Assembly (NCBI RefSeq): GCF_003002815.1
Contig: NZ_PVTF01000004.1
Span: 682,001-746,000, forward strand
Reading direction: 5' to 3'
DNA: 64,000 nt
Source of the DNA: Umezawaea tangerina
GTDB taxonomy: Bacteria; Actinomycetota; Actinomycetes; Mycobacteriales; Pseudonocardiaceae
The notes under the pieces are model-generated. The model searched no databases. It saw only the letters and a list, made by a program, of their open reading frames with translations, and was not told where the DNA came from. Every line of letters begins with the position of its first letter. Positions within the stretch are counted from its first letter, which is position 1. The position numbers and the translations under genes are program-made. Positions 1 through 64,000 of this stretch are shown piece after piece.

Positions 1-1132
<1,132 letters not shown>

Positions 1133-1160
1133 CTAACGACGACCACCGACATTTCCAGAG

Positions 1161-1841
1161 CTACTCCCCCGGTGGAGGGGGTTCGTCGGCCCCTGCCAGG
1201 GTCCGGACCAGGTGTCGCAGTTCCAGCAGGTCGATCGTGTCCGACGGCTCGTTCTCCGCCGTCTCCACCCGTCCGAGCCGTTCCCCCGCCAGCCGCTCAC
1301 CCAGGGTCACGTCGAGCGGGAGGAACGTCATCGCCCGCCGCGCCTCCTCCCCCAGCTCGCCCAGCTCCGGGTGGTAGACGGCCACGTCCACCACGCCCTC
1401 GGCCTCGTCGACCTGCGCGACCACCCGGAAGTCGCCCAGCCGCAGCCGGTGGCCCGCCAGGTTCACCGTCACCTCGGTCGGGTCCGGCACCGGCGGCACC
1501 GAGTCGTGGTACTCCCAGATCATGTCCTCCGGCGGCGCCGCCTCGATCCACGCGTCCGTGTACGGCCGCAGCCGCGGGTCCTCCTGGCCGCTCACGACCA
1601 GCGCGTAGATCGCCCGGTGCCCGCGCTCCAACGAGAAGTGCAGGTCCGGGTGCACCGCCGCGACCAGGTCGCACAGCTGGTTCTCGACCCGGTGCGGCTC
1701 CCCGTCGCCCAGCGCCGCGCTCGTCGTCGGCAGCAGGTCCAGCCAGCCGACCCAGAACGCCTCCGCCGCCTCCCGCGGGTTCGGCAGGTGCACGACGGGC
1801 TCGGGTGCGGGGTCGGGGCGTCGGCGGCGGAACCAGCTCAT
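1161..1841 (-). CDS. Conserved hypothetical protein next to ligA
   Basis: I do not recognise a named family. The product is ~226 residues if translation starts at the ATG at 1841 (MSWFRRRRPDP); an in-frame ATG four codons earlier (1853) is possible. It begins with a basic stretch, then a soluble mixed alpha/beta sequence rich in acidic residues (EDMIWEYHDSVPP, GEEARRAMTFLPLDVTLGERLAGERLG) and ends in a proline-rich tail. There is no signal peptide, transmembrane segment or Cys/His cluster. Coding is supported by strong third-position GC and absence of stops. It lies in the gap between sdhB and ligA, all on the minus strand, and may be co-transcribed with ligA. The function is unknown. Confidence 0.75.
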   Translation of the reverse strand: MSWFRRRRPDPAPEPVVHLPNPREAAEAFWVGWLDLLPTTSAALGDGEPHRVENQLCDLVAAVHPDLHFSLERGHRAIYALVVSGQEDPRLRPYTDAWIEAAPPEDMIWEYHDSVPPVPDPTEVTVNLAGHRLRLGDFRVVAQVDEAEGVVDVAVYHPELGELGEEARRAMTFLPLDVTLGERLAGERLGRVETAENEPSDTIDLLELRHLVRTLAGADEPPPPGE

Positions 1842-1866
1842 GCCCCCATTCAACCCCCACCCCGGA

Positions 1867-2597
1867 TCAGCGGAGGTGGGAACGCAGGAGGTCGCGGTTG
1901 AGCTGGGCGATCGTGGTCAGCGGGATGCCCTTGGGGCAGGCCGGGATGCACTCGCCCGCGTTCGTGCAGCCGCCGAACCCGAGGTCGTCGTGGGCCTGGA
2001 CCATGTCCTGCGCACGGGTCCAGCGTTCCGGTTGGCCCTGGGGCAGGGAGCCGAGGTGGGTGGCCTTGGCGGCGGTGAAGAGCATCGCGGAGCCGTTGGG
2101 GCAGGCCGCGACGCAGGCGCCGCAGCCGATGCAGGCCGCGGAGGTGAACGCGGTGTCGGCGGCCTGCTTGGGCACCGGGGTGGCGTGCGCGTCGGGGGCG
2201 CTGCCGGTGGGGGCGCTGATGTAGCCGCCGGACTCGACGATGCGGTCCAGCGCGGAGCGGTCGACGACGAGGTCGCGCAGGACCGGGAACGGCTTGGCGC
2301 GCCACGGCTCCACGGTGACCGTGTCGCCGTCGCGGAAGTGCCGCAGGTGCAGCTGGCAGGCCGTGGTGGCCTTCTCCGGGCCGTGCGCGACACCGTTGAT
2401 CATCAGCCCGCACATGCCGCAGATGCCCTCGCGGCAGTCGTGGTCGAACGCCACGGGCTCCTCGCCGCGCAGCACCAGCGACTCGTTGAGGACGTCGAGC
2501 ATCTCCAGGAACGACATGTCCGGCGACAGGTCGTCCAGCGGGTAGGTGACGAGGGCGCCGGTCGGGCCGGACTGGCGCCAGATCCGCAGGGTCAGCT

Positions 2598-2601
<4 letters not shown>
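1867..2601 (-). CDS. sdhB: Succinate dehydrogenase iron-sulfur subunit
   Basis: The 244-residue iron-sulfur subunit of complex II passes electrons from the flavoprotein to quinone at the inner face of the membrane. [10 protein letters not shown] and a later CQLH supply the [2Fe-2S] ligands. [14 protein letters not shown] and [14 protein letters not shown] are the ferredoxin-type cysteine motifs for the other clusters. The sequence resembles the short b558-type SdhB/FrdB group. The GTG at 2601 is chosen because it overlaps the sdhA stop in a GTGA arrangement, so it is translationally coupled as the last gene of sdhCAB. Confidence 0.95.
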
Positions 2602-4480
<1,879 letters not shown>

Positions 4481-4481
<1 letters not shown>

Positions 4482-5110
4482 CAGCTCACCACTCCCAGGA
4501 CGACCGCCGCGGGGACGGACAGGTAACCGGCGCAGATCGCGGTGGCGACGACCAGCGCGATGCCGCGCGGCGCCGTGACGCCGAGGCTCTGCAACGCGCT
4601 CCACGCGCCGTGCCGGATGTGCAGGCCCAGCGCCAGGACGGCGACGGTGTAGGCCAGGACGACGTACCAGAGCCGGAAGTCGGCGACGAGGTTGTTGTAG
4701 ACCTCGCCCTGGACGCCGTGCGGGTTCGCGACGCCCGCCGTGAGGTCGAGCAGGTGGTAGACCACGAACAGCGCGATGACCACGCCGCCCCAGCGCATCG
4801 TGCGGGCCGCGTAGCTCTGCGGCCTGCGCCCGTGCTCGTACCCGACCGGCCGCGCCTTGCGCGCCCGGCGGGCCAGCTGGATAGCGACGACCATGTGCAG
4901 GCCCACGCAGAGCAGCAGCCCGAACCGCAGCGGCCAGACGACGCCGATCTCGCGCAGCCAGGCCGCGTAGCCGTCGATCGCGGCCGGTCCGGAGAAGATC
5001 GCCAGGTTGCCGACCATGTGGCCGACGACGAACAGCAGCAGGCCGACGCCGGTGACGGCCATGACGGCCTTCTTGCCGACCGTCGACCGGTACAGGCGGA
5101 GTGTTTGCAC
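4481..5110 (-). CDS. sdhC: Succinate dehydrogenase cytochrome b558 membrane anchor
   Basis: The product is 209 residues with about five hydrophobic helices (for example [59 protein letters not shown]). Several histidines lie in or near the helices ([24 protein letters not shown]) and are suited to di-haem coordination. This is the single large anchor of the b558-type succinate:menaquinone oxidoreductase, replacing separate SdhC and SdhD. It is the first gene of sdhCAB and is transcribed divergently from the LysR gene at 5183, with 72 bases between the starts. Confidence 0.93.
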
Positions 5111-5144
5111 GTCAGCGACGCTAGGCGCGGTTTCGACGAGTCGT

Positions 5145-5165
5145 CCAATACATCATAAGCCTTGG
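5145..5165. promoter_or_regulatory. Candidate LysR operator between sdhC and the LysR gene
   Basis: The 72-base divergent gap holds an AT-rich patch with a CCAA...TTGG inverted repeat (outer tetranucleotides separated by 13 bases, including ATACATCATAAG). LysR regulators typically bind interrupted dyads between their own gene and a divergent target. This is the only dyad I see here, so it is the natural candidate for control of sdhCAB and autoregulation. Its assignment is inference. Confidence 0.35.
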
Positions 5166-5182
5166 TTCGATAGCCTCGGACT

Positions 5183-6085
5183 ATGACGCTCCAGCAGCTC
5201 TCGTACTTCCTGGCAGTGGCCAGGACGCGGCACTTCACCAGGGCCGCCGAGCAGGCGCATGTGGCACAACCCTCACTGAGCAAGCAGATCCAGGCGCTGG
5301 AGAAGGAGCTGGGCGCGGAGCTGTTCAGCCGGGCCCGCGGCAACGTCGCCCTGACCCCGGCGGGCGAGGCGCTGCTGCCGATCGCGCTGCGGATCCTGTC
5401 CGATGTGGACACCGCGCACCTGGAGGTGGCCGAGCTGGTCGGGCTGCGCAGCGGCCGGGTGCGGGTCGGCGCGCCGCCGAGCCTGTGCGGGTCGCTGTTC
5501 GCGGACGTGCTGAAGCGCTACCACGACGCCTATCCGGGGATCCGGCTGCTGGTCACCGAGAACGGGTCGCGCGACCTGGAACGGGACCTCACCGCGGGGG
5601 CGCTGGACCTGGCGCTGGTCATCGTGTCGCCGGGGCTGTCGCTGACCGCCGTGCCGCTGCTGGACGAGGAGCTGGTCGTGGCGTCGGCCACGCCGCTGGG
5701 CCGCGACCGGGTGCGGCTGGCCGACCTGCGGGACGAGCCGATGGTGATGTTCCGCGAGGGGTACGACCTGTGGGAGACGACCGTCGCCGCGTGCCACGCG
5801 GCGGGGTTCGAGCCGCGGTTCTCGGTGGAGGGCGGCGAGATGGACGCCGTGCTGCGGTTCGTGGAGGCCGGGCTGGGGGTCGCGCTGGTGCCCAGCATGG
5901 TGCTGGCGACCCGGCCGCTGCTGCACGGGACCCCGCTGGCGCGGCCGGGGGCGCGGCGGACGATCGCGTTGGCGCACCGGACCGACGTGGCGCCCACCGG
6001 GGCGGCGCGGGCGTTCCGCGCGGTGCTGCTGGAGTACCTGCGGGTGGCGGAAATGCCTTCGGGGGTCCGGCTGCTGGAGAACTAG
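5183..6085 (+). CDS. LysR-family transcriptional regulator, divergent from sdhCAB
   Basis: A 300-residue LysR-type regulator. The winged helix-turn-helix occupies residues ~1-60 (FLAVARTRHFTRAAEQAHVAQPSLSKQIQALEKELG, read in pieces). The effector-binding periplasmic-protein-like domain starts near residue 90 (GRVRVGAPPSLCGSLFADVL) and ends with the GLGVALVPSMV signature. The ATG at 5183 is standard for the family. Position and orientation suggest control of sdhCAB and its own gene; the inducer is not predictable from sequence. Six bases plus a stop separate it from the following GNAT gene, which may be co-transcribed. Confidence 0.93.
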   Translation: MTLQQLSYFLAVARTRHFTRAAEQAHVAQPSLSKQIQALEKELGAELFSRARGNVALTPAGEALLPIALRILSDVDTAHLEVAELVGLRSGRVRVGAPPSLCGSLFADVLKRYHDAYPGIRLLVTENGSRDLERDLTAGALDLALVIVSPGLSLTAVPLLDEELVVASATPLGRDRVRLADLRDEPMVMFREGYDLWETTVAACHAAGFEPRFSVEGGEMDAVLRFVEAGLGVALVPSMVLATRPLLHGTPLARPGARRTIALAHRTDVAPTGAARAFRAVLLEYLRVAEMPSGVRLLEN

Positions 6086-6094
6086 GGTGCGCGC

Positions 6095-6598
6095 GTGCTG
6101 ATTCGACGCGAGGTGCCCGGTGACGTGGACGTGATCCGATCGGTGACGGAGGCGGCGTTCGCCGCTCGCCCCGGTGGGGAGGCGGTGCTGGTCGACCGGC
6201 TGCGGGCGGACGCCGGGTGGATCCCCGCGCTGTCGCTGGTGGCGGTCGCGGACCAGGCCGTCGTGGGGCACGTCGTGTGCACACGGGCGACACTTTCGGG
6301 TGAACCGGTGCTGGGGTTGGGGCCGTTGAGCGTGCTGCCGTCGCACCAGCGCGCCGGGGTCGGCAAGGCGTTGGTGCACACCGTGCTGGGGGCCGCCGAC
6401 GCGCTCGACGAGCCGCTGGTGGTGCTGCTGGGCGATCCCGGCTACTACTCGCGCTTCGGGTTCGAGCTCGCCGAGGCGCACGGGATCGTGCCGCCGGAGG
6501 CCGGGTGGGCGCCCCACTTCCAGGTGCGGGCGTTGAGCGCCCACCGGCCCTCGCTGCGCGGGCAGTTCCGGTACGCGGAGCCGTTCGAACGGATGTGA
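6095..6598 (+). CDS. GNAT-family N-acetyltransferase (YhbS-like)
   Basis: This 167-residue single-domain acetyltransferase has beta-strand [12 protein letters not shown], the acetyl-CoA motif A region [21 protein letters not shown] (Q/RxxGxG/A type) and [21 protein letters not shown], which is typical of the COG3153/YhbS group. The substrate cannot be read from the sequence. It starts ten bases after the LysR gene and is likely in the same transcript. It converges on the methionine synthase-like gene at 6726. Confidence 0.85.
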
Positions 6599-6725
6599 GG
6601 TCGGTGAACGGGTCCGCGTGGGCCAGGGCGCCGGTGTTGTGCAGGTTCAGCGCGGTCCGGCCCGCCCGGTCCAGCACGGCGAACGTCGCACCGGGACCGG
6701 GCGCCGGGGTGACCAGACCTCCGCG

Positions 6726-7751
6726 TCACCAGTCCTCGGGCGGCTCCAGGAACGCCTTGCCGAGGTCGCGGGTCAGGGCCAGCGCCCGCCGGACCCACTT
6801 GTCGGACGCGCCCGCCAGCCCGCACGACGGCGTGGGCAGCGCGAGTCCGCTCAGGACGGTGCGCGGGAAACCGAGGCGGTCGGCCAGTTCCAGGGCGGGC
6901 TTGGCCATCTTGCGCAGGGTCACCTCGGTGCCGGGGTCGGTGCTCGGCACCAGCCCCAGCCACAACGACGTGCCCGCCTGCCAGGCCTCGCCCAGCTCGT
7001 CCAGCACGGCCGGGCCCGCGCCGCGCAGCAGCGACACGTCCAGCGCGACGGCGGCGGCACCGGCCTCGCGGAGCAGCGTCACGGGCGGTTTCGGGGCGCA
7101 GCAGTGGACGATCACGCCGGGGCCCGCGGCCTCGACGATCGTCGCCAGCACGTCGCGGGCGTCCGGTGCGGGGACCGCGCGGACGGTGCCGAGCTTCGAC
7201 GGCGTCGGCAGCAGTCCCTCCAGCACGGCGGGCAGACCGGGCTCGTCCAGCTGCACGACCACCTGCGCGCCGGTCCGCTTGACGACCTCGGCGATGTGCA
7301 GCCGCAGGCCCTCGGCCAGCGACTCGGTGAACTCCTTGACCGCGCCCGGATCCGTGAGCACCCGGTGGCCGCGCACCAGCTCGACGTTGGACATCAGCGT
7401 CCACGGCCCGGCGACCTGGATCTTGACGACCTCCGCGCGCAGGTTCGTGCCCTCGAACGCCTCCTCGAACGCGTCCAGGTCGTACCGCATCAGGTCGACG
7501 GCCCGGCGGTGGTCGCGGCCGGGGTGGGCGGTGACCCGGTAGCCCGACGGGACGACCTCGACCGGGATGTCGACGAGCAGCCCGGCGGTGCGGCCGACGA
7601 TGTCGGCGCCCACCCCGCGGTCGGGCAGCTCGGGCAGGTGCGGCAGCAGGGGCAGCTCGCCGAGGACGATGCGTGACGCCTCGTGCGGATCCGTGCCGGG
7701 CAGTGAGCCGATGCCGGTGGCGGAGCCCGGTTTCCAAGGGGTCGTGTTCAC
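6726..7751 (-). CDS. Cobalamin-independent methionine synthase-like protein
   Basis: The 341-residue protein corresponds to the C-terminal catalytic half of MetE (UROD/MetE-like TIM barrel) and lacks the N-terminal half. Features include ATGIGSLPGTDPHEA at the start, VAGPWTLMSN, VVQLDEPGLPAVL, IVHCCAPKPP (zinc-binding His-Cys-Cys) and LPTPSCGLAG with the final conserved cysteine. Short MetE-like proteins of this kind are common in actinobacteria (Rv3015c type) and transfer methyl groups, but their physiological donor is uncertain. The GTG at 7751 is chosen because MxxTPWKPGSATGIGS is the family-typical N-terminus. It sits 62 bases from the aldo/keto reductase start side. Confidence 0.88.
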   Translation of the reverse strand: MNTTPWKPGSATGIGSLPGTDPHEASRIVLGELPLLPHLPELPDRGVGADIVGRTAGLLVDIPVEVVPSGYRVTAHPGRDHRRAVDLMRYDLDAFEEAFEGTNLRAEVVKIQVAGPWTLMSNVELVRGHRVLTDPGAVKEFTESLAEGLRLHIAEVVKRTGAQVVVQLDEPGLPAVLEGLLPTPSKLGTVRAVPAPDARDVLATIVEAAGPGVIVHCCAPKPPVTLLREAGAAAVALDVSLLRGAGPAVLDELGEAWQAGTSLWLGLVPSTDPGTEVTLRKMAKPALELADRLGFPRTVLSGLALPTPSCGLAGASDKWVRRALALTRDLGKAFLEPPEDW

Positions 7752-7813
7752 CGCGCCAGTCTCCCACCGGGGCGTGCGGCGGCGGGCCGGGTGCCCTGCC
7801 GCCGCCCACCGGG

Positions 7814-8821
7814 TCAGCGGTTGGTCGTGGCCAGGCCCTGCGGGGTGTTGCGCTCGCCCGCGGCGACGCCGTGCGGGGCGGCCTTGTCGATCGCGGCGAG
7901 GTCGGCGGTGGTGAGCTTGACCGAGGCCGCGGCGGCGTTCTCCTCCAGCCAGCGGCGGCGCTTGGTGCCGGGGATCGGGACGGTGTCCTGGGCCAGCACC
8001 CAGGCCAGCGCGAGCTGGCTCGCGGTCACGCCCTTGGCCTCCGCCAACGTCTTGAGCACCTCGACGACCGCCACGTTGCGGGCGATGTTCTCCGGCGAGA
8101 ACCACGGCAGGCCGCGCCGGGCGTCGTCCGGGGCGAGGTCGTCCACCGAGGTGATCTCGCCGGTCAGGAAGCCGCGGCCGAGCGGCGAGTAGGGGACGAA
8201 CCCGATGCCGAGCTCGCGGCACGTCCGCAGCACGCCGTCGAGCTCCGGGCCGCGGGCGAACAGCGAGTACTCCGACTGCACCGCCGTGATCGGGTGGATG
8301 AGGTGGGCGCGCCGGATCGTCTCGGGCGAGACCTCGGACAGGCCGACGTAGCGGATCTTGCCCGCCATGAACATGTCCGCCATCGCGTCCATCGTGTCCT
8401 CGATGGGGACGTCCGGGTCGACGCGGTGCAGGTAGTAGAGGTCGACGTAGTCGGTGCCGAGGTGGCGCAGCGAGCGGTCGATGGCGCGGTGCGCGTACTC
8501 GGGGCGGCCGTTGACGGCGTGCCGGGTGCCGTCGTCGTCGAACTCGGTCGCGAACTTCGTGGCCAGCTGCACCTCCTCGCGGCGCCCGGCGATGGCCTTG
8601 CCGACCAGGATCTCGTTGGTGAACGGCCCGTAGGCCTCCGCGGTGTCCAGGAACGTGATGCCCAGGTCGAGCGCGCGGTGCACGGTCGCGGTCGACTCCT
8701 CGTCGTCGCGCGCGCCGTAGGCCGCGCTCATCCCCATGCAGCCGAGGCCCTGGGTCGAGACGAGGAGGCCCTGGCTCCCCAGTGGACGTCTGGTGATCGT
8801 GGTGCTGCTCTGCTCGGCCAT
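7814..8821 (-). CDS. Aldo/keto reductase
   Basis: A 335-residue NADPH-dependent TIM-barrel oxidoreductase. It has the family tetrad Asp (FLDTAEAYG), Tyr of the same segment, Lys (LATKF) and His (YYLHRVD), plus the GCMGMS N-terminal signature and the C-terminal coenzyme loop [16 protein letters not shown]. It is of the YajO/AKR13-like group; the carbonyl substrate is unknown. The ATG at 8821 fits the family N-terminus ([20 protein letters not shown]). The upstream divergent region carries a strong promoter for the opposite gene and two DasR-like palindromes. Confidence 0.92.
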
Positions 8822-8901
8822 CGAAACAGTCTCGCGGATTCGCCGCGGGGGTCCGCGAACAGCCCACCCCACGCACGTGAGCGACCCTCGGCAAAGCGAG
8901 A

Positions 8902-8943
8902 GGTCTAGACCCATTGACGGGAGTGGTGTAGACCACATACCGT
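8902..8943 (+). promoter_or_regulatory. Promoter overlapping two DasR-like (dre) palindromes
   Basis: A -35-like TTGACG (8914-8919) and a -10-like TACCGT (8938-8943) are separated by 18 bases. The spacer contains AGTGGTGTAGACCACA (8922-8937), which matches 14 of 16 positions of the Streptomyces DasR-responsive consensus as I recall it. Just upstream, GGTCTAGACC (8902-8911) is a perfect palindrome with the same core. A repressor on the spacer site would block the thioesterase promoter. The predicted start of transcription (~8950) lies downstream of the ATG at 8948, which argues for the later start codon at 9074. Confidence 0.5.
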
Positions 8944-8983
8944 CACGATGTCGGCGCTCGCGGTTGTCGAGCGCCCCCGGATC

Positions 8984-9071
8984 GTGGTGTGGGAGCGCGT
9001 CGCGCCCCGCGCTCCCGCACCACTCCCCGACCTCCTTCCCCCCGCTCCCGCACCGGTGTGGCAGGGTGCGG
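8984..9071 (+). promoter_or_regulatory. 5' leader with strong, mutually exclusive hairpins before the thioesterase gene
   Basis: Bases 8984-8999 pair with 9008-9023 as a 16-bp stem with one G-U wobble and an 8-base loop. The 3' arm sequence CGCTCCCGCACC is repeated at 9043-9054, so the 5' arm could pair with either copy. Part of the second copy (CCGCACC, 9048-9054) is also perfectly complementary to GGTGCGG (9065-9071), directly before the ATG at 9074. This is the geometry of an attenuator or translational switch. It could also be passive RNA folding in a GC-rich leader. Confidence 0.4.
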
Positions 9072-9073
9072 TG

Positions 9074-9454
9074 ATGGGACCAGCGGAGATGTTCGCGGCC
9101 GACGTCGCCTCCACCAGCCTCGGCATCAAGCTCCTGCACCTCGCCGAGGGCACCGCGCGGCTGTCGATGACGATCACCGCGCGGATGGTGAACGGCCACG
9201 GCATCGGCCACGGCGGGTACGTGTTCCTCCTCGCCGACAGCGCCTTCGCCTGCGCCTGCAACCGGGAGGGCTCGGTCACGGTCGCCGCCCAGGCGGAGAT
9301 CGACTTCATCGCCCCGGTGCACGAGGGCGACGACCTGGTCGCCGACGCCGTCGAGCGCACGTCCTACGGCCGCAGCGGCATCTACGACATCACCGTCCGG
9401 CGGGGCGACCAGGTCGTCGCGGAGTTCCGCGGCCGCAGCCGCACGTTGCGCTAG
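9074..9454 (+). CDS. PaaI-type hotdog-fold acyl-CoA thioesterase
   Basis: A 126-residue hotdog thioesterase beginning [21 protein letters not shown], close to the family N-terminus. The core motif [24 protein letters not shown] carries the active-site HGG and the conserved Asp. The family hydrolyses hydroxyphenylacetyl-CoA and related dead-end CoA esters. An upstream in-frame ATG (8948) would add 42 proline-rich residues, but it lies upstream of the predicted transcription start. No paa operon is nearby, so the substrate is open. Its stop overlaps the stop of the convergent membrane gene at 9451 by four bases. Confidence 0.88.
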
Positions 9455-9834
9455 GCGTCGACCCGTGCCGCGGCGTTGAGCCCGAACACCTGGAGCGCGG
9501 CGAACCCGGCCACGGCGACGGCCTGCAGCACCACCAGGACGACGCCCGCCGTCGTGAGCGGGAACCACCCCAGCTCGACCGTCAGCGCGCTGTCCACGGC
9601 CCACAGAACGTTGCCGAGGACCACGACCTTGACGACGGTGCGGTTGACCACGGGCCGGGTGCCCACGAGGAACACCCCGGCGCCGTAGGCGACCAGGAAC
9701 GCGCCGAGACCGAGCGCGACGGGTGACGGCAGGCCCAGCGCGGTGCCGAACGGGAGGGTGAGCAGGCCGAGTCCGGCGGACGCGACGCCGTCGAGCCTGA
9801 GTGCGAACCGGAGCAGTCGATCGGTGTTTGCCAT
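9451..9834 (-). CDS. Small four-helix integral membrane protein, unknown function
   Basis: 127 residues from the ATG at 9834 ([20 protein letters not shown]). Four hydrophobic segments are visible: [58 protein letters not shown] and [20 protein letters not shown]. This matches a common actinobacterial family of unknown role. It ends tail-to-tail with the thioesterase gene, sharing the CTAG. Its upstream region holds three CGGCAGTG repeats (minus-strand reading). Confidence 0.75.
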
Positions 9835-9856
9835 GCCCCGACCCTGCGGCCGCGGG

Positions 9857-9895
9857 CACTGCCGAGACCACGCCCAACACTGCCGAGCACTGCCG
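9857..9895. repeat. Three short direct repeats CACTGCCG upstream of the membrane-protein gene
   Basis: CACTGCCG occurs at 9857-9864, 9878-9885 and 9888-9895, so the first pair is two helical turns apart and the second pair one turn apart. They occupy the 62-base gap between the 404-residue membrane protein stop and the start at 9834. Helical phasing is compatible with a regulator site; chance recurrence in GC-rich DNA is also possible. Confidence 0.3.
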
Positions 9896-9896
9896 G

Positions 9897-11111
9897 TCAG
9901 CGGCGCTCGAACTGCGCCAACAGGTCCGCGGCCACCAGTTTCGCCCCGGCGTTCTGCCAGTTGTGCAGGGTCCGCTCCGGCACCTGCCCGACGAACCACG
10001 CCAGCGCCTTCTTCGAGTCCGGGTCCAGGTCCTCGCGCTTGGTCCGCGCGCTGTAGGGCCGGATTCCCGCCACGTAGTAGAAGTACAGCGCGTTGTAGTG
10101 CCGCCACTCGTCGCTCGTGCCGAAGTCCCCGTCCTTCGGCTTCAACCGCAGCACGCTCTCCAGCAGCAGCGCCTTCAGCTCCACCGCCCGCTCGACCGGC
10201 TGGTCCGCCGCACCCCGCGCCGCCAGCCTGGCCTTGATCACCGGCAGGTTCGTCAACGGGCTGGCGACCAGCTTGCCCAGGTCGCCGTAGCCGCTCAGCG
10301 CCCTGCGGGTGAGCCGGGTGAACTCGGCCTCGTCCAGGTCCGCCAACGGGTCCCGGCGGGGCAGCGCGTCGACGACCTCGCGGAGCTCGGCGCGGTCCTT
10401 GGCCAGCCCCGGCAACGCCACCCTGTCCACCGCCGCGGCGAGCGGGCTGGCGAACACCTGCACGGCGACGGCCGCGGCGACCGTGCCGAACAGCAGCGGT
10501 TCGAGGTGGGAGTCGGGGCGGAGCATGAACAGCGCGACCTGGCCGCCGAACAGGAACGCCGTGCCCAGCGACACGACCAGCGACCGCACCATGTCCGCCC
10601 GCACGGCCTCGCCCTCGTGGAACGCGTCGGCCACCGCGACCGCGATGCCCAGCAGCACCAGGTCGAACCCGACGCCCGCGAGCAGCACCTGCCGCGGCAG
10701 CAGGTCGAACCCCAGCAGCAGCAACCCGTCGCCCATCGCGAACACGAGCGTCGCCGCGGCCACGACACCGCCGACGCGGGCGGGCCGGTGGCGCAGGAAG
10801 AGCCCGAACGCGGCCACCAGCGGCACCGCGGCGACGAGCGGCGAGAAGGCCGACAGCGCCAGCACCGGCAGCGCCCCGAGCTTCCACCAGCGGTCGAAGC
10901 GCGCGGGCAGCCAGCAGGCGATGGTGCCGGTCCACGCCACCGCGGGCACCGCGACCAGCACCGACGGCGCCAGGTCGAACGCGACTACCACCGCGTAGGC
11001 GAGCAGTCCAGCGGCCGTTCGGTGCAGGACTGGCTTGCGAACGTCGCGCGCCAGCAGGTAAAGCCCGAGCCACCAGGCGAAACCGAACGAGACGACCATC
11101 GTGGACAACAC
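9897..11111 (-). CDS. Multi-helix membrane protein with cytosolic C-terminal domain, unknown function
   Basis: 404 residues. The first ~235 contain about seven or eight hydrophobic helices ([50 protein letters not shown] and others), resembling the 7TM sensor-like membrane regions of actinobacterial proteins. The C-terminal ~170 residues are soluble and charged ([71 protein letters not shown]). No kinase or helix-turn-helix signature is evident. The GTG at 11111 has an AGGA-type ribosome site eight bases upstream; an ATG at 11099 is the alternative. It is divergent from 11167. Confidence 0.7.
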
Positions 11112-11166
11112 CGCACAATCCTACGATCGGGCGAACAATCGGCACTCTATTGCGCGGCTTGAGAGC

Positions 11167-11688
11167 ATGTGGCCCATGCCAGTCGAGGTGACGCTGCACC
11201 GAGCGACCGAGGAGCTCGCACGCGGGGACCTGGCCAGTGTCCTGCGCGCCCGCCAGAGGCTGGCCGGACTGGTCGGGAGCTACCCCACCAGGCTGGACCT
11301 CCGCGACAAGCTCGCGGCCGTGTACCGGGTGCTCGGCAACACCGTGCAGGCCGGTCGCTGGAGCTACCTGTCCGAGGTGCGCGACGACGTCGAGGTGATC
11401 GCGTTCGAGCACGCCTACAAGACGCCGGTGGCGCGGCTGACGGCGTTGAACTGGGTGGGCGGCGAGAACGCGGCGGACACCGAGACCGCGCGGACGCGGC
11501 TGATGGCCGTGCACCGGGCGGCGACCGAGCAGATCCAGGACGAGCTGACCGCCGCGGAGCAGGTGGAGCCCGGCCGGTCGTGGGTCACCTGCGCGCTGAT
11601 GGCGCTCGGGCTCGCGGTCATGGCGCTGCTCGTGGTGATAGGCGCCATCACCGTCGTGCGGTTCGGGTACCGCATGCTGGTGGCATGA
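11167..11688 (+). CDS. DUF6584-type protein with C-terminal membrane anchor
   Basis: About 173 residues from the ATG at 11167 (preceded by GAGAG); a start at 11176 (MPVEVTLHRATEELARGD) is equally family-like. The region ATEELARGDLASVLRARQRLAGLVGSYPTRL, DLRDKLAAVYRVLGNTVQAGRWSYLSE is characteristic of a small helical-repeat (TPR-like) actinobacterial family that I associate with DUF6584. A hydrophobic helix near the end (ALMALGLAVMALLVVIGAIT) likely anchors it. Its stop overlaps the start of the dehydratase gene by ATGA, implying coupling, but no functional link is evident. Confidence 0.72.
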   Translation: MWPMPVEVTLHRATEELARGDLASVLRARQRLAGLVGSYPTRLDLRDKLAAVYRVLGNTVQAGRWSYLSEVRDDVEVIAFEHAYKTPVARLTALNWVGGENAADTETARTRLMAVHRAATEQIQDELTAAEQVEPGRSWVTCALMALGLAVMALLVVIGAITVVRFGYRMLVA

Positions 11689-12560
11689 CCATCGACGTCG
11701 CGGCCGCCGCCGAACGCATCCGCCCGTACGCCCGCCGCACCCCGCTGTGGCGCGTCGAGGTGGACGGCCGACCGCTTGTGCTGAAGCTGGAACACCTGCA
11801 GCTGACCGGGTCGTTCAAGATCCGGGGCGCGCTGAACACCCTGCTCGCCGGACCGCCGGTCGACCACGTGGTCACCGCGTCCGGCGGCAACCACGGACTG
11901 GGCGTGGCGCGGGCCGCGCAGCTGCTGGGGGTGGCGGCGACGGTGTACGTGCCCGTGTCCGCGCCCGAGGGGAAGGTGCGGCGGATCGAGGCCGCCGGGG
12001 CCAAGCTGATCCGGCACGGCGCCACCTACGCCGAGGCCGCGGCCGCCGCCCGCGAGCACGACGGCGCCTACGTGGAGGCCTACAACGACCCGCTGGTCGT
12101 CTCCGGGCAGGGCACGGTCGGGCTGGAGATCGTCGCCGAACTGCCCGCCGTGGACTCGATCGCCGTCGCGGTCGGCGGCGGCGGGCTGGTCGCCGGCATC
12201 GCCTCGGCCGCGCACGGACGGCTGACCGTGGCCGTCGAACCGGAGAACTGCTCCGCGCTGCACAACGCCCTGGCCGCGGGCGAACCCGTGGACGGCCCGG
12301 TCGAGTCCGTGGCGTCCTCCGCGCTGGGCGCGACCCGCGTGGGCGAGGTGCCGTTCGAGGTCCTGAGGTCGGCCGCGGTCACGTCGCTGCTGGTCACCGA
12401 CGCGGAACTGCTGGCCGCCCGCGACCGGCTGTGGGAGGAGTTCCGGCTGGCCGTGGAACCCGCCGCCGCCGTGCCGTTCGCCGCGTTCCTGGCGGGCACC
12501 GTGCCCGGCGACCTGCCGTGCGTGGTCCTGTGCGGGGCGAACACCGACTGGACCCCCTGA
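11685..12560 (+). CDS. Serine/threonine dehydratase (PLP fold type II)
   Basis: A 291-residue PLP enzyme of the threonine dehydratase/serine racemase family that deaminates Ser or Thr to 2-oxoacids. LTGSFKIRGALN places the Schiff-base Lys at residue 45. The asparagine loop TASGGNHGLGVA and the phosphate-binding glycine loop VAVGGGGLVAGIAS are present, with a conserved SxxxG-like C-terminal turn (LCGANTDW). It lacks the C-terminal ACT regulatory domain of biosynthetic IlvA, so a catabolic or general role is more likely. It overlaps the preceding gene by four bases. Confidence 0.9.
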   Translation: MTIDVAAAAERIRPYARRTPLWRVEVDGRPLVLKLEHLQLTGSFKIRGALNTLLAGPPVDHVVTASGGNHGLGVARAAQLLGVAATVYVPVSAPEGKVRRIEAAGAKLIRHGATYAEAAAAAREHDGAYVEAYNDPLVVSGQGTVGLEIVAELPAVDSIAVAVGGGGLVAGIASAAHGRLTVAVEPENCSALHNALAAGEPVDGPVESVASSALGATRVGEVPFEVLRSAAVTSLLVTDAELLAARDRLWEEFRLAVEPAAAVPFAAFLAGTVPGDLPCVVLCGANTDWTP

Positions 12561-12583
12561 CCGGCGGGTGGGACGCTGGGCGG

Positions 12584-12898
12584 GTGACCGACACCGACGT
12601 TCTCGACGGGCTCGTCACCCAGCTCGGCTCCTTCGGGGTCCGGACCTCCAGGCTGTTCGGCGAACCGGCCCTCAAGGACGTCGAGGGCAAGACGTTCGCC
12701 TGCCTGCACGGGGGCGCGCTCGCGTGCCGCCTCGGCCAGGGCACGCAGGCGCACACCGAGGCCATGGCGATGGGCGACACGCACCTGTTCGACCCGTCGG
12801 GCAAGGGCAGGCCGATGCCGGACTGGGTGAGCCTGCCGGAGGCGCACTCGGCGCGGTGGGCGGAGTTCGCGTCGGCGGCGATGTCGGTTCCGCACTGA
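12584..12898 (+). CDS. Small TfoX/YjbR-like protein
   Basis: 104 residues from the GTG at 12584. The pattern RLFGEPALKDVEGKTFACLHGGALACRLG followed by LFDPSGKGRPMPDWVSLP and a terminal WAEFA helix matches the small TfoX N-terminal-like fold found widely in actinobacteria; its biochemical role is not established. It follows the dehydratase by 23 bases and may share its transcript. Confidence 0.7.
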   Translation: MTDTDVLDGLVTQLGSFGVRTSRLFGEPALKDVEGKTFACLHGGALACRLGQGTQAHTEAMAMGDTHLFDPSGKGRPMPDWVSLPEAHSARWAEFASAAMSVPH

Positions 12899-12977
12899 GG
12901 TACGCCCGCTGACGTAGCCGGGGGTGACGTTCCACGGCGGACGCGGACGCGGTCCGCCGCGAGGACGATCGTGTGCC

Positions 12978-13691
12978 ATGACGACGCGTGTCGGGTACTG
13001 GGTCGGTGGCCTGCTGTTCACCAGCGGGCTGTTCCACCTGCTGGTGTTCGCCGTGGACGGCGGGCCGTGGGAGGGGCCGGTGTCGTGGCGCAAACCGGTG
13101 ACGTTCGGGCTGTCGTTCGGGTTGACGCTGGTGACCGTGGTGTGGGTCGGGACGCTGATCCGGGTGCGGCCATTCGTGGTGGCGTTGTTCACGGCCGCTT
13201 CGGTGTACGAGGTCGCCGGGATCACGGTGCAGGCTTGGCGCGGGGTGCCGTCGCACTTCAACTTCGAGACGCCGTTCGACACCGCGATCACCGCGGGGTT
13301 GGCGCTCGGTGGTGGGGTGATCATCTTCGTGGTGGTGTGGTTCCTGGTCACCGCGCTGCGGGCCCGGCACCTGACGCCGAGCATGCGGGTGGCGGTGAAG
13401 GTGGGGGCTTCGGTGTTCCTGGCCGCGATGGTGTTCGGGGCGGTGATGATCGCTCGGGGGACGATCCTGTCTCGGACCGGGCACGTGGCGGAGGCTTACG
13501 GGAGTGCGGGGTTCTTGAAGCCGGCGCACGGGGTCGCCATGCACGGGGTGCTGGTGCTGCCGTTGCTGGCTTGGGGGTTGACGTTCACGTCGCTGGACGA
13601 GGTGCGGCGGACGCGGGTGGTCGGGTGGGCGTCGGTGGGGTATGTGGTGCTGGTTGTCGGCTCGGTGTGGTGGTCGTTGGTGGCGGGGTAG
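12978..13691 (+). CDS. Seven-helix integral membrane protein, unknown function
   Basis: 237 residues from the ATG at 12978, preceded by GAGGA. Six or seven hydrophobic helices are spread evenly (YWVGGLLFTSGLFHLLVFAV, FGLTLVTVVWVGTLI, ALGGGVIIFVVVWFLVTAL, VFLAAMVFGAVMIA, VLVLPLLAWGLTFTSLDE, VGYVVLVVGSVWW). No catalytic motif is recognised. The 3' half of the gene is unusually G-rich on the coding strand (13561-13680: about 61 G to 21 C by hand count), coinciding with the adjacent repeat element. Confidence 0.75.
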   Translation: MTTRVGYWVGGLLFTSGLFHLLVFAVDGGPWEGPVSWRKPVTFGLSFGLTLVTVVWVGTLIRVRPFVVALFTAASVYEVAGITVQAWRGVPSHFNFETPFDTAITAGLALGGGVIIFVVVWFLVTALRARHLTPSMRVAVKVGASVFLAAMVFGAVMIARGTILSRTGHVAEAYGSAGFLKPAHGVAMHGVLVLPLLAWGLTFTSLDEVRRTRVVGWASVGYVVLVVGSVWWSLVAG

Positions 13692-13696
13692 GCGTT

Positions 13697-13984
13697 GGGG
13701 GAAGCCCGGCTCTGGCGCGTTTGGGGTTGCTGAAGCGGGAAGCCCGGCCCCCGTGCGCGCAATTGTCTCAATGCCCCACCCTTGTTTGTCAAGACGGTGA
13801 AGCTGTCTTGACAAACAAGGGTGGGGCAGGAGGGCGCTGTGTATCGGGGGCGGGAGGGGATCTGGCTTCGCCAGCATCGAGCTGCGCTCGACAGGGCATC
13901 GGGCTCCGCCCGACAAGGCATCGGCTGGGGCCGACGAGGCCCCAGGCGCTCCGCGCCGGATGCGCGCTGGCGGGCTGCGCCCAT
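13697..13984 (+). repeat. Dispersed hairpin-module element, copy A
   Basis: This fills the gap between the convergent genes ending at 13691 and 14059. Order: a GC-rich lead-in (GGGGAAGCCCGGC, later CCCGGCCCCCGTGCGCGC), the box ATTGTCTCAATG, a 24-bp perfect hairpin, the box AGGAGGGCGCTGTGTATCGG, the short hairpin CTGGCTTCGCCAG, three ~22-base modules each beginning CATC and folding as a mini-hairpin (for example TCGAGCTGCGCTCGA, TCGGGCTCCGCCCGA), and a conserved end (CCCAGGCGCTCCGCGCC ... GGCGGGCTGCGCCCA). Copies B and C share the same order. A further module-like stretch (CTCGCTTCGCGTCGGACAAA) follows, up to ~14056. Confidence 0.9.
13772..13828. terminator. 24-bp perfect hairpin of copy A, probable bidirectional terminator
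   Basis: The left arm 13772-13795 and right arm 13805-13828 are exact reverse complements around the 9-base loop GGTGAAGCT. Each arm is built from outer TGCC, a middle CCACCCTTGT and inner TTGTCAAGAC. It lies between two convergent genes, so a terminator role in both directions is plausible; there is no U-tract. Other copies keep the ends and loop but change the middle. Confidence 0.7.
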
Positions 13985-14058
13985 CGTGGTGGGGGTGGCT
14001 AGCTCGCTTCGCGTCGGACAAAGCAAGCGCAAGCGCAGGCGCTTCGTGCTTGTGGGTG

Positions 14059-15147
14059 TTAGGCGGTGGTGTTGATGGTGGCGCTGGCCAGGACTAGGTC
14101 GCCGTTGGTGTCTGGGTGGTAGAGGGCGACGGCTTGGCCGGGGGCTACGCCGGTCAGGGGGGTGCGTAGGTGGATTTGGAGGTGGTTGTCGACCAGTTCG
14201 GCGACGGCGGGGGCGGTGCCGCCGTGGGCGCGGACCTGGGCGACGCACTCGATGGGGCCGGTCAGGGGGGTGCCGGAGGGCCAGGAGGGGCGGGTGGCGG
14301 TGATGGTGGTGACGGCCAGCTTCTCGGCGGCGCCGACGCGGACGTTGCCGGAGACCGGTTCCAACGAGAGGACGTAGCGGGGGCGGCCGTCGGGGGCGGG
14401 GGCGTCGATGCCGAGGCCCTTGCGCTGGCCGATGGTGAACTCGTGGACGCCCGCGTGGCGGCCGAGGACGGCGCCGGTGGCGTCGTCGATGAGCAGGCCA
14501 GGGGACTGGCCGAGGCGGTTGCCGAGGAACTTCTGGGTGTCGCCGTCGGGGATGAAGCAGATGTCGTGGCTGTCCGGCTTCTCGGCGACGGCGAGACCGC
14601 GGGTGGCGGCTTCGGCGCGGACGGCGGCCTTCGTGCTGTCGCCCAAGGGGAACATGGCGTGCGAGAGCTGCTCGCGGGTGAGCGAGGCGAGGACGTAGGA
14701 CTGGTCCTTGCCGTCGTCGGCGCTGCGGCGCAGCTCGACGACGCCGTCCACAGCGGACAGCCGGGCGTAGTGGCCGGTGCAGACGGCGTCGAAGCCGAGG
14801 GCGATGGCCTTGTCCAGCAGCGCCTCGAACTTGATGCGCTCGTTGCAGCGCAGGCACGGGTTGGGCGTGCGGCCCGCCGCGTACTCGGCGACGAAGTCCT
14901 CGACCACGTCCTCGGTGAAGCGCTCGGCGAAGTCCCACACGTAGAACGGGATGCCCATCAGGTCGGCGGCGCGGCGGGCGTCGTGGGCGTCCTCGACGGT
15001 GCAGCAGCCGCGGGCGCCGGTGCGCAGCGTGCCGGGCTTGGCGGACAGCGCGAGGTGCACGCCGGTCACGTCGTGGCCAGCCTCGACCGCGCGCGCGGCC
15101 GCCACCGCGGAGTCGACTCCGCCGCTCATCGCCGCGAGCACCCGCAT
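14059..15147 (-). CDS. mnmA: tRNA-specific 2-thiouridylase MnmA
   Basis: This 362-residue enzyme makes the 2-thiouridine of tRNA wobble position 34. It opens with the PP-loop ATP-binding motif [26 protein letters not shown] carries the first catalytic cysteine, CFIPDG the second, and [10 protein letters not shown] and the C-terminal beta-barrel follow. The sulfur donor is a cysteine desulfurase, and such a gene lies only four bases upstream (15152), so the pair is a functional operon. The ATG at 15147 gives the family N-terminus [10 protein letters not shown]. The 3' end is C-rich on its coding strand (G-rich on the plus strand), next to repeat copy A. Confidence 0.96.
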
Positions 15148-15151
15148 CCCG

Positions 15152-16354
15152 CTACACCTCCGCCTTGACGTTCTTGCCCTTGGAGCGGCGCATCCCGGCC
15201 AGGCCGGCGTTGCGCGCGCGTTCCACGACCGGGCCGATGGCCTCGGCGAGGTCGCGCACGTCGTGCGCGGTGGACGTGTGGCCCAGCGAGAAGCGCAGGG
15301 AACCGCGCGACAGCGCCGGTTCGACGTCCATCGCGAGCAGCACGTGGCTCGGCTGGGCGACACCCGCGGTGCAGGCGGAACCGGTCGAGCACTCGATGCC
15401 CTTGGCGTCGAGCAGCATCAGCAGGCTGTCGCCCTCGCAGCCGGGGAAGGTCAGGTGGGCGTTGCCCGGCAGCCGCTGCGGGCCGGGGTCGCCGTTCACG
15501 ATGGCGTCCGGGACGACCCGGCGCACCGAGGCGATCAGCTCGTCGCGCAGCGCGGCCACCTCGACGGCGTTCGCGGGCTGGTCCTCCACGGCACGTCGCA
15601 CGGCCGCGGCGAGACCGACGATCGCGGGCACGTCGAGGGTGCCGGAGCGCACGTCGCGCTCCTGGCCGCCGCCGTGCAGCAGCGGCGTGCACGCCACGTC
15701 GCGGCCCAGCAGCAGCACGCCGACACCGTACGGGCCGCCGACCTTGTGGCCGGTCATCGTCAGCGCGCTCGCGCCGGAGTCCTTGAAGTCGACCGGCACC
15801 GCGCCGACGGCCTGCACGGCGTCGGTGTGGAACGGGACCCCGTGCTCGGCGGCGACGGCGGCCAGCTCGGCGACCGGGTTGATCGTGCCGACCTCGTTGT
15901 TCGCCCACATCGCCGTCACCAGCGCCACGTCGTCGCCCCGCAGCGCCTCGCGCAGCACGTCGGGGTGCACGCGGCCGTACCGGTCGGTGTCGAGCCAGGT
16001 GACCTCGGCGCCGTCCTGGTCGGCGAGCCACTGCACCGCGTCCAGCACGGCGTGGTGCTCCACGGCGGAGGCCAGTACGCGCCTGCGCCGCGGGTCGGCG
16101 GCGCGGCGGGCCCAGAAGACGCCCTTGACGGCCAGGTTGTCGCTCTCGGTGCCGCCGCCGGTGAAGATCACCTCGGACGGTCGGGCGCCCAGCGCGTCCG
16201 CGATGTCCTCGCGGGCCTCCTCGACCGCGCGGCGCGCGCGCCTGCCCGAGGTGTGCAGGGACGAGGCGTTGCCCAGGGTGGACAAAGCCCGCGTCATCGC
16301 CGTGATCGCATCGGGGTGCATCGGCGTGGTGGCGGCATGATCGAGGTAGGCCAT
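15152..16354 (-). CDS. Cysteine desulfurase (IscS/NifS-like)
   Basis: A 400-residue PLP enzyme that removes sulfur from cysteine as an enzyme persulfide for thiolation and Fe-S assembly. Visible motifs: [39 protein letters not shown], the PLP lysine in [16 protein letters not shown], and the persulfide cysteine loop STGSACTAG. The N-terminus and length are standard for the family. It directly precedes mnmA, so tRNA thiolation is the most likely use. It is the Rv3025c position in the conserved actinobacterial order. Confidence 0.95.
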
Positions 16355-16375
16355 CGCGTTCCCAGGGTAGCCCGT

Positions 16376-17740
16376 TCAGCCAACGGGCTTCGTCCGCGCA
16401 CCCGTGAGGAAGGCGCCGAGGACCGCGATCGCGGCCATGGCGAGGTCGAACGGGATGATCGCGGCCGTCGGGGCGGCGGTGGAGGCGAACGTCGTGACCA
16501 CGACACCGCCGAGGCCGACCAGCAGCGCGGACCCCAGCATGTCGCTGATCTGCACCGCGGAGGAGTTGAAGCCGCGGTCGGCGTCGGTGGACGAGGCCAG
16601 CACGAGCACGCTCACGCTGGACATCGCCAGCCCCATGCCGGAGCCCGCGACGGCCCACAGCGGCGCCGTCGCCCACGCCGGGCCCCACGTCGGGGCGATC
16701 AGCGTCACGCCCGCGATGCCCGTGGCGTTGAGCACAAACCCCCACCGGACGAGCGTGCCGCGCGGGATGTCGGGCCTGCGGGACTGCCACATCGAGGCGG
16801 TCGACCAGCCGAGCGCGCTCAGCGTGAGCGGGAGGCCGGAGGCGAGCGGCGAGTAGCCGTGCACGGAGGTCAGGGTGAGCGGGATGAACGCCTCGGTCGC
16901 GAAGAACGAGCCCGCCAGCATCCCGCGGGCCAGCACCGTCACCGGGAGGCCGCGCTTCGCGCGCAGCGTGCCCTTGGGCAGCAGGACCAGCAGCGACGGC
17001 ACCAGCACGGCCAGTCCCGCCAGGCCGAGGACCAGGTTCGGCCCGCTCGGGTGCTGCGCCGCCCAGCTCAGCGCCGCGACGCCCGCACCGCCGCCGACCG
17101 CCGCGGCCAACAGGCCGCGACGGGCCGGGACGGCGCCGTCGACGTGCCGCGGCAGCGTGCGCAGGACCGGGACCAGCAGCAGGAAGCCGATCAGCACCAG
17201 CGGCGCCAGTGCGAGGAACACCAGCCGCCAGGTGAGGTGCTCGGTGAAGAACCCGGCGAGCGCCGGGCCGACCAGCGACGGCACGACCCACGCCGCGGCC
17301 AGGGCGCCGAACACGGCGGGCCGGTCGCGCTCCGGGTAGACGAGGCCGATCACGACGTAGATGGCGACGATCTGCATGCCCGCGCCGAAGCCCTGCAGGA
17401 CGCGCCCCGCCAGCAGCATCCCCATCTCCTGGGCGAACCCCGAGGTCAGCAGCCCCGCGAGGAACACCAGCGGGCCCGCCAGCAGCACCGGCTTGGGGCC
17501 GCGCAGGTCGCAGAACCGGCCGGACACCACCGTCGCGACCACGCTGGAGGCCAGGAACGCGACGAACGGCCAGGCGTAGAGCTCGTCACCGCGCAGGTCC
17601 GCGACCATCCGCGGCATCGCCGTGCTGACGCCCATGGCCTCGAACGCCAGGAGCGTGACCAGGAGGACGATCCCCGCGGTCGGCCCTCGGCGGTCCGGGG
17701 CCCACAGCCTGCTCTTCTCCGCGCTCTCGGTGATGGTCAC
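16376..17740 (-). CDS. MFS transporter (drug:H+ antiporter-like)
   Basis: About 454 residues with roughly 12-14 hydrophobic helices. The loop 2-3 motif appears as GRFCDLRGPKPVLLAG, and LAGRVLQGFGAGMQIVAIYV matches the motif C-like helix of drug antiporters. The start is uncertain: a GTG at 17740 leaves a four-base gap after the upstream stop, while a TTG at 17755 would overlap it by 11. I prefer the GTG. It follows the acyltransferase pair on the same strand, but no substrate link is evident. Confidence 0.85.
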   Translation of the reverse strand: MTITESAEKSRLWAPDRRGPTAGIVLLVTLLAFEAMGVSTAMPRMVADLRGDELYAWPFVAFLASSVVATVVSGRFCDLRGPKPVLLAGPLVFLAGLLTSGFAQEMGMLLAGRVLQGFGAGMQIVAIYVVIGLVYPERDRPAVFGALAAAWVVPSLVGPALAGFFTEHLTWRLVFLALAPLVLIGFLLLVPVLRTLPRHVDGAVPARRGLLAAAVGGGAGVAALSWAAQHPSGPNLVLGLAGLAVLVPSLLVLLPKGTLRAKRGLPVTVLARGMLAGSFFATEAFIPLTLTSVHGYSPLASGLPLTLSALGWSTASMWQSRRPDIPRGTLVRWGFVLNATGIAGVTLIAPTWGPAWATAPLWAVAGSGMGLAMSSVSVLVLASSTDADRGFNSSAVQISDMLGSALLVGLGGVVVTTFASTAAPTAAIIPFDLAMAAIAVLGAFLTGARTKPVG

Positions 17741-17744
17741 CAGC

Positions 17745-18611
17745 CTATCGTTCAACCTCGACCTGGGTGGAGGTCAAGCGGATATGCGGCCTGGTGAGCG
17801 CTCCGTCCAGCACCCGCTCGGCCTCCCGCTGGGCGAGTCCGGCCAGCTCGCGGCGGGTGGCGGCCCGGCCGGGGGCGATCTCGTCGAGCACGTGCACGTC
17901 GACCACGAGGCCGCGCAGCCGGACCACGCGGCGGATCGAGTCGGCCAGCGTGTCCGTGCCGACGAACGCCGGGGTGGTCGTCGGGGAGCCGTCGCCCAGC
18001 CGGTAGCGCAGCACGACCGGGCGCACCGGGACACCCGCGTCCAGGGCGGCCTGGAACAGCGCGGGCCGGTACCGGCCCGCGGCGAGCCCGCACCACGTCG
18101 TGCCCTCGGCGTGGATGCCGACGGCGGCGCCGTCGCGCAGGGCACCGGCCAGCTCGGCGACCGTGCCGGGCAGCAGCGACAGCCGCTCGCGGTCCAGGTA
18201 CACGGTGCGCGCGGCGGTGACCAGCCTGCCGAGGACCGGCCAGTCGCGGATGTCCTTCTTGGCCACCAGCCGGATCGGCTGCACGCCGTCGATCGCCAGC
18301 TCGTCCAGCCAGGACACGTGGTTGCTGACCACCAGCACGCCCCGGCCCTCGGTCTCCTGGAACCGGGTGGCGCCGTGCACCCGCAGCCGGGCGCCGAACG
18401 CGCGCAGCAGCGTGCGGAACCACTGGCGCAGCAGGCTTTCGCGGGCGTGGCCGCGCAGCACCAGCAGGCACAGCACGACGAGCAGGCCCGCCATCATCAC
18501 GGTGGCGGCTGCCGCCAGCCGGAACGCGGCCCTGGCGGCGCCGACGCCGGGCGCCGAGTGGTCGAGGCACCCCGCGCCGCACGGCGAGTGCGGCATCCAC
18601 GCGTGCGTCAC
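17745..18611 (-). CDS. 1-acylglycerol-3-phosphate O-acyltransferase-like; probable ornithine-lipid O-acyltransferase (OlsA type)
   Basis: A 288-residue PlsC-family acyltransferase. A hydrophobic N-terminal segment (AAATVMMAGLLVVLCLLVL) anchors it. The catalytic box VVSNHVSWLDELAI is the HX4D motif, and GIHAEGTTWCG is the EGT substrate-binding motif. It overlaps the OlsB-like gene by GTGA. In known ornithine-lipid pathways OlsB first N-acylates ornithine and a PlsC-like OlsA then adds the ester-linked chain, so the pairing supports this assignment. Ordinary phospholipid synthesis is the alternative. Confidence 0.82.
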   Translation of the reverse strand: MTHAWMPHSPCGAGCLDHSAPGVGAARAAFRLAAAATVMMAGLLVVLCLLVLRGHARESLLRQWFRTLLRAFGARLRVHGATRFQETEGRGVLVVSNHVSWLDELAIDGVQPIRLVAKKDIRDWPVLGRLVTAARTVYLDRERLSLLPGTVAELAGALRDGAAVGIHAEGTTWCGLAAGRYRPALFQAALDAGVPVRPVVLRYRLGDGSPTTTPAFVGTDTLADSIRRVVRLRGLVVDVHVLDEIAPGRAATRRELAGLAQREAERVLDGALTRPHIRLTSTQVEVER

Positions 18612-19372
18612 GGCGCCTCCCCCAGGAAGTACTTCAGGTACCGCTTGTCCATCCGGGACGGGTTCATCAGGACGAACAGGTCCGCGACGCCGAAGTCCTC
18701 GTCCAGCGCGGGCGGGCCGCACACCTGCGCGCCCATCCGCAGGTAGCCCTTGAGCAGCGGTGGCAGCACCGTCCTGGCGGGAGCCGGGCCAGGCGTCCAC
18801 GGGTGGTGCGGGCGCACCCGGAACTCGTCGGGGGCGTAGTGCTTGGCGCGCACCGCGTCCCACACACCGGAGGCGTGCTCGCCACCGTCCGCCAGGGACA
18901 CCGACGCGCACCCGGCGAGCCAGGTGTGGCCCGACAGCAGCATGTACCGCGCGATGCCGGCCCACACCAGTCCGACGACGGCGCCGCTGCGGTGGTCGGG
19001 GTGCACGCAGGACCGGCCGGTCTCCACCAGGGTGTGGCGCAGGCCGGCCAGGTTCGCCAGGTCGAACTCCGTCTCCGAGTACAGGCCGCCCGCCTCGCGG
19101 GCCCGGTCCGGCGGGAGCATCCGGTAGGTGCCCACGATCTCGCCGGAGGCGTCGTCGCGCACCACGAGGTGGTCGCAGAACTCGTCGAACCGGTCGACGT
19201 CGTGGCCTTCTACAGGGGTGTGCAAGGAGGCGCCCACCTCGTCGGCGAACACCTTGTACCGGAGCCGTTGTGCGGCAACGACTTCGGCGCTGTCACGGGC
19301 GACCAGGAGGGAGTACCCTGGCGTGCCGGTCGCGGGCCGTGCGGTGCTGACAAGCAGTTGCGGCTGCGTCAT
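18608..19372 (-). CDS. olsB: Ornithine N-acyltransferase-like GNAT protein (OlsB type)
   Basis: A 254-residue acyltransferase of the hemolysin/OlsB GNAT family. The segment QRLRYKVFADEVGA, the FDEFCDHLVVRDDASGEIVGTYRML strand-turn-strand and ETGRSCVHPDHRSGAVVGLVWAGIARYML are diagnostic. The C-terminus PPLLKGYLRMGAQVCGPPALDEDFGVADLFVLM is the typical end of the family. It would N-acylate ornithine to lyso-ornithine lipid. It is the first gene of a coupled pair with 17745-18611. The mycobacterial counterparts at this position (Rv3027c/Rv3026c) are of the same families. Confidence 0.82.
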   Translation of the reverse strand: MTQPQLLVSTARPATGTPGYSLLVARDSAEVVAAQRLRYKVFADEVGASLHTPVEGHDVDRFDEFCDHLVVRDDASGEIVGTYRMLPPDRAREAGGLYSETEFDLANLAGLRHTLVETGRSCVHPDHRSGAVVGLVWAGIARYMLLSGHTWLAGCASVSLADGGEHASGVWDAVRAKHYAPDEFRVRPHHPWTPGPAPARTVLPPLLKGYLRMGAQVCGPPALDEDFGVADLFVLMNPSRMDKRYLKYFLGEAP

Positions 19373-19548
19373 GGCTCAAGGTCTACCGACCTGACGGGTA
19401 CCGGCGGCAGGTCGAAGCGATGACGCGTGCGTGCCAACTCGATGAATGGCCGGTTCCCCGGTCCAGCCCGGAAGGGCCTGCCGGGGCGGAGTGGCACCCG
19501 CGCCGGACGGCCCGATGTGTCCACCAGCAGCTCACCTGAGGAGACCAC

Positions 19549-20958
19549 GTGGAGGTCAGGCGGTTCCGCCCACCACCGGGATGGCCGAGGCCGCCCCAGG
19601 GCTGGGTGCCTCCCCCTGGCTGGGCGCCGGACCCCTCCTGGCCTCCCGCGCCCGCGGGCTGGCAGTTCTGGGGCCCCGTCGCGCAGGCGCACATGACCGC
19701 ACCCGTGCCGCGGATACAGGTGCCCGTGGTCCCACCGCCGGCGACGAACGGCTTCGGCAGCCGCCGCAAGGCCCTGGAGGCCGAGAACGCGCGGCTGCGG
19801 CAGGCGCTCGCCAACGCGGGCGCGCTGGAGGACTCGGTGCGCGCCGAGGGCATCCGGATGATGGAGGCCCAGCTGCAGAACGTGCTGGCGCAGGTGTCGC
19901 AGGCGCGCGCGGAGCTGGCGGCCGTGCGGGACGAGCTGATCAACGCCAAGGACGTCGCGGTGCTCCAGTCCGCCGGGGTGTACGCCTACGCGCACCCGTT
20001 GGACGACGCGGTCGGGTACAAGGACCGGATCGCGAAGGTCAAGGAGGACACCAAGGCGTTCGTGCGCACCGGCAACGCGGTGACCGCCACGACGAACTGG
20101 CAGGTCAACGGGTCGTCGAGCGAGGGCAAGAAGATGGTCGACGACTTCTCGAAGCTGCTGCTGCGGGCCTACAACACCGAGGCGGACAACTGCGTGCGCA
20201 CGGTCCGGCCGCAGTCGCGGCAGAACTCCGTGGAGCGGCTGACCAAGATCTCCGAGACGATCGCCCGGCTCGGCCAGTCGATGGAGATCCGCGTCGACGA
20301 GCGCTACCACCGGCTGCGCTGCGCGGAGATCGTGCTGACCGCCGACCACCGCGCGAAGGTCGAGGCCGAGAAGGAGGAGGCCCGCCTGCTGCGCGAGGAG
20401 ATGCGCGAGCAGGCCGCGGCGGCGCGGGACTACGAGCGCGCGCGGGCCAAGTGGGACAAGGAGCGGGCGCACGTGGAGAGCTCGCTGGGCGCGCTCATCC
20501 GGCGCGGTGACGGCGAGGGCGTCGCCGCGTTGGCGCTGCGCAGCCGCCTGGAGGAGATCGAGGCCGGGCGGGCCGAGGTCGACGAGCTGGCGGGCGACGC
20601 CCGTGCCGGGCACGTGTACGTGATCAGCAACGTCGGCGCGTTCGGCGAGGGCGTGGTGAAGATCGGGATGACCCGGCGGCTCGACCCGCACGACCGGATC
20701 CGCGAGCTGGGCGACGCGTCCGTGCCGTTCCGGTTCGACGTGCACGCGGTCGTGCAGAACCGGGACGCCGTGGGCCTGGTGCGCGAGCTGCACGCCCGGT
20801 TCGCCGACCGGCGGGTCAACCAGGTGGACCAGCGCCGCGAGTTCTTCCGCGCCACCCCGGCCGAGGTGCTGGCCGCGTTCCGCGACATCCCGGACGCGGG
20901 CCTCGTCGAGTTCACCGAACGCCCCGACGCCGCGGAGTGGCGCTCCAGCACGATGTGA
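19549..20958 (+). CDS. DUF4041 coiled-coil protein with C-terminal T5orf172 (GIY-YIG-type) nuclease domain
   Basis: 469 residues in three parts. Residues 1-45 are Pro/Trp-rich (RPPPGWPRPPQGWVPPPGW, PPAPAGWQFWGP), a short motif seen at actinobacterial N-termini. Residues ~70-340 form a long coiled-coil with the DUF4041 signature (KDVAVLQSAGVYAYAHPLDDA, DFSKLLLRAYNTEADNCV). Residues ~355-450 hold the T5orf172/MUG113 GIY-YIG-like fold: GHVYVISNVGAFGEGVVKIGMTRRLDPHDRIRELG ... ELHARFADRRVNQVDQRREFF. Related proteins occur in phages and defence islands; the cellular role is unknown. It is a single gene, divergent from olsB and convergent with etfA. Confidence 0.85.
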   Translation: MEVRRFRPPPGWPRPPQGWVPPPGWAPDPSWPPAPAGWQFWGPVAQAHMTAPVPRIQVPVVPPPATNGFGSRRKALEAENARLRQALANAGALEDSVRAEGIRMMEAQLQNVLAQVSQARAELAAVRDELINAKDVAVLQSAGVYAYAHPLDDAVGYKDRIAKVKEDTKAFVRTGNAVTATTNWQVNGSSSEGKKMVDDFSKLLLRAYNTEADNCVRTVRPQSRQNSVERLTKISETIARLGQSMEIRVDERYHRLRCAEIVLTADHRAKVEAEKEEARLLREEMREQAAAARDYERARAKWDKERAHVESSLGALIRRGDGEGVAALALRSRLEEIEAGRAEVDELAGDARAGHVYVISNVGAFGEGVVKIGMTRRLDPHDRIRELGDASVPFRFDVHAVVQNRDAVGLVRELHARFADRRVNQVDQRREFFRATPAEVLAAFRDIPDAGLVEFTERPDAAEWRSSTM

Positions 20959-20962
20959 CGGA

Positions 20963-20997
20963 ACTGCCCGGCCCACGGGGGACGTGAGCCGGGCAGT
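20963..20997. terminator. Bidirectional hairpin between the T5orf172 gene and etfA
   Basis: ACTGCCCGGC (20963-20972) and GCCGGGCAGT (20988-20997) form a perfect 10-bp stem with a 15-base loop that can itself pair as CACG/CGTG. It lies between convergent stops at 20958 and 21015, so it probably terminates both. Confidence 0.65.
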
Positions 20998-21014
20998 GGC
21001 CGTTCGGCGCGGGG

Positions 21015-21974
21015 CTAGCCCTTGCGCTTGGAGACTTCCTCGGTGAGCTGCGGGGCGACGGCGAAGAGGTCGCCCACGACGCCGAAGTCGGCGATCTCGA
21101 AGATCGGCGCCTCGTTGTCCTTGTTCACCGCGATGATCGTCTTCGAGGTCTGCATGCCCGCGCGGTGCTGGATCGCGCCGGAGATGCCGAGCGCGATGTA
21201 CAGCTGCGGGGACACCGTCTTGCCGGTCTGCCCGACCTGGAACTGGTGCGGGTAGTAGCCGGAGTCGACGGCGGCGCGCGAGGCGCCGACCGCGGCGCCC
21301 AGGCTGTCGGCGAGCTTCTCGACGACCTCGAAGCTCTCCGCGCTGCCGACACCGCGACCGCCGGAGACGACGACCGAGGCCTCGGTCAGCTCGGGGCGGT
21401 CGCCGCCCACGACCTGCTCGCGACCGGTGACCTTGGTGGCCTTCGCGGTGTCCGTCGAGGGCAGCTCGACGGTCTCCTCGACCGCCGCGCCCTCCGACTC
21501 GGACGCCTCGACGCCACCGGGGCGCACGGTGATGACCGGGACGCCGGTGGAGACCTTCGACTTGACGACGAACGCGCCACCGAAGATCGACTGCGTGCCG
21601 GTGCCGTCCTCGTCGACGTCCACGACGTCGACGAGCAGGCCGGAGCCGAGGCGGATGGCGAGCCGACCGGCCACCTCCTTGCCCTCGACCGTGGCGGACA
21701 CCAGGATCGCGGCGGGCGACGCCGTGCCCGCGATGGTGGCCAGCGCGTCGACCTTCGGCGTGACGAGGTAGTTCACCGCGTCGTCCGACTCGACCGCGTA
21801 GACCTTCGCCGCGCCGTAGCGGCCCAGCGACTCCCTCACCTTCGCCGCGGTGCCGGGCGCGGCGACCACCACCGCGGACGGCTCGCCGAGACGGCGCGCG
21901 GCGGAAAGGAGCTCATAGGTGACCTTCTTGACGTCGCCGTCGACGTGGTCGACGAGGACAAGTACCTCAGACAT
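21015..21974 (-). CDS. etfA: Electron transfer flavoprotein alpha subunit
   Basis: The 319-residue alpha subunit of the ETF heterodimer, which carries electrons from acyl-CoA dehydrogenases. The FAD-binding C-terminal domain is clear: [67 protein letters not shown] and [21 protein letters not shown]. It lies 14 bases after etfB in the same operon. It corresponds to the Rv3028c (fixB) position. Confidence 0.96.
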
Positions 21975-21988
21975 GTGATCCCTCGCCT

Positions 21989-22771
21989 TCAGATGAGCTT
22001 CTGGCCGACCAGGTACTCGGCGATCTTGGATCCGCCGACTCCCTCGTCGTCGATGCGCTGGCCCGCGCTGCGCGGGGGCTTGGGGGACGCCTCGATCACA
22101 CCGGACCAGGCACCCCCGAGACCGACCTCGCCAGCGTCGACCCCGAGGTCGGCGACGGTCAGCGTGGTCACGGGCTTCTTCTTCGCGGCCATGATGCCCT
22201 TGAAGGACGGGTACCGCGGCTCGTTGATCTTCTCGGTGACGCTCACGATCGCGGGCAGCGACGCCTCGAGGTGGGCGACGCCCTCCTCGGTCTCGCGCTC
22301 GCCCTTGACGGTGGTGCCCTCGACGGTGACCTTGCGCAGCTGCGTGACCTGCGGCAGGCCGAGGATCTCGGCCAGGATCGCCGGGATCGCGCCCGCGCGG
22401 CCGTCGGTCGCCTCGTTGCCCGCGATGACCAGGTCGAAGCCCTCGACGGTGCCGATCGCCTTCGCGAGCACCTTGGCGGTGGCGATGACGTCGGAGCCGT
22501 GCAGCGCGTCGTCCGAGACGTGGACCGCCTTGTCGGCGCCCATGGACAGCGCCTTGCGGATCGCGTCGGTGGCGCGGCCGGGGCCCATGGCGATGACCGT
22601 CACCTCGCCGCCGTGGGCTTCCTTCAGCAGCAACGCCTCTTCGACGGCACGCTCGTTGATCTCGTCGAGCACGGCGTCCGCGGACTCGCGGTCAAGGGTG
22701 TGGTCGGCATCGGTGAGCTTGCGCTCGGACCAGGTGTCAGGCACCTGCTTGACCAGGACGACAATGTTCAT
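21989..22771 (-). CDS. etfB: Electron transfer flavoprotein beta subunit
   Basis: The 260-residue beta subunit binds AMP and pairs with EtfA. Family motifs include VLVKQVPDTW, NERAVEEALLLKE, MGADKAVHVSDDAL, DLVIAGNEATDGRAGAIPAILAE and the recognition-loop region RYPSFKGIMAAKKKPV with the conserved Leu/Lys-rich turn. It is the first gene of etfBA. A plausible promoter and palindrome lie 110-160 bases upstream. Confidence 0.96.
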   Translation of the reverse strand: MNIVVLVKQVPDTWSERKLTDADHTLDRESADAVLDEINERAVEEALLLKEAHGGEVTVIAMGPGRATDAIRKALSMGADKAVHVSDDALHGSDVIATAKVLAKAIGTVEGFDLVIAGNEATDGRAGAIPAILAEILGLPQVTQLRKVTVEGTTVKGERETEEGVAHLEASLPAIVSVTEKINEPRYPSFKGIMAAKKKPVTTLTVADLGVDAGEVGLGGAWSGVIEASPKPPRSAGQRIDDEGVGGSKIAEYLVGQKLI

Positions 22772-22883
22772 AGGTCCTCTTCGACCTCCTGCGGACGGGC
22801 GGCGACGTGACTAGGCGACTGCTGGGAGACGCGCTGGCCGCCGGTGTGTGCGCGACCCTGCCATGTCCTCGCCGCGTTGGCAT

Positions 22884-22930
22884 GGTGGTGTCGACCACCC
22901 TCATGTTACCCACGAGTAGCCGCGGTGCAA
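22884..22930 (-). promoter_or_regulatory. Candidate etfBA promoter with downstream operator
   Basis: Reading the minus strand, TTGCAC (22930-22925) and TAACAT (22908-22903) are separated by 16 bases. Just downstream is an inverted repeat GGTGGT/ACCACC around GTCG (22884-22899), placed where a repressor would block elongation or overlap +1. A lipid-responsive TetR-type regulator would make sense for ETF, but this is inference. Confidence 0.4.
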
Positions 22931-23047
22931 ACGCCTGCAAGCAGCAGGCAAGCGTGACGGTACTCACCCTCGTCGCACCAGGTGACTGGATCGGTTAAGA
23001 CCCAGACGCCGCACTCCTCTGCACCGGTACGGCTAGGGTCCGATTAC

Positions 23048-23890
23048 ATGTACCGGCGCGTCGCGATAGTGACCGACTCCACCGCGTGCCTGCCTCCCGC
23101 GTTGACCGACGAGCTGGGCATCACCGTGGCGCAGATCCAGGTCCGCATCGGCGACCAGCTCGACGACGAGTCCCGCATCCCGGTCCCCGCGCTGGTCAAC
23201 GCCATGAGAGGCAGCCTCTCGGTCACCACCGTGCCCCCCGATCCCGGCGCCTTCTACTGGGCCTACGCCGACGCGGGTGCCGCCGGCGCCGAGGCCGTCG
23301 TCTCCATCCACGTCTCCTCACGGCTTTCCGGCACCGTCGACACCGCCTGCAACGCCGCCAAGCAGGTCCGGGTCCCGGTCCACGTCGTCGACACCGGCAC
23401 CTGCGGCATGAGCCTCGGCTACGCGGTGCTCGCCGCCGCCGACGCCGCCGCCCGCGGTGCCGACGCCCGCAAGGTCATCGGCGCCGCCATGCACAGCTTC
23501 CGCAGGGGCACCGAGCTCATCTACGTCGACACCCTCGAACACCTCAAACGCGGCGGCCGCATCAGCCCCGCCGTCGCCATGCTCGGCACAGCCGTCTCCA
23601 TGAAACCCCTGCTCACCATGTCCGACGGCCAGATCAAACCGCTCGAGAAGGTCATCGGCACCGACCGCGCCCTGCGCCGCATGGTCGACATCGCCGCGAA
23701 GAAGGCGGGCGAGGACCGCGTCGACATCGCCGTCGAGCACTTCGCCGCCGAAGACCGCGCCCACGACGTCATGCGCCGCCTAAGGAAGAAGGTCCCCGGC
23801 GCCCGCAAGTACATGCTCACCCAGGTCAGCTCCGCCATCGGCGCCCACGTCGGCCCCGGCGCCATCGGCGTCAGCATCTCCCCCGTCTAG
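23048..23890 (+). CDS. DegV-family fatty-acid-binding protein
   Basis: 280 residues with the full DegV fold: AIVTDSTACLPP at the start, TTVPPDPGAFYWAYADAGAAGAEAVVSIHVSSRLSGTVDTA (contiguous in the protein), VHVVDTGTCGMSLGYAV, YVDTLEHLKRGGRIS and the C-terminal VGPGAIGVSI. DegV proteins bind fatty acids, and FakB members present them to the kinase FakA; no FakA gene is in this window. A -10-like TAGGGT (23034-23039) only nine bases before the ATG suggests a leaderless transcript. The 3' half is C-rich toward repeat copy B. Confidence 0.9.
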   Translation: MYRRVAIVTDSTACLPPALTDELGITVAQIQVRIGDQLDDESRIPVPALVNAMRGSLSVTTVPPDPGAFYWAYADAGAAGAEAVVSIHVSSRLSGTVDTACNAAKQVRVPVHVVDTGTCGMSLGYAVLAAADAAARGADARKVIGAAMHSFRRGTELIYVDTLEHLKRGGRISPAVAMLGTAVSMKPLLTMSDGQIKPLEKVIGTDRALRRMVDIAAKKAGEDRVDIAVEHFAAEDRAHDVMRRLRKKVPGARKYMLTQVSSAIGAHVGPGAIGVSISPV

Positions 23891-23949
23891 GTTTGCCCAC
23901 CAGGAAATACGGGAACAAACAGGACAAAGCCGATCCACTTGGAGCGCTC

Positions 23950-24093
23950 ATGGCCTCGCTGTTCAGCAAGATCGCCGCCTACGTCCGCAGCCCCCAGGGC
24001 CGCCAGATGACCGAGCGCGCCAAGCAAATGGCCAAAGACCCCCAAAAACGCGCCCAAGCCCAGCAAATGCTCCGCAAGTTCCGCAAGCGCTAA
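23950..24093 (+). CDS. Small basic protein, 47 residues
   Basis: MASLFSKIAAYVRSPQG begins a highly basic helical peptide ending in LRKFRKR. GGAG sits 5-8 bases before the ATG at 23950. Similar tiny basic proteins (SPQGRQ...AKDPQKR...) occur in many actinobacteria without known function; the pattern looks like an amphipathic membrane- or nucleic-acid-associated helix. It follows DegV by 59 bases and precedes repeat copy B. Confidence 0.7.
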   Translation: MASLFSKIAAYVRSPQGRQMTERAKQMAKDPQKRAQAQQMLRKFRKR

Positions 24094-24151
24094 CCCAGAC
24101 AAGACAAGCAACACCGCAACACACCGCAACCACACCGCAACCACACCCCCC

Positions 24152-24486
24152 GCTGGGCGCAGCCCGCCAGCGCGCATCCGGCGCGGAGCGCCTGGGGCCT
24201 TGTCCGCCGCGCAGCAAGGATGCCCTGTCCGCCGCGCAGCGCGGATGCCCCGTCCAACGGCGAAGCCGAGGATGCAGTGTCCGACGCGAAGCGAGGATGC
24301 TTGAGTCAGGCGGAGCCTGATGCTGGCGAAGCCAGACTTCCCCTCTGCCCCCGATCCACAGCGCCCTCCTGCCCGATCTTCGTTGTCAAGATGGCTTTAT
24401 CGTCTTGACAACGAAGATCGGGCATTGAGACAATCGCGCGCCGGGGGCCGGGCTTCCCCACGAGTGAGAGGGCCGAAAGCCAGGCT
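24152..24486 (-). repeat. Dispersed hairpin-module element, copy B (reverse orientation)
   Basis: The same element as copies A and C, read on the minus strand. It carries the ATTGTCTCAATG box, a 22-bp hairpin, AGGGCGCTGTGGATCGG, CTGGCTTCGCCAG, then five CATC-started hairpin modules of ~23-27 bases (for example built on CTCGGCTTCGCCG, CGCGCTGCGCGG) and the conserved end. It lies between convergent genes ending at 24093 and 24531. The module number and the identity of the hairpin middle differ from copy A. Confidence 0.9.
24370..24424. terminator. 22-bp perfect hairpin of copy B, probable bidirectional terminator
   Basis: Arms 24370-24391 and 24403-24424 are exact reverse complements around an 11-base loop. 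The outer TGCC and inner TTGTCAAGA match copies A and C; the middle CGATCTTCG is unique to this copy yet fully paired. It lies between convergent genes. Confidence 0.7.
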
Positions 24487-24530
24487 TTGCGTCGCAGAAG
24501 AACCAAACCGCAGGGCAGCACCACCACCCC

Positions 24531-24968
24531 TCAGCGACTAGCCCTCCTCCGAGCAGCCTCAAAAGTCCTCAAATACCTCTGCCGAAACTCCTCGTTGTGC
24601 GCAAGCATCCGCACAGGCTGCTCCGGCAAACTCACCACCACCCGAACCTCAGCCTCCTCAAAACCCGGTTCCTCAAAATCCGGCAACTCCACCGGCTCGA
24701 ACTCGAACTCCGGCCCCACAACCCCCACCACCTCCGGTACCGGCACCAACTCGATCACCGACGCCAACGGCCCCTCGAACTCCACCCCCACCACCGGATT
24801 CCGATGAACCGGCCTCTCCCCACCCCCCTCCGGCGGCCACACCACCACCGGAGCTGGCACCACCTCAGGAACCGCCTCCTCCCCCCTCAACATCACCGCC
24901 GTCACCACGCACCCCACGGCGAACGACAACGCGCACAGCCCGAACACGAACGCGACAGCACCTGCCAT
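24531..24968 (-). CDS. Single-pass membrane protein with acidic/proline-rich exterior, unknown function
   Basis: 145 residues from the ATG at 24968 (MAGAVAFVFGLCALSFAVG). One N-terminal transmembrane helix (residues ~2-27) is followed by a Val/Pro/Glu-rich stretch (EEAVPEVVPAPVVVWPPEGGG, ELVPVPEVVGVVGPEFEFEP) and a basic C-terminal helix (MLAHNEEFRQRYLRTFEAARRR). It starts nine bases after the OmpA-like gene and is the last gene of a three-gene unit. The coding sequence is strongly A/C-rich on the plus strand next to repeat copy B. Confidence 0.65.
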   Translation of the reverse strand: MAGAVAFVFGLCALSFAVGCVVTAVMLRGEEAVPEVVPAPVVVWPPEGGGERPVHRNPVVGVEFEGPLASVIELVPVPEVVGVVGPEFEFEPVELPDFEEPGFEEAEVRVVVSLPEQPVRMLAHNEEFRQRYLRTFEAARRRASR

Positions 24969-24976
24969 GACCGTCC

Positions 24977-25561
24977 TCAACTCACCTGGACGTCGACGGC
25001 CGGGCCGCCGTCGGAGGGCGGTCCCCACACCGGATCGACGATGACCTTGGTCCTGATGGACTCCACCGGTACGCCGCGGCTGACCAGGAACTCCCGGACC
25101 AGTGCCGCCCGTTCCATCGCCAGGACGTCGCAGCGGTGCGACGCCGTCTCGCCGTTCCACGCGTGTGACACCAGGGTGATCGCCGCGCCGCCGGTGCGGT
25201 GCAGCAGTTCGCCCACGCCGCTCTGCACCTGGTAGCCGGGGCCGACGAAGTCCGAGCTGCCGGGTGCGAACGTGATGCCCTTGACGCCGTTGCTCAGGAA
25301 CAGCGTGCTCACGTTGCGCTGCACCACGTCCGGCGTCGGCGGCGGTGGGGGGAGCAGCAGCGGGGGCAGCGGCACGTCGATCACCACCGGTACCGCTTGC
25401 GGCTGCGCGACGAAGGTGGTGCGCGGTGTCGCGGGCGCCGACGAGAACGGCAGCGCGCCGGTCAGCTCGTCGCCGTACACGGTGAACGCGAACGCCGTGA
25501 TGGAGCCGGGCACGAGGACCCCGGCCAGCGCCAGCCCGAGCCAGCGTCGTTTGCCGATCAT
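24977..25561 (-). CDS. Membrane-anchored OmpA-like (peptidoglycan-associated) domain protein
   Basis: 194 residues. The N-terminus (MIGKRRWLGLALAGVLVPGSITAFAF) is a signal or anchor helix, followed by a proline-rich linker (PLPPLLLPPPPPTPD). The C-terminal ~100 residues look like an OmpA C-domain: LFLSNGVKGITFAPGSSDFV, then LLHRTGGAAITLVSHAWNGE and CDVLAMERAALVREFLVSRGVP, with the R...V pattern of the peptidoglycan-binding helix. It would sit in the cell wall space. It is the middle gene of the DivIVA-like/OmpA-like/TM unit. Confidence 0.72.
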   Translation of the reverse strand: MIGKRRWLGLALAGVLVPGSITAFAFTVYGDELTGALPFSSAPATPRTTFVAQPQAVPVVIDVPLPPLLLPPPPPTPDVVQRNVSTLFLSNGVKGITFAPGSSDFVGPGYQVQSGVGELLHRTGGAAITLVSHAWNGETASHRCDVLAMERAALVREFLVSRGVPVESIRTKVIVDPVWGPPSDGGPAVDVQVS

Positions 25562-25577
25562 GAACCCACTCCCCGAC

Positions 25578-26552
25578 CTAGGCGCGCAGGGCGATCGCGC
25601 CGTTCTCCGTGCTGGACACCTGTTCCGGGACGAGCCCCGGTACCCGCTCGGCCGCCGCTTCGAGGGCGGAGCGGGCGGCGATGAGCTGCGAGGACACCGT
25701 GCGGCGCAGCTCGACGAGCTCGGCTGAGTGCTGCTGGATCTCGGCGATGCGCCGCTGCGCCTCGCGGCTGGCGACCTTGACGACGAACTCGCCCCTGGAC
25801 TTGACCAGGGCCTCCTGCTCCGCGATGTGCCGGTCGGCTTCGGCGCTGCGCTTGGCCAGCTCCTCGTCGAAGACCAGCTGCGCCATCACCCGGCGCTCCT
25901 CGGACTCGGTCTCCAGCCGGTTGCACTGCCCGGCCGTCTCCTCCAGCAGGATGTCGGCGTCGAGCTGGGCCTGCTCCATCGCGGCCGCGCACTCGGCGTC
26001 GACCTCGGCCAGCCTGCGCGCGTACTCCGCCTCGATCTCGGCGGCGCGGCGCTCCAGCTCGACCTCGCGCTGGTCGAGCTCCGCGGCCCGGTTCGCGGCC
26101 GCCTCGCGGGCCAGCCTGCCCTGCTCCTCGGCCTCCGCGCGCAGCTCCGCGATCTCGCGTTCGGCCTGCTCGCGGTGCTCGGCCAGCTCCACCTCGGTGC
26201 GCTGCCGCAGCGACGAGACCTCGCGGTCGGCCCTGATCCGCAGCTCGGCCGACTCGTCCTCGGCCAGCAGCAGCATCCGGTGCAGGCGCTCGGTCGCGCC
26301 CGCGGTGGTGGACGGCGACATCTCCAGCCGCTCCACCCGCGACCGCGCGTCCTCCAGGTCCTGCCGGGTCATCTCCAGCAGCTTGCGCAGGTCGGCCGCC
26401 TGGGCCATCGCCTCGGCGCGGTCGAGGCTCGTGTAGCGCAGCTGGTCTTCCAGGTTGTCGATGTGGTCGATCACCTGGCGCCGGTGGAACCCCCGGTACA
26501 CAACGTCGAAACCCGCGTGCAGCGGAACAACTTCCTGCTCTTTTGCACCCAT
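25578..26552 (-). CDS. DivIVA-like long coiled-coil protein
   Basis: About 324 residues from the ATG at 26552 (a GTG at 26561 is possible). The N-terminal FDVVYRGFHRRQVIDHIDNLE matches the DivIVA/Wag31 lipid-binding signature (FxxxxRGYDxxQVDxFL). Residues ~30-300 are an almost uninterrupted charged coiled-coil (EHREQAEREIAELRAEAEEQ, AEIEAEYARRLAEVDAE). Such proteins scaffold polar growth or septation in actinomycetes. It heads a three-gene operon with envelope proteins. It is shorter and less canonical than the main DivIVA, so a paralogue is likely. Confidence 0.75.
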   Translation of the reverse strand: MGAKEQEVVPLHAGFDVVYRGFHRRQVIDHIDNLEDQLRYTSLDRAEAMAQAADLRKLLEMTRQDLEDARSRVERLEMSPSTTAGATERLHRMLLLAEDESAELRIRADREVSSLRQRTEVELAEHREQAEREIAELRAEAEEQGRLAREAAANRAAELDQREVELERRAAEIEAEYARRLAEVDAECAAAMEQAQLDADILLEETAGQCNRLETESEERRVMAQLVFDEELAKRSAEADRHIAEQEALVKSRGEFVVKVASREAQRRIAEIQQHSAELVELRRTVSSQLIAARSALEAAAERVPGLVPEQVSSTENGAIALRA

Positions 26553-26561
26553 GGCTGCCAC

Positions 26562-26888
26562 CCACCCCGCCTTGTTGAAGATTGGCAGAGAGTACCGACG
26601 GGGTCCGACACCAACCAGCCTGTTCGGTTCTCGTCAAAAAGTGCCGAACCGATCTCACATACCCGACCAGCAGCGGAAACACCGGTTTGTAAGATCAAAA
26701 CTCGGTTTTCGTGAGTCACCCGATTGTGTCTATTTCACGAACGGTCACTGGACCACCCCGCCATCAGGGGGCAACAAACAACTCGGCTATCGCACGAAAT
26801 GTGGAACACATTCGAGTTAATCCCGAATACGCCCGGTCACGAGAGCCCGCCTCGCTACCAGCCAGTAACGAGCCACTACCCTGACCGG
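26562..26888. promoter_or_regulatory. Divergent promoter region, AT-richer than its surroundings
   Basis: No gene is supported here. The region separates the DivIVA-like operon from the methyltransferase gene and is noticeably AT-richer (for example 26690-26720). GTTCGG/CCGAAC at roughly 26622-26651 is an inverted repeat close to the DivIVA-like start. Near the right end, TACCCT (26877-26882) lies seven bases before the GTG at 26889, which suggests a leaderless transcript for the methyltransferase gene. Confidence 0.5.
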
Positions 26889-27635
26889 GTGACGCCAGCC
26901 CCCCTGCCCCTCACCGGCGAGCGGACCGTGCCGGGAATCGACGTCGAGAACTACTGGTTCCGCAGGCACGAGGCGGCCTACCTCGACCTGCTCCGGTACT
27001 GCGCGGACGCCGTGGTGCTGGAGGCGGGCTGCGGCGAGGGCTACGGCGCCCGGCTGATCGCGCGGCGGGCCGCGCGGGTGGTCGCGCTGGACTACGACGC
27101 GTTCACCGCCGCGCACGTCGGCGCCGCCTACCCGGAGCTGGACGTGGTGCGCGGCAACCTCGCGTCGCTGCCGCTGCGCACCGCGAGCGTGGACGTGGTG
27201 GCGAACCTCCAGGTCGTCGAGCACCTGTGGGACCAGGAGCAGTTCGTGGCGGAGTGCGTGCGGGTGCTGCGGCCCGGCGGCAGGCTGCTGATGACCACGC
27301 CGAACCGGCTGACGTTCTCGCCGGGGCTGGACAAGCCGCACAACCCGTTCCACACCAGGGAGCTGGCGCCCGACGAGCTGCGTGAGCTGCTCACCGTCGA
27401 CGGGCTGCGCGTGGAGGTGCTGGCGGGGCTGCGGCACGGGGCTCGGCTGCGGGAGCTCGACGCCGCGCTCGGCGGGTCGATCATCGACGCGCAGGTGGAC
27501 GTCGTGCTGTCCGGCGGGCAGTGGTCGCCGGAGCTGCTGGCCGCCGTCACGTCCGTGCGCAGCGACGACTTCGACCTCACCACCGACGACCTGGACACCA
27601 GCCTCGACCTCGTCGCGGTGGCGGTCCGGACATGA
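26889..27635 (+). CDS. SAM-dependent methyltransferase, Rv3030 position (methylglucose polysaccharide locus)
   Basis: 248 residues from the GTG at 26889. Class I methyltransferase fold: VLEAGCGEGYGARLIA (SAM glycine loop), VVALDYDA (acidic strand end), NLQVVEHLWDQEQFVAECVRVLRPGGRLLM and TPNRLTFSPG. It is the first of three coupled genes with GH57 and GT4, the order seen in mycobacteria where this set is tied to 6-O-methylglucose lipopolysaccharide. A sugar O-methyltransferase is therefore inferred. An upstream in-frame ATG at 26724 would add a low-complexity stretch and is rejected. Confidence 0.85.
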   Translation: MTPAPLPLTGERTVPGIDVENYWFRRHEAAYLDLLRYCADAVVLEAGCGEGYGARLIARRAARVVALDYDAFTAAHVGAAYPELDVVRGNLASLPLRTASVDVVANLQVVEHLWDQEQFVAECVRVLRPGGRLLMTTPNRLTFSPGLDKPHNPFHTRELAPDELRELLTVDGLRVEVLAGLRHGARLRELDAALGGSIIDAQVDVVLSGGQWSPELLAAVTSVRSDDFDLTTDDLDTSLDLVAVAVRT

Positions 27636-29092
27636 CGTCGGAGGGCACGTTCTGCCTGGTCCTGCACAGCCACCTGCCGTGGCTCGCGCACCAGGGCGGG
27701 TGGCCGGTCGGCGAGGAGTGGCTCTACCAGGCGTGGGCGCACTCCTACCTGCCGGTGGTGGACCTGCTGGAGCGGTTCGCCGCCGAGGGCCGCCGCGACG
27801 TGCTGACGCTCGGCGTGACGCCGGTGCTGGCCGCGCAGCTCGACGACCCGTACAGCCTGCGGGGCGTGCACGACTGGCTGGGCAACTGGCAGCTGCGCGC
27901 CCAGTACGCCGGGCGGCGGCTGGCCGACCTGAGCACCTACGAGCACCGGCAGTCCGAGCGCGCGCTCTCGGCGTTCGAGACCAAGTGGCGGCACGGGTTC
28001 TCCCCGCTGCTGCGGCCGCTGGTCGACTCGGGCACCGTCGAGCTGCTCGGCGGCCCGGCCACGCACCCGTTCCAGCCGCTGCTCGACCCGCGGCTGCGCG
28101 CGTTCGCGCTGCGCACCGGGCTGGCGGACACGGCGCTGCGGCTCGGGTCCGCGCCGGAGGGCATCTGGGCGCCGGAGTGCGGTTACGAGCCCGGCATGGA
28201 GCACGGCTACGCGGCCGCGGGCGTGCGGCGGTTCATGGTCGACGGGCCCGCGCTGGGCGGCGACACCTCGGCCGCGCGGACCGTCGGCGACTCGGACGTC
28301 GTGTGCTTCGGGCGCGACCTGGAGGTGTCCTACCGGGTGTGGTCGCCCAGCGTCGGCTACCCCGGCGACCCGGCGTACCGCGACTTCCACACCTACGACC
28401 ACCCCACCGGCCTCAAGCCGTCGCGGGTGACCGGCATGGACGTCGCCCCGCAGGACAAGGCGCCCTACGAGCCCGCGCTCGCCGCGGAGGCCGTGGCGCG
28501 GCACGCGGTGGACTTCGTCGACGCGGTCGTGCGCCGGCTGCGGGACCTGCGCGAGCAGAAGGGGCGGCCCGGTCTCGTGGTGGCCGCCTACGACACCGAG
28601 CTGTACGGGCACTGGTGGCACGAGGGACCGGCGTGGCTGGAGGCCGTGCTGCGCGCGCTGCCGGAGGCGGGCGTGCACGTGACGACGCTGCGCGGCGCGC
28701 TGGAGGCCGGGCACCTCGGCGGGCCGGTGGAGCTGCCCGCGTCGTCGTGGGGCGCGGGCAAGGACTGGGGCACCTGGGCCGGGCCGCAGGTCGCGGACGT
28801 CGTGCACGGCAACGCCGAGGTGCAGCGCGAGCTGCTGGCGCTGGACTTCACCGGGCCCACCCGCGACCCCGTGCTCGACCAGGCCGTCCGCGAGGCGCTG
28901 CTGTCGCTGTCGAGCGACTGGGCGTTCATGGTCACGAAGGACTCGGCCGCCGACTACGCCCGCTACCGGGCGAAGGTGCACGCGGAGCGGTTTCGCGAAC
29001 TGGTGTCCCGGCGCGGGAACGGGGCTCGGGCGGCGGAGTTGCGGCTGGTCGACGGCCCGTTCGGGCACCTCGACTCCAGGGGGTTGGCCTAG
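27632..29092 (+). CDS. GH57 (DUF1957) 1,4-alpha-glucan branching enzyme-like protein
   Basis: A 486-residue GH57 family protein. Conserved regions: LVLHSHLPWL (motif 1), LELLGGPATHPFQPLLDPR (as VELLGGPATHPFQPLLDP here), PEGIWAPECGYEPG with the nucleophile Glu, and VVAAYDTELYGHWWHEGPAWL with the acid/base Asp, followed by the DUF1957 C-terminal helical bundle. It would introduce alpha-1,6 branches into short glucans. The ATG overlaps the methyltransferase stop (ATGA). It is the Rv3031 position. Confidence 0.92.
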   Translation: MTSEGTFCLVLHSHLPWLAHQGGWPVGEEWLYQAWAHSYLPVVDLLERFAAEGRRDVLTLGVTPVLAAQLDDPYSLRGVHDWLGNWQLRAQYAGRRLADLSTYEHRQSERALSAFETKWRHGFSPLLRPLVDSGTVELLGGPATHPFQPLLDPRLRAFALRTGLADTALRLGSAPEGIWAPECGYEPGMEHGYAAAGVRRFMVDGPALGGDTSAARTVGDSDVVCFGRDLEVSYRVWSPSVGYPGDPAYRDFHTYDHPTGLKPSRVTGMDVAPQDKAPYEPALAAEAVARHAVDFVDAVVRRLRDLREQKGRPGLVVAAYDTELYGHWWHEGPAWLEAVLRALPEAGVHVTTLRGALEAGHLGGPVELPASSWGAGKDWGTWAGPQVADVVHGNAEVQRELLALDFTGPTRDPVLDQAVREALLSLSSDWAFMVTKDSAADYARYRAKVHAERFRELVSRRGNGARAAELRLVDGPFGHLDSRGLA

Positions 29093-29116
29093 GTGGGCGG
29101 AATGCGAGGATCAGCC

Positions 29117-30367
29117 ATGCGCGTGCTGATGTTGTCCTGGGAGTACCCGCCGGTCGTCGTGGGCGGGCTCGGCAGACACGTGCACGCCGTCGCCACCCAG
29201 CTCGCCGCGTTGGGCCACGAGGTCGTGGTGCTGTGCCGCCAGCCGTCCGGCAGCGACGCCGTCACCCACCCGACCAGTGACCACGTGTCCGAGGGCGTGC
29301 GGCTGATCCGGGTCGCCGAGGACCCCGCGCACCTGGTGTTCGAACGCGACCTGGTCGCGTGGACGTTGGCCATGGGTCACGCGATGACCCGTGCGGGCCT
29401 GGCGCTGCTGCGCGACTGGAAGCCCGACGTCGTGCACGCGCACGACTGGCTCGTCTCGCACCCCGCCATCGCGCTCGCCGAGGCCGCCGGGGTGCCGCTG
29501 GTCGCGACCGTGCACGCCACGGAGGCCGGGCGGCACAGCGGCTGGCTGTCGCAGACGCTGAACCAGCAGGTGCACTCCGTGGAGTGGTGGCTGGCCAACC
29601 GGGCCGACTCGCTGATCACCTGCTCGGCCGCGATGCGCGCCGAGGTGGCGCACCTGTTCGACGTCGACCCGACCGGCGTCACCGTGCTGCACAACGGCAT
29701 CGAGCCCCGCCGCTGGAAGGTCAAGGCCGCCGACGTGGCGACCGCGCGCGACCGGTACAGCCCGGACGGCCACCCGCTGCTGCTGTTCTTCGGGCGGTTG
29801 GAGTGGGAGAAGGGCGTGCAGGACCTCCTCGCCGCGCTCCCCCGCATCCGCCGCGCCCACCGCGGCACCCGGCTCGTCGTCGCAGGCGAGGGCAGCCACG
29901 CGACCTGGCTCGTCGACCAGGCCCGCAAGCACAAGGTCCGCCGCGCCGTCGACTTCGTCGGCCACCTGTCCGACCGCGAGCTCACCGCCGTCCTGGCCGC
30001 CGCCGACGCCGTCGTCCTGCCCAGCAAGTACGAACCCTTCGGGATCGTCGCCCTGGAAGCCGCCGCCGCCGGCACCCCGCTCGTCGCGTCCACCGCCGGC
30101 GGCCTCGGCGAGGTCGTCCGCAACCACGACACCGGCCTCTCCTTCACCCCCGGCGACGTCGACGGCCTCGGCACAGCCGTCCGCTCGGTACTGGCCGACC
30201 GGCCCGCGGCGCTGCGGCGGGCCAAGGCGGCGAAGGCGCGCCTCGCGACGGACTTCGACTGGACGAAGATCGCGGCCGGGACGGTGGAGGTGTACCGAGC
30301 GGCACGGGTCGGCGCGCCGGTGGTGCTCGGACGTCCGAAGATCGCCACGGGGAACATGTTCGGCTAG
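29117..30367 (+). CDS. GT4 glycosyltransferase, alpha-1,4-glucosyltransferase-like (Rv3032 position)
   Basis: 416 residues. The N-terminal Rossmann half starts MLSWEYPPVVVGGLGRHVHA, with the donor-site glycine loop. HAHDWLVSHPAIALAE and TVHATEAGRHSGWL follow. The C-terminal half has LLFFGRLEWEKGVQDLL and the EX7E motif KYEPFGIVALEAAAAGTPLVAS. The ATG at 29117 has GAGG eight bases upstream; a GTG at 29093 is less likely. With the preceding GH57 and methyltransferase it forms a coupled three-gene set inferred to build a methylated glucan. Confidence 0.92.
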   Translation: MRVLMLSWEYPPVVVGGLGRHVHAVATQLAALGHEVVVLCRQPSGSDAVTHPTSDHVSEGVRLIRVAEDPAHLVFERDLVAWTLAMGHAMTRAGLALLRDWKPDVVHAHDWLVSHPAIALAEAAGVPLVATVHATEAGRHSGWLSQTLNQQVHSVEWWLANRADSLITCSAAMRAEVAHLFDVDPTGVTVLHNGIEPRRWKVKAADVATARDRYSPDGHPLLLFFGRLEWEKGVQDLLAALPRIRRAHRGTRLVVAGEGSHATWLVDQARKHKVRRAVDFVGHLSDRELTAVLAAADAVVLPSKYEPFGIVALEAAAAGTPLVASTAGGLGEVVRNHDTGLSFTPGDVDGLGTAVRSVLADRPAALRRAKAAKARLATDFDWTKIAAGTVEVYRAARVGAPVVLGRPKIATGNMFG

Positions 30368-30373
30368 AGCTGT

Positions 30374-30757
30374 TCAGCGCTTCCGGTTCACCGCGGACAC
30401 GACGGAGAAGACACCGACCGCGGCACCCGTCACCCAGCTCAGCGAGGCGAGCGGCGTGTCCGAGTAGGCCTTCGAGATGAACACACCCGCGCCCAGGTAG
30501 GCCAGCGCCAGGAGGAACCCGCCCGACAACGACAGGACCCGGATGACCTTCGCGGCCTGGTCCAACCGCTGGTCCTCGTTCTTGTCCAGCACGCTCCGGT
30601 GGACGTCCGAGTCGGCGACTTCCTGAGCGCGCTCGAGGTACTGCTTGATGTTGATGTTGCCGGAGTGGAGGTCCTGTTCCTCACGGGACCGCAATGGTGC
30701 CAGGTGCACACCCCGAACCGCGGATCTCCCGGTTTTCACGACTCCCTCATCATTCAC
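30374..30757 (-). CDS. Small two-helix membrane protein paired with the GAF protein
   Basis: 127 residues from the GTG at 30757, preceded by GGAGA. The N-terminal half is charged and likely cytosolic (REEQDLHSGNINIKQYLERAQEVADSDVHRSVLDKNEDQRLD). Two hydrophobic helices follow (VIRVLSLSGGFLLALAYLGAGVFI and SWVTGAAVGVFSVVSAV). The start overlaps the stop of the GAF gene by eight bases, so the two are coupled. I do not recognise the family. The gene has lower third-position GC than its neighbours. Confidence 0.65.
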   Translation of the reverse strand: MNDEGVVKTGRSAVRGVHLAPLRSREEQDLHSGNINIKQYLERAQEVADSDVHRSVLDKNEDQRLDQAAKVIRVLSLSGGFLLALAYLGAGVFISKAYSDTPLASLSWVTGAAVGVFSVVSAVNRKR

Positions 30758-31523
30758 CGAGGTCTCCTTCCGTTGGGAGCTGAGCCAGCCCCGCGGCCAG
30801 TACTCCGGCTATGAGAATCATAAAACGCCTGTCAACGTTGCGCAGCGTGCCGGGATCGGGCGAGTCGATGCCGAGCAAACCGAACCGGCGTCCGTTCGCG
30901 TTCACCGGTACGGAGATCAACGAGCGGAACTTGCGCTTTTTCGCATCGACGAAATCCGGGGCCTCGTGCAGATCGTCGATCCACAGCGACTCCTCGCCGC
31001 GGGCCAACCTGATCACCGAGCGGGCGTAGTCCCCGTCCTCCGCCAGGAAGACCTGGCGAGGTGGCGGGGCGTCTTCCCGGCCCTCGTACGCCGCACGTTC
31101 GAGCCGGTCCCCGTCCAGCCGGTAGAACACGCTGCGGTAGGTCTCCTTCCGCCCGGTGCCGCACTGGGCGCGCGCGGTGGCCACAGCACGGTTGACCAGC
31201 GTGTCCAGCGCACTCTTCTTGTTCTTGACGTCAACCGCGACGGACACTTGACCGAGAGCGCTGACCAGCGGCTGGCTGGCTTCCGCCAGCGACATCCGCA
31301 ACTTCTCCTCCGTGGCCTTGACCGCCAGGGACGCCTTGCGGGACCGGACTTCCTTGAGGGTGTTCAGCAGCGCCATCGAGGCGGTGCAGGCGATCGCGCC
31401 CAGCCACCAGTAGACCTTCACCGGGGCCGTCGTCGACCCCGCGAAGGCGGAACTCACGGTGATCACGACCGGCAGCGCCACCGGCACGCCGAACCGCACC
31501 GCCGCACCAATCTTGGCTTTCAC
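30750..31523 (-). CDS. Two-helix membrane-anchored GAF-domain protein
   Basis: 257 residues from the GTG at 31523. Two N-terminal hydrophobic helices (VPVALPVVITVSSAFAG, WWLGAIACTASMALLNTL) are followed by a basic coiled stretch (KEVRSRKASLAVKATEEKLRMSLAE) and a GAF-like sensor domain (~residues 95-240). The GAF core is visible in TYRSVFYRLDGDRLERAAYEG, SVIRLARGEESLWIDDLHEAPDF, KFRSLISVPVNANGRRFGLLGIDSPDPGTLRNVDRRFM. There is no kinase, cyclase or HTH output domain, so the coupled small membrane protein may be the partner. Confidence 0.75.
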   Translation of the reverse strand: MKAKIGAAVRFGVPVALPVVITVSSAFAGSTTAPVKVYWWLGAIACTASMALLNTLKEVRSRKASLAVKATEEKLRMSLAEASQPLVSALGQVSVAVDVKNKKSALDTLVNRAVATARAQCGTGRKETYRSVFYRLDGDRLERAAYEGREDAPPPRQVFLAEDGDYARSVIRLARGEESLWIDDLHEAPDFVDAKKRKFRSLISVPVNANGRRFGLLGIDSPDPGTLRNVDRRFMILIAGVLAAGLAQLPTEGDLGE

Positions 31524-32013
31524 GAATTCGCATTACCTTCTGCAGATTGCCCAACACACGGGACCTCGGGCACCAGCGGGCATGACCGCACACAGGTGAC
31601 CGAAGGGTGAACAAAAGCTATCCACACACCCGAAAGCCGAAACACCGCCGAACGGGTCAAGAAAATGCACAACACAAGCCGCACCCATCGAGAATTGCGG
31701 AAAGAATTCGATAATTCTCCGCACTAGTGCGGAGAATTGCACTTAACCATCACCCGATAGTGTGAAGTAGTCACTCCGAAGAACCGGACAACGCTCCGAC
31801 GGCGTCCTGGGGAAATCGCGATCCGCACTCGTCCGGAGCATCCTCGACTCCAGGACCAGGACCTCGGACGCGCGCCCGTCAGCTCGGGTCCGTGCCCAGC
31901 CGGTGTTGGCGGGACCCGGAGCCGTTGCTCCACACGGGCGGGGGCTCGGCTTGGTGGGTGCACTTCCGGGGGAAACGTGGTCCGGGGGTGTGGTCGGTGT
32001 TCATGATTGCCCG
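31524..32013. other. 490-base divergent intergenic region, AT-rich, no supported gene
   Basis: Bases ~31600-31790 are distinctly AT-rich for this genome and contain a perfect 26-bp palindrome and additional half-sites. The rest (31800-32013) returns to high GC and leads into the histidine kinase gene. A short minus-strand open frame at 31533-31742 has no codon bias and is not a gene. Confidence 0.6.
31713..31738. promoter_or_regulatory. Perfect 26-bp palindrome, candidate operator
   Basis: The half-site AATTCTCCGCACT is followed directly by its exact reverse complement, with no spacer. A related GAGAATTGC occurs ~40 bases upstream (around 31690), repeating the GGAGAATTGC right end of the palindrome. 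It lies between the GAF operon (minus) and the two-component genes (plus). A regulator site is more likely than a terminator because both neighbours are transcribed away from it. Confidence 0.5.
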
Positions 32014-32889
32014 GTGCACAAGTGGGCGTGGTCGGGGGCGGTGGCGGGTGCCGCGCTGGCCGGGCCGGTGCTCGCCTGGTCGGTGGGGTCGTTGTGGGCG
32101 GTGGTGGCGGTGGTGCTGCCCGCAGGGGTGGCGGTGTTGGCGGTGCGGGCGGCTGAGCGGCGGGCCGCGGGGTTGGGGGCGGAGCTGGCTGAGGCGCGGC
32201 GGACGGCGGCGGCGCGGGCGGACCTGGTGGCGGCGGTGAGCCACGACGTGCGGACGCCGTTGGCGATGGTGAAGGTCGCGGCCGACCTGTTGTTGCAGGG
32301 CACGCCGGGTGAGGTCAACGAGCGGCAGCGGCGGTTCCTGACCACGATCTCCGACCAGGCCGACCAGACCATCGCGATCGCCGAGGACCTGCTGGTGCAG
32401 TCGCGGATCGAGGCCGGGATGTTCGCGGCGCGGTTGGCGCCGGTGGACCTGAACCGGCTGGTGGCCGACGCGGTGCGGGGGCTGCGGCCGTTGGCCGAGC
32501 AGCGGGACCAGCGGATCACGGTCGACCTGCCGCGGCTGCCGCCGGTGGTCACCGCGGACGAGCGGCTGGTGACCCGCGCGATCGTCAACCTGAGCACCAA
32601 CGCCATGCGGTTCACCGCGAACGGCGGGATGGTGGTGCTGCGGGTGATCGACAACGACGACTCGGCGGTCATCAGCGTCACCGACGACGGCGCGGGCATG
32701 ACGCCGCAGGCGCGGGAGAAGCTGTTCCGGCCGTTCGTCTCGGGGGCGCCGCTGGCCGACGGGACGGGGCTCGGACTGGTGCTGACCCGGCAGATCGCGC
32801 TGCTGCACGGCGGCAGGCTGCTGGTCGACACGACGCCGCGACGCGGCACCACCATCATGTTGCGGCTGCCGCACCGGAGGAACCCATGA
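32014..32889 (+). CDS. Sensor histidine kinase
   Basis: About 291 residues if started at the GTG at 32014; the start is uncertain (a GTG at 31990 is also in frame). Two short hydrophobic segments (SGAVAGAALAGPVLAWSVG, LWAVVAVVLPAGVAVLAVRA) replace a long sensor. H-box VAAVSHDVRTPLAMVKVAADLL, N-box NLSTNAMRFTANG, G1 VTDDGAGMTP, and G2 GTGLGLVLTRQIALLHGG are all intact. It lacks an obvious extracellular sensing domain, so it may sense the membrane or an accessory protein. It overlaps the response regulator by ATGA. The first 200 bases are very G-rich. Confidence 0.9.
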   Translation: MHKWAWSGAVAGAALAGPVLAWSVGSLWAVVAVVLPAGVAVLAVRAAERRAAGLGAELAEARRTAAARADLVAAVSHDVRTPLAMVKVAADLLLQGTPGEVNERQRRFLTTISDQADQTIAIAEDLLVQSRIEAGMFAARLAPVDLNRLVADAVRGLRPLAEQRDQRITVDLPRLPPVVTADERLVTRAIVNLSTNAMRFTANGGMVVLRVIDNDDSAVISVTDDGAGMTPQAREKLFRPFVSGAPLADGTGLGLVLTRQIALLHGGRLLVDTTPRRGTTIMLRLPHRRNP

Positions 32890-33566
32890 CCGGCCCGTTG
32901 GCGCTGCTCGCCGAGGACGAACCGCAGATGGCGGACCTCGTCGGGTTCATCCTGGAGTCGGAGGGGCTCCGGGTGCGGATCGTGCACGACGGCCTGCTGG
33001 CGCGCGAGGTGTGGGCGGCGGGCGGGGTCGACGTGGCGGTGCTGGACGTGGGGCTGCCCGGCCTGGACGGGGTGTCGCTGTGCCGGGAGATCCGGGCCGC
33101 CGGCTCGCTGCCGGTGCTGATCCTGACGGCGCGCTCCGACGACAGCGAGATCATCGAGGGCCTGGAGGCCGGGGCGGACGACTACGTCGTGAAGCCGTTC
33201 AAGCCGCGGGTGCTGGCGCTGCGGGTGAACGCGCTGCTGCGCCGGGCGGTGCCGCGCACGACCGGCCCGCTGCGGGTGGGCGACCTGGTGGTGGACCCGG
33301 TGACGCGGGTCGTCGTGGCGGCGGGCCGCGAGGTGCCGCTGGCCGACCGGGAGTGGCGGCTGCTGATGGCGCTCGTGACCAGGCCGGGCGAGGTGGTGTC
33401 GTGGCGGAAGCTGCTGGCCGAGGTGTGGGAGGCCGACGACTGGCTCGGCGGCCGGGAGATGGTCAAGGCGGCGATCTACCGGCTGCGCCAACGCCTGCAC
33501 GACGACACCGCGCACCCGCGCTACGTCGAGACGGTCCGCGGCGCCGGGTACCGGCTCAAGGCCTGA
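32886..33566 (+). CDS. OmpR-family response regulator
   Basis: 226 residues. The receiver domain has acidic EDEP at the start, phospho-acceptor Asp in VAVLDVGLPGLDGVSLC, Thr in LTARSDD and Lys in VVKPFKPRVL. The C-terminal winged helix (residues ~130-226) ends in MVKAAIYRLRQRLHDDTAHPRYVETVRGAGYRL, the family signature. It is the partner of the upstream kinase. The importer operon starts 128 bases downstream, with an inverted repeat in the gap, and is the likely target. Confidence 0.94.
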   Translation: MTGPLALLAEDEPQMADLVGFILESEGLRVRIVHDGLLAREVWAAGGVDVAVLDVGLPGLDGVSLCREIRAAGSLPVLILTARSDDSEIIEGLEAGADDYVVKPFKPRVLALRVNALLRRAVPRTTGPLRVGDLVVDPVTRVVVAAGREVPLADREWRLLMALVTRPGEVVSWRKLLAEVWEADDWLGGREMVKAAIYRLRQRLHDDTAHPRYVETVRGAGYRLKA

Positions 33567-33572
33567 CGCCCC

Positions 33573-33590
33573 GGTAATCCCGGCATTACC
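33573..33590. promoter_or_regulatory. Inverted repeat between the response regulator and importer genes
   Basis: GGTAAT and ATTACC flank CCCGGC, giving an 18-base near-palindrome just after the regulator stop and ~105 bases before the binding-protein start. It may be the response regulator's site at the importer promoter, or a weak terminator. Confidence 0.35.
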
Positions 33591-33694
33591 AACCATCACC
33601 TCGCGGTGACGCCACGGGCCTCCCGTCGTCCCTACCGTTCTGGTCAGCCCCGTCAACGCCGTGCGGGGTGGTGGTCCCGACAGGGGAGGGTCCC

Positions 33695-34726
33695 ATGCGC
33701 AGGACGATGGCCGTGCTCGCGGCTTTAGCGCTCACCACGACAGCTTGTTCCCAACGCGCCCCGGAGTCCGCCGGTCCCCGAAAGGAGGTCGTCGTCGCGT
33801 GCGGCGCGGCCGAGGACTGGTGCCAGAAGATGACCGCCGGGTTCACCGCGAAGACCGGCATCCCGGCCGACTACGTCCGGCTCTCCAGCGGCGAGGCGGT
33901 CGCCCGGTTCGGCGCGTCGCGCGACAACCCCGAGTTCGACGTGTGGCACGGCGGTCCCGCCGACGGTTACGAGGCCGCCAAGGACCAGGGGCTGCTCCAG
34001 GCCTACGCGTCCTCGGCCACCGGCAAGATCCCGGCGAGGTACCGCGACCCGGCGGGCTACTGGACCGGTGTGTACATCGGCGCGCTCGGCTTCTGCTCCA
34101 ACCGCGACGTGCTCGCCAAGGCCGGTCTGGAGCCCCCGAGGTCGTGGGACGACCTGCTGGCGCCGGGGTTCGCGAAGCAGGTCGCCATCGCGCACCCGGC
34201 GACGTCGGGCACCGCCTACACCGCGCTGTACACGGTGGTCCAGCTCAAGGGCGGCGAGGCGGCCGGGCTGCGCTACTTCCAGGACTTCGGCAAGTCCGTC
34301 CTCCAGTACAGCAAGAGCGGCAGCGCGCCGGGGCAGATGGCCGGGCGCGGCGAGGTCGCGACCGGTGTCGTGTTCTCGCACGACTGCGTGAAGTACCAGG
34401 AGGAGGGCTCGACGTCGCTCGTGGTCACCTACCCCAGGGAGGGCACGGGGTACGAGGTCGGCGCGGTCGGGATCCTCGCCCGCGCCCGCAACCTCGACGC
34501 CGCCAAGGCCTACGTGGACTACGCGGCGAGCGCCACGGCGCAGGAGATCGGTCCGACGGTGAAGTCCTACCAGCGCCCGACCTCACCCGACGCCACGCCC
34601 GCGCCGCAGGCGTTCGACCCGATGGCGGTGCGGCTCGTCGACTACGACATCGCCGCCGCGGGCAAGGCCAAGAAGGGCCTGATCGAGCAGTTCGAGTCCG
34701 GCGTCGCCACCGCACCCGCCAACTAG
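33695..34726 (+). CDS. ABC importer substrate-binding lipoprotein (iron/phosphonate-type family)
   Basis: 343 residues. The signal peptide MRRTMAVLAALALTTTACSQ has a lipobox (TTAC) for lipid attachment at Cys18. The mature part is a family-1 solute-binding protein: EVVVACGAAEDWCQKMTAGF, EFDVWHGGPADGYEAAKDQG, YWTGVYIGALGFCSNRDVL, AIAHPATSGTAYTALYTVVQLKGGEAAG, YEVGAVGILARARNLDAAKAYVDYAAS. I do not see the paired tyrosines typical of FbpA-type ferric binding proteins, so the ligand is open (ferric chelate, phosphonate or polyamine families share this fold). GGGAGGG precedes the ATG. Confidence 0.85.
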   Translation: MRRTMAVLAALALTTTACSQRAPESAGPRKEVVVACGAAEDWCQKMTAGFTAKTGIPADYVRLSSGEAVARFGASRDNPEFDVWHGGPADGYEAAKDQGLLQAYASSATGKIPARYRDPAGYWTGVYIGALGFCSNRDVLAKAGLEPPRSWDDLLAPGFAKQVAIAHPATSGTAYTALYTVVQLKGGEAAGLRYFQDFGKSVLQYSKSGSAPGQMAGRGEVATGVVFSHDCVKYQEEGSTSLVVTYPREGTGYEVGAVGILARARNLDAAKAYVDYAASATAQEIGPTVKSYQRPTSPDATPAPQAFDPMAVRLVDYDIAAAGKAKKGLIEQFESGVATAPAN

Positions 34727-34739
34727 GACGGAGCAGGAC

Positions 34740-36476
34740 ATGTCGGTGCTCCACCGCGTCCGCTCGAAGCCGGCGCTCACCCTCTCGCTCGTCGTCGTCA
34801 CCGCCGTGCTCGGTGTCGGCCTGCTCTTCCCGGTGTCGCAGGTGCTGCTCACCGCGTTCTCGCCCGAGGGCTTGGCCGCCGTGGAGTCGCTCGTCGGCTC
34901 CTCGGCCGACCGGGAGGTCGTCGGCAACACGGTCGTGCTCGGCCTGTGCGTCGCCGCGGTCGGCACCGCGCTCGCGTTCCTGTTCGCGTTCGTGCAGACC
35001 CGGTTGGACGTGCCGTTCAAGCGGGTGCTGCACGTGGTCGCCGTCGTGCCGGTGGTCAGCCCGCCGTTCGCCCTGGCCACCGCGCTGGTGGTGCTGTTCG
35101 GACGCAACGGCGTGATCAGCCAGGGCGTTTTCGGGGTGCCGTACGACATCTACGGCCTGGACGGGCTGACGATCGCGCTGGCCCTGTCGTTCTTCCCCGT
35201 CGTCTACCTGACCCTGGTCGGCATGATGCGGAGGCTCGACCCGTCGCTGGACGAGGCCGCGACCAGCCTCGGTGCCGGGCGCGCCAAGGTGTTCCTCACC
35301 GTGACCCTGCCGATGCTGCTGCCCGGACTGGCCAGCGGGTTCCTGCTGCTGTTCGTCGAGGCCATCGCCGACCTGGCCAACCCGCTGGTGCTCGGCGGCG
35401 ACTTCACGGTGCTGTCGTCGCGGGCCTACATCGCGATCACCGGCGAGTACGACGTGGCGTCCGGGGCGGTGTTCTCGCTGTCGCTGATGGTCCCCGCCGT
35501 GCTGGTGTTCCTGCTCCAGCGGTACTGGATCGACCGGCGGAAGGTCTTCAGCGTCACCGGGAAGCCCACCGGCAGGCCGCAGACCTACCGGGGTCCGGTG
35601 GCGATGACCGCCTACGCCCTGGCGGTCGTCGTGGCCCTGCTGATCGTGCTGGTCTACGCGACGATCGGCTACGGCGCCGTCACCGCCGTGCCGGGCGTGA
35701 ACAACACGTTCACGTTGGCGCACTTCGACTTCGTGCTCTTCGGCATCGGGTCGGAGGCGATGGTCGACACCACCGTGCTGGCCGTCGTCGCCGCCCCGCT
35801 GGCCGGGCTGCTCGGGGTGCTCATCGCCTACCTGGTCGTGCGGAAGCTGCCGCGCGTCGGACCGCTGCTCGACTTCGTCGCGATGCTGGGGATCGCCGTC
35901 CCCGGCACCGTGCTCGGGATCGGGTTCGTGCTCGCGTTCCGCTCGGAGAACCTGGTCGGCGGTGTCACGGTCATCCCGTCGCTGGTCGGTGGCGCGGCCG
36001 TGCTCGGCGGCTCGGTCGGGATCGTGGTCGTGCTGCTGATCCGCGGCACGCCCGCGGCCGTCCGCGCCGGAGTCGGGTCGCTGCACCAGATCCACCCGTC
36101 GATCGACGAGGCGTCGGCGAGCCTCGGCGCCGACGACTCGACGACGTTCCGCCGGATCACGTTGCCGCTCATCAGACCCGCGCTGCTGGCCGGGCTGACG
36201 TTCGCGATCGCCCGCTCGATGACGACCCTGTCGCCGATCGTGTTCCTCACGACCCCGGACACCAAGATCATGGCCGCGCAGATCCTCGCGGAGGTCGACG
36301 CGGGCCGGTTCGGCAACGCCTTCGCCTACTGCTGCGTGCTGATGGCGATCGTGCTGGCCCTGATCGGCCTGGTGCGCCTGGCCGTCCGCGACCGGGCCGT
36401 GCGGCCGCTGGTCGTCCTGCCCGCTGCCGAGATGCCCGTTGTCGAGCCCGCGCTCGTCGGCGCTGTGAAGGAGTAG
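34740..36476 (+). CDS. ABC importer permease, two fused transmembrane domains (FbpB-like)
   Basis: 578 residues with two copies of the BPD-type permease unit. Each ends in an EAA loop: DEAATSLGAGRAKVFLTVTLPMLLPGL (first half) and DEASASLGADDSTTFRRITLPLIRPAL (second half). Around twelve hydrophobic helices are present. The fused two-domain permease is characteristic of the ferric iron/2-aminoethylphosphonate-type importers. It lies 13 bases after the binding protein and seven before the ATPase gene. Confidence 0.92.
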   Translation: MSVLHRVRSKPALTLSLVVVTAVLGVGLLFPVSQVLLTAFSPEGLAAVESLVGSSADREVVGNTVVLGLCVAAVGTALAFLFAFVQTRLDVPFKRVLHVVAVVPVVSPPFALATALVVLFGRNGVISQGVFGVPYDIYGLDGLTIALALSFFPVVYLTLVGMMRRLDPSLDEAATSLGAGRAKVFLTVTLPMLLPGLASGFLLLFVEAIADLANPLVLGGDFTVLSSRAYIAITGEYDVASGAVFSLSLMVPAVLVFLLQRYWIDRRKVFSVTGKPTGRPQTYRGPVAMTAYALAVVVALLIVLVYATIGYGAVTAVPGVNNTFTLAHFDFVLFGIGSEAMVDTTVLAVVAAPLAGLLGVLIAYLVVRKLPRVGPLLDFVAMLGIAVPGTVLGIGFVLAFRSENLVGGVTVIPSLVGGAAVLGGSVGIVVVLLIRGTPAAVRAGVGSLHQIHPSIDEASASLGADDSTTFRRITLPLIRPALLAGLTFAIARSMTTLSPIVFLTTPDTKIMAAQILAEVDAGRFGNAFAYCCVLMAIVLALIGLVRLAVRDRAVRPLVVLPAAEMPVVEPALVGAVKE

Positions 36477-36483
36477 ACCGACC

Positions 36484-37674
36484 ATGGCCGACCACCACGT
36501 GGGCAACCTCGTGCTCACCGACCTCGTCAAGCGGTACGAGAACACCGACCCCGCCGCCCGCCCCGCCGTCGACGGCGTCAGCCTGGACGTCGAAGCGGGC
36601 GAGTTCCTCACCCTGCTGGGACCGTCCGGGTGCGGCAAGACCACGACCCTGCGGATGGTCGCGGGCTTCGAGACCCCGACGTCCGGGACAATCTCGCTGG
36701 ACGGCGCCGACATGCTGCGACTACCGCCCAACAAGCGGCCGATGGCGATGGTGTTCCAGAGCTACGCGCTGTTCCCCCACCTGTCGGTGTTCGAGAACGT
36801 CGCGTACGGGCTGCGGATCGACCGGGTGCGCCGGGCGCGTCTGGAGGAAGCGGTCGAGATCGCGTTGACCAGCATGAACCTGACCGGGCTCGGCGAACGG
36901 TTCCCGCACCAGCTCTCAGGCGGGCAGCAGCAGCGGGTGGCGCTGGCGCGGGCGATGGTGGTGCAGCCGTCGGTACTGCTGTTCGACGAACCGCTGTCGA
37001 ACCTGGACGCGAAGTTCCGGGAGCAGATGCGGCGGGAGATCCGGTTGCTGCAACGGCGGATGGGGATCACGAGCCTCTACGTGACCCACGACCAGGCGGA
37101 GGCGATGAGCCTGTCGGACCGGATCGTGGTGATGAACGCGGGGCGGGTGGAGCAGGTGGCGACGCCCGCGGAGGTGTACACGCGGCCCGCGTCGGTGTTC
37201 GTGGGGAACTTCGTGGGACGGGCTTCTTTTCTGCCTGTGTCGGGGGTGGTGGTGAGGGGTGGGAGGGGGGGGGTGTCGGTGTTCGGGAAGGAGGTGGAGG
37301 TCGCGGCCGATCCGGGGGTGGGGTCATCGGGGGTGGTCATGGTGCGGCCGGAGTCGGTGGTGGTTTCGCCGGTGTTCGAGCAGGGGTGCGGGGTTGTGAG
37401 GAGTGCTGTGTACCTGGGGGCGGGGGTGGACTACGAGGTGGAGACGGATCAGGGGACGGTGTTGGCGTCGGTGGGGGATCCGGATGTCGGGGGGTTGTTG
37501 GAGGAGGGGACGAAGGTGGGGTTGGAGGTGGATGCTTCGCGGGTTTATCTGTTGCCTCGGGGGGGAGGGGGTGGGGGATGCCTGGCTTCCTGTTGGTGCT
37601 CCCCACCCCTGGCGGAGCCCGGCCCCCGGTGCGCGATTGTCTCAATGCCTTGCCCCCATTTGTCAAGACGGTGA
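36484..37674 (+). CDS. ABC importer ATP-binding protein (FbpC/PotA-like), 3' end inside a repeat element
   Basis: 396 residues. Walker A GPSGCGKTTT, Q-loop VFQSYALFPHLSV, signature LSGGQQQRVALARAM, Walker B VLLFDEPLSNLDA and H-loop VTHDQAEAM are intact, followed by a TOBE-type domain (~residues 245-360). The natural end would be near VYLLPRG (about residue 361); the frame then reads through a Gly run and repeat copy C, and stops at TGA 37672-37674 in the hairpin loop. From ~37220 the coding strand becomes extremely G-rich, with nine consecutive G at 37265-37273, unlike the 5' half. Confidence 0.9.
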   Translation: MADHHVGNLVLTDLVKRYENTDPAARPAVDGVSLDVEAGEFLTLLGPSGCGKTTTLRMVAGFETPTSGTISLDGADMLRLPPNKRPMAMVFQSYALFPHLSVFENVAYGLRIDRVRRARLEEAVEIALTSMNLTGLGERFPHQLSGGQQQRVALARAMVVQPSVLLFDEPLSNLDAKFREQMRREIRLLQRRMGITSLYVTHDQAEAMSLSDRIVVMNAGRVEQVATPAEVYTRPASVFVGNFVGRASFLPVSGVVVRGGRGGVSVFGKEVEVAADPGVGSSGVVMVRPESVVVSPVFEQGCGVVRSAVYLGAGVDYEVETDQGTVLASVGDPDVGGLLEEGTKVGLEVDASRVYLLPRGGGGGGCLASCWCSPPLAEPGPRCAIVSMPCPHLSRR

Positions 37675-37908
37675 AGCTGTCTTGACAAATGGGGGCAAGG
37701 CAGGAGGGCGCTGTTTATCGGGGGCGGGAGGGGATCTGGCTTCGCCAGACATCGAGCTGCGCTCGACAGGGCATCGGGCTGCGCCCGACAAGGCATCCTC
37801 GGCTGCGCCGTTGGACGGGGCATCGGGCTGCGCCCGACAGGGCATCGGCTGGCGCCGACGAGGCCCCAGGCGCTCCGCGCCGGATGCGCGCTGGCGGGCT
37901 GCGCCCAA
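37577..37908 (+). repeat. Dispersed hairpin-module element, copy C
   Basis: Same order as copy A: GCCTGGCTTCC and GGAGCCCGGCCCCCGG lead-in, ATTGTCTCAATG, a 24-bp hairpin, AGGAGGGCGCTGTTTATCGG, CTGGCTTCGCCAG, five CATC-started hairpin modules (including TCGAGCTGCGCTCGA, TCGGGCTGCGCCCGA twice, and a longer CTCGGCTGCGCCGTTGGACG), and the conserved end. It lies between the convergent ATPase and acetyltransferase genes and supplies the ATPase stop codon. Confidence 0.9.
37646..37702. terminator. 24-bp perfect hairpin of copy C, probable bidirectional terminator
   Basis: Arms 37646-37669 and 37679-37702 are exact reverse complements around GGTGAAGCT, the same loop as copy A. Outer TGCC and inner TTGTCAAGAC are conserved; the middle TTGCCCCCAT differs from copies A and B but pairs fully. 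The stop of the ATPase gene lies in the loop, so ribosomes would melt the hairpin on that side. Confidence 0.7.
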
Positions 37909-37951
37909 CTGGGCGGGGTGGGTGGGTGGGTGGGTGTCGGGCTGGCGGTGG

Positions 37952-38695
37952 TTATGTGTTGCGGGCTTTGTCCAGGGCTTCTTTTGCTTTGCGGGCCATG
38001 TCTTTGACGGCGGCGCGTTTGACGGCGTCTGCTTCGTAGTCGTCGCGGCGGTCGCGGACGACGCGGGCGGGGATGCCTACGGCGATCTTGTAGTCCGGTA
38101 CCTCGCCGCGGACTACTGCGTGGGCGCCGATGACGCAGCCGCGGCCGATCAGGCTGCCGCGGGTGATGGTGACCTTGGTGCCCAGCCAGGTGTCGGGGCC
38201 GATGCGGACTGGGGACTTGATGATTCCCTGGTCCTTGATGGGGATGGTGATGTCCGAGGTGACGTGGTCGAAGTCGCAGATGTAGACCCAGTCCGCCACG
38301 AGGGTGGCGGCGCCGATTTCGACGTCGAGGTAGCAGTTGACGGTGTTGTCCTTGCCGAAGACGGCCTTGTCGCCGATTCGCAGGGAGCCCTCGTGGCAGC
38401 GGATGGCGTTGCCGTCGCCGATGTGGACCCAGCGGCCGATCTCCAGGCGGCCGTAGCCGGGGCGGCAGTGGATGTCGACCTTCTTGCCGAGGAACACCAT
38501 GCCGCGCAGGACGACGTGCGGGTTGGCGAGGCGGAACTTCAGCAGGCGCCAGTAGCGCACGAGGTACCACGGGGTGTAGGCGCGGTGGCGGAGCATCCAG
38601 CGCAACGACGCCATGGTCAGGAACCTGGCCTGCTCGGGGTCGCGGCGGGAGCGGGTCCACTTCGCGGCCATGGGCGAGCCCCACATGCTGGTCAC
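37952..38695 (-). CDS. Left-handed beta-helix acyltransferase (Rv3034c-like)
   Basis: About 247 residues from the GTG at 38695 (an ATG at 38686 is possible). Hexapeptide-repeat coils are clear: RLEIGRWVHIGDGNAIRCHEGSLRIGDKAVFGKDNTVNCYLDVEIGAATLVAD (read as successive I/V/L-G-D turns), then RIGPDTWLGTKVTITRGSLIGRGCVIGAHAVVRGEVPDYKIAVGIPARVVRDR. It resembles the maltose/galactoside O-acetyltransferase group. Rv3034c, in the mycobacterial methylglucose lipopolysaccharide locus, is of this type, so acylation of a glucan is inferred. The 3' end lies against repeat copy C. Confidence 0.87.
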   Translation of the reverse strand: MTSMWGSPMAAKWTRSRRDPEQARFLTMASLRWMLRHRAYTPWYLVRYWRLLKFRLANPHVVLRGMVFLGKKVDIHCRPGYGRLEIGRWVHIGDGNAIRCHEGSLRIGDKAVFGKDNTVNCYLDVEIGAATLVADWVYICDFDHVTSDITIPIKDQGIIKSPVRIGPDTWLGTKVTITRGSLIGRGCVIGAHAVVRGEVPDYKIAVGIPARVVRDRRDDYEADAVKRAAVKDMARKAKEALDKARNT

Positions 38696-39618
38696 AGCAG
38701 AGGACCGTAGTCGATGAGGTCGGACTGCTCAGCGAGCAGGCGTTCGAGTGTCAGGACGACCTGCGGGGTGTGGCGGGTGTCGAGGCGGGTGGCGTGGACG
38801 TCGCGGGTGAGCGGGGTGCCTGCGAGGGGTCTGGCGACCACGGCGGCGGCGGAATGCCGAAGTGACAGGCGGGGCAGCAGGGCGACGCAGAGGCCTGCCT
38901 CGACGAGGCCGATGACGGTGTGGAAGTCGTCGCCCTCGAAGCGCAGCTCGGGGCGGACGGCGGTGAGCTCGCGCACCAGGTCGAGGCGCAGGCAGGACTG
39001 GGGAGCCGCGACCCAGGTGTCGCCCGCCAGGTCGGCGAGGTCGACCACGGGTCGGGAAGCCAGCGGGTGGTCGGCGGCCAGGACGGCGAGGACGGGTTCG
39101 CGGGCGATGCGGAGGCGGCGCAGGCCCGCGGGCAGCGGGACGGGGTCGAGCTCGTAGTCGAACGTGAGCGCGAGGTCCAGCTCGCCGCGGGCCAGCGCCA
39201 GGTAGGCGGCGTCTGTCTCGACCTGGCGCAGCACGATCCCGACACCGTCGAGCCTGGCCAGGGCACCGGGCACGAGGTGGGCGGCGGCCGAGGCGAACGC
39301 GCCCAGCCGGACGTGGCCGGTGCTGCCGTCGCGGACGGCGTCCAGCTCGGCGGACGCGGTGGCGAGCACGGCGCGCAGCCGCAGCTCGGCGTCGAGCAGC
39401 ACCTGACCGGCCTGCGTCGGGCGCACCGGGCGGCGTTCGAGCACCCGCAGCCCGACCCGGCGTTCGAGGTCGGCGATCTGCTGGGACACGGCGGGCGGGC
39501 TGTACCCCAGCTCAGCGGCCGCAGTGGCGAACGAGCCGGTGCGCACGACCGCCTCCAGGGTGGCGAGCAGACGGGGATCCACCGGATAAGCATCGCTTAC
39601 CGAAGGTGAAGGAGCCAT
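38692..39618 (-). CDS. LysR-family transcriptional regulator
   Basis: 308 residues from the ATG at 39618; a later start near VDPRLLATLEAV would give the common family N-terminus. Winged HTH: SFATAAAELGYSPPAVSQQIADLERRVG. The effector domain begins TGHVRLGAFASAAAHLVPGAL and contains VEAGLCVALLPRLSL. It is divergent from the M20/ammonia-lyase pair, with 39 bases between the ORF starts, so those genes are the probable targets. Its stop overlaps the acetyltransferase GTG by four bases. Confidence 0.9.
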   Translation of the reverse strand: MAPSPSVSDAYPVDPRLLATLEAVVRTGSFATAAAELGYSPPAVSQQIADLERRVGLRVLERRPVRPTQAGQVLLDAELRLRAVLATASAELDAVRDGSTGHVRLGAFASAAAHLVPGALARLDGVGIVLRQVETDAAYLALARGELDLALTFDYELDPVPLPAGLRRLRIAREPVLAVLAADHPLASRPVVDLADLAGDTWVAAPQSCLRLDLVRELTAVRPELRFEGDDFHTVIGLVEAGLCVALLPRLSLRHSAAAVVARPLAGTPLTRDVHATRLDTRHTPQVVLTLERLLAEQSDLIDYGPLL

Positions 39619-39657
39619 CGCTTGTGCTTACCGGCGGTGACCAACAGGATCGAGGGC

Positions 39658-40776
39658 ATGGAGCGAGACGTCGTGGACCTGCTGACCCGGCTGGTGGAGA
39701 TCGACTCGGTGAACCCGTCGCTGGTCGCGGGCGCCGCGGGCGAGGTGGAGATCGCGGAGTTCGTCGCGGGCTGGGCGCTGGCGGCGGGGCTGCGGGCCGA
39801 GGTCGTGGAGGAGACGCCGGGGCGGCCCAGCGTCGTCGTGCGGTCGAACCGGACCGGCACCGGCCGGACGCTGCTGCTGTGCGGGCACCTCGACACGGTG
39901 GGCGTGGGCGGCATGACCGACCCGCTCACGGCGCGGGTCGACGGCGACCGGCTCTACGCGCGCGGGGCCTACGACATGAAGGCCGGGCTGGCCGCGGCGC
40001 TGGTCGCGTGCCGCGAGGCCGACCGCGCGGGCATCGGCGGCGAGGTCGTGGTGGCCGCGGTGGCCGACGAGGAGCACTCCAGCACCGGTGTGCAGGAGGT
40101 GCTGCGGCACGTCACCGCCGACGCGGCGATCGTGTGCGAACCGACCGAGCTGACCGTCGTCACCGCGCACAAGGGCTTCGTGTGGACCGAGATCCGGGTG
40201 GTCGGCAAGGCGGCGCACGGGTCGCGGCCGCACCTCGGCGAGGACGCGATCTTGAGGACCGGACCGGTGCTCGTGGCGCTGGAGCGGCTCAACGAGGAGC
40301 TGCGCGGACGCGAGCACCCGAGGCTCGGACCGGGCACACTGCACGCGTCGCTGATCACCGGCGGCCGGGAGGAGTCCACCGTGCCCGACCTGTGCGTGCT
40401 GACGGTCGAACGCCGGACGCTGCCCGGCGAGACCGCGGCGGACGTCGAGCGCGACGTCGCCGAGCTGCTGGCGTCGTGCGACGTGCGCGCCACCAGCCGC
40501 ACGACGCTGGCGCGGGACCCGTTCGAGACCGCCGAGGACCACGCGTTCGTCGGCGAGGTCGTGGCCGCGGCCACCGGGGCGCTCGGCAGGCCGGTCGAGC
40601 TGGCGGGCGCGTCCTACTGGGCCGACTCGGCGTTCATCTCGGCGGCGGGCATCCCGACCGTCCTCTTCGGACCTCCCGGTGACGGCGCGCACGCCGAGGT
40701 CGAGTGGGTCGGTCTCGAAGGGACGGTCGAGTGCGCCCGCGCGCTCGTCGCCACCGCGAAGGGCTTCTGCCGATGA
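39658..40776 (+). CDS. M20-family metallopeptidase/amidohydrolase (ArgE/DapE/YgeY-like)
   Basis: 372 residues from the ATG at 39658, preceded by GAGG. Metal-binding motifs: LLLCGHLDTV (His and Asp), ARGAYDMKAGLAAAL, AVADEEHSSTGVQ (catalytic Glu and metal Glu) and CEPTELTVVTAHKG. The dimerisation domain follows (HGSRPHLGEDAI). The C-terminal YWADSAFISAAGIPTVLFGPPGDGAHAEVEWV supplies the final His. It hydrolyses an acyl- or peptide-type amide. It overlaps the ammonia-lyase gene, as in the ygeX-ygeY arrangement of enterics. Confidence 0.9.
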   Translation: MERDVVDLLTRLVEIDSVNPSLVAGAAGEVEIAEFVAGWALAAGLRAEVVEETPGRPSVVVRSNRTGTGRTLLLCGHLDTVGVGGMTDPLTARVDGDRLYARGAYDMKAGLAAALVACREADRAGIGGEVVVAAVADEEHSSTGVQEVLRHVTADAAIVCEPTELTVVTAHKGFVWTEIRVVGKAAHGSRPHLGEDAILRTGPVLVALERLNEELRGREHPRLGPGTLHASLITGGREESTVPDLCVLTVERRTLPGETAADVERDVAELLASCDVRATSRTTLARDPFETAEDHAFVGEVVAAATGALGRPVELAGASYWADSAFISAAGIPTVLFGPPGDGAHAEVEWVGLEGTVECARALVATAKGFCR

Positions 40777-41753
40777 CGTTCACCGCCAACCCGCACTACC
40801 GGCCCGACGCCGTGCCGCCACCGGCGGGCGCCGAGGTGCAGGAGTTCCACCGGAGCCTGCCCGGCTACCGGCCGTCCCCGGTCCGCTCGGTAGAGGGGCT
40901 GCTCGTGAAGGACGAGTCGGACCGGTTCGGGCTGCCCGCGTTCAAGATCCTCGGCGCCTCCTGGGCGATCGAGCGGACCGTGCGCGCCCGGCCGGGGACG
41001 CGCGTGCTGGTCGCGGCCAGCGCGGGCAACCACGGCCGGGCGGTCGCCCGCGTGGCGGCGCAGCGCGGGCTCGGGTGCCGCATCTACCTGCCCGCCGTGA
41101 CGAGCGCGGGCCGGGCCGCCCTGATCGAGGGCGAGGGCGCCGACGTGGTGCGGGTGGACGGCGACTACAACGCCGCCGTCGCGCTGGCCGAGCGGGACGC
41201 GGGCCGTCCGGGGGCGGCGCTCGTGGCGGACACCGCCCTGACGCCGACCGGGGGTCCGCCGGAGTGGGTGATCGACGGGTACTCGACCCTGTTCCGCGAG
41301 ATCGAGGTGCCGACCGACGTGGTGCTGGTGCCCACCGGGGTCGGGTCGCTGGCCGCCGCTGCGGTCCGCTGGGCCGTGCACGAACGGCCCGGCACGGCGG
41401 TGATCGCGGTCGAGCCCGCCACCGCCGCGTGCGTGACCGCGTCGATCGTCGTAGGCCGGATGGCCGCGGTGGACACGCCGGGCACCTCGATGGCCGGAAT
41501 GGACTGCGCGTCACCGTCCGCGGTCGCGTGGCCGACCCTGCTGCACGGGCTGTCCGGGACGATCACCGTCACGGATGTCCAAGCGGCACAAGCGATGCGC
41601 GACCTGGCGCGCGGTGGACTGACCATCGGGGACTGCGGTGCGGCGACGCTCGCGGCGTGGCGGGAGGACGGCGAACCGGGCCGTTCGGTGCTCTGCGTGG
41701 CCACGGAGGGAGCCTCCGATCCGGACGCCTACGCGGAAGCCTTGTCCGCTTGA
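40773..41753 (+). CDS. Diaminopropionate ammonia-lyase-like PLP enzyme
   Basis: 326 residues of fold type II. FGLPAFKILGASWAIE carries the PLP lysine in the same context as DpaL/YgeX. ASAGNHGRAVARVAAQRG is the Asn loop, VPTGVGSLAAAAVRW the phosphate loop, and VAVEPATAACVTAS-like (VIAVEPATAACVTASIVVG here) and GTSMAGMDCASPSAVAWP match the family. It is shorter than E. coli YgeX (~400). It is coupled to the M20 gene by an ATGA overlap and probably shares LysR control. Catabolism of 2,3-diaminopropionate or related amino acids is inferred. Confidence 0.87.
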   Translation: MTFTANPHYRPDAVPPPAGAEVQEFHRSLPGYRPSPVRSVEGLLVKDESDRFGLPAFKILGASWAIERTVRARPGTRVLVAASAGNHGRAVARVAAQRGLGCRIYLPAVTSAGRAALIEGEGADVVRVDGDYNAAVALAERDAGRPGAALVADTALTPTGGPPEWVIDGYSTLFREIEVPTDVVLVPTGVGSLAAAAVRWAVHERPGTAVIAVEPATAACVTASIVVGRMAAVDTPGTSMAGMDCASPSAVAWPTLLHGLSGTITVTDVQAAQAMRDLARGGLTIGDCGAATLAAWREDGEPGRSVLCVATEGASDPDAYAEALSA

Positions 41754-41811
41754 CGACAAGAATTCTTCACCGTCTGGAGTTGGCCGGTGACCGTGGGTAT
41801 GGTCCGCCACC

Positions 41812-44800
41812 ATGCAGCGAAGAGGTGTCCTGACCACCGTTTTGGCCGCAGTCGCGCTGGTGACCGGCGTCTGCTCGGCTCCGGCCGCGCTCGCCGACCC
41901 CGAGGCCATGGCCGAAGATCCCGCGTCCCTCGTCAACCCCCTGATCGGTACGACGAACCTGGGCAACACCTACCCCGGCGCGGTCGCGCCGTTCGGCATG
42001 CTGGCCTGGAGCCCCGAGCTCTCCAAGGGCAACGCGACCCGCACCGCGGCGCCCGGCGGCTACCACTACGACGTGAACAAGGTCCGCGGGTTCAGCCTGA
42101 CCCACATGTCCGGTACCGGCTGCGCCGGTGGCTCCGGTGACATCCCCTTCTTCCCGCACGTCGGCACCGTGACGACCTCCCCCGCCGCCGACGGCACGGA
42201 CGCGGTCTACGCCAGCACCTTCAAGCACGACAACGAGGTCGCCAAGGCGGGCAGCTACAAGGTCGGCCTGGACTCGGGCGCGACCGCCGAGCTGACCGCG
42301 ACGACCCGCACGGGCTCCGGCCGGTTCACCTTCCCCGCCGACAAGCCCGGCACGATGCTGATCCGCACGGCCAACTCCGAGACCGGCAGCACCGCGTCGG
42401 ACGTGACCGTGGACGCGGCGACCCGCACCGTCACCGGCTCGGTCACCAGCGGCAACTTCTGCGGCTACATCAACCAGGTCGGTAGGCGCAGCTACTACAC
42501 GCTGCACTTCGTGGCGCAGTTCGACCAGCCGTTCAAGGAGGTGGGAACCTGGCAGGACGGTGTCGTCACGCCGGGCTCGACGACGTCGACCGGTGCCACG
42601 ACCTACGGCACCTCCGGGTGGCCGGTGGTCGGCAAGGGATCGGGCGCCTACATCGGGTTCGACACCGCCGCGGCCAGCACCACCAACGTCAAGGTCGGCA
42701 TCTCCTACGTGAGCCTGGACAACGCCAAGGCGAACCTCAAGGAGGAGAACCCGCCGAAGGCGACGTTCGAGAAGACCCGCGACAACGCCGTCAAGGCGTG
42801 GTCGAAGCAGCTGGGGAAGATCGAGGTGGGCGGCGGCACCCCCGAGCAGCGGACCACGTTCTACACCGCGCTCTACCACGCGCTGCTGCACCCGAACGCG
42901 TTCAGCGACGTCAACGGCGAGTACTGGGGCATGGACGGCAAGCCCCACAAGGTGACCAGGAAGCAGAAGGTCCAGTACGGCACCTTTTCCGGCTGGGACG
43001 TCTACCGCTCGCAGCTCCAGCTCCTCACCCTGCTGGAACCGGAGACCGGGTCGGACATCGCGCAGTCGCTGCTGAACCAGGCCGACCAGAACGGCGGCGT
43101 CTGGGACCGGTGGACGCACAACTCCGGCGGCACGCACGTGATGAACGGCGACCCGTCCGCACCCGCGCTCGCGGGCATCTACGCCTTCGGCGGCAGGGAC
43201 TTCGACGTCAAGGCCGCGCTCAAGTCGTTGGTGCGGGCGGCGACGGTGCCGACCGAGCAGGACCTGAGCAAGGACGGCTGGGCCGTCATGTCGGTCGGCC
43301 AGCGCCCGTCGCTGGACAAGTACCTTCAGCTGCACTACATGCCGTCGGTCTCGAACGCCTGGGGCGGCGCGGCGGAGACCCTGGAGATGTCCACCGCGGA
43401 CTTCGCGCTGTCGGAGCTGGCGAAGGACGTGAAGGACCCGGCGACCGCGAAGGTGTTCGCCGAGCGCTCGCAGTGGTGGCAGAACAACTTCGACCCGGTC
43501 GCGCACAGCAGCGGCGGGTACGTCCGCAACCGCAACGCCGACGGCACCTGGGTCAAGGACTTCGTGCCCGGCACGGAGAACGGGTTCGTCGAGGGCACCA
43601 GCGCGCAGTACAGCTGGATGGTGCCGCACAACGTGGCGGGCCTGGTCGAGTCGATGGGCGGCAAGGACCGGTTCACCAAGCGGTTGGACGACTTCTTCCA
43701 CAAGGCCGACGGCAGCTGGGCGCTGAGCGGCGCCGGTGGCGACAAGGCCGCGCTGGACAACGAGCCGTCGATCAACTCGCCGTGGCTCTACGACTACGCG
43801 GGCCAGCCGCACAAGGCGCAGCAGACGATCCGCCAGGTGCTCAACACCATGTGGGGCGACAAGACCGGCGGCATTCCCGGCAACGACGACCTCGGCGCCA
43901 TGTCGTCCTGGTACGTGTTCGCCGCGATGGGCATGTACCCGCAGGTGTCCTCGCGCGCCGAGCTCGTGCTGGGCAGCCCGCTGTTCCCGAAGATCAAGGT
44001 CGACCGCCCGGACGGCAAGGACATCACCATCACCGCGCCGAAGGCCGCGGCCGACGCGCCGTACGTGCAGTCGCTCAAGGTGAACGGCAAGGCGTCCACC
44101 AAGCCGTGGCTGCCGACGTCGTTCGTGGAGAAGGGCGGCAAGCTCGACTACGTGCTGGGCACCACCGCGAACACCTCGTGGGGCTCGAACCCGGCCGACG
44201 CGCCCCCGTCGTTCCGCGACGGCGAGCAGCCGATCAAGCACGACCAGCCGTTCTACCTCACCGTGTCGCCGACCAGCCCCACGCTGGCGCCCGGCGGGTC
44301 GGTCACGGCCGCCGTGCAGGCGAAGCGGCTCTACGACGGCGACCCCGCCGTGACCTACACCGCCACCGGTGACTCCGCGCTGGTCTTCACCCCGGCGACC
44401 GGCACGGTGCCGATCGACGACACCGGCGCGCGGTTCGCCATCAGCACCACACCCGACGCGCCGCAGGGCTTCTACTCCGCCACGGTCACGGTCACCGTCG
44501 CCGGTGCCCAGCCGGTGGTGCTGCCGCTCACCGTGAAGGTCGCTCCGCCGGGCAGCATGCTGGCCGCGGTCAACAACATCGGCGCCTCCGACGACGCGGG
44601 CTCCGAGGTCGCCGACTTCGACGGCGGCGGCTACAGCTACTCGCGGCAGGCGCTGGCCGCGGCCGGGCTGAGCTCCGGCGCGACCGGCACGGTGGACGGG
44701 CTCACGTTCACCTGGCCGAACTCGCCGAACGACCGGGCGGACAACGTCGTCACCAACGGCCAGAGCGTCGACGTGACCGGCACGAAGCTGTCGTTCATCG

Positions 44801-45102
44801 GTGCCGCGGCCGACGGCGGTCGCACCGCGGCGGCCACGGTGACCTACACCGACGGCACGACCGGCACCGTCGACCTCGGGTTCAGCGACTGGACCCTGGG
44901 CGGCGGCGGCCAGAACCCGTCCTACGGCAACGTGGTCGTGGCCAAGACGCCGTACCGCAACCTCCTCGGCGGCGGCAACGAGCAGGTGGTGACCAACATC
45001 TTCGCCACGAAGACGTTCACCGCACCCGAGGGCAAGGTGCTCAAGAGCGTGCAGCTGCCGACCAACGAGGGTCTGCACGTGTTCGCGATCGCCACCGCGT
45101 AA
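41812..45102 (+). CDS. Secreted GH92 alpha-1,2-mannosidase
   Basis: 1096 residues. The signal peptide MQRRGVLTTVLAAVALVTG ends near ALADPE. The GH92 N-terminal beta-sandwich starts VNPLIGTTNLGNTYPGAVAPFGM, and the (alpha/alpha)6 catalytic domain follows. Family hallmarks include GFSLTHMSGTGCAGGSGDIPFFP, FYTALYHALLHPNAFSDVNGEYWG, GGTHVMNGDPSAPALAGIYAFG and GGIPGNDDLGAMSSWYVFAAMGMYP. The last ~190 residues form an extra beta-sandwich (NNIGASDDAGSEVADFDGGGYSYS ... VQLPTNEGLHVFAIATA), likely carbohydrate-binding. The enzyme would trim calcium-dependent exo-mannosides from glycoproteins or fungal mannan. It is monocistronic, closed by a strong terminator. Confidence 0.95.
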   Translation: MQRRGVLTTVLAAVALVTGVCSAPAALADPEAMAEDPASLVNPLIGTTNLGNTYPGAVAPFGMLAWSPELSKGNATRTAAPGGYHYDVNKVRGFSLTHMSGTGCAGGSGDIPFFPHVGTVTTSPAADGTDAVYASTFKHDNEVAKAGSYKVGLDSGATAELTATTRTGSGRFTFPADKPGTMLIRTANSETGSTASDVTVDAATRTVTGSVTSGNFCGYINQVGRRSYYTLHFVAQFDQPFKEVGTWQDGVVTPGSTTSTGATTYGTSGWPVVGKGSGAYIGFDTAAASTTNVKVGISYVSLDNAKANLKEENPPKATFEKTRDNAVKAWSKQLGKIEVGGGTPEQRTTFYTALYHALLHPNAFSDVNGEYWGMDGKPHKVTRKQKVQYGTFSGWDVYRSQLQLLTLLEPETGSDIAQSLLNQADQNGGVWDRWTHNSGGTHVMNGDPSAPALAGIYAFGGRDFDVKAALKSLVRAATVPTEQDLSKDGWAVMSVGQRPSLDKYLQLHYMPSVSNAWGGAAETLEMSTADFALSELAKDVKDPATAKVFAERSQWWQNNFDPVAHSSGGYVRNRNADGTWVKDFVPGTENGFVEGTSAQYSWMVPHNVAGLVESMGGKDRFTKRLDDFFHKADGSWALSGAGGDKAALDNEPSINSPWLYDYAGQPHKAQQTIRQVLNTMWGDKTGGIPGNDDLGAMSSWYVFAAMGMYPQVSSRAELVLGSPLFPKIKVDRPDGKDITITAPKAAADAPYVQSLKVNGKASTKPWLPTSFVEKGGKLDYVLGTTANTSWGSNPADAPPSFRDGEQPIKHDQPFYLTVSPTSPTLAPGGSVTAAVQAKRLYDGDPAVTYTATGDSALVFTPATGTVPIDDTGARFAISTTPDAPQGFYSATVTVTVAGAQPVVLPLTVKVAPPGSMLAAVNNIGASDDAGSEVADFDGGGYSYSRQALAAAGLSSGATGTVDGLTFTWPNSPNDRADNVVTNGQSVDVTGTKLSFIGAAADGGRTAAATVTYTDGTTGTVDLGFSDWTLGGGGQNPSYGNVVVAKTPYRNLLGGGNEQVVTNIFATKTFTAPEGKVLKSVQLPTNEGLHVFAIATA

Positions 45103-45109
45103 GCCGGTT

Positions 45110-45146
45110 CCGGTGGGTGGGGGCGGATCCCGCCCCCACCCACCGG
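45110..45146. terminator. 17-bp perfect hairpin terminator after the GH92 gene
   Basis: CCGGTGGGTGGGGGCGG (45110-45126) pairs perfectly with 45130-45146 around the 3-base loop ATC, eight bases after the GH92 stop, and is followed by TTTGG. This is the strongest stand-alone terminator in the window. Confidence 0.85.
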
Positions 45147-45204
45147 TTTGGCGCACCCCGGTTCCGGGGCAGCCCACCGGACAAACCGAGTGGAGGCCAC
45201 CACC

Positions 45205-45831
45205 GTGTTCAGCGGAGTCCTGTTCGACTTCTCCGGCACCCTGTTCGACGACAGGTCCGTCCTCGACCCGGCCCGCGCCGCCGTCGGCGACGAGGTCATC
45301 ACCGGTGTCCTCGCCCACGTCGACTCCCCCGAGGGCATCGCCGCCCGCCAGGGTTGCGACGTCTCGCGCGAGCGGCACCGCGCCGTCTGGACCGCCCTCA
45401 TCGCCGAGTCCGGCACCTACAGCGGCACCGTCGTGGACGCCATCTACCACGCCCTCACCGACCCGTCCGCCTGGCGGCCCTACCCCGACACCGCACGGGT
45501 GGTCACCGCCCTGCACGACCGCGGCACGCGGGTCGGCGTCGTCAGCAACATCGGCTGGGACATCCGCCCCGCGCTGGCCGACGCGGGCGTGCTCGACCTG
45601 CTCGACACCGTCGTCCTGTCCTGCGAGCACGGCCTGGAGAAACCCGACCCCGCCCTGTTCACCCTCGCCTGCGACAAGCTCGGCCTGCCACCGGCCTCGG
45701 TGCTCTACGTCGGCGACGACCCGCTCAAGGACGGCGCGGCCGTGCGGGTCGGCATGCCGGTGTACCTGCTCCCCACCGAGCGCTCCGCCGACCGCGACCG
45801 CGGCCTGGACGCGGTGCTGCGCCTCGCCTAG
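45205..45831 (+). CDS. HAD-superfamily hydrolase
   Basis: 208 residues from the GTG at 45205, with GGAGG eight bases upstream. Motif I LFDFSGTLFDD (nucleophile and acid/base Asp), motif II VVSNIGWD, Lys in LEKPDPALF and motif IV YVGDDPLKDGAAV are all present, so it is a competent phosphatase. It lies beside the cyclitol-like cluster but is separated from it by the IS element and points toward it. It could supply the phosphatase step that the cluster otherwise lacks; that is inference. Confidence 0.88.
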   Translation: MFSGVLFDFSGTLFDDRSVLDPARAAVGDEVITGVLAHVDSPEGIAARQGCDVSRERHRAVWTALIAESGTYSGTVVDAIYHALTDPSAWRPYPDTARVVTALHDRGTRVGVVSNIGWDIRPALADAGVLDLLDTVVLSCEHGLEKPDPALFTLACDKLGLPPASVLYVGDDPLKDGAAVRVGMPVYLLPTERSADRDRGLDAVLRLA

Positions 45832-45863
45832 GGCCTGTATCGAAGTCTCGTTCGGTACACGCC

Positions 45864-46850
45864 CTAGGTGTATTGACCTAAAAGGTTGGGAACGCGGCTG
45901 GCGGGTGGGTGGCCTGCGAGTGCGGTGTGGCCGCGGTGGTGATTGTAGGTGTGCAACCATCGTGGGAACGCTGCTCGTCGTTCGGTTTCGGATCGATAGG
46001 GGTAGGCATAGGCCCACTCGTCGAGCAGGGTGCGGTTGAACCGCTCCACCTTGCCGTTGGTCTGTGGTCGGTAGGGGCGGGTGCGTTTGTGGGCGATCCC
46101 GGCGGTGACCAGCATGTCTCGCCAGAGCAGGGACTTGTAGCACGAGCCGTTGTCGGTGAGCACTCGCTCGACGGTGATGCCTGTGGCGGTGAAGAACACC
46201 TGGGCCCGCCGCCGGAACGCGACCGCGGTCTCCTTCTTCTCGTCGGGCAGGATTTCGTTGTAGGCGAGCCGGGAGTGGTCGTCCACGGCGTTGTGCAGGT
46301 AGCTGTAGCCGACATGGCTGTTGCCGTTGGCGTCGAGTTTCTACCCGACGTGCGGGTGCGGTGGCGCTGCCCCGCCTGGCGGCTGGTGACCCGGTGCCCG
46401 CCGCCGTCGGGGATGTTGCCGAGTTTCTTGATGTCGACGTGTACCAGCTCGCCTGGCTCGTTCGTAGCGACGCACCGGCTGCGCGGTGGCCCGGTCGAGG
46501 TGGGCCGGTCGGGCCAGGCCGAACCGGATCAGTACCCGGTGCACCGTGGAGGGCGCCAGTCGCAGCAGGAACGCGATCCGGGCCGGGCCCCACCGCCGTG
46601 CCAGGCGGACCTTGATGATCCGCCGTTCGATCCGGATCGGGGTGCGGCCCGGACTGGTGTGTGGACGCGATGATCGGTCGCCCATGCCGGACTCGCCCTG
46701 GTCCCGGTAGCGGTCGGCCCACCGTTTCGTTGTGCTCACCGAGACCTGGAACCGTTCCGCGGCCCGCCGCAATGGCCAGTGCTCGTGCACGACACACCGT
46801 GCCAGGCGGAGCCTGCCCAGCGGGGTCAGTGGTGCGTTAGCGTGGGTCAC
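45864..46850 (-). pseudogene. IS481-family transposase, frameshifted
   Basis: The N-terminal part (GTG at 46850; THANAPLTPLGRLRLARCVV, helix-turn-helix, DRSSRPHTSPGRTP) and the C-terminal catalytic part (VDDHSRLAYNEILPDE, VLTDNGSCYKS, KVERFNRTLLDEWAY) lie in different frames. Around 46455 the frame slips after YER, so that PGELVHVDIKKLGNIPDGGG continues in another frame. Near 46341 a second slip and an in-frame TAG separate this from KLDANGNSHVGYSYL. The DDE residues (Asp of HVDIKK, Asp of LTDNG, Glu of KVERF) are still encoded. The C-terminal frame stops only in the target duplication. Confidence 0.85.
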
Positions 46851-46967
46851 GAGCGCCTCCGTCGGTCGGTGCAGACGTCGCAATCCACACCGAACCCGGA
46901 GGTCCTCACCTATTCCAAGATCATTCGATCTCGTGTCGCCCCGTTCCTAACCTCTGTGGTCAGTACA
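45869..46967. mobile_element. IS481-family insertion sequence, degenerate
   Basis: About 1099 bp with imperfect ~28-base terminal inverted repeats: the left end begins TGTATTGACCTAAAAGGTTG and the right end, read inward, TGTACTGACCACAGAGGTTA, both continuing to GGAACG. The flanks are identical CCTAGG (45863-45868 and 46968-46973), a 6-bp target duplication. The internal transposase gene is broken. It inserted exactly at the stop codon of the dehydrogenase gene. Confidence 0.85.
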
Positions 46968-46968
46968 C

Positions 46969-47943
46969 CTAGGGCGTCACCAGGACCTTGCCGAGCACGC
47001 GGTCGGTGGTGAGCCGGTCCAGTTCCGCGGGCAGGTCGGCGAGCGCCACCTCGCCGGACACCAGCGGCTCCACCGCCAGTCCGTCGGCCAGTGCCCGCAT
47101 GGCGCGCGGGAAGTCGGCGGGGCCGGTGCCGTAGCTGCCGCCGACCACGACCGGCTTCCCGTGCCAGCCCGCCATCCAGGCGGACTCCTTGCGCCGCACG
47201 GTGTCCAGGTCGCAGTCCAGCTCGGGCAGGCGGTCGCCGGTCTTGGTGCCGCCGTAGAGCATCACGACCCCGCCCGGCCGCACCAGCCGCAGCGCGTCGC
47301 GGAGCAGGTCGGGGAACACGAAGCTGGTCGCGACGACCACGACGTCCTGGCTGTCCGGCGGCACCCCACGACCCACGACGCCGGGCAGCACACCGCGCGA
47401 GACCAGGAAGTCCAGCCGGTCGCGGCCGCGGTTGTGCAGCGCCACCCCGGCGCCGCCGAGCTCGGCCAACCCGGCGATCAGCACCCCGGCCACACCCGCG
47501 CCGAGCACTGTCACCGTTCGCGGCGGCGTGCCCAGGTGCCGTTCGGCCATCGCCACGCAGTGCGCCGCGCAGGCGGCGGGCTCCGCGAACACCAGCGTCC
47601 GCGCGCCCACCCCGTCCGGCGCGACCGGCAGCGCCCGCGCCAGGTCCGCCGCCGCCCCGGACACCCAGAGCCGCCGGGCGAACCCCGACCCCCTGCGCAC
47701 CGGCACGTTCGGGTCCAGGCACACCCGCGTGCCGACCGGCAGCACCCCGTCCTCGACCACCCCCACCAGCTCGTGCCCGAACTGGCTGGGCCCGCCGCGC
47801 ACCCCGGTGATCTCCTTCAGGTCCGACCGGCACACGCCCATCAGCTCGGTGCGCACCAGCACGCCGGGCATCCCGTCGTGCGCCAACGGCTCTCGGGTCA
47901 GCCGCGGCCCGTCCCCGGTCAGCGCGACGGCGAGCTGGTCCAC
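46969..47943 (-). CDS. Zinc-type medium-chain dehydrogenase of the cyclitol cluster (ValN-like role)
   Basis: 324 residues from the GTG at 47943. GroES-like domain with catalytic-zinc ligands Cys38 (GVCRSD) and His57-Glu58 (FGHELVG); the four-cysteine structural-zinc lobe is absent. The Rossmann motif is TVLGAGVAGVLIAGLAELGG. Related enzymes act on cyclitols in aminocyclitol pathways. It is the last gene of a five-gene operon, overlapping the aminotransferase by 25 bases. By analogy with validamycin, it would reduce an enone or ketone of a phosphorylated cyclitol. Its stop codon lies in the IS target duplication but is intact. Confidence 0.82.
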   Translation of the reverse strand: MDQLAVALTGDGPRLTREPLAHDGMPGVLVRTELMGVCRSDLKEITGVRGGPSQFGHELVGVVEDGVLPVGTRVCLDPNVPVRRGSGFARRLWVSGAAADLARALPVAPDGVGARTLVFAEPAACAAHCVAMAERHLGTPPRTVTVLGAGVAGVLIAGLAELGGAGVALHNRGRDRLDFLVSRGVLPGVVGRGVPPDSQDVVVVATSFVFPDLLRDALRLVRPGGVVMLYGGTKTGDRLPELDCDLDTVRRKESAWMAGWHGKPVVVGGSYGTGPADFPRAMRALADGLAVEPLVSGEVALADLPAELDRLTTDRVLGKVLVTP

Positions 47944-49208
47944 ACGGTCTCCACGGCCTCGGCGAAGCGGTCGGCGATCAGGTGGGCGTCGGCCGGGGTG
48001 AGGATCAGCGGCGGCCGCAGCTCGATCACGTTGCCGAGCCCGTGCTCCGACACCCGCGTGATCACCCCCAGGTCCCCCAGCGCCTTGCTCAACGCCGTCG
48101 CCAGCCGCGGCGACTTGGACCCGTCGGGCTCGGCCAGCTCGACCCCGAGCATCAGCCCGACCCCGCGCACGTCGTCCAGGAAGTCGAACCGCTCCTTCAG
48201 CGCCGTCAACCGGTCGAGGATCACCTTCCCGGTCGCGCGGACGTTCGCCAGGAACTCCGGCCGCTTCACGATGTCCAGGGTCACCACGGCCGCGGCGGCC
48301 GACAGCGTGTGGCTGCCGTAGGTGAACCCGTGCAGGTTGCGCGGCATCCCGACGAGCTCCTCCTCGGTGATGATCGCCGCCAGCGGCAGCCCGCTCCCGG
48401 TCAGCCCCTTCGACACCGTGATCATGTTCGGCGCCACCCCGAAGTGGTCGGCCGCGAACAGCGACCCGGTGCGGCCCAGGCCCGTCTGGTTCTCGTCGAA
48501 GATCAGCACGATCTCCCGCTCGACGCAGAACTCCTTGAGCCGCTGGAGGTAACCCGGCGGCGGCACCACGTTCCCGCCTACCCCGCTGATCGGCTCGATG
48601 ATCATCGCGGCCACGCTGCCGGTGGAGGCGTAGGTGATGAAGTCGTCGATCCGGTCCACGCACAGCTTCCCGCAGCTGTCCGGCTCCTGCTTGTAGAAGC
48701 ACCGGTGGCAGTAGGGGTCGGGCACGTGCAGCGCGCCCGGCATGTGCTGCTGGAACGGTGCCCGGATCCGCGCCGAGCCGTTCCACCCCGCGGCGGCAAC
48801 GGTCTGGCCGACGTGACCGCGGAACGGCACGATCACGTCGCGGCGGCCGGTGTGCCACTGGGCGATCTTGATCGCGCCCTCGTTCGCCGTCGACCCGCCG
48901 GAGCTGCGCAGGTTGACCCTGGTCAGGTTGGGCGGCGTCAGCTCGACGAGCTGGCGCATCACCCGGTTCGTCGGGTCGGTCTGGAACGACGAGCTGGCGA
49001 ACACCAGGTCGTCGACCTGGCCCTTGAGCGCCGCCACGACGGCCGGGTGGTTGTGCCCCAGCACCAGGTTGAACGTGCCGGACACGCAGTCCAGGTACTC
49101 GCGGCCGTCGGAGTCCCACATCCGCACGCCCTCGCCGCGCACCAGCCGCACGTCGCCCAGCTCGTAGTAGGCGTCGTCCTTCGGGTCCACCCCGGTGACC
49201 GGGTGCAT
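47919..49208 (-). CDS. Class III PLP aminotransferase of the cyclitol cluster (ValM-like role)
   Basis: 429 residues. WDSDGREYLDCVSGTFNLVLGHNHPAVVAAL opens the fold type I domain. SSGGSTANEGAIKIAQWHTG binds PLP phosphate, IFDENQTGLGRTGSLFAADHFGV has the cofactor Asp, and ITVSKGLTGSGLPLAA places the Schiff-base Lys at residue 267. The Cys-rich stretch YCHRCFYKQEPDSCGKLCVD is uncommon outside a subgroup of this class. It shares one base with the GT20 stop (TGATG). It probably installs the amine on a cyclitol ketone, giving the amino partner for coupling. The amino donor is not predictable. Confidence 0.85.
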   Translation of the reverse strand: MHPVTGVDPKDDAYYELGDVRLVRGEGVRMWDSDGREYLDCVSGTFNLVLGHNHPAVVAALKGQVDDLVFASSSFQTDPTNRVMRQLVELTPPNLTRVNLRSSGGSTANEGAIKIAQWHTGRRDVIVPFRGHVGQTVAAAGWNGSARIRAPFQQHMPGALHVPDPYCHRCFYKQEPDSCGKLCVDRIDDFITYASTGSVAAMIIEPISGVGGNVVPPPGYLQRLKEFCVEREIVLIFDENQTGLGRTGSLFAADHFGVAPNMITVSKGLTGSGLPLAAIITEEELVGMPRNLHGFTYGSHTLSAAAAVVTLDIVKRPEFLANVRATGKVILDRLTALKERFDFLDDVRGVGLMLGVELAEPDGSKSPRLATALSKALGDLGVITRVSEHGLGNVIELRPPLILTPADAHLIADRFAEAVETVWTSSPSR

Positions 49209-50647
49209 CAGCGCTGGCCCGAATCAATCGAACGCAGGCTGGCCAGCTGGGTGTCCACCCAGCGTTCCAGCGTCCACGGCTCGGCCGCCTCACGGCGTTT
49301 CAGCGCCGACGCGGCCCGCTCCTCCGGCGTGGCCAGCAGCGCCGCCGCGATGGCCTCGGCCTGCTCGGACACGTCGAACGGGTTGACCGACCGGCACACC
49401 TCGGACAGCACCTCGGCCGCGCCGAGCATCTCGGACATGATCACGTCGGCGTCACGGCGGTTGACCAGCGGCGCCTCGAACACGCTCAGGTTCTGGCCGT
49501 CCACGGTGGAGTTGAACACCAGCAGGTCCGCGCGTTCGAAGCAGCCGAAGCTGTGGTTGACCTCGTTGTCGCAGTGGGTCCGCACGGTGTCCGCTCCCAG
49601 CTCGGCGTTGGCGGCGGCCGCTTCCTCCTCCACCCGCCGGACGTAGTCGGAGTTCGCCTCGACGTAGAGGCGGTTGGGGTTCATCCGGACCAGCATCCGG
49701 GTGCCCCGCAGCGAGGGGTTCTCGTTGACCGCCTTGACGAACGCCCGCACCGCGCGCCAGCCGTTCTTGATCGGGTCCGTCCGTCCGGAGTGGACGACCA
49801 GCCGGTGCTCCCCCGCCCACTCCTCGATGCCCTCCGGCAGGGTGGACTTCCTGCGGTGCAACGTCTCCGGGCTGTACCCGAGCACCTGCGTGCGCACCTG
49901 GCACACCCGTCCGCGCCAGGTGACCGTGCTCGCGGCGCGGTCGACCACGGCGTCCGGGAACAGGTCCTCCACGCAGGCCAGGAAGTTGCGCGACCAGCGG
50001 TCGGCGAAGAAGCCGATCACGTCGGAGGCGAGCATCCCCTCGACGATGCCGGTGCGCATCGGCTTGGGCAGGATGCGCCAGTAGTCCGCCGACGGCCACG
50101 GGATGTGCACGAAGTGCAGGATCGGCGCGTCCGGCCGCTGTGCCCTGATCCGGGCGGGCACGCAGACCAGCTGGTAGTCGTGCACCAGGTAGACCGGGTC
50201 GGTCACGTCCGCCGACCGCGCCAGCAGCTCGCGGGCGTAGTCCTCGGTGAACTCGTCGAAGGCCCGCCACGCCGCGCGCGTCTCCTCCCCGAACGTCGGC
50301 GTCGTCCACTTGTCCCAGCCGTAGTTGTTGCCCGCCCACATCAGCTCGGCGGTCAGGAAGTCCTGCACCACGCGGAACGTCTCGCGGTTGTGCCGCAACG
50401 GGTGCACGGTGATCTCGCGGCCGGACGGGAGCTCGGTGACGATGCCGTCCGGGTTCTGCTCGGAGGCGAGGTGGTCGTCGTCGGTGTCGGCGCTGACGAT
50501 CCACGACACGTCCAGGTAGCCCGCCTGCTCGGCGACGACGTTGCCGGTGCCGCCGGGTGCCAGCCACGCCTTGAGCAGGCCGGTCTCCGGATCGGGTGCG
50601 TAGGTGACGACGGCCCGTTTGCTGGCCAGGAACAGGTGCTTGCTCAT
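49208..50647 (-). CDS. GT20 family (OtsA/VldE-like) glycosyl- or pseudoglycosyltransferase
   Basis: 479 residues related to trehalose-6-phosphate synthase. YLVHDYQLVCVPARIR and LHFVHIPWPSADYWRILP carry the acceptor-site Asp and His. VVHSGRTDPIKNGWRAV retains the Arg and Lys that bind donor phosphate, and LLVFNSTVDGQNLSVFEAPLVNRRDADVIMSE is the EXnE-like donor end. It diverges clearly from housekeeping OtsA (GRTDPIKNG instead of RLDYTKG), and no OtsB accompanies it. In validamycin and salbostatin clusters a protein of this family couples GDP-valienol to an aminocyclitol phosphate. The neighbouring genes make that non-glycosidic C-N coupling the best inference. Confidence 0.83.
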   Translation of the reverse strand: MSKHLFLASKRAVVTYAPDPETGLLKAWLAPGGTGNVVAEQAGYLDVSWIVSADTDDDHLASEQNPDGIVTELPSGREITVHPLRHNRETFRVVQDFLTAELMWAGNNYGWDKWTTPTFGEETRAAWRAFDEFTEDYARELLARSADVTDPVYLVHDYQLVCVPARIRAQRPDAPILHFVHIPWPSADYWRILPKPMRTGIVEGMLASDVIGFFADRWSRNFLACVEDLFPDAVVDRAASTVTWRGRVCQVRTQVLGYSPETLHRRKSTLPEGIEEWAGEHRLVVHSGRTDPIKNGWRAVRAFVKAVNENPSLRGTRMLVRMNPNRLYVEANSDYVRRVEEEAAAANAELGADTVRTHCDNEVNHSFGCFERADLLVFNSTVDGQNLSVFEAPLVNRRDADVIMSEMLGAAEVLSEVCRSVNPFDVSEQAEAIAAALLATPEERAASALKRREAAEPWTLERWVDTQLASLRSIDSGQR

Positions 50648-51546
50648 CGGTCCTCCACGACGTCGTTCGCGGCGATCTTGGTCAGGGCCAGCGCTCCCCC
50701 GTCCACCCCCAGCGGCGCGAGGGCGGCCAGCTCGGGGAGTCCGGGCGCCCTGGTGCTGTGCAGGCACGCGTTGACCGGGCGGCTCGCGTAGTGCCCCTCG
50801 GCCCTCGGCTGACTGCGCACGAGGGCCGGGTCGGCGCCGACGGCCAGCGCGATCCGGCGGGCCCACGCGTACCGGGTCAGCCGTTCCGGGCCGCCCAGGT
50901 GCAGCAGCCCGGTGCGGCCCGCCAGCAGCAGCGCGACCGTCCACGCGGCCACGTCGTCGACCAGCACCGGGGTGTTCCAGTGGTCGTCCGGCACGTCCAC
51001 CCCGCCGCCGTCGAGCAGCGCGCGGGCGCACGTGGTGAAGAAGTTCGGCCGGATGCCGTCGGGTTCCCAGCCGTAGACCAGGCTCACCCGCAGCGCCAGC
51101 CCGGCACCGGTGTCGAGCAGCGTCCGCTCGGCGGCCAGCTTCGCGCGGCCGTAGGCGTTCGCGGGCGACACCTCGTCGGTCTCGCCGCTGCTGGGCCGGG
51201 TGCCGTCGAACACGTTGTCGGTGGAGATCAGCAGCACCGGGCGGCCGTCGGCGGCGGCCGCGAGGTTGGCCGCCCCGCCGGCGTGCGCGGCGGCCGTCTC
51301 GGCCGGGTTCCGCTCGCACCAGGTGATGTCCGACGGGCCGTGCACGACGACCAGCGCGTCGACGCCCTCGACGACGTCCCGGCACGCCGCCGGGTCGCGC
51401 ACGTCCAGCTCCCGCCACGGCAGGCCGCGCGCGGACGCCGTGTCGGGCGCGTGCCGCGAGGCGACGACCGGGTCCACGTCGAGCGCTCGCAGCCGGGCCC
51501 CGATCGACGCGCCCAGGAAACCGCTGCCGACGACCAGCGCCCTCAC
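50644..51546 (-). CDS. RmlD/NAD-dependent epimerase-like SDR of the cyclitol cluster
   Basis: 300 residues from the GTG at 51546. LVVGSGFLGASIGARL is the NAD(P) glycine motif. ELDVRDPAACRDVVEGVDALVVVHGPSD, LISTDNVFDGTRPSSGETDEVSPANAYGRAKLAAE (Ser/Thr-Tyr-Lys catalytic set) and LHLGGPERLTRYAWARRIAL match the dTDP-4-dehydrorhamnose reductase fold. It would reduce or epimerise a cyclitol or sugar intermediate; no counterpart in the core validamycin set comes to mind. It overlaps its neighbours on both sides by four bases (GTGA, ATGA). Confidence 0.8.
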   Translation of the reverse strand: MRALVVGSGFLGASIGARLRALDVDPVVASRHAPDTASARGLPWRELDVRDPAACRDVVEGVDALVVVHGPSDITWCERNPAETAAAHAGGAANLAAAADGRPVLLISTDNVFDGTRPSSGETDEVSPANAYGRAKLAAERTLLDTGAGLALRVSLVYGWEPDGIRPNFFTTCARALLDGGGVDVPDDHWNTPVLVDDVAAWTVALLLAGRTGLLHLGGPERLTRYAWARRIALAVGADPALVRSQPRAEGHYASRPVNACLHSTRAPGLPELAALAPLGVDGGALALTKIAANDVVEDR

Positions 51547-52721
51547 CCGGCGACGCCTTCCGGCTCGGGCAGGCGCAGCAGCGCGGCCGCCGCGGCGACC
51601 AGCACGCCGCCCGCCGCGACCACGGCGAACGCGGTGCTCAGGCCCCAGCTCGCGGCCATCAGGCCGACCAGCGGCGGGCTGCCGAGGAAGCCGAGGTAGG
51701 AGATCGTGGTGACGGTGGTGATCGCCGCGGGCCTGCGCTCGTCGTCGGTCGACTTGCCCGCCATGCCCAGCAGCGTCGGCACCGCGGGCGCGAGCCCGAC
51801 ACCGGCCAGCGCGAACCCGACCAGCGCGACCACGGCGGGCAGCCCGGCGGGTTCGGTGACCACGGCCAGCACCAGGCCGACCGCGCCCAGGACGCTGCCC
51901 AACACCACGACCGTCAGGCCGGAGAAGCGCTCGCCCTGCCACTGGACGAGCAGCCGCCCGCCCGCCAGGCCGATCATGTACGCGGCGGGCGCGGCGCTGC
52001 CGAGCAGCGGTCCGGCGCCGAGGTCCTGCTCCAGGTGGATCGCGCCCCACTGCTCGACGGCGTTCTCCATGAACAGCACCACGGCGGCGACCAGGCCGAA
52101 CGCGATCAGGACCGGGGTCATCGAGCGGGGGCGGACCGCAGTGTCCGAAGTGGACTGCGTGCGCCAGCCCGCCCGGTCCACCGACAGGAAGGCGCTGACC
52201 AGCACGAGGGCGGCGATGACGAGCAGCACGTCCCGCGAGGACGCCCCGGCCTGCCGCGCCAGGCCGACCGACGGCGCGGCGACCACCATCGCGAGCGGTG
52301 TGGCGGCGTGGACCTTGTTGAACAGCCGGACGCCGTCGCGCGCCTCGTGCGCGGCGGTGGTGGCGTTGAGGGCGACCTCGATCGCGCCGGAGGTCGCTCC
52401 AATCAAGACGAGGGAGAGCGCGAAGGTCACCGGGGAATGCGTCCACCCCGGCAGCGCGCACGCCACTGCGAAGACCGAAAGTACCAACGGGAGTGCCCTT
52501 TCGCGCATTCGAGACACCAGTTTTCCAGTGATCACCATGGCGGGCAGGGCGCCGACCGGGATGCCGAACAACGCGAGTCCGAACTCCGACTCGGTGGCGC
52601 CGATCTGGTCCTTGACCTCGGGCAAGAGCCCGGCCCAACCACCCCAGAAGAGTCCCCAGCTGGTGGCGGCGAAGATCAACCCCTTGGCGTTCGGACGACT
52701 TGGCGGCGCACTTGCCAACAC
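51543..52721 (-). CDS. MFS transporter, first gene of the left cyclitol operon (probable exporter)
   Basis: 392 residues with 12 hydrophobic helices (for example GLIFAATSWGLFWGGWAGLLP, FGLALFGIPVGALPAMVITG, VALVGFALAGVGLAPAVPTLLGMAG). It resembles the YbjJ/FucP-like sugar-type MFS group. The GTG at 52721 has GGGGAG nine bases upstream. It heads a five-gene operon transcribed away from the sugar-phosphate cyclase, and by position is the product exporter. Confidence 0.85.
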   Translation of the reverse strand: MLASAPPSRPNAKGLIFAATSWGLFWGGWAGLLPEVKDQIGATESEFGLALFGIPVGALPAMVITGKLVSRMRERALPLVLSVFAVACALPGWTHSPVTFALSLVLIGATSGAIEVALNATTAAHEARDGVRLFNKVHAATPLAMVVAAPSVGLARQAGASSRDVLLVIAALVLVSAFLSVDRAGWRTQSTSDTAVRPRSMTPVLIAFGLVAAVVLFMENAVEQWGAIHLEQDLGAGPLLGSAAPAAYMIGLAGGRLLVQWQGERFSGLTVVVLGSVLGAVGLVLAVVTEPAGLPAVVALVGFALAGVGLAPAVPTLLGMAGKSTDDERRPAAITTVTTISYLGFLGSPPLVGLMAASWGLSTAFAVVAAGGVLVAAAAALLRLPEPEGVAG

Positions 52722-52741
52722 TGTCTCCCCTCACTGATTGG

Positions 52742-52778
52742 GTTACGTTGGGTTCAGTGATTGTGAACCCAACGTAAC
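52742..52778. promoter_or_regulatory. 14-bp inverted repeat in the bidirectional promoter of the cyclitol cluster
   Basis: GTTACGTTGGGTTC (52742-52755) and GAACCCAACGTAAC (52765-52778) are perfect reverse complements separated by nine bases. They lie in the 115-base gap between the two divergent operons, 21 bases from one start and 58 from the other. The position and perfect symmetry make it a strong candidate operator controlling both operons. No regulator gene is inside the cluster. Confidence 0.7.
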
Positions 52779-52836
52779 GCCGACTCGGAGAAGCTGCCAA
52801 CCGGCGCCTTATCGGGTGACCCCCGAGAGGAGACAG

Positions 52837-53985
52837 ATGGACAGTCGCGACTTCTTGGTCACCGACCGAATCCCTTTGCCAGACGGCCCCGCGGTCGTGC
52901 ACGTCGACGTGGTCCGCGAGGACAGCTACCGCATCGACGTCGTGCGCGGCGTGGCCTCCGCGATCGAGGCGCTGCTCACCGAGCTGGACGGGCGCAGCGC
53001 CGTGGTCATCACCGACCACGTGGTGGCGGAACTGCACGCGGGCCCGATCATCGACGCGCTGACCGAACGGGGTCAGCTGCTCGGGACGACCTCGGTGCCC
53101 AGCGGTGAGAAGAGCAAGACGGCCACGACGGCGTTCGAGCTGGTGGACTGGTTGGCGCAGGTGGGTTTCGCCCGACGCGATGTCGTGATCGCACTGGGTG
53201 GTGGCGTCATCGTGGACACCGTCGGCTGGGTGGCAAGCGCTTACATGCGCGGGGTGCCGTACGTGAACATGCCGACCACGCTGCTGGCGCAGGTCGACGC
53301 GGGCATCGGCGGCAAGGTGGCGGTCGACCACAGCGAGGCCAAGAACCTGGTCGGCGCGTTCTACCAGCCGCGCGCGGTCATCTCGTGCCTGGAGTACCTG
53401 GGCACGCTGGACCGCAGGCAGGCGCGCGCCGGGCTCGCCGAGGTGGTGAAGAAGGCCGTGATCGCCTCTCCCGCGCTGTTCCGGTACATCGAGGACAACG
53501 TGGACGACCTGGTGGAGTGCCGGTCGCCCGCGGTGGACGTGCTGGTGCACGCCGCCAGCGCGATCAAGACCGAGCTGGTCGGCCGGGACCCGTACGAGGT
53601 GGACCTGCGCAGACCGCTGAACTTCGGGCACACCGTCGGCCACGCGGTCGAGACCGTGACGGACTACGGGCCGGTGCTGCACGGCGAGGCGGTCGCGTTC
53701 GGCATGGCGGTCGCGGTCGACGTGGCCAGGTCGCGCGGGGTCGTGGACCCGGCCACCGCGGACCGGGTGATCGCGCTGATCAGGCGGCTCGGCCTGCCCG
53801 TGTCGCTGGCCGACCTCGGGGTCGAGGTCGTGGTGGAGGACGTGCTCGGGGCGTTGGCGAAGATCCGCCAGATCCGCGACGGGAGCCTGCGGTTCGTGCT
53901 CCCCGTGGAGCTGGGGACGACGGCCGTCGTCGAGGACGTCACCACCGAAGAGGTGCGGGCGGCGCTGGTGCGGGAGCGCCCGTGA
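52837..53985 (+). CDS. Sugar-phosphate cyclase (dehydroquinate synthase-like; C7-cyclitol candidate)
   Basis: 382 residues from the ATG at 52837 (GAGAGGAG upstream). VPSGEKSKT and VIALGGGVIVDTVGWVASAYMRG bind NAD+ and substrate. The zinc ligands are Glu202 (GLAEVVKKAV), His265 (LNFGHTVGHA) and His282 (LHGEAVAFGM). It differs from housekeeping AroB at the GGKVAVDHSEAKNLVGAFYQP loop (AroB: GGKTGVN). It also differs from ValA-type 2-epi-5-epi-valiolone synthases, which as I recall have GHSFSP instead of GHTVGH. The context argues against the shikimate pathway. Sedoheptulose 7-phosphate to 2-epi-valiolone or 2-epi-5-epi-valiolone is inferred; other SPC products remain possible. Confidence 0.85.
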   Translation: MDSRDFLVTDRIPLPDGPAVVHVDVVREDSYRIDVVRGVASAIEALLTELDGRSAVVITDHVVAELHAGPIIDALTERGQLLGTTSVPSGEKSKTATTAFELVDWLAQVGFARRDVVIALGGGVIVDTVGWVASAYMRGVPYVNMPTTLLAQVDAGIGGKVAVDHSEAKNLVGAFYQPRAVISCLEYLGTLDRRQARAGLAEVVKKAVIASPALFRYIEDNVDDLVECRSPAVDVLVHAASAIKTELVGRDPYEVDLRRPLNFGHTVGHAVETVTDYGPVLHGEAVAFGMAVAVDVARSRGVVDPATADRVIALIRRLGLPVSLADLGVEVVVEDVLGALAKIRQIRDGSLRFVLPVELGTTAVVEDVTTEEVRAALVRERP

Positions 53986-55865
53986 CTCCACTGTGGACTG
54001 TGGACGCCGGCGGCACCGGGACCGCGGTGACCGGTCCCGGCGGCCGTCGGCGGTACGGGTCGGTGAACCCGGCCTCGGGCGGTCACGAGGCGGCGGACGC
54101 GGTGCTGCGCACCGTGTTCGCCGACCTGGCCGCCGACCTGGACGGCCGGGTCGGCCGGGGTTGGATCGCGACGGCCACGGTGGACCCCCGTGATCCGGGG
54201 TCCGAACTGGAACGCCTGCGCCGGACCGCCGAACGGGCGGGCCTGCGCGGGCGGGTCGTCGTGTCCAACGACGCGCTGCCGTGGCTGGTGGCGCCGCCGC
54301 TGTCCGGTCGCGGTGTCGCGGTCGTGTGCGGCACCGGCTCGGGTTTCCTGGCCGGCGACGGGCGGTCGGCGCCGGTGCGGGTCGGCAGCTGCGAGTACCT
54401 GGGCAGCGACGAGGGTAGCGCGTACGACCTCGGCCTGTCCGGGCTGCGCGCGGCCGTGCGCGCGCTGGACGGCCGGGGCCCGGACACGGTGCTGGCCAAG
54501 CACTTCGGCGTGACGACCGCGCGCGACCTGGCCCGGCTGGCCTTCCCCAAGGCCGCGGTGGCCGCGCTGGCGCCGACCGTGTGCCGGGCGTGGCTGGACG
54601 GCGACCCCGTGGCCACCCGGCTGGTCGCCGACGCGATCGGCGAGCTGGGCCTCGGCGTCCGGGCCGCCGCCGCGGCCGCCGGGCTCGAAGGCGGGTGGAC
54701 CGTCGCGGCGGGCGGCGGGGTGTTCCTCGGCTGCCCCGAGTTCCTCGCCGAGTTCGAACGCGAGGTGCTCGGCGACGTGGTCGTGGTGGACGACCCCAAC
54801 ACCACGATCGAGGCCGCGCTGGAAGCGGGCGTGCCCGCGTGGGCGCTGGACGACTGCGCGTGGACGCTCACCCTCGCCGCCCCTCCCCGCCCGGCGCCGA
54901 GACCGGCCGCGGCCACCGGTCCCATCGCGCTCGGCCTGTGCCTCGCGGCGTGGGGCGGCGACGGTCTGCCCGCGGCGCTGGACGCCGCCCGCGAGATCGG
55001 CGTGGACGCCGTGGACCTGCCGACCGACACCACGACGGGACTGGTCGACGCCGACCGCTGGGCAGCCGACGCCGCCTACCGGTCCGAGCTGCGCGAGACC
55101 CTGGCCGACCTGGCCGTGACGTGCGTCAGCAACAGCCGCGACACGCAGCTGCTGCTCGGCCCGCACGGTCCGCACACCGACCCGGTGCTCGCCGGGTCCG
55201 CCGACGAGAAGCGCGCGCACGCCCTGCGGCACGCGGAGCACGCCATCCGGATCGCCGCCGACCTCGGCGCACCCCAGGTGCGGCTGATGTTCGGCGTCCC
55301 GGACCTGTCGCGCTGGCTGTCCTGGTGGCACAGCGACGTCTCGTGGGCCGACAACGTCGAGGCGTGGCTGGAAGCCGCCACGCCCGTGCTGAAGCTCGCC
55401 GCCGAGCACGGCGTGCGGCTGCTCGTCGAGCCGCACCCCAAGCAGGTCGCCTACGACCCGGACAGCACCCGGCGGCTGCTGGACGCGGCGGACGTGCGGC
55501 TGTGCCTGGACGTCGCGAACCTCGCGGCCGTCGGCTACGACCCGGTGTCGGTGGTGCGCGGCTGGGGCAACCGGCTCGGCGCCGCGCACGCCAAGGACCT
55601 CCAGCGCTGGACCGGCACCGACCAGCCGCCCGGCGCGGGCTGGTCCCGCTACGGACCCGGCCCCGCGATCCGCTTCCGCGCACTGGGCTCCGGCGACCTG
55701 CCGTGGCCCGCGGTGGTGGCGGCGCTGCTGGACGAGGGCTTCCGCGGCGTGCTCTACGTCGAGCACGAGGACGCCCTGCTGCCCAGGGAGCAGAGCGCGG
55801 CGAACTCCGCGCGGCTGCTGCGCTCCCTGCTCCCCGACCGCGAACCGCAAGGGAGGACGTGGTGA
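53982..55865 (+). CDS. Fused BadF-type cyclitol kinase and TIM-barrel sugar isomerase/epimerase
   Basis: 627 residues from the GTG at 53982, overlapping the cyclase by GTGA. Residues 1-~300 form an ASKHA kinase of the BadF/N-acetylglucosamine kinase type: LWTVDAGGTGTAVTGPGG, VVSNDALPWLV, VVCGTGSGFLAGDG (Gly117 region), GSDEGSAYDLGLSGLRAAVRA and VAAGGGVFLGCPEF. An Ala/Pro linker (PPRPAPRPAAATGP) leads to a xylose-isomerase-like TIM barrel (~317-620): EIGVDAVDLPTDTT, LGAPQVRLMFGVPDL, LLVEPHPKQVAYDP, LCLDVANLAAVG, AAHAKDLQRW and VLYVEHEDAL. The fusion suggests sequential phosphorylation and epimerisation of the cyclase product. Confidence 0.85.
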   Translation: MTPLWTVDAGGTGTAVTGPGGRRRYGSVNPASGGHEAADAVLRTVFADLAADLDGRVGRGWIATATVDPRDPGSELERLRRTAERAGLRGRVVVSNDALPWLVAPPLSGRGVAVVCGTGSGFLAGDGRSAPVRVGSCEYLGSDEGSAYDLGLSGLRAAVRALDGRGPDTVLAKHFGVTTARDLARLAFPKAAVAALAPTVCRAWLDGDPVATRLVADAIGELGLGVRAAAAAAGLEGGWTVAAGGGVFLGCPEFLAEFEREVLGDVVVVDDPNTTIEAALEAGVPAWALDDCAWTLTLAAPPRPAPRPAAATGPIALGLCLAAWGGDGLPAALDAAREIGVDAVDLPTDTTTGLVDADRWAADAAYRSELRETLADLAVTCVSNSRDTQLLLGPHGPHTDPVLAGSADEKRAHALRHAEHAIRIAADLGAPQVRLMFGVPDLSRWLSWWHSDVSWADNVEAWLEAATPVLKLAAEHGVRLLVEPHPKQVAYDPDSTRRLLDAADVRLCLDVANLAAVGYDPVSVVRGWGNRLGAAHAKDLQRWTGTDQPPGAGWSRYGPGPAIRFRALGSGDLPWPAVVAALLDEGFRGVLYVEHEDALLPREQSAANSARLLRSLLPDREPQGRTW

Positions 55866-56938
55866 TGCACGAGGTCAGGGCGGCACTGTTGGCCGGTGGG
55901 CTCGGCGAGCGGATGGGGACGCTCACCGCGAACACCTGCAAACCCCTCGTCCCCTACGCGGCCTCGTGCAGGCTGGTCGACTTCAGCGTCGACAACGCGC
56001 TGCGCTCCGGCATCCCGGAGCTGGTGCTGATGTCGCTGCACCGCGAGCGCGACCTCATCGACCACCTGCTGCGCAGCTGGGACGACAGCCCGCTGAAAGT
56101 CCACTTCGGACCGCACGACGACCTAGTGCGCGACCCGTCGTTCACCGGCCCCCTGCCGGAACGAGCCCCGGAGCTGGGCACCGCCGACGCGCTGACCGCC
56201 AACGCCGAGTACCTGTTCGCGCCGGGCGCGCGGGACGTGCTCGTGCAGCACGCGGACCACGTCTACACCTACGACTACGGTGACATGCTGCACGCCCACC
56301 GCGAGAGCGGCGCCGACGTGACGATCGGCGTGCAGGCCATCGAACGCCGGTACGTGAAGCTGTTCGGCATGGTCGAGGTCAACGACGACCTGACCGTGCG
56401 CCGCCTGGTGGAGAAGCCGCAGGAGCCCACGTCCGACCTGATCTTCACCGCGTTCTGCCTGTTCCGCGTCGACACCCTCGTCAAGGTGCTCGACGAGCTG
56501 GCCGCGCTCGGCGAGGACGGCTGGCAGCACGACATCAGCCGCGACGTCCTGCCCGCTATGATCGCCACCGGCCGCAAGGTGCTCGCCCACCCGGTCACCG
56601 GGTACTGGGCCGACATCGGCACCGTCGAGCGCTACCACTCCGGCCAGCTGGGCCTGATCGACCACCCCGAGGCGCTGAAGGCCCCGCTCACCCTCGGCGG
56701 TCCGGCACCGCGGCGCGTCGGCGGCAACCTCGTGGCGGGCGACCTGCCCGTCGGCGCGGACGTCCGCTCCAGCGTCCTGTTCCCCGGCTGCGCGGTCGAA
56801 CCGGGCGCACTGGTGCGCCGGTCCGTCCTGCTGCCGGGCGCCACGATCGCCTCGGGCATCGAGGTGGTCGACACCGTCGTCGGCGCCGGCGAACACCTGA
56901 CGACCTCCCGCGTCGGAATCGCCGACCTGGAGCCCTGA
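55865..56938 (+). CDS. GlgC-like sugar-1-phosphate nucleotidyltransferase (ValB/VldB-like role)
   Basis: 357 residues. LLAGGLGERMGTLTANTCKPLVPYAASCRLVDFSVDNALRSGIPEL is the GlgC-type nucleotide-binding start. GTADALTANAEYLF, VLVQHADHVYTYDYGDML and GYWADIGTVERYHSGQLGL follow, and a C-terminal left-handed beta-helix begins near DVRSSVLFPGCAVEPGA. In validamycin biosynthesis a GlgC-like enzyme makes GDP-valienol, the donor for the GT20-like transferase, and both are present here. A GTG one codon upstream (55862) overlaps the previous stop by four bases; the ATG at 55865 overlaps it by one. It is the last gene of the right operon. Confidence 0.88.
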   Translation: MHEVRAALLAGGLGERMGTLTANTCKPLVPYAASCRLVDFSVDNALRSGIPELVLMSLHRERDLIDHLLRSWDDSPLKVHFGPHDDLVRDPSFTGPLPERAPELGTADALTANAEYLFAPGARDVLVQHADHVYTYDYGDMLHAHRESGADVTIGVQAIERRYVKLFGMVEVNDDLTVRRLVEKPQEPTSDLIFTAFCLFRVDTLVKVLDELAALGEDGWQHDISRDVLPAMIATGRKVLAHPVTGYWADIGTVERYHSGQLGLIDHPEALKAPLTLGGPAPRRVGGNLVAGDLPVGADVRSSVLFPGCAVEPGALVRRSVLLPGATIASGIEVVDTVVGAGEHLTTSRVGIADLEP

Positions 56939-56946
56939 GGCGGGAT

Positions 56947-57007
56947 TCCCGGATCCGCGTCCGCAGGAACCACCTCAGGCGCGACTCCCATCGGACGAGA
57001 TCCGGGA
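56947..57007. terminator. Long bidirectional stem between the cluster and the HxlR gene
   Basis: TCCCGGATC (56947-56955) pairs with GATCCGGGA (56999-57007). Internally CGTCCG (56958-56963) pairs with CGGACG (56992-56997), giving a two-part stem over a 28-base loop. It lies between convergent stops and closes the cyclitol cluster. Confidence 0.6.
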
Positions 57008-57015
57008 CACACGCC

Positions 57016-57453
57016 CTAGCGGACCTCGAGGCCGTGGTCGGTGCTGGTGATCGGCTTGCCGGTCTTCCCGTCCACGACGACCGGGTGCACCGTCCGCCCC
57101 GTGGCGCGGTCGACCAGCCGCGCCGCGGGCCGCTCGGGTCCGAAGTGGCGTTGTCCCCAGGCCGCGAGCGCGCCCAGCACCGGCAGGAAGTCGTGCCCCC
57201 GCTCGGTGAGCACGTACTCGTGGCGCACCGGCGCGGTCGTGTACGCGCGCTGCTCCAGCAGCCCCGACTCCACCAGGCTCTTGAGCCGACGGCTGAGCGA
57301 CCCCGGTGAGATCCCCAGGTGCTCCTGGAGGTCGGCGAACCGGGTCATGCCCGCGGACACGTCCCGCAGCACCAGCACGCTCCACCACTCGCCCACGTGC
57401 TCCAGCCCGCGGGCGATCGGGCAGGCCGCCTCCGCGAAGCTCACGTGCTGCAC
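57016..57453 (-). CDS. HxlR-family transcriptional regulator
   Basis: About 145 residues from the GTG at 57453 (a GTG one codon earlier is equivalent; GGAGG upstream). The winged helix HxlR signature is complete: CPIARGLEHVGEWWSVLVLRDVSAGMTRFADLQEHLGISPGSLSRRLKSLVESGLLE, then YVLTERGHDFLPVLGALAAWGQRHF. The N-terminal cysteine (CPIAR) is the usual redox- or electrophile-sensing residue of the family. It is divergent from a thioesterase gene, with a palindrome in the gap. Confidence 0.92.
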   Translation of the reverse strand: MQHVSFAEAACPIARGLEHVGEWWSVLVLRDVSAGMTRFADLQEHLGISPGSLSRRLKSLVESGLLEQRAYTTAPVRHEYVLTERGHDFLPVLGALAAWGQRHFGPERPAARLVDRATGRTVHPVVVDGKTGKPITSTDHGLEVR

Positions 57454-57481
57454 CACAGGTCCTCCAGAGGTCTTCACCAAG

Positions 57482-57508
57482 CCGTAGCTACCATGATAGT
57501 AGTTACGG
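57482..57508. promoter_or_regulatory. Candidate HxlR operator
   Basis: A 27-base imperfect palindrome (CCGTA-n-CTAC...GTAG-n-TACGG) lies between the divergent HxlR and thioesterase starts. The CTAC/GTAG arms and TA-rich centre are typical of HxlR sites. It probably controls both genes. Confidence 0.5.
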
Positions 57509-57537
57509 TGCCGCCCCCGGAACCGCAGGAGCACACC

Positions 57538-57996
57538 GTGACCACGACAGACGACCGCGCCGCCCTGTCCGGCTTGGAGGTGCTGCGCCGGTTCCAGGAC
57601 GCGCAGGACACCGACACGCCCAACATCGGCAGGCTGATGGGGATGACCTTCACCGAGCTCGAGGAGGGTCGTGTCGTGATGTCCCTGCGCACCCGCCCCG
57701 ACTTCGTGAACCCGATCGGCACCGTCCACGGCGGCGTCGCGGCGACCCTGCTCGACTCCGTCATGGGCTGCGCCGTCCACTCCGCGCTCGCCCCCGGCGT
57801 CGGCTACACGACCCTGGAGCTGAGCGTGAACTACATCCGCGCCACCAGCACCGACGACCGCCTGCTGACCGGCGAGGGCAAGGTCGTCCACATCGGCCGC
57901 AGCCTGGCCACCGCCGAGGGCAGGATCGTGGACGAGAAGGGCAGGCTCATCGCCCACGGCACCACGACCTGCATGGTCTTCCCGGCACCGCGCTAG
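57538..57996 (+). CDS. PaaI-family hotdog thioesterase
   Basis: 152 residues from the GTG at 57538, with AGGAG upstream. The hotdog core is IGRLMGMTFTELEEGRVVMSL, NPIGTVHGGVAATLLDSVMGCAVHS with the catalytic HGG and Asp, then TTLELSVNYIRATS. This group includes 1,4-dihydroxy-2-naphthoyl-CoA and aromatic acyl-CoA thioesterases. It is divergent from HxlR and probably induced with it by an electrophile or aromatic compound. Confidence 0.9.
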   Translation: MTTTDDRAALSGLEVLRRFQDAQDTDTPNIGRLMGMTFTELEEGRVVMSLRTRPDFVNPIGTVHGGVAATLLDSVMGCAVHSALAPGVGYTTLELSVNYIRATSTDDRLLTGEGKVVHIGRSLATAEGRIVDEKGRLIAHGTTTCMVFPAPR

Positions 57997-58052
57997 GTGC
58001 GCTGACCGCGAACCGCCACCAGGGAGTTCCGTCATCCAGGCGGTCCGCCGCG

Positions 58053-59213
58053 CTAGGTGCGTTCGGCGTGGCAGAGGATCGCGACCGGACCGCTGCCGAT
58101 CCTGGTCAGCACCACGGTCATCTCCGCCGTGCCGGACAGCTTCAGCCTGCGCCGCAGCGTGTTCGGGTCGACGTCGAGACCCCGGACCAGGATCTCCAGC
58201 CGTCCGACGTCGTGCTTGCGCAGCACCGACCTCAGCGACTTCTCGGTGTAGTGCCCGTGCTCGACCACCCGGAACGCCCGCACACCGGGCGGCGGCACGT
58301 CCCCGGTCAGGTAGGCGATCCGCTCGTCCAGCTGCCCCAGGCCGTGCCGGGCCGCGTAGTGGCGCACCAGCCCGGCCCGCACCACGGCGCCGTCGGGGTC
58401 CACGACCCACTTGCCGGGTGCCGTGACCGGGCAGTCGTCGGGCTCGGCGTCGGTGATCGTCCACTCCGGACTCCCCGACCGCAGCACCGTGGCCCGCCGC
58501 GAGACACCGGGCGTGGCCAGCCCCCGCGTCCACAGGCAGGCCTCGCGCACGCCGCCGTCGAGCGAGACCAGCTCGACCTCGTCGGCCCAGGGGGCGACGG
58601 CGAAGTCGATGCCCGGCGCGCACTTCACCGCCAGGTCGACACCCGCGTACGTGTCGGCCAGCTCGTCCAGCGGCGGCAGGAAGTCCGAGGGCTTCCACGT
58701 CCGCCGACCGGCCGAGTCCCGACGGGCCGGGTCCGCGGTCACCGCGGAGGCCCGTGACACGCGGGTCAGGGCGTCCGCCCGCACGAGCGCCTGGTCGGGG
58801 CCGCAGTTGTGGCGGGCCATGGCCAACCGCACCGGGTCCAGGTCCGACCCGACGCACCGGTCGGCCACCCGTGCCAGCTCCACCAGGTCGGCACCGACCG
58901 AGCACGTCACGTCGTGCACCACCCGGCCCGCGAACCGCGCGGCCCGGTGCCGTCCGACCGGGGACGCCGTGGCCTGCTGCAAGGCGTCGTCGGTGAACAG
59001 CCAGCCCGCCGCCCCGTCCACCTTCGCCGCGGCGCGGCGCCGCAGCAGCACCGTCTCCAGCACGGCGGCGGACCGCTCGCCCGCGATCCGCCGCGCGGCC
59101 GTCACGTCGGCCAGCCGGTCGGTCAGCGGCAGCTCCGCCACCTCGGCCAACGCGGCGCGCCCGGCGTCGGAACGCAGGTGCGCCACGTCGTCGAGCGTGA
59201 ACCCGTACCCCAC
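58053..59213 (-). CDS. Class I SAM methyltransferase with THUMP-like C-terminal domain (Rv3037c position)
   Basis: 386 residues from the GTG at 59213, which abuts the previous TAG. Middle Rossmann domain: VHDVTCSVGADLVELARVADRCVGSDLDPVRLAMARHN, QALVRADALTR and TADPARRDSAGRR. A C-terminal ~80-residue THUMP-like domain includes FRVVEHGHYTEKSLRSVLRKHDVGRLEILVRG and RLKLSGTAEMTVVLTRIG. Proteins of this family occur across actinobacteria; the mycobacterial counterpart is sometimes listed with methylglucose polysaccharide genes. The substrate is unknown (RNA or saccharide). Confidence 0.85.
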   Translation of the reverse strand: MGYGFTLDDVAHLRSDAGRAALAEVAELPLTDRLADVTAARRIAGERSAAVLETVLLRRRAAAKVDGAAGWLFTDDALQQATASPVGRHRAARFAGRVVHDVTCSVGADLVELARVADRCVGSDLDPVRLAMARHNCGPDQALVRADALTRVSRASAVTADPARRDSAGRRTWKPSDFLPPLDELADTYAGVDLAVKCAPGIDFAVAPWADEVELVSLDGGVREACLWTRGLATPGVSRRATVLRSGSPEWTITDAEPDDCPVTAPGKWVVDPDGAVVRAGLVRHYAARHGLGQLDERIAYLTGDVPPPGVRAFRVVEHGHYTEKSLRSVLRKHDVGRLEILVRGLDVDPNTLRRRLKLSGTAEMTVVLTRIGSGPVAILCHAERT

Positions 59214-60167
59214 CTAGAGCGGCTTGCGACCGGTGATCGACACGTTGTAGAAGACCTCGCGCGGCAGCACCTTGGCGAGGACCTTCTCGTCCACCCAGGA
59301 CAGCCGCTGCCAGGTGCGGTAGGCGAACATCGCCCAGCCGAACCCGAGCTTGCCCTTCGGCACGGCGGCCTCGAACGTGCGGACCGGCCAGCCGAACAGC
59401 GCGGCGGACAGCTCCTCGGTCACGGCCTTGACCTCGCGCGCTCCCGCGGCCCGCGCGGTGCGCTCCAGGTCGGCGGGGTCGAACGTGTGCAGGTCCACGA
59501 CGGCTTCGAGCGCGGCCGCGCGGGAGGACTCGTCGAGCTCCTCCTGCGGGCGCCGCCACTCGACGAGCGCGGGGGCCTTGGTGACGTTCGTGGTCAGCCA
59601 CCAGGTGAGCTGGCCGAGCTTGCGGGCGTAGAAGTTGCCGATGTTCGTCGGGTCGCCCGCGAACACGAAGCGGCCACCGGGCTTGAGCACCCGCTGGACC
59701 TCCTTCATCGCCGCGCCCACGTCGGGGATGTGGTGCAGCACGGCGTGCCCGATGACGAGGTCGAACGTGTTGTCGTCGTACGGGATGCGCTCCGCGTCGG
59801 CGACCCGGCCGTCCACCGGCAGGCCGAGGTTCTCGGCGTTGCGCAGGGCGACCTCGACCATGCCGGGCGACAGGTCGGTGACCGAGCCCTTCTCGATCAC
59901 GCCGCCCTGCATGAGGTTCAGCAGGAAGAACCCGGTGCCGCAGCCCAGCTCCAGCGCGTGCCCGTACGGGCCGACGCCGCCGGACACCGCGCGGAAGCGG
60001 TCCGTGGCGTAGGTGATGCAGCGCTCGTCGTAGGAGATGGACCACTTCTCGTCGTACGTGCCTGCTTCCCAGTCGTGGTAGAGCACGTTGGCGAGCTTGG
60101 GGTCCTTCCAGGCCGCCTCCATCTGCTCCGTCGTCGCGTGCGGGTTGGGCGCGGGGTCACTTGCCAC
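59214..60167 (-). CDS. Class I SAM-dependent methyltransferase (Rv3038c position)
   Basis: 317 residues. Methyltransferase 11-type core: GHALELGCGTGFFLLNLMQGG, VTDLSPGMVEVALRNAENLG, GRVADAERIPYDDNTFDLVIGHAVLHHIPDVGAAMKEVQRVLKPGG. The N-terminal ATTEQMEAAWKDPKLANVLYHDWEAGTYDEKWSISYD and C-terminal VDEKVLAKVLPREVFYNVSITG are conserved in actinobacterial homologues. Its start overlaps the enoyl-CoA hydratase stop by 11 bases, so the two are one transcript. The substrate is unknown. Confidence 0.87.
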   Translation of the reverse strand: MASDPAPNPHATTEQMEAAWKDPKLANVLYHDWEAGTYDEKWSISYDERCITYATDRFRAVSGGVGPYGHALELGCGTGFFLLNLMQGGVIEKGSVTDLSPGMVEVALRNAENLGLPVDGRVADAERIPYDDNTFDLVIGHAVLHHIPDVGAAMKEVQRVLKPGGRFVFAGDPTNIGNFYARKLGQLTWWLTTNVTKAPALVEWRRPQEELDESSRAAALEAVVDLHTFDPADLERTARAAGAREVKAVTEELSAALFGWPVRTFEAAVPKGKLGFGWAMFAYRTWQRLSWVDEKVLAKVLPREVFYNVSITGRKPL

Positions 60168-60936
60168 TGAACTTGGCCTTTCCTGGACCGTTCTCGATGA
60201 ACGACTGCATGCCGATCGCGCGGTCCTCGGTGGCGAACAGCGCGGCGAACAGGTCGCTCTCCAACTTGAGGCCGCTCACCAGGTCGCCGTCGAGGCCCTC
60301 GTCGATGGCGCGCTTGGCCGCCGCGTAGGCGACGACGGGACCGTTGACGAACTGCCCCGCCCAGCGCTGGGCGGCGGAGTAGACGTCGTCGGGGGCGACG
60401 ACCTCGTCGACCATCCCGATGGCGAGCGCCTCCTGGGCCGTGACGAACCGGCCGGTGTAGACGAGGTCCTTGGCCTTGGCCGGGCCGACCAGCCGGGCGA
60501 GGCGCTGCGTGCCTCCGCCGCCGGGGATGACGCCGAGCAGGATCTCCGGCTGGCCGAGCTTCGCGTTGTCGCCGACGATCCGGCGGTCGCAGCCCAGCGC
60601 CAGCTCGAAGCCGCCGCCCAGCGCGTAGCCGGTGATGGCCGCGACGGTCGGCTTCGGGATGTCCGCGACCGAGCCCAGCGCCTGCGACAGCGGCCAGGCG
60701 TGCTCCAGCATCTCGGCGTGCGAGGTCCTGGCGAACTCCTTGACGTCGGCGCCCGCGGCGAACACCTTCTGCCCGCCGTAGACGATCACGGAGTGCACGT
60801 CGGTCCTGGTGGCGGCCTCCTCGGCCGCGGCCTTGATCTCGGCCTGCACCTGCTTGTCGATCGCGTTCATCGGCGGGCGGGCCAGCCGGATCGTGCCGAT
60901 ACCGCCGTCGACTTCCAGGGTGACGAACTCAGCCAC
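60157..60936 (-). CDS. Enoyl-CoA hydratase/isomerase (EchA17-like)
   Basis: 259 residues from the GTG at 60936, with AGGAGG upstream. Crotonase motifs: IRLARPPMNAIDKQV, VIVYGGQKVFAAGADVKEF (oxyanion hole Gly), AAITGYALGGGFELALGCDRRIV (second oxyanion Gly and catalytic region), LGQPEILLGVIPGGGGTQRLARLVG with the catalytic Glu, and GMVDEVV. It hydrates 2-enoyl-CoA in beta-oxidation. It heads an operon with two methyltransferase genes, the same order as in mycobacteria. Confidence 0.94.
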   Translation of the reverse strand: MAEFVTLEVDGGIGTIRLARPPMNAIDKQVQAEIKAAAEEAATRTDVHSVIVYGGQKVFAAGADVKEFARTSHAEMLEHAWPLSQALGSVADIPKPTVAAITGYALGGGFELALGCDRRIVGDNAKLGQPEILLGVIPGGGGTQRLARLVGPAKAKDLVYTGRFVTAQEALAIGMVDEVVAPDDVYSAAQRWAGQFVNGPVVAYAAAKRAIDEGLDGDLVSGLKLESDLFAALFATEDRAIGMQSFIENGPGKAKFSGK

Positions 60937-60978
60937 AGGTCCTCCTCGACCAGGTCTTCAGCACTGCCGTACGGCAGG

Positions 60979-61794
60979 TTACCGCCCGGTAGTCGTGGTG
61001 CTCGACTTGATGCCGAGGCCGCCGTTGACGGGGACGTCCTCGACGCCCTCGCGGTCCGGTCGCCACTGCGACAGCCTGGTGATGCCCGGCTCCAGCAGCT
61101 CGAACCCGTCGAACATCCGGCGGAACCGGTCGAGGTCGCGCCGCGCGGGCCGCACCATGTACCCCTGCTCGAACAGGTCGATCGCGTCGTTGCCCTCGTG
61201 GGCCGGGTCCACCGCCGGGTGGCTCAGCGCGAGCAGGCTGCCCACCGGGATCGCGTCCCGGTACACGGCCAGCGCGCCGTCGGGGTCCTCGTGGTCCTGG
61301 ATGAAGTGCAGCGACAGCAGGCCCAGCACGGCGACCGGCTGCCCGAAGTCGAGCAGGTCGCGCACCTCCCGGCGGTCCAGCACGTCGGCGGCGTCCAGCA
61401 GGTCGGCGTTGACCAGCGCCGTGTTCGGGGAGTCCGCGAGGATCAGCTCGCCGTGCGCGTGCACCACCGGGTCCGAGTCCACGTAGGCGACCCGGCACGT
61501 CGGGTCGATCGACTGGGCGATCTCGTGCACGTTGCCCACGCCGGGGATGCCGGACCCGAGGTCGAGGAACTGCCGCACGCCCGCGCGCACGCTCTCCCGC
61601 ACCACCCGGTGCATGAACGCCCTGTTCGCCAGCGCGACCTGCTTGACCTCGGGCATCGCCGCCACGACCTGCTTGGCCAGGTCCCGGTCGACCGCGAAGT
61701 TGTGGGCGCCGCCCAGCAGGTAGTCGTACACCCGCGCGTCGTTCGGGCGGGTCAGGTCGACGATCGGCGGCAGCTGGGCCTCGGGGTCGACCAC
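60979..61794 (-). CDS. SAM-dependent methyltransferase of the DUF574 type
   Basis: 271 residues. The pattern PNDARVYDYLLGGAHNFAVDRDLAKQV, NRAFMHRVVRESVRAGVRQFLDLGSGIPGVGNVHEIAQ and VAYVDSDPVVHAHGELIL is diagnostic for this large actinobacterial family. MVRPARRDLDRFRRMFDGFELLEPGI closes the domain. Members are abundant in actinomycetes and mostly uncharacterised. It starts three bases from the ABC ATPase stop and is likely co-transcribed with it. Confidence 0.88.
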   Translation of the reverse strand: MVDPEAQLPPIVDLTRPNDARVYDYLLGGAHNFAVDRDLAKQVVAAMPEVKQVALANRAFMHRVVRESVRAGVRQFLDLGSGIPGVGNVHEIAQSIDPTCRVAYVDSDPVVHAHGELILADSPNTALVNADLLDAADVLDRREVRDLLDFGQPVAVLGLLSLHFIQDHEDPDGALAVYRDAIPVGSLLALSHPAVDPAHEGNDAIDLFEQGYMVRPARRDLDRFRRMFDGFELLEPGITRLSQWRPDREGVEDVPVNGGLGIKSSTTTTGR

Positions 61795-61797
61795 CGG

Positions 61798-62649
61798 TCA
61801 CACCGCCTTGCGACGGGCGAAGTAGCGGTCCCCCGAACGCTGGAGCTCCAGCGGTTGGGCGAAGGTCGTGGAGAGGTTCTCCTCGGTCAGCACGTCGTCG
61901 AGCAGGCCCTGCGCGACCACCCCGCCCTCGCGCAGCATCAGCACGTGCGTGAAACCGGGCGGGATCTCCTCCACGTGGTGGGTGACCAGCACCATCGCGG
62001 GCGCGTCCGGGTCCATCGCCAGCTCGGACAGCCGCGCGACCAGGTCCTCCCGGCCGCCGAGGTCGAGGCCCGCGGCGGGCTCGTCCAGCAGCAGCATCTC
62101 GGGGTCGGTCATCAGCGCCCTGGCGATCAGCGTGCGCTTGCGCTCGCCCTCCGACAGCGTCCCGTAGGTGCGGTCGGCCAGGTGCTCGATGCCGAGCGTG
62201 CCCAGCAGCTCCTTCGCACGGGTGGTGTCCACGACGTCGTAGTCCTCGCGCCAGCGGCCGAGGACCGCGTAGCCGGCGCTCACCACCACGTCGACGACCT
62301 TCTCGTCCGCGGGCACCCGCCCGTTGAGCGCCGCCGAGCACAGCCCGATCCGCGGCTTCAGCTCCCGCACGTCGGTCTTCCCGATGCGCTCGCCCAGCAG
62401 GTGCAGCTTCCCCTTCGTGGGGTGCAGCTCCGCGCTGGCCAGCCTCAACAGGGTGGTCTTGCCCGCGCCGTTGGGCCCGAGCACCACCCAGCGCTCGTCC
62501 AGTTCGACACTCCAGTCGACGTCGCCGACGAGCGTGGTCCTGCCACGACGCACGGCGACCCCGGCCATGTGGACGACCAGATCGGTCACGTCGACTTCCG
62601 AACTCTGCACAGTGCCCTGCCTCGCCCCGTGGTCGGTCACGTGACCCAT
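61798..62649 (-). CDS. ABC transporter ATP-binding protein (YlmA/Rv3041c-like)
   Basis: About 283 residues from the ATG at 62649; a GTG near 62592 would remove an atypical 19-residue leader. Walker A LGPNGAGKTTLLRLA, Q-loop region RIGLCSAALNGR (atypical), signature LSEGERKRTLIARALM, Walker B MLLLDEPAAGLDLGGRE and H-loop VLVTHHVEEIP are all present. No permease gene is adjacent, so it may energise an unlinked transporter or act in a non-transport role, as for stand-alone actinobacterial homologues. Confidence 0.9.
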   Translation of the reverse strand: MGHVTDHGARQGTVQSSEVDVTDLVVHMAGVAVRRGRTTLVGDVDWSVELDERWVVLGPNGAGKTTLLRLASAELHPTKGKLHLLGERIGKTDVRELKPRIGLCSAALNGRVPADEKVVDVVVSAGYAVLGRWREDYDVVDTTRAKELLGTLGIEHLADRTYGTLSEGERKRTLIARALMTDPEMLLLDEPAAGLDLGGREDLVARLSELAMDPDAPAMVLVTHHVEEIPPGFTHVLMLREGGVVAQGLLDDVLTEENLSTTFAQPLELQRSGDRYFARRKAV

Positions 62650-62729
62650 TGTTTCCGACCACCCCCCGGCACTGGTGCGGCGGGGTTACTCACGCGCCGA
62701 TTGTCGGTCCGGCCTGACAGGATCTAGGG

Positions 62730-64000
62730 ATGGCAGCCGACTCGCCCGTCCTCGCAGGCCGACCGTTCCCGTTGGGCGCCCACCCGGAGGCGGGGGGCGT
62801 CCGGTTCGCGGTGTCCGCGCCGTCCGCGGAGGCCGTGGAAGTGTGCCTGATCAGCGAGGACGGCACGGAGAACCGGATCGAGCTGACCGAGCGCACGTTC
62901 GGCGTGTGGCACGGTCTGGTCGCCGGTGTCACCCCCGGACAGCGGTACGGCTACCGCGTGCACGGGCCGTACGACCCGTCGCGCGGCCTGCGCGGCAACC
63001 CGGCGAAGCTGCTGGTCGACCCGTACGCGAAGCGGATCACCGGCAAGGTGACCGACCTGGACGCCGCGCTCGGCTACGTCGGCGACCCGATGCTGGGCCC
63101 GCCGTCGGTGGTCGACTCGCTGGGCAGCGTGCCGCTGTCGGTGGTCACCTCGCCCGGCGGCCCGGACACCGGCACGAAGCCCGAGGTGCCGTTCGAGGAA
63201 GCGGTCATCTACGAGCTGCACGTGCGCGGCTTCACCCGCATGCACCCGGACGTGCCGGAGCACCTGCGCGGCACCTACCTCGGGCTCGCCCACCCGGCCG
63301 TGGTCGAGCACCTGGTGCGGCTCGGCGTCACGACCGTCGAGCTGCTGCCCGTGCACGCGTTCCAGGACGAGCCCGCGCTGATGCGCGAGGGCCGCGTCAA
63401 CTACTGGGGCTACTCGCCGCTGGGCTACTTCGCCCCGCACCCCGACTACGCCTCCGAGCCCAGCCGCGAGGTCGAGGAGTTCCGCACGATGGTGGCCGCG
63501 ATGCACGCGGCGGGCATCGAGGTGCTGATCGACGTGGTGTTCAACCACACCTGCGAGGGCGGCCCGGACGGCCCGACGCTGTCGTTGCGCGGGTTCGACG
63601 CGCCCGGCTACTACCTGCACGTCGCCGGTGGCGGCACGCTCGACATCACCGGCTGCGGCAACACCCTGGAGGCCGGGTCGCCGCAGGTCGTGCGCCTGGT
63701 CACCGACTCGCTGCGGTACTGGGCCACCGAGCTCGGCGTCGACGGCTTCCGCTTCGACCTCGCCAGCACGATGGGGCGGCCCGGCGGCGGGTACTTCGAC
63801 CGCAACTCGGCGCTGCTCACCGCCATCACCACCGACCCCGTGCTGTCCCGCTGCAAGCTCATCGCCGAGCCGTGGGATGCCACCGGCGACGGTTACCGCG
63901 TCGGCGACTTCGGCGTGCAGTGGGCCGAGTGGAACGGCCGCTACCGCGACACCGTGCGCGACTTCTGGCGCGGCGCGATCGGCGTCCGCGACCTCGCCTA
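62730..64000 (+). CDS. glgX: Glycogen debranching enzyme GlgX/TreX, 5' part (runs off the window)
   Basis: The first ~423 residues of a GH13 isoamylase-type debranching enzyme that hydrolyses alpha-1,6 branches. The N-terminal CBM48 sandwich (FPLGAHPEAGGVRFAVSAPSAEAVEV, HGPYDPSRGLRGNPAKLLVDPYAK) is followed by the TIM barrel: VIYELHVRGFTRMHP, INYWGYSPLGYFAPHPDY-like (VNYWGYSPLGYFAPHPDY here), VLIDVVFNHTCEG, VDGFRFDLASTMG with nucleophile Asp, and LIAEPWDATGDGY with the acid Glu. It is divergent from the ABC ATPase. The gene continues past base 64000. Confidence 0.95.
   Translation, partial: MAADSPVLAGRPFPLGAHPEAGGVRFAVSAPSAEAVEVCLISEDGTENRIELTERTFGVWHGLVAGVTPGQRYGYRVHGPYDPSRGLRGNPAKLLVDPYAKRITGKVTDLDAALGYVGDPMLGPPSVVDSLGSVPLSVVTSPGGPDTGTKPEVPFEEAVIYELHVRGFTRMHPDVPEHLRGTYLGLAHPAVVEHLVRLGVTTVELLPVHAFQDEPALMREGRVNYWGYSPLGYFAPHPDYASEPSREVEEFRTMVAAMHAAGIEVLIDVVFNHTCEGGPDGPTLSLRGFDAPGYYLHVAGGGTLDITGCGNTLEAGSPQVVRLVTDSLRYWATELGVDGFRFDLASTMGRPGGGYFDRNSALLTAITTDPVLSRCKLIAEPWDATGDGYRVGDFGVQWAEWNGRYRDTVRDFWRGAIGVRDLA

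Follow-up and report, generated by a model that had tools for sequence, protein, structure and literature searches.

What does the block of eight genes at positions 46969-56938 of the Umezawaea tangerina window (the whole 64-kb stretch of DNA analysed) make, and is its arrangement new? C-N-linked pseudosugars are inhibitors of trehalases and glucosidases with uses on crops and in medicine, and an earlier note had read the locus as a validamycin-like cyclitol cluster in a new arrangement, with its genes in two divergent operons. Coordinates and Pfam confirmed the eight tightly packed genes, their position and the two operons, and the family of each product agreed with Pfam (Table 1). We conclude, at a probability of roughly four in five, that this is the Umezawaea copy of the 2-epi-valiolone synthase (EVS)-type pseudosugar cluster of Actinosynnema mirum; as judged from its genes, its product is very probably a validamycin-class sugar mimic whose early steps follow an alternative route.

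Table 1. Features of the U. tangerina locus (positions in the window)
Feature	Position	Strand	Basis
HAD-type phosphatase, probably the pathway 7'-phosphate phosphatase	45148..45831	+	Pfam Hydrolase/HAD_2
IS481-type insertion element	45868..46968	-	two separate ORFs carrying LZ_Tnp_IS481 and rve domains
Zinc-type (MDR) cyclitol dehydrogenase or dehydratase, ValN/AcbL position	46969..47928	-	ADH_N E 2e-6; 52% to L078 counterpart
Class III PLP aminotransferase, ValM position	47919..49208	-	Aminotran_3 E 6e-87; 68% to L078
Probable VldE/ValL-type pseudoglycosyltransferase (GT20)	49208..50647	-	phmmer, VldE identity and ligand sites
RmlD-type SDR, ValK position	50644..51546	-	RmlD_sub_bind E 5e-32; 58% to L078 SDR
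MFS exporter	51543..52721	-	MFS_1 E 3e-24
Perfect inverted repeat, 15-bp arms, 7-bp spacer	52742..52778	.	divergent promoter region
Sugar-phosphate cyclase, probably EVS	52837..53985	+	cyclase tree clade
Kinase-TIM fusion, whole gene	53982-55865	+	
Fusion, N-terminal half: BadF/BadG-type cyclitol kinase	53982..54941 (boundary approximate)	+	BcrAD_BadFG E 6e-11; PDB matches are sugar kinases
Fusion, C-terminal half: xylose-isomerase-like TIM barrel, probable C-2 epimerase	54942..55865	+	
GlgC-like nucleotidyltransferase, ValB/VldB position	55865..56938	+	NTP_transferase E 9e-34; 46% to L078

The identical gene set and order occurred in eight relatives including A. mirum, the same order recurred in Actinosynnema, Saccharothrix and Umezawaea relatives, and related gene sets were present in most of the 31 relatives compared (the MFS gene in 22). 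The locus is thus a new copy of a known cluster type, and the arrangement that had been called new is not; conservation of the gene set also excludes a chance grouping of genes. Within the same family, 13 of 200 genomes had a match to the transferase. One is U. tangerina itself, 10 more carry the remaining genes as well, three of them with the cyclase at another place in the genome, and the last two hold a divergent variant. Named genomes were scanned with two peptide patterns, which gave 52 stretches, of which 27 were kept; these held 27 transferase loci, most with other cluster genes, and since only those two patterns were used relatives without both of them would escape the scan. Three neighbouring genes were rejected as cluster members, as they lay near the cluster in one (HxlR regulator, 57016), one (thioesterase, 57430) and two (GH92 gene, 41812) of the 31 relatives.

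The A. mirum cluster agreed with that of U. tangerina in genes, order and orientation, at 55-76% identity (transferase 75%, cyclase 75%); the orthologous cyclase lay beside the kinase, the nucleotidyltransferase and the VldE-type transferase, kinase and TIM barrel shared one frame, and a HAD gene lay 2.1 kb away. U. tangerina, which belongs to a different genus, differs in that an insertion element separates its phosphatase and dehydrogenase genes, and in the perfect palindrome of its promoter region, which is only partly recognisable in A. mirum. Asamizu et al., in ChemBioChem in 2013 (cited in PMC7570522), reportedly described an "alternative biosynthetic pathway to pseudosugars" in A. mirum DSM 43827, whose subject we take to be the cluster matched here. 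EVS (2-epi-valiolone synthase activity) is said to have been reported from A. mirum in 2012, and that enzyme is presumably the product of the cyclase gene of the same cluster.

Grouping of the cyclase with AroB had been set beforehand as the outcome that would speak against a cyclitol pathway. The cyclase tree, which had a midpoint root and long branches, drew a program warning and was built after dropping same-genome duplicate rows, placed the protein in a 28-row clade joining EEVS/DDGS with support of 99/94, outside the AroB/DHQS part of the tree. One adjacent column pair read Asp-Lys in all 15 AroB/DHQS rows, but Ile-Arg or Ile-Lys in all 28 rows of the U. tangerina type. Identity to the ValA-type enzyme of the validamycin-type cluster described below was 36%. 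The NCBIfam aroB profile nevertheless scored the cyclase above its cut-off (318.6 versus 305), and its nearest solved structures were DHQS; an EVS clade exists and would be mistaken for DHQS, according to PMC5133447. We propose from its place in the tree that the cyclase is probably an EVS and not of the ValA type.

For the GT20 protein, phmmer gave a match to VldE (3vdm) with E 5e-211 and 704 bits, versus 6e-43 and 150 bits for the best OtsA, and its identity to VldE was 67.9%. At 21 ligand-site positions given in PMC3441724, 19 residues were identical to VldE in U. tangerina and in all 31 rows compared (same-genome duplicates dropped; L082, with its transferase in pieces, left out), the exceptions in the U. 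tangerina protein being D362E and T366S. VldE N325, which differs from OtsA Ser299 according to the same paper, was kept. On the OtsA model the protein scored 129.5 bits, below the curated cut-off of 564.85; a second, OtsA-like GT20 elsewhere in the genome, tested as a trimmed stretch, reached 525 bits, just under that cut-off of 565. The similarity to VldE and the kept donor and acceptor contacts bear out the coupling logic first proposed for the locus, and the enzyme is probably of the VldE/ValL type, forming a C-N bond. That the cluster instead serves primary metabolism, with an AroB for its cyclase and an OtsA for its GT20 protein, has the aroB score and the GT20 family name on its side; we rejected it as scarcely credible against a separate AroB and the OtsA-like GT20 elsewhere in the genome, the position of the cyclase in the tree, the VldE and OtsA scores, and a rare, patchy distribution.

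How far the pathway follows that of validamycin was seen from 21 kb of the validamycin-type cluster of Streptomyces hygroscopicus subsp. hygroscopicus NBRC 13472 (L078). Both clusters have SDR, VldE-type transferase, aminotransferase and dehydrogenase in K-L-M-N order at 52-68% identity, together with a nucleotidyltransferase, a HAD gene and a divergent cyclase operon; the validamycin genes are grouped as valKLMN in PMC3424136. Because these four genes correspond to K-L-M-N of L078, where a 58%-identical SDR directly precedes the transferase, the SDR previously counted as an extra one is the ValK counterpart. In contrast, L078 has its own EEVS (ValA-type), ROK kinase, VOC protein and GT2 glycosyltransferase, whereas U. 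tangerina has the EVS-type cyclase, BadF kinase and TIM barrel. With the ROK kinase, the VOC protein and the GT2 glycosyltransferase (ValG-type role) of L078, tblastn found no match in the 64-kb window, in keeping with the claim that a VOC-type epimerase and a late glycosyltransferase are missing. The role-for-role map onto the validamycin enzymes was supported for the K-L-M-N genes, the VldE/ValL-type transferase among them, and was not supported for ValA, the cyclase clade being distinct from EEVS, or for ValC, the kinase being BadF-type versus ROK in L078. A validamycin-type pathway with rearranged genes, in which a ValA-like cyclase would give 2-epi-5-epi-valiolone, would account for the four matching genes; with a cyclase in a clade of its own, different kinase and epimerase families, and ROK and VOC proteins unmatched in the window, we consider it quite improbable.

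The acarbose (acb) pathway (PMC9200736) shares the logic of a C7-cyclitol 7-phosphate, a GDP-cyclitol and C-N coupling, but its AcbS is described there as resembling glycogen/starch synthases (GT5), whereas the U. tangerina transferase is GT20. The dehydration step of acarbose biosynthesis is carried out by AcbL, an enzyme that bears the annotation of a cyclitol dehydrogenase (PMC7081202).

The proposed fusion of kinase and isomerase was also real. Among the 31 relatives the VldE-type transferase had the kinase beside it in 29 and the TIM barrel in 27, both being present in 27; in the 28 readable clusters, with frames assigned from tblastn matches, the two shared one frame in 12 and were adjacent in different frames in 16, including L077 and L082, in which further genes are fragmented and sequencing errors may be present. 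The barrel half is a probable C-2 epimerase. Its nearest solved structures include a hydratase, so that it also fits a dehydratase, and a fold comparison, with ketose 3-epimerases too among its rows, did not tell epimerase and hydratase apart. Were it a dehydratase (IolE or keto-glucal hydratase-like), epimerisation would fall to another enzyme or be absent; we think this unlikely, as ketose 3-epimerases are among the fold rows and the 21 kb of L078 contain SDR, dehydrogenase and VOC protein without this barrel, which by subtraction favours epimerisation as its role.

With the barrel read as an epimerase, we propose the following route. The cyclase would convert sedoheptulose 7-phosphate to 2-epi-valiolone, the kinase half of the fusion would phosphorylate C-7, and the barrel half, acting like a ketose 3-epimerase in place of the unrelated VOC epimerase ValD, would epimerise C-2 beside the ketone. 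The zinc-type dehydrogenase and the SDR would then dehydrate and reduce the product to valienone, valienol or validone 7-phosphate, a dehydration that would erase the configuration at C-5, where EVS and EEVS routes differ. The aminotransferase would yield an aminocyclitol 7-phosphate and the nucleotidyltransferase a GDP-cyclitol; because neither a phosphomutase nor a second kinase for phosphorylation at C-1 was recognised in the cluster, that activity must come from outside it. The VldE-type enzyme would couple the GDP-cyclitol to the aminocyclitol 7-phosphate through a C-N bond, the HAD enzyme would take off the phosphate, and the MFS protein would export the product. The likeliest product, predicted from these genes, is a C-N-linked, unglucosylated pseudodisaccharide, validoxylamine A or a close relative, and its likeliest activity trehalase inhibition. 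Among the papers listed in searches of an open-licence library we found no product structure for an EVS-type front end and no mention of trehalosamine.

In the free transferase tree VldE and the L078 enzyme nested with L080/L081 (support 99/99), which places the validamycin transferase inside the EVS-type group and suggests that the early validamycin genes may have been swapped in. A constrained tree with every EVS-type transferase in a single clade was nevertheless not rejected, with p-AU 0.079 for the transferase and 0.167 for transferase plus aminotransferase (27 rows with the transferase and a usable aminotransferase). We advance tentatively, at not quite even odds, the idea that EVS, BadF kinase and TIM-barrel epimerase form the old, widespread partner of VldE, and that the validamycin front end of EEVS, ROK kinase and VOC epimerase came in later to replace them. 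As dehydration would erase their one differing stereocentre, both front ends, though unrelated, would lead to valienone 7-phosphate, and a replacement would have needed to keep nothing but the K-L-M-N block. If front ends are interchangeable around this fixed core, this is a directly testable replacement of a pathway module, for which the U. tangerina type supplies a natural kinase-epimerase fusion.

The HAD gene, absent from the gene list of the earlier note, is separated from the cluster by the IS481-type element. Its motif I is the atypical DFSGT, and therefore the second Asp is Ser. A homologue (51-91% identity) was present in 17 of the 31 relatives. Its distance from the dehydrogenase was 8 bp to 4.2 kb in 16 of these, while that of L078 (55%) lay at the opposite end of the cluster. 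No homologue of at least 40% identity was found in the other 14 relatives, nine of which had long flanks (L067, L069, L073-L076 and L080-L082). The insertion element ended in imperfect 11-bp repeats (10 of 11 matching), was flanked by a target duplication, CTAG (45864-45867 and 46969-46972), and was not present in the same gap of L017.

A promoter scan of positions 52600-52900 found none. The palindrome in this region did not occur in Umezawaea beigongshangensis (L019), which GTDB places in another genus. The three genomes of the GTDB genus of U. tangerina each had it at a single place, with identical arms in all three and a difference in one spacer, and it is a probable operator.

Each of the eight genes that the earlier note had claimed for the pseudosugar cluster was confirmed as an open frame, tightly packed with the others, and Pfam agreed on each family. 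The chemistry proposed there broadly held; the claims of a new arrangement and of an extra SDR did not, and the cluster is well supported as a further member of the kind present in A. mirum. For comparison, we used 32 non-redundant clusters, namely the window, L017, L021 (A. mirum), L022, L023, and the named loci L056-L082 (27 in number). The supposedly new arrangement, MFS gene included, recurred with identical order and orientation in eight relatives (L017, L021, L022, L056, L057, L058, L059, and L063). The MFS gene was missing at the corresponding place in Actinoallomurus and Actinomadura, the cyclase lay at the opposite extreme of the cluster in many Streptomycetaceae and approximately 14-15 kb distant in L023 and L070, and in L073, L080, and L081 the whole gene set was on a single strand. 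Counting matches of at least 40% identity in the fetched DNA, where many misses reflect contig ends, the 31 relatives contained the transferase in 31 cases, SDR in 30, kinase in 29, aminotransferase and nucleotidyltransferase in 28 each, TIM barrel in 27, dehydrogenase in 26, window-type cyclase in 24, MFS in 22, and HAD in 17. The cluster is rare: among 200 genomes sampled from the family, 13 had a transferase match (the window's own counted; two divergent); such a match occurred in the window's own genome alone in a class sample of 394, and in 5 of 392 genomes of the genus of L078, from Streptomyces hygroscopicus subsp. hygroscopicus (two divergent). A clade of ValL-like genes neighbouring cyclase, nucleotidyltransferase, and transaminase genes was already noted in PMC12041759.

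The window transferase was 67.9% identical to VldE, the validamycin pseudoglycosyltransferase, and scored 704 bits against it versus 150 bits against the best OtsA. Among 21 VldE site positions taken from PMC3441724, 19 were unchanged across the window transferase and every one of the 31 rows compared; the exceptions in the window were a D362E change at a backbone contact and a T366S change that preserves the hydroxyl. A second GT20 in the same 10.7-Mb genome gave 525 bits on the OtsA model, slightly below the cut-off of 565 (a trimmed stretch was tested), and fits OtsA far better than the window transferase does (129.5 bits). The VldE identity and score, the kept site residues, and the separate OtsA-like GT20 make it well supported, at the sequence level, that the window transferase would join a GDP-cyclitol and a cyclitol 7-phosphate through a C-N bond in the manner of VldE.

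The nearest solved structures of the window cyclase were DHQS, and it exceeded the aroB profile cut-off; PMC5133447 states that, absent contrary data, the 2-epi-valiolone synthase (EVS) clade would pass for putative DHQS. In a 52-row midpoint-rooted tree, which carried long-branch warnings, the window cyclase and 27 relatives formed one clade (99/98) that joined the EEVS/DDGS clade at 99/94, instead of grouping with AroB as the earlier note had allowed it might; the genome's own AroB grouped with other AroBs. An adjacent column pair read Asp-Lys in 15/15 AroB/DHQS rows and Ile-Arg/Lys in 28/28 window-type rows. An EVS has reportedly been found in A. mirum, whose genome holds four cyclase-family genes; as the other three are otherwise placed, the window-type gene is the best candidate for it. 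The gene at 5.018 Mb was taken as DDGS because its G059 counterpart, L055, groups with DDGS and because PMC10384724 places amir_4259 in the mycosporine cluster.

Features located in the window, and cyclase-family genes elsewhere in its genome and in A. mirum
Feature	Position or locus	Remark
Pseudosugar cluster	window 46969-56938	eight genes
HAD-type gene	window 45148-45831	overlooked by the earlier note
GH92 protein, large	window 41812-45102	adjoins HAD gene
Perfect 15-7-15 palindrome	window 52742-52778	divergent promoter
Third cyclase-family gene of window genome (L003)	G000:C8:377235-377573	very long branch (4.2), assigned to no named class
A. mirum (G021) cyclase-family gene	L030	AroB
A. 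mirum cyclase-family gene	L041	window-type
A. mirum cyclase-family gene	L051	with G059 twin, own branch beside AroBs
A. mirum cyclase-family gene	5.018 Mb	putative DDGS of mycosporine cluster

Kinase and TIM barrel formed a single open frame in 12 of the 32 clusters, the window among them, and neighbouring genes in differing frames in 16; the arrangement was unreadable in L061, L062, and L068 (contig ends) and in L078, which lacks both. Fusion of neighbouring genes suggests that the two act in consecutive steps. TIM barrel residues E163, D190, H216, and E274, which we take to bind the metal as in ketose 3-epimerases, were kept in 27/27 rows. The predicted structure (mean pLDDT 84) aligned best with SCO6571, 2-hydroxy-3-keto-glucal hydratase, and Art22, and next with D-tagatose 3-epimerase-like proteins. 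The TIM barrel may thus be a dehydratase; we favour an epimerase, because the VOC epimerase performs a validamycin step for which the cluster has no other candidate.

The L078 cluster, whose cyclase matched ValA (4p53) at E 7e-223, whose transferase was 94.4% identical to VldE, and whose other products include a GT2, an MFS protein, a kinase of the ROK family, and a VOC protein of the double-glyoxalase kind, is by these matches validamycin-type. An SDR immediately before its transferase was 58% identical to the window SDR, and PMC3424136 gives the genes as valABCD and valKLMN; therefore SDR-GT-AT-DH corresponds to K-L-M-N, with the SDR as a regular part of that block. What really sets the two clusters apart is in the cyclase operon: validamycin has EEVS, a ROK kinase, and a VOC protein, whereas the window has an EVS-type cyclase, a BadF-type kinase, and a TIM barrel. 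The ROK, VOC, and GT2 proteins of L078 found no tblastn match within the window, in agreement with the VOC epimerase and late glycosyltransferase having been described as absent. After L078, the nearest transferases to VldE in the set (78-83%) were those of L080, L081, and L073 (Streptomyces, Streptantibioticus), all with EVS-type cyclases. Placement of VldE and L078 beside L080 and L081 in the transferase tree (99/99) favours a front end that would have been swapped in validamycin's ancestor; the alternative, with all EVS-type transferases in one clade, was not rejected in a rooted test (p-AU 0.079 for the transferase and 0.167 with the aminotransferase added).

Of the 17 relatives with a HAD homologue (51-91% identity), 16 had it at a distance of between 8 bp and 4.2 kb from the dehydrogenase gene, and L078 (55%) had it at the opposite end of the cluster. 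Because motif I reads DFSGT, it is from position that we infer a phosphatase. In the window a 1.1-kb IS481-type element with a CTAG target duplication separates the HAD gene from the dehydrogenase, leaving both intact; the corresponding gap in L017 has no such element. A GH92 gene was close to the cluster in 2/31 relatives, both from the window's genus, and the HxlR gene neighbouring the window cluster was close in only 1/31.

The palindrome was absent from Umezawaea beigongshangensis, and the other 20 promoters scanned had no comparable repeat, two having an unrelated 8-bp hairpin. The three genomes that GTDB assigns to the genus of the window each carried the palindrome at a single place, with identical arms and a spacer differing in one, and parts of it were recognisable by eye in the A. 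mirum promoter.

Two loci of approximately 9-14 kb, L027 and L028 (genomes G107 and G055), encode a VldE-like GT20 (41%) with both acceptor residues, N325 and R326, replaced by His. MFS-like, zinc dehydrogenase, and class III aminotransferase genes accompany it, and these stretches had no cyclase, kinase, or nucleotidyltransferase match; they possibly represent an aminated trehalose pathway. Two further GT20 proteins of 42% identity, L115 and L116 (G649 and G887), are perhaps the same divergent variant.
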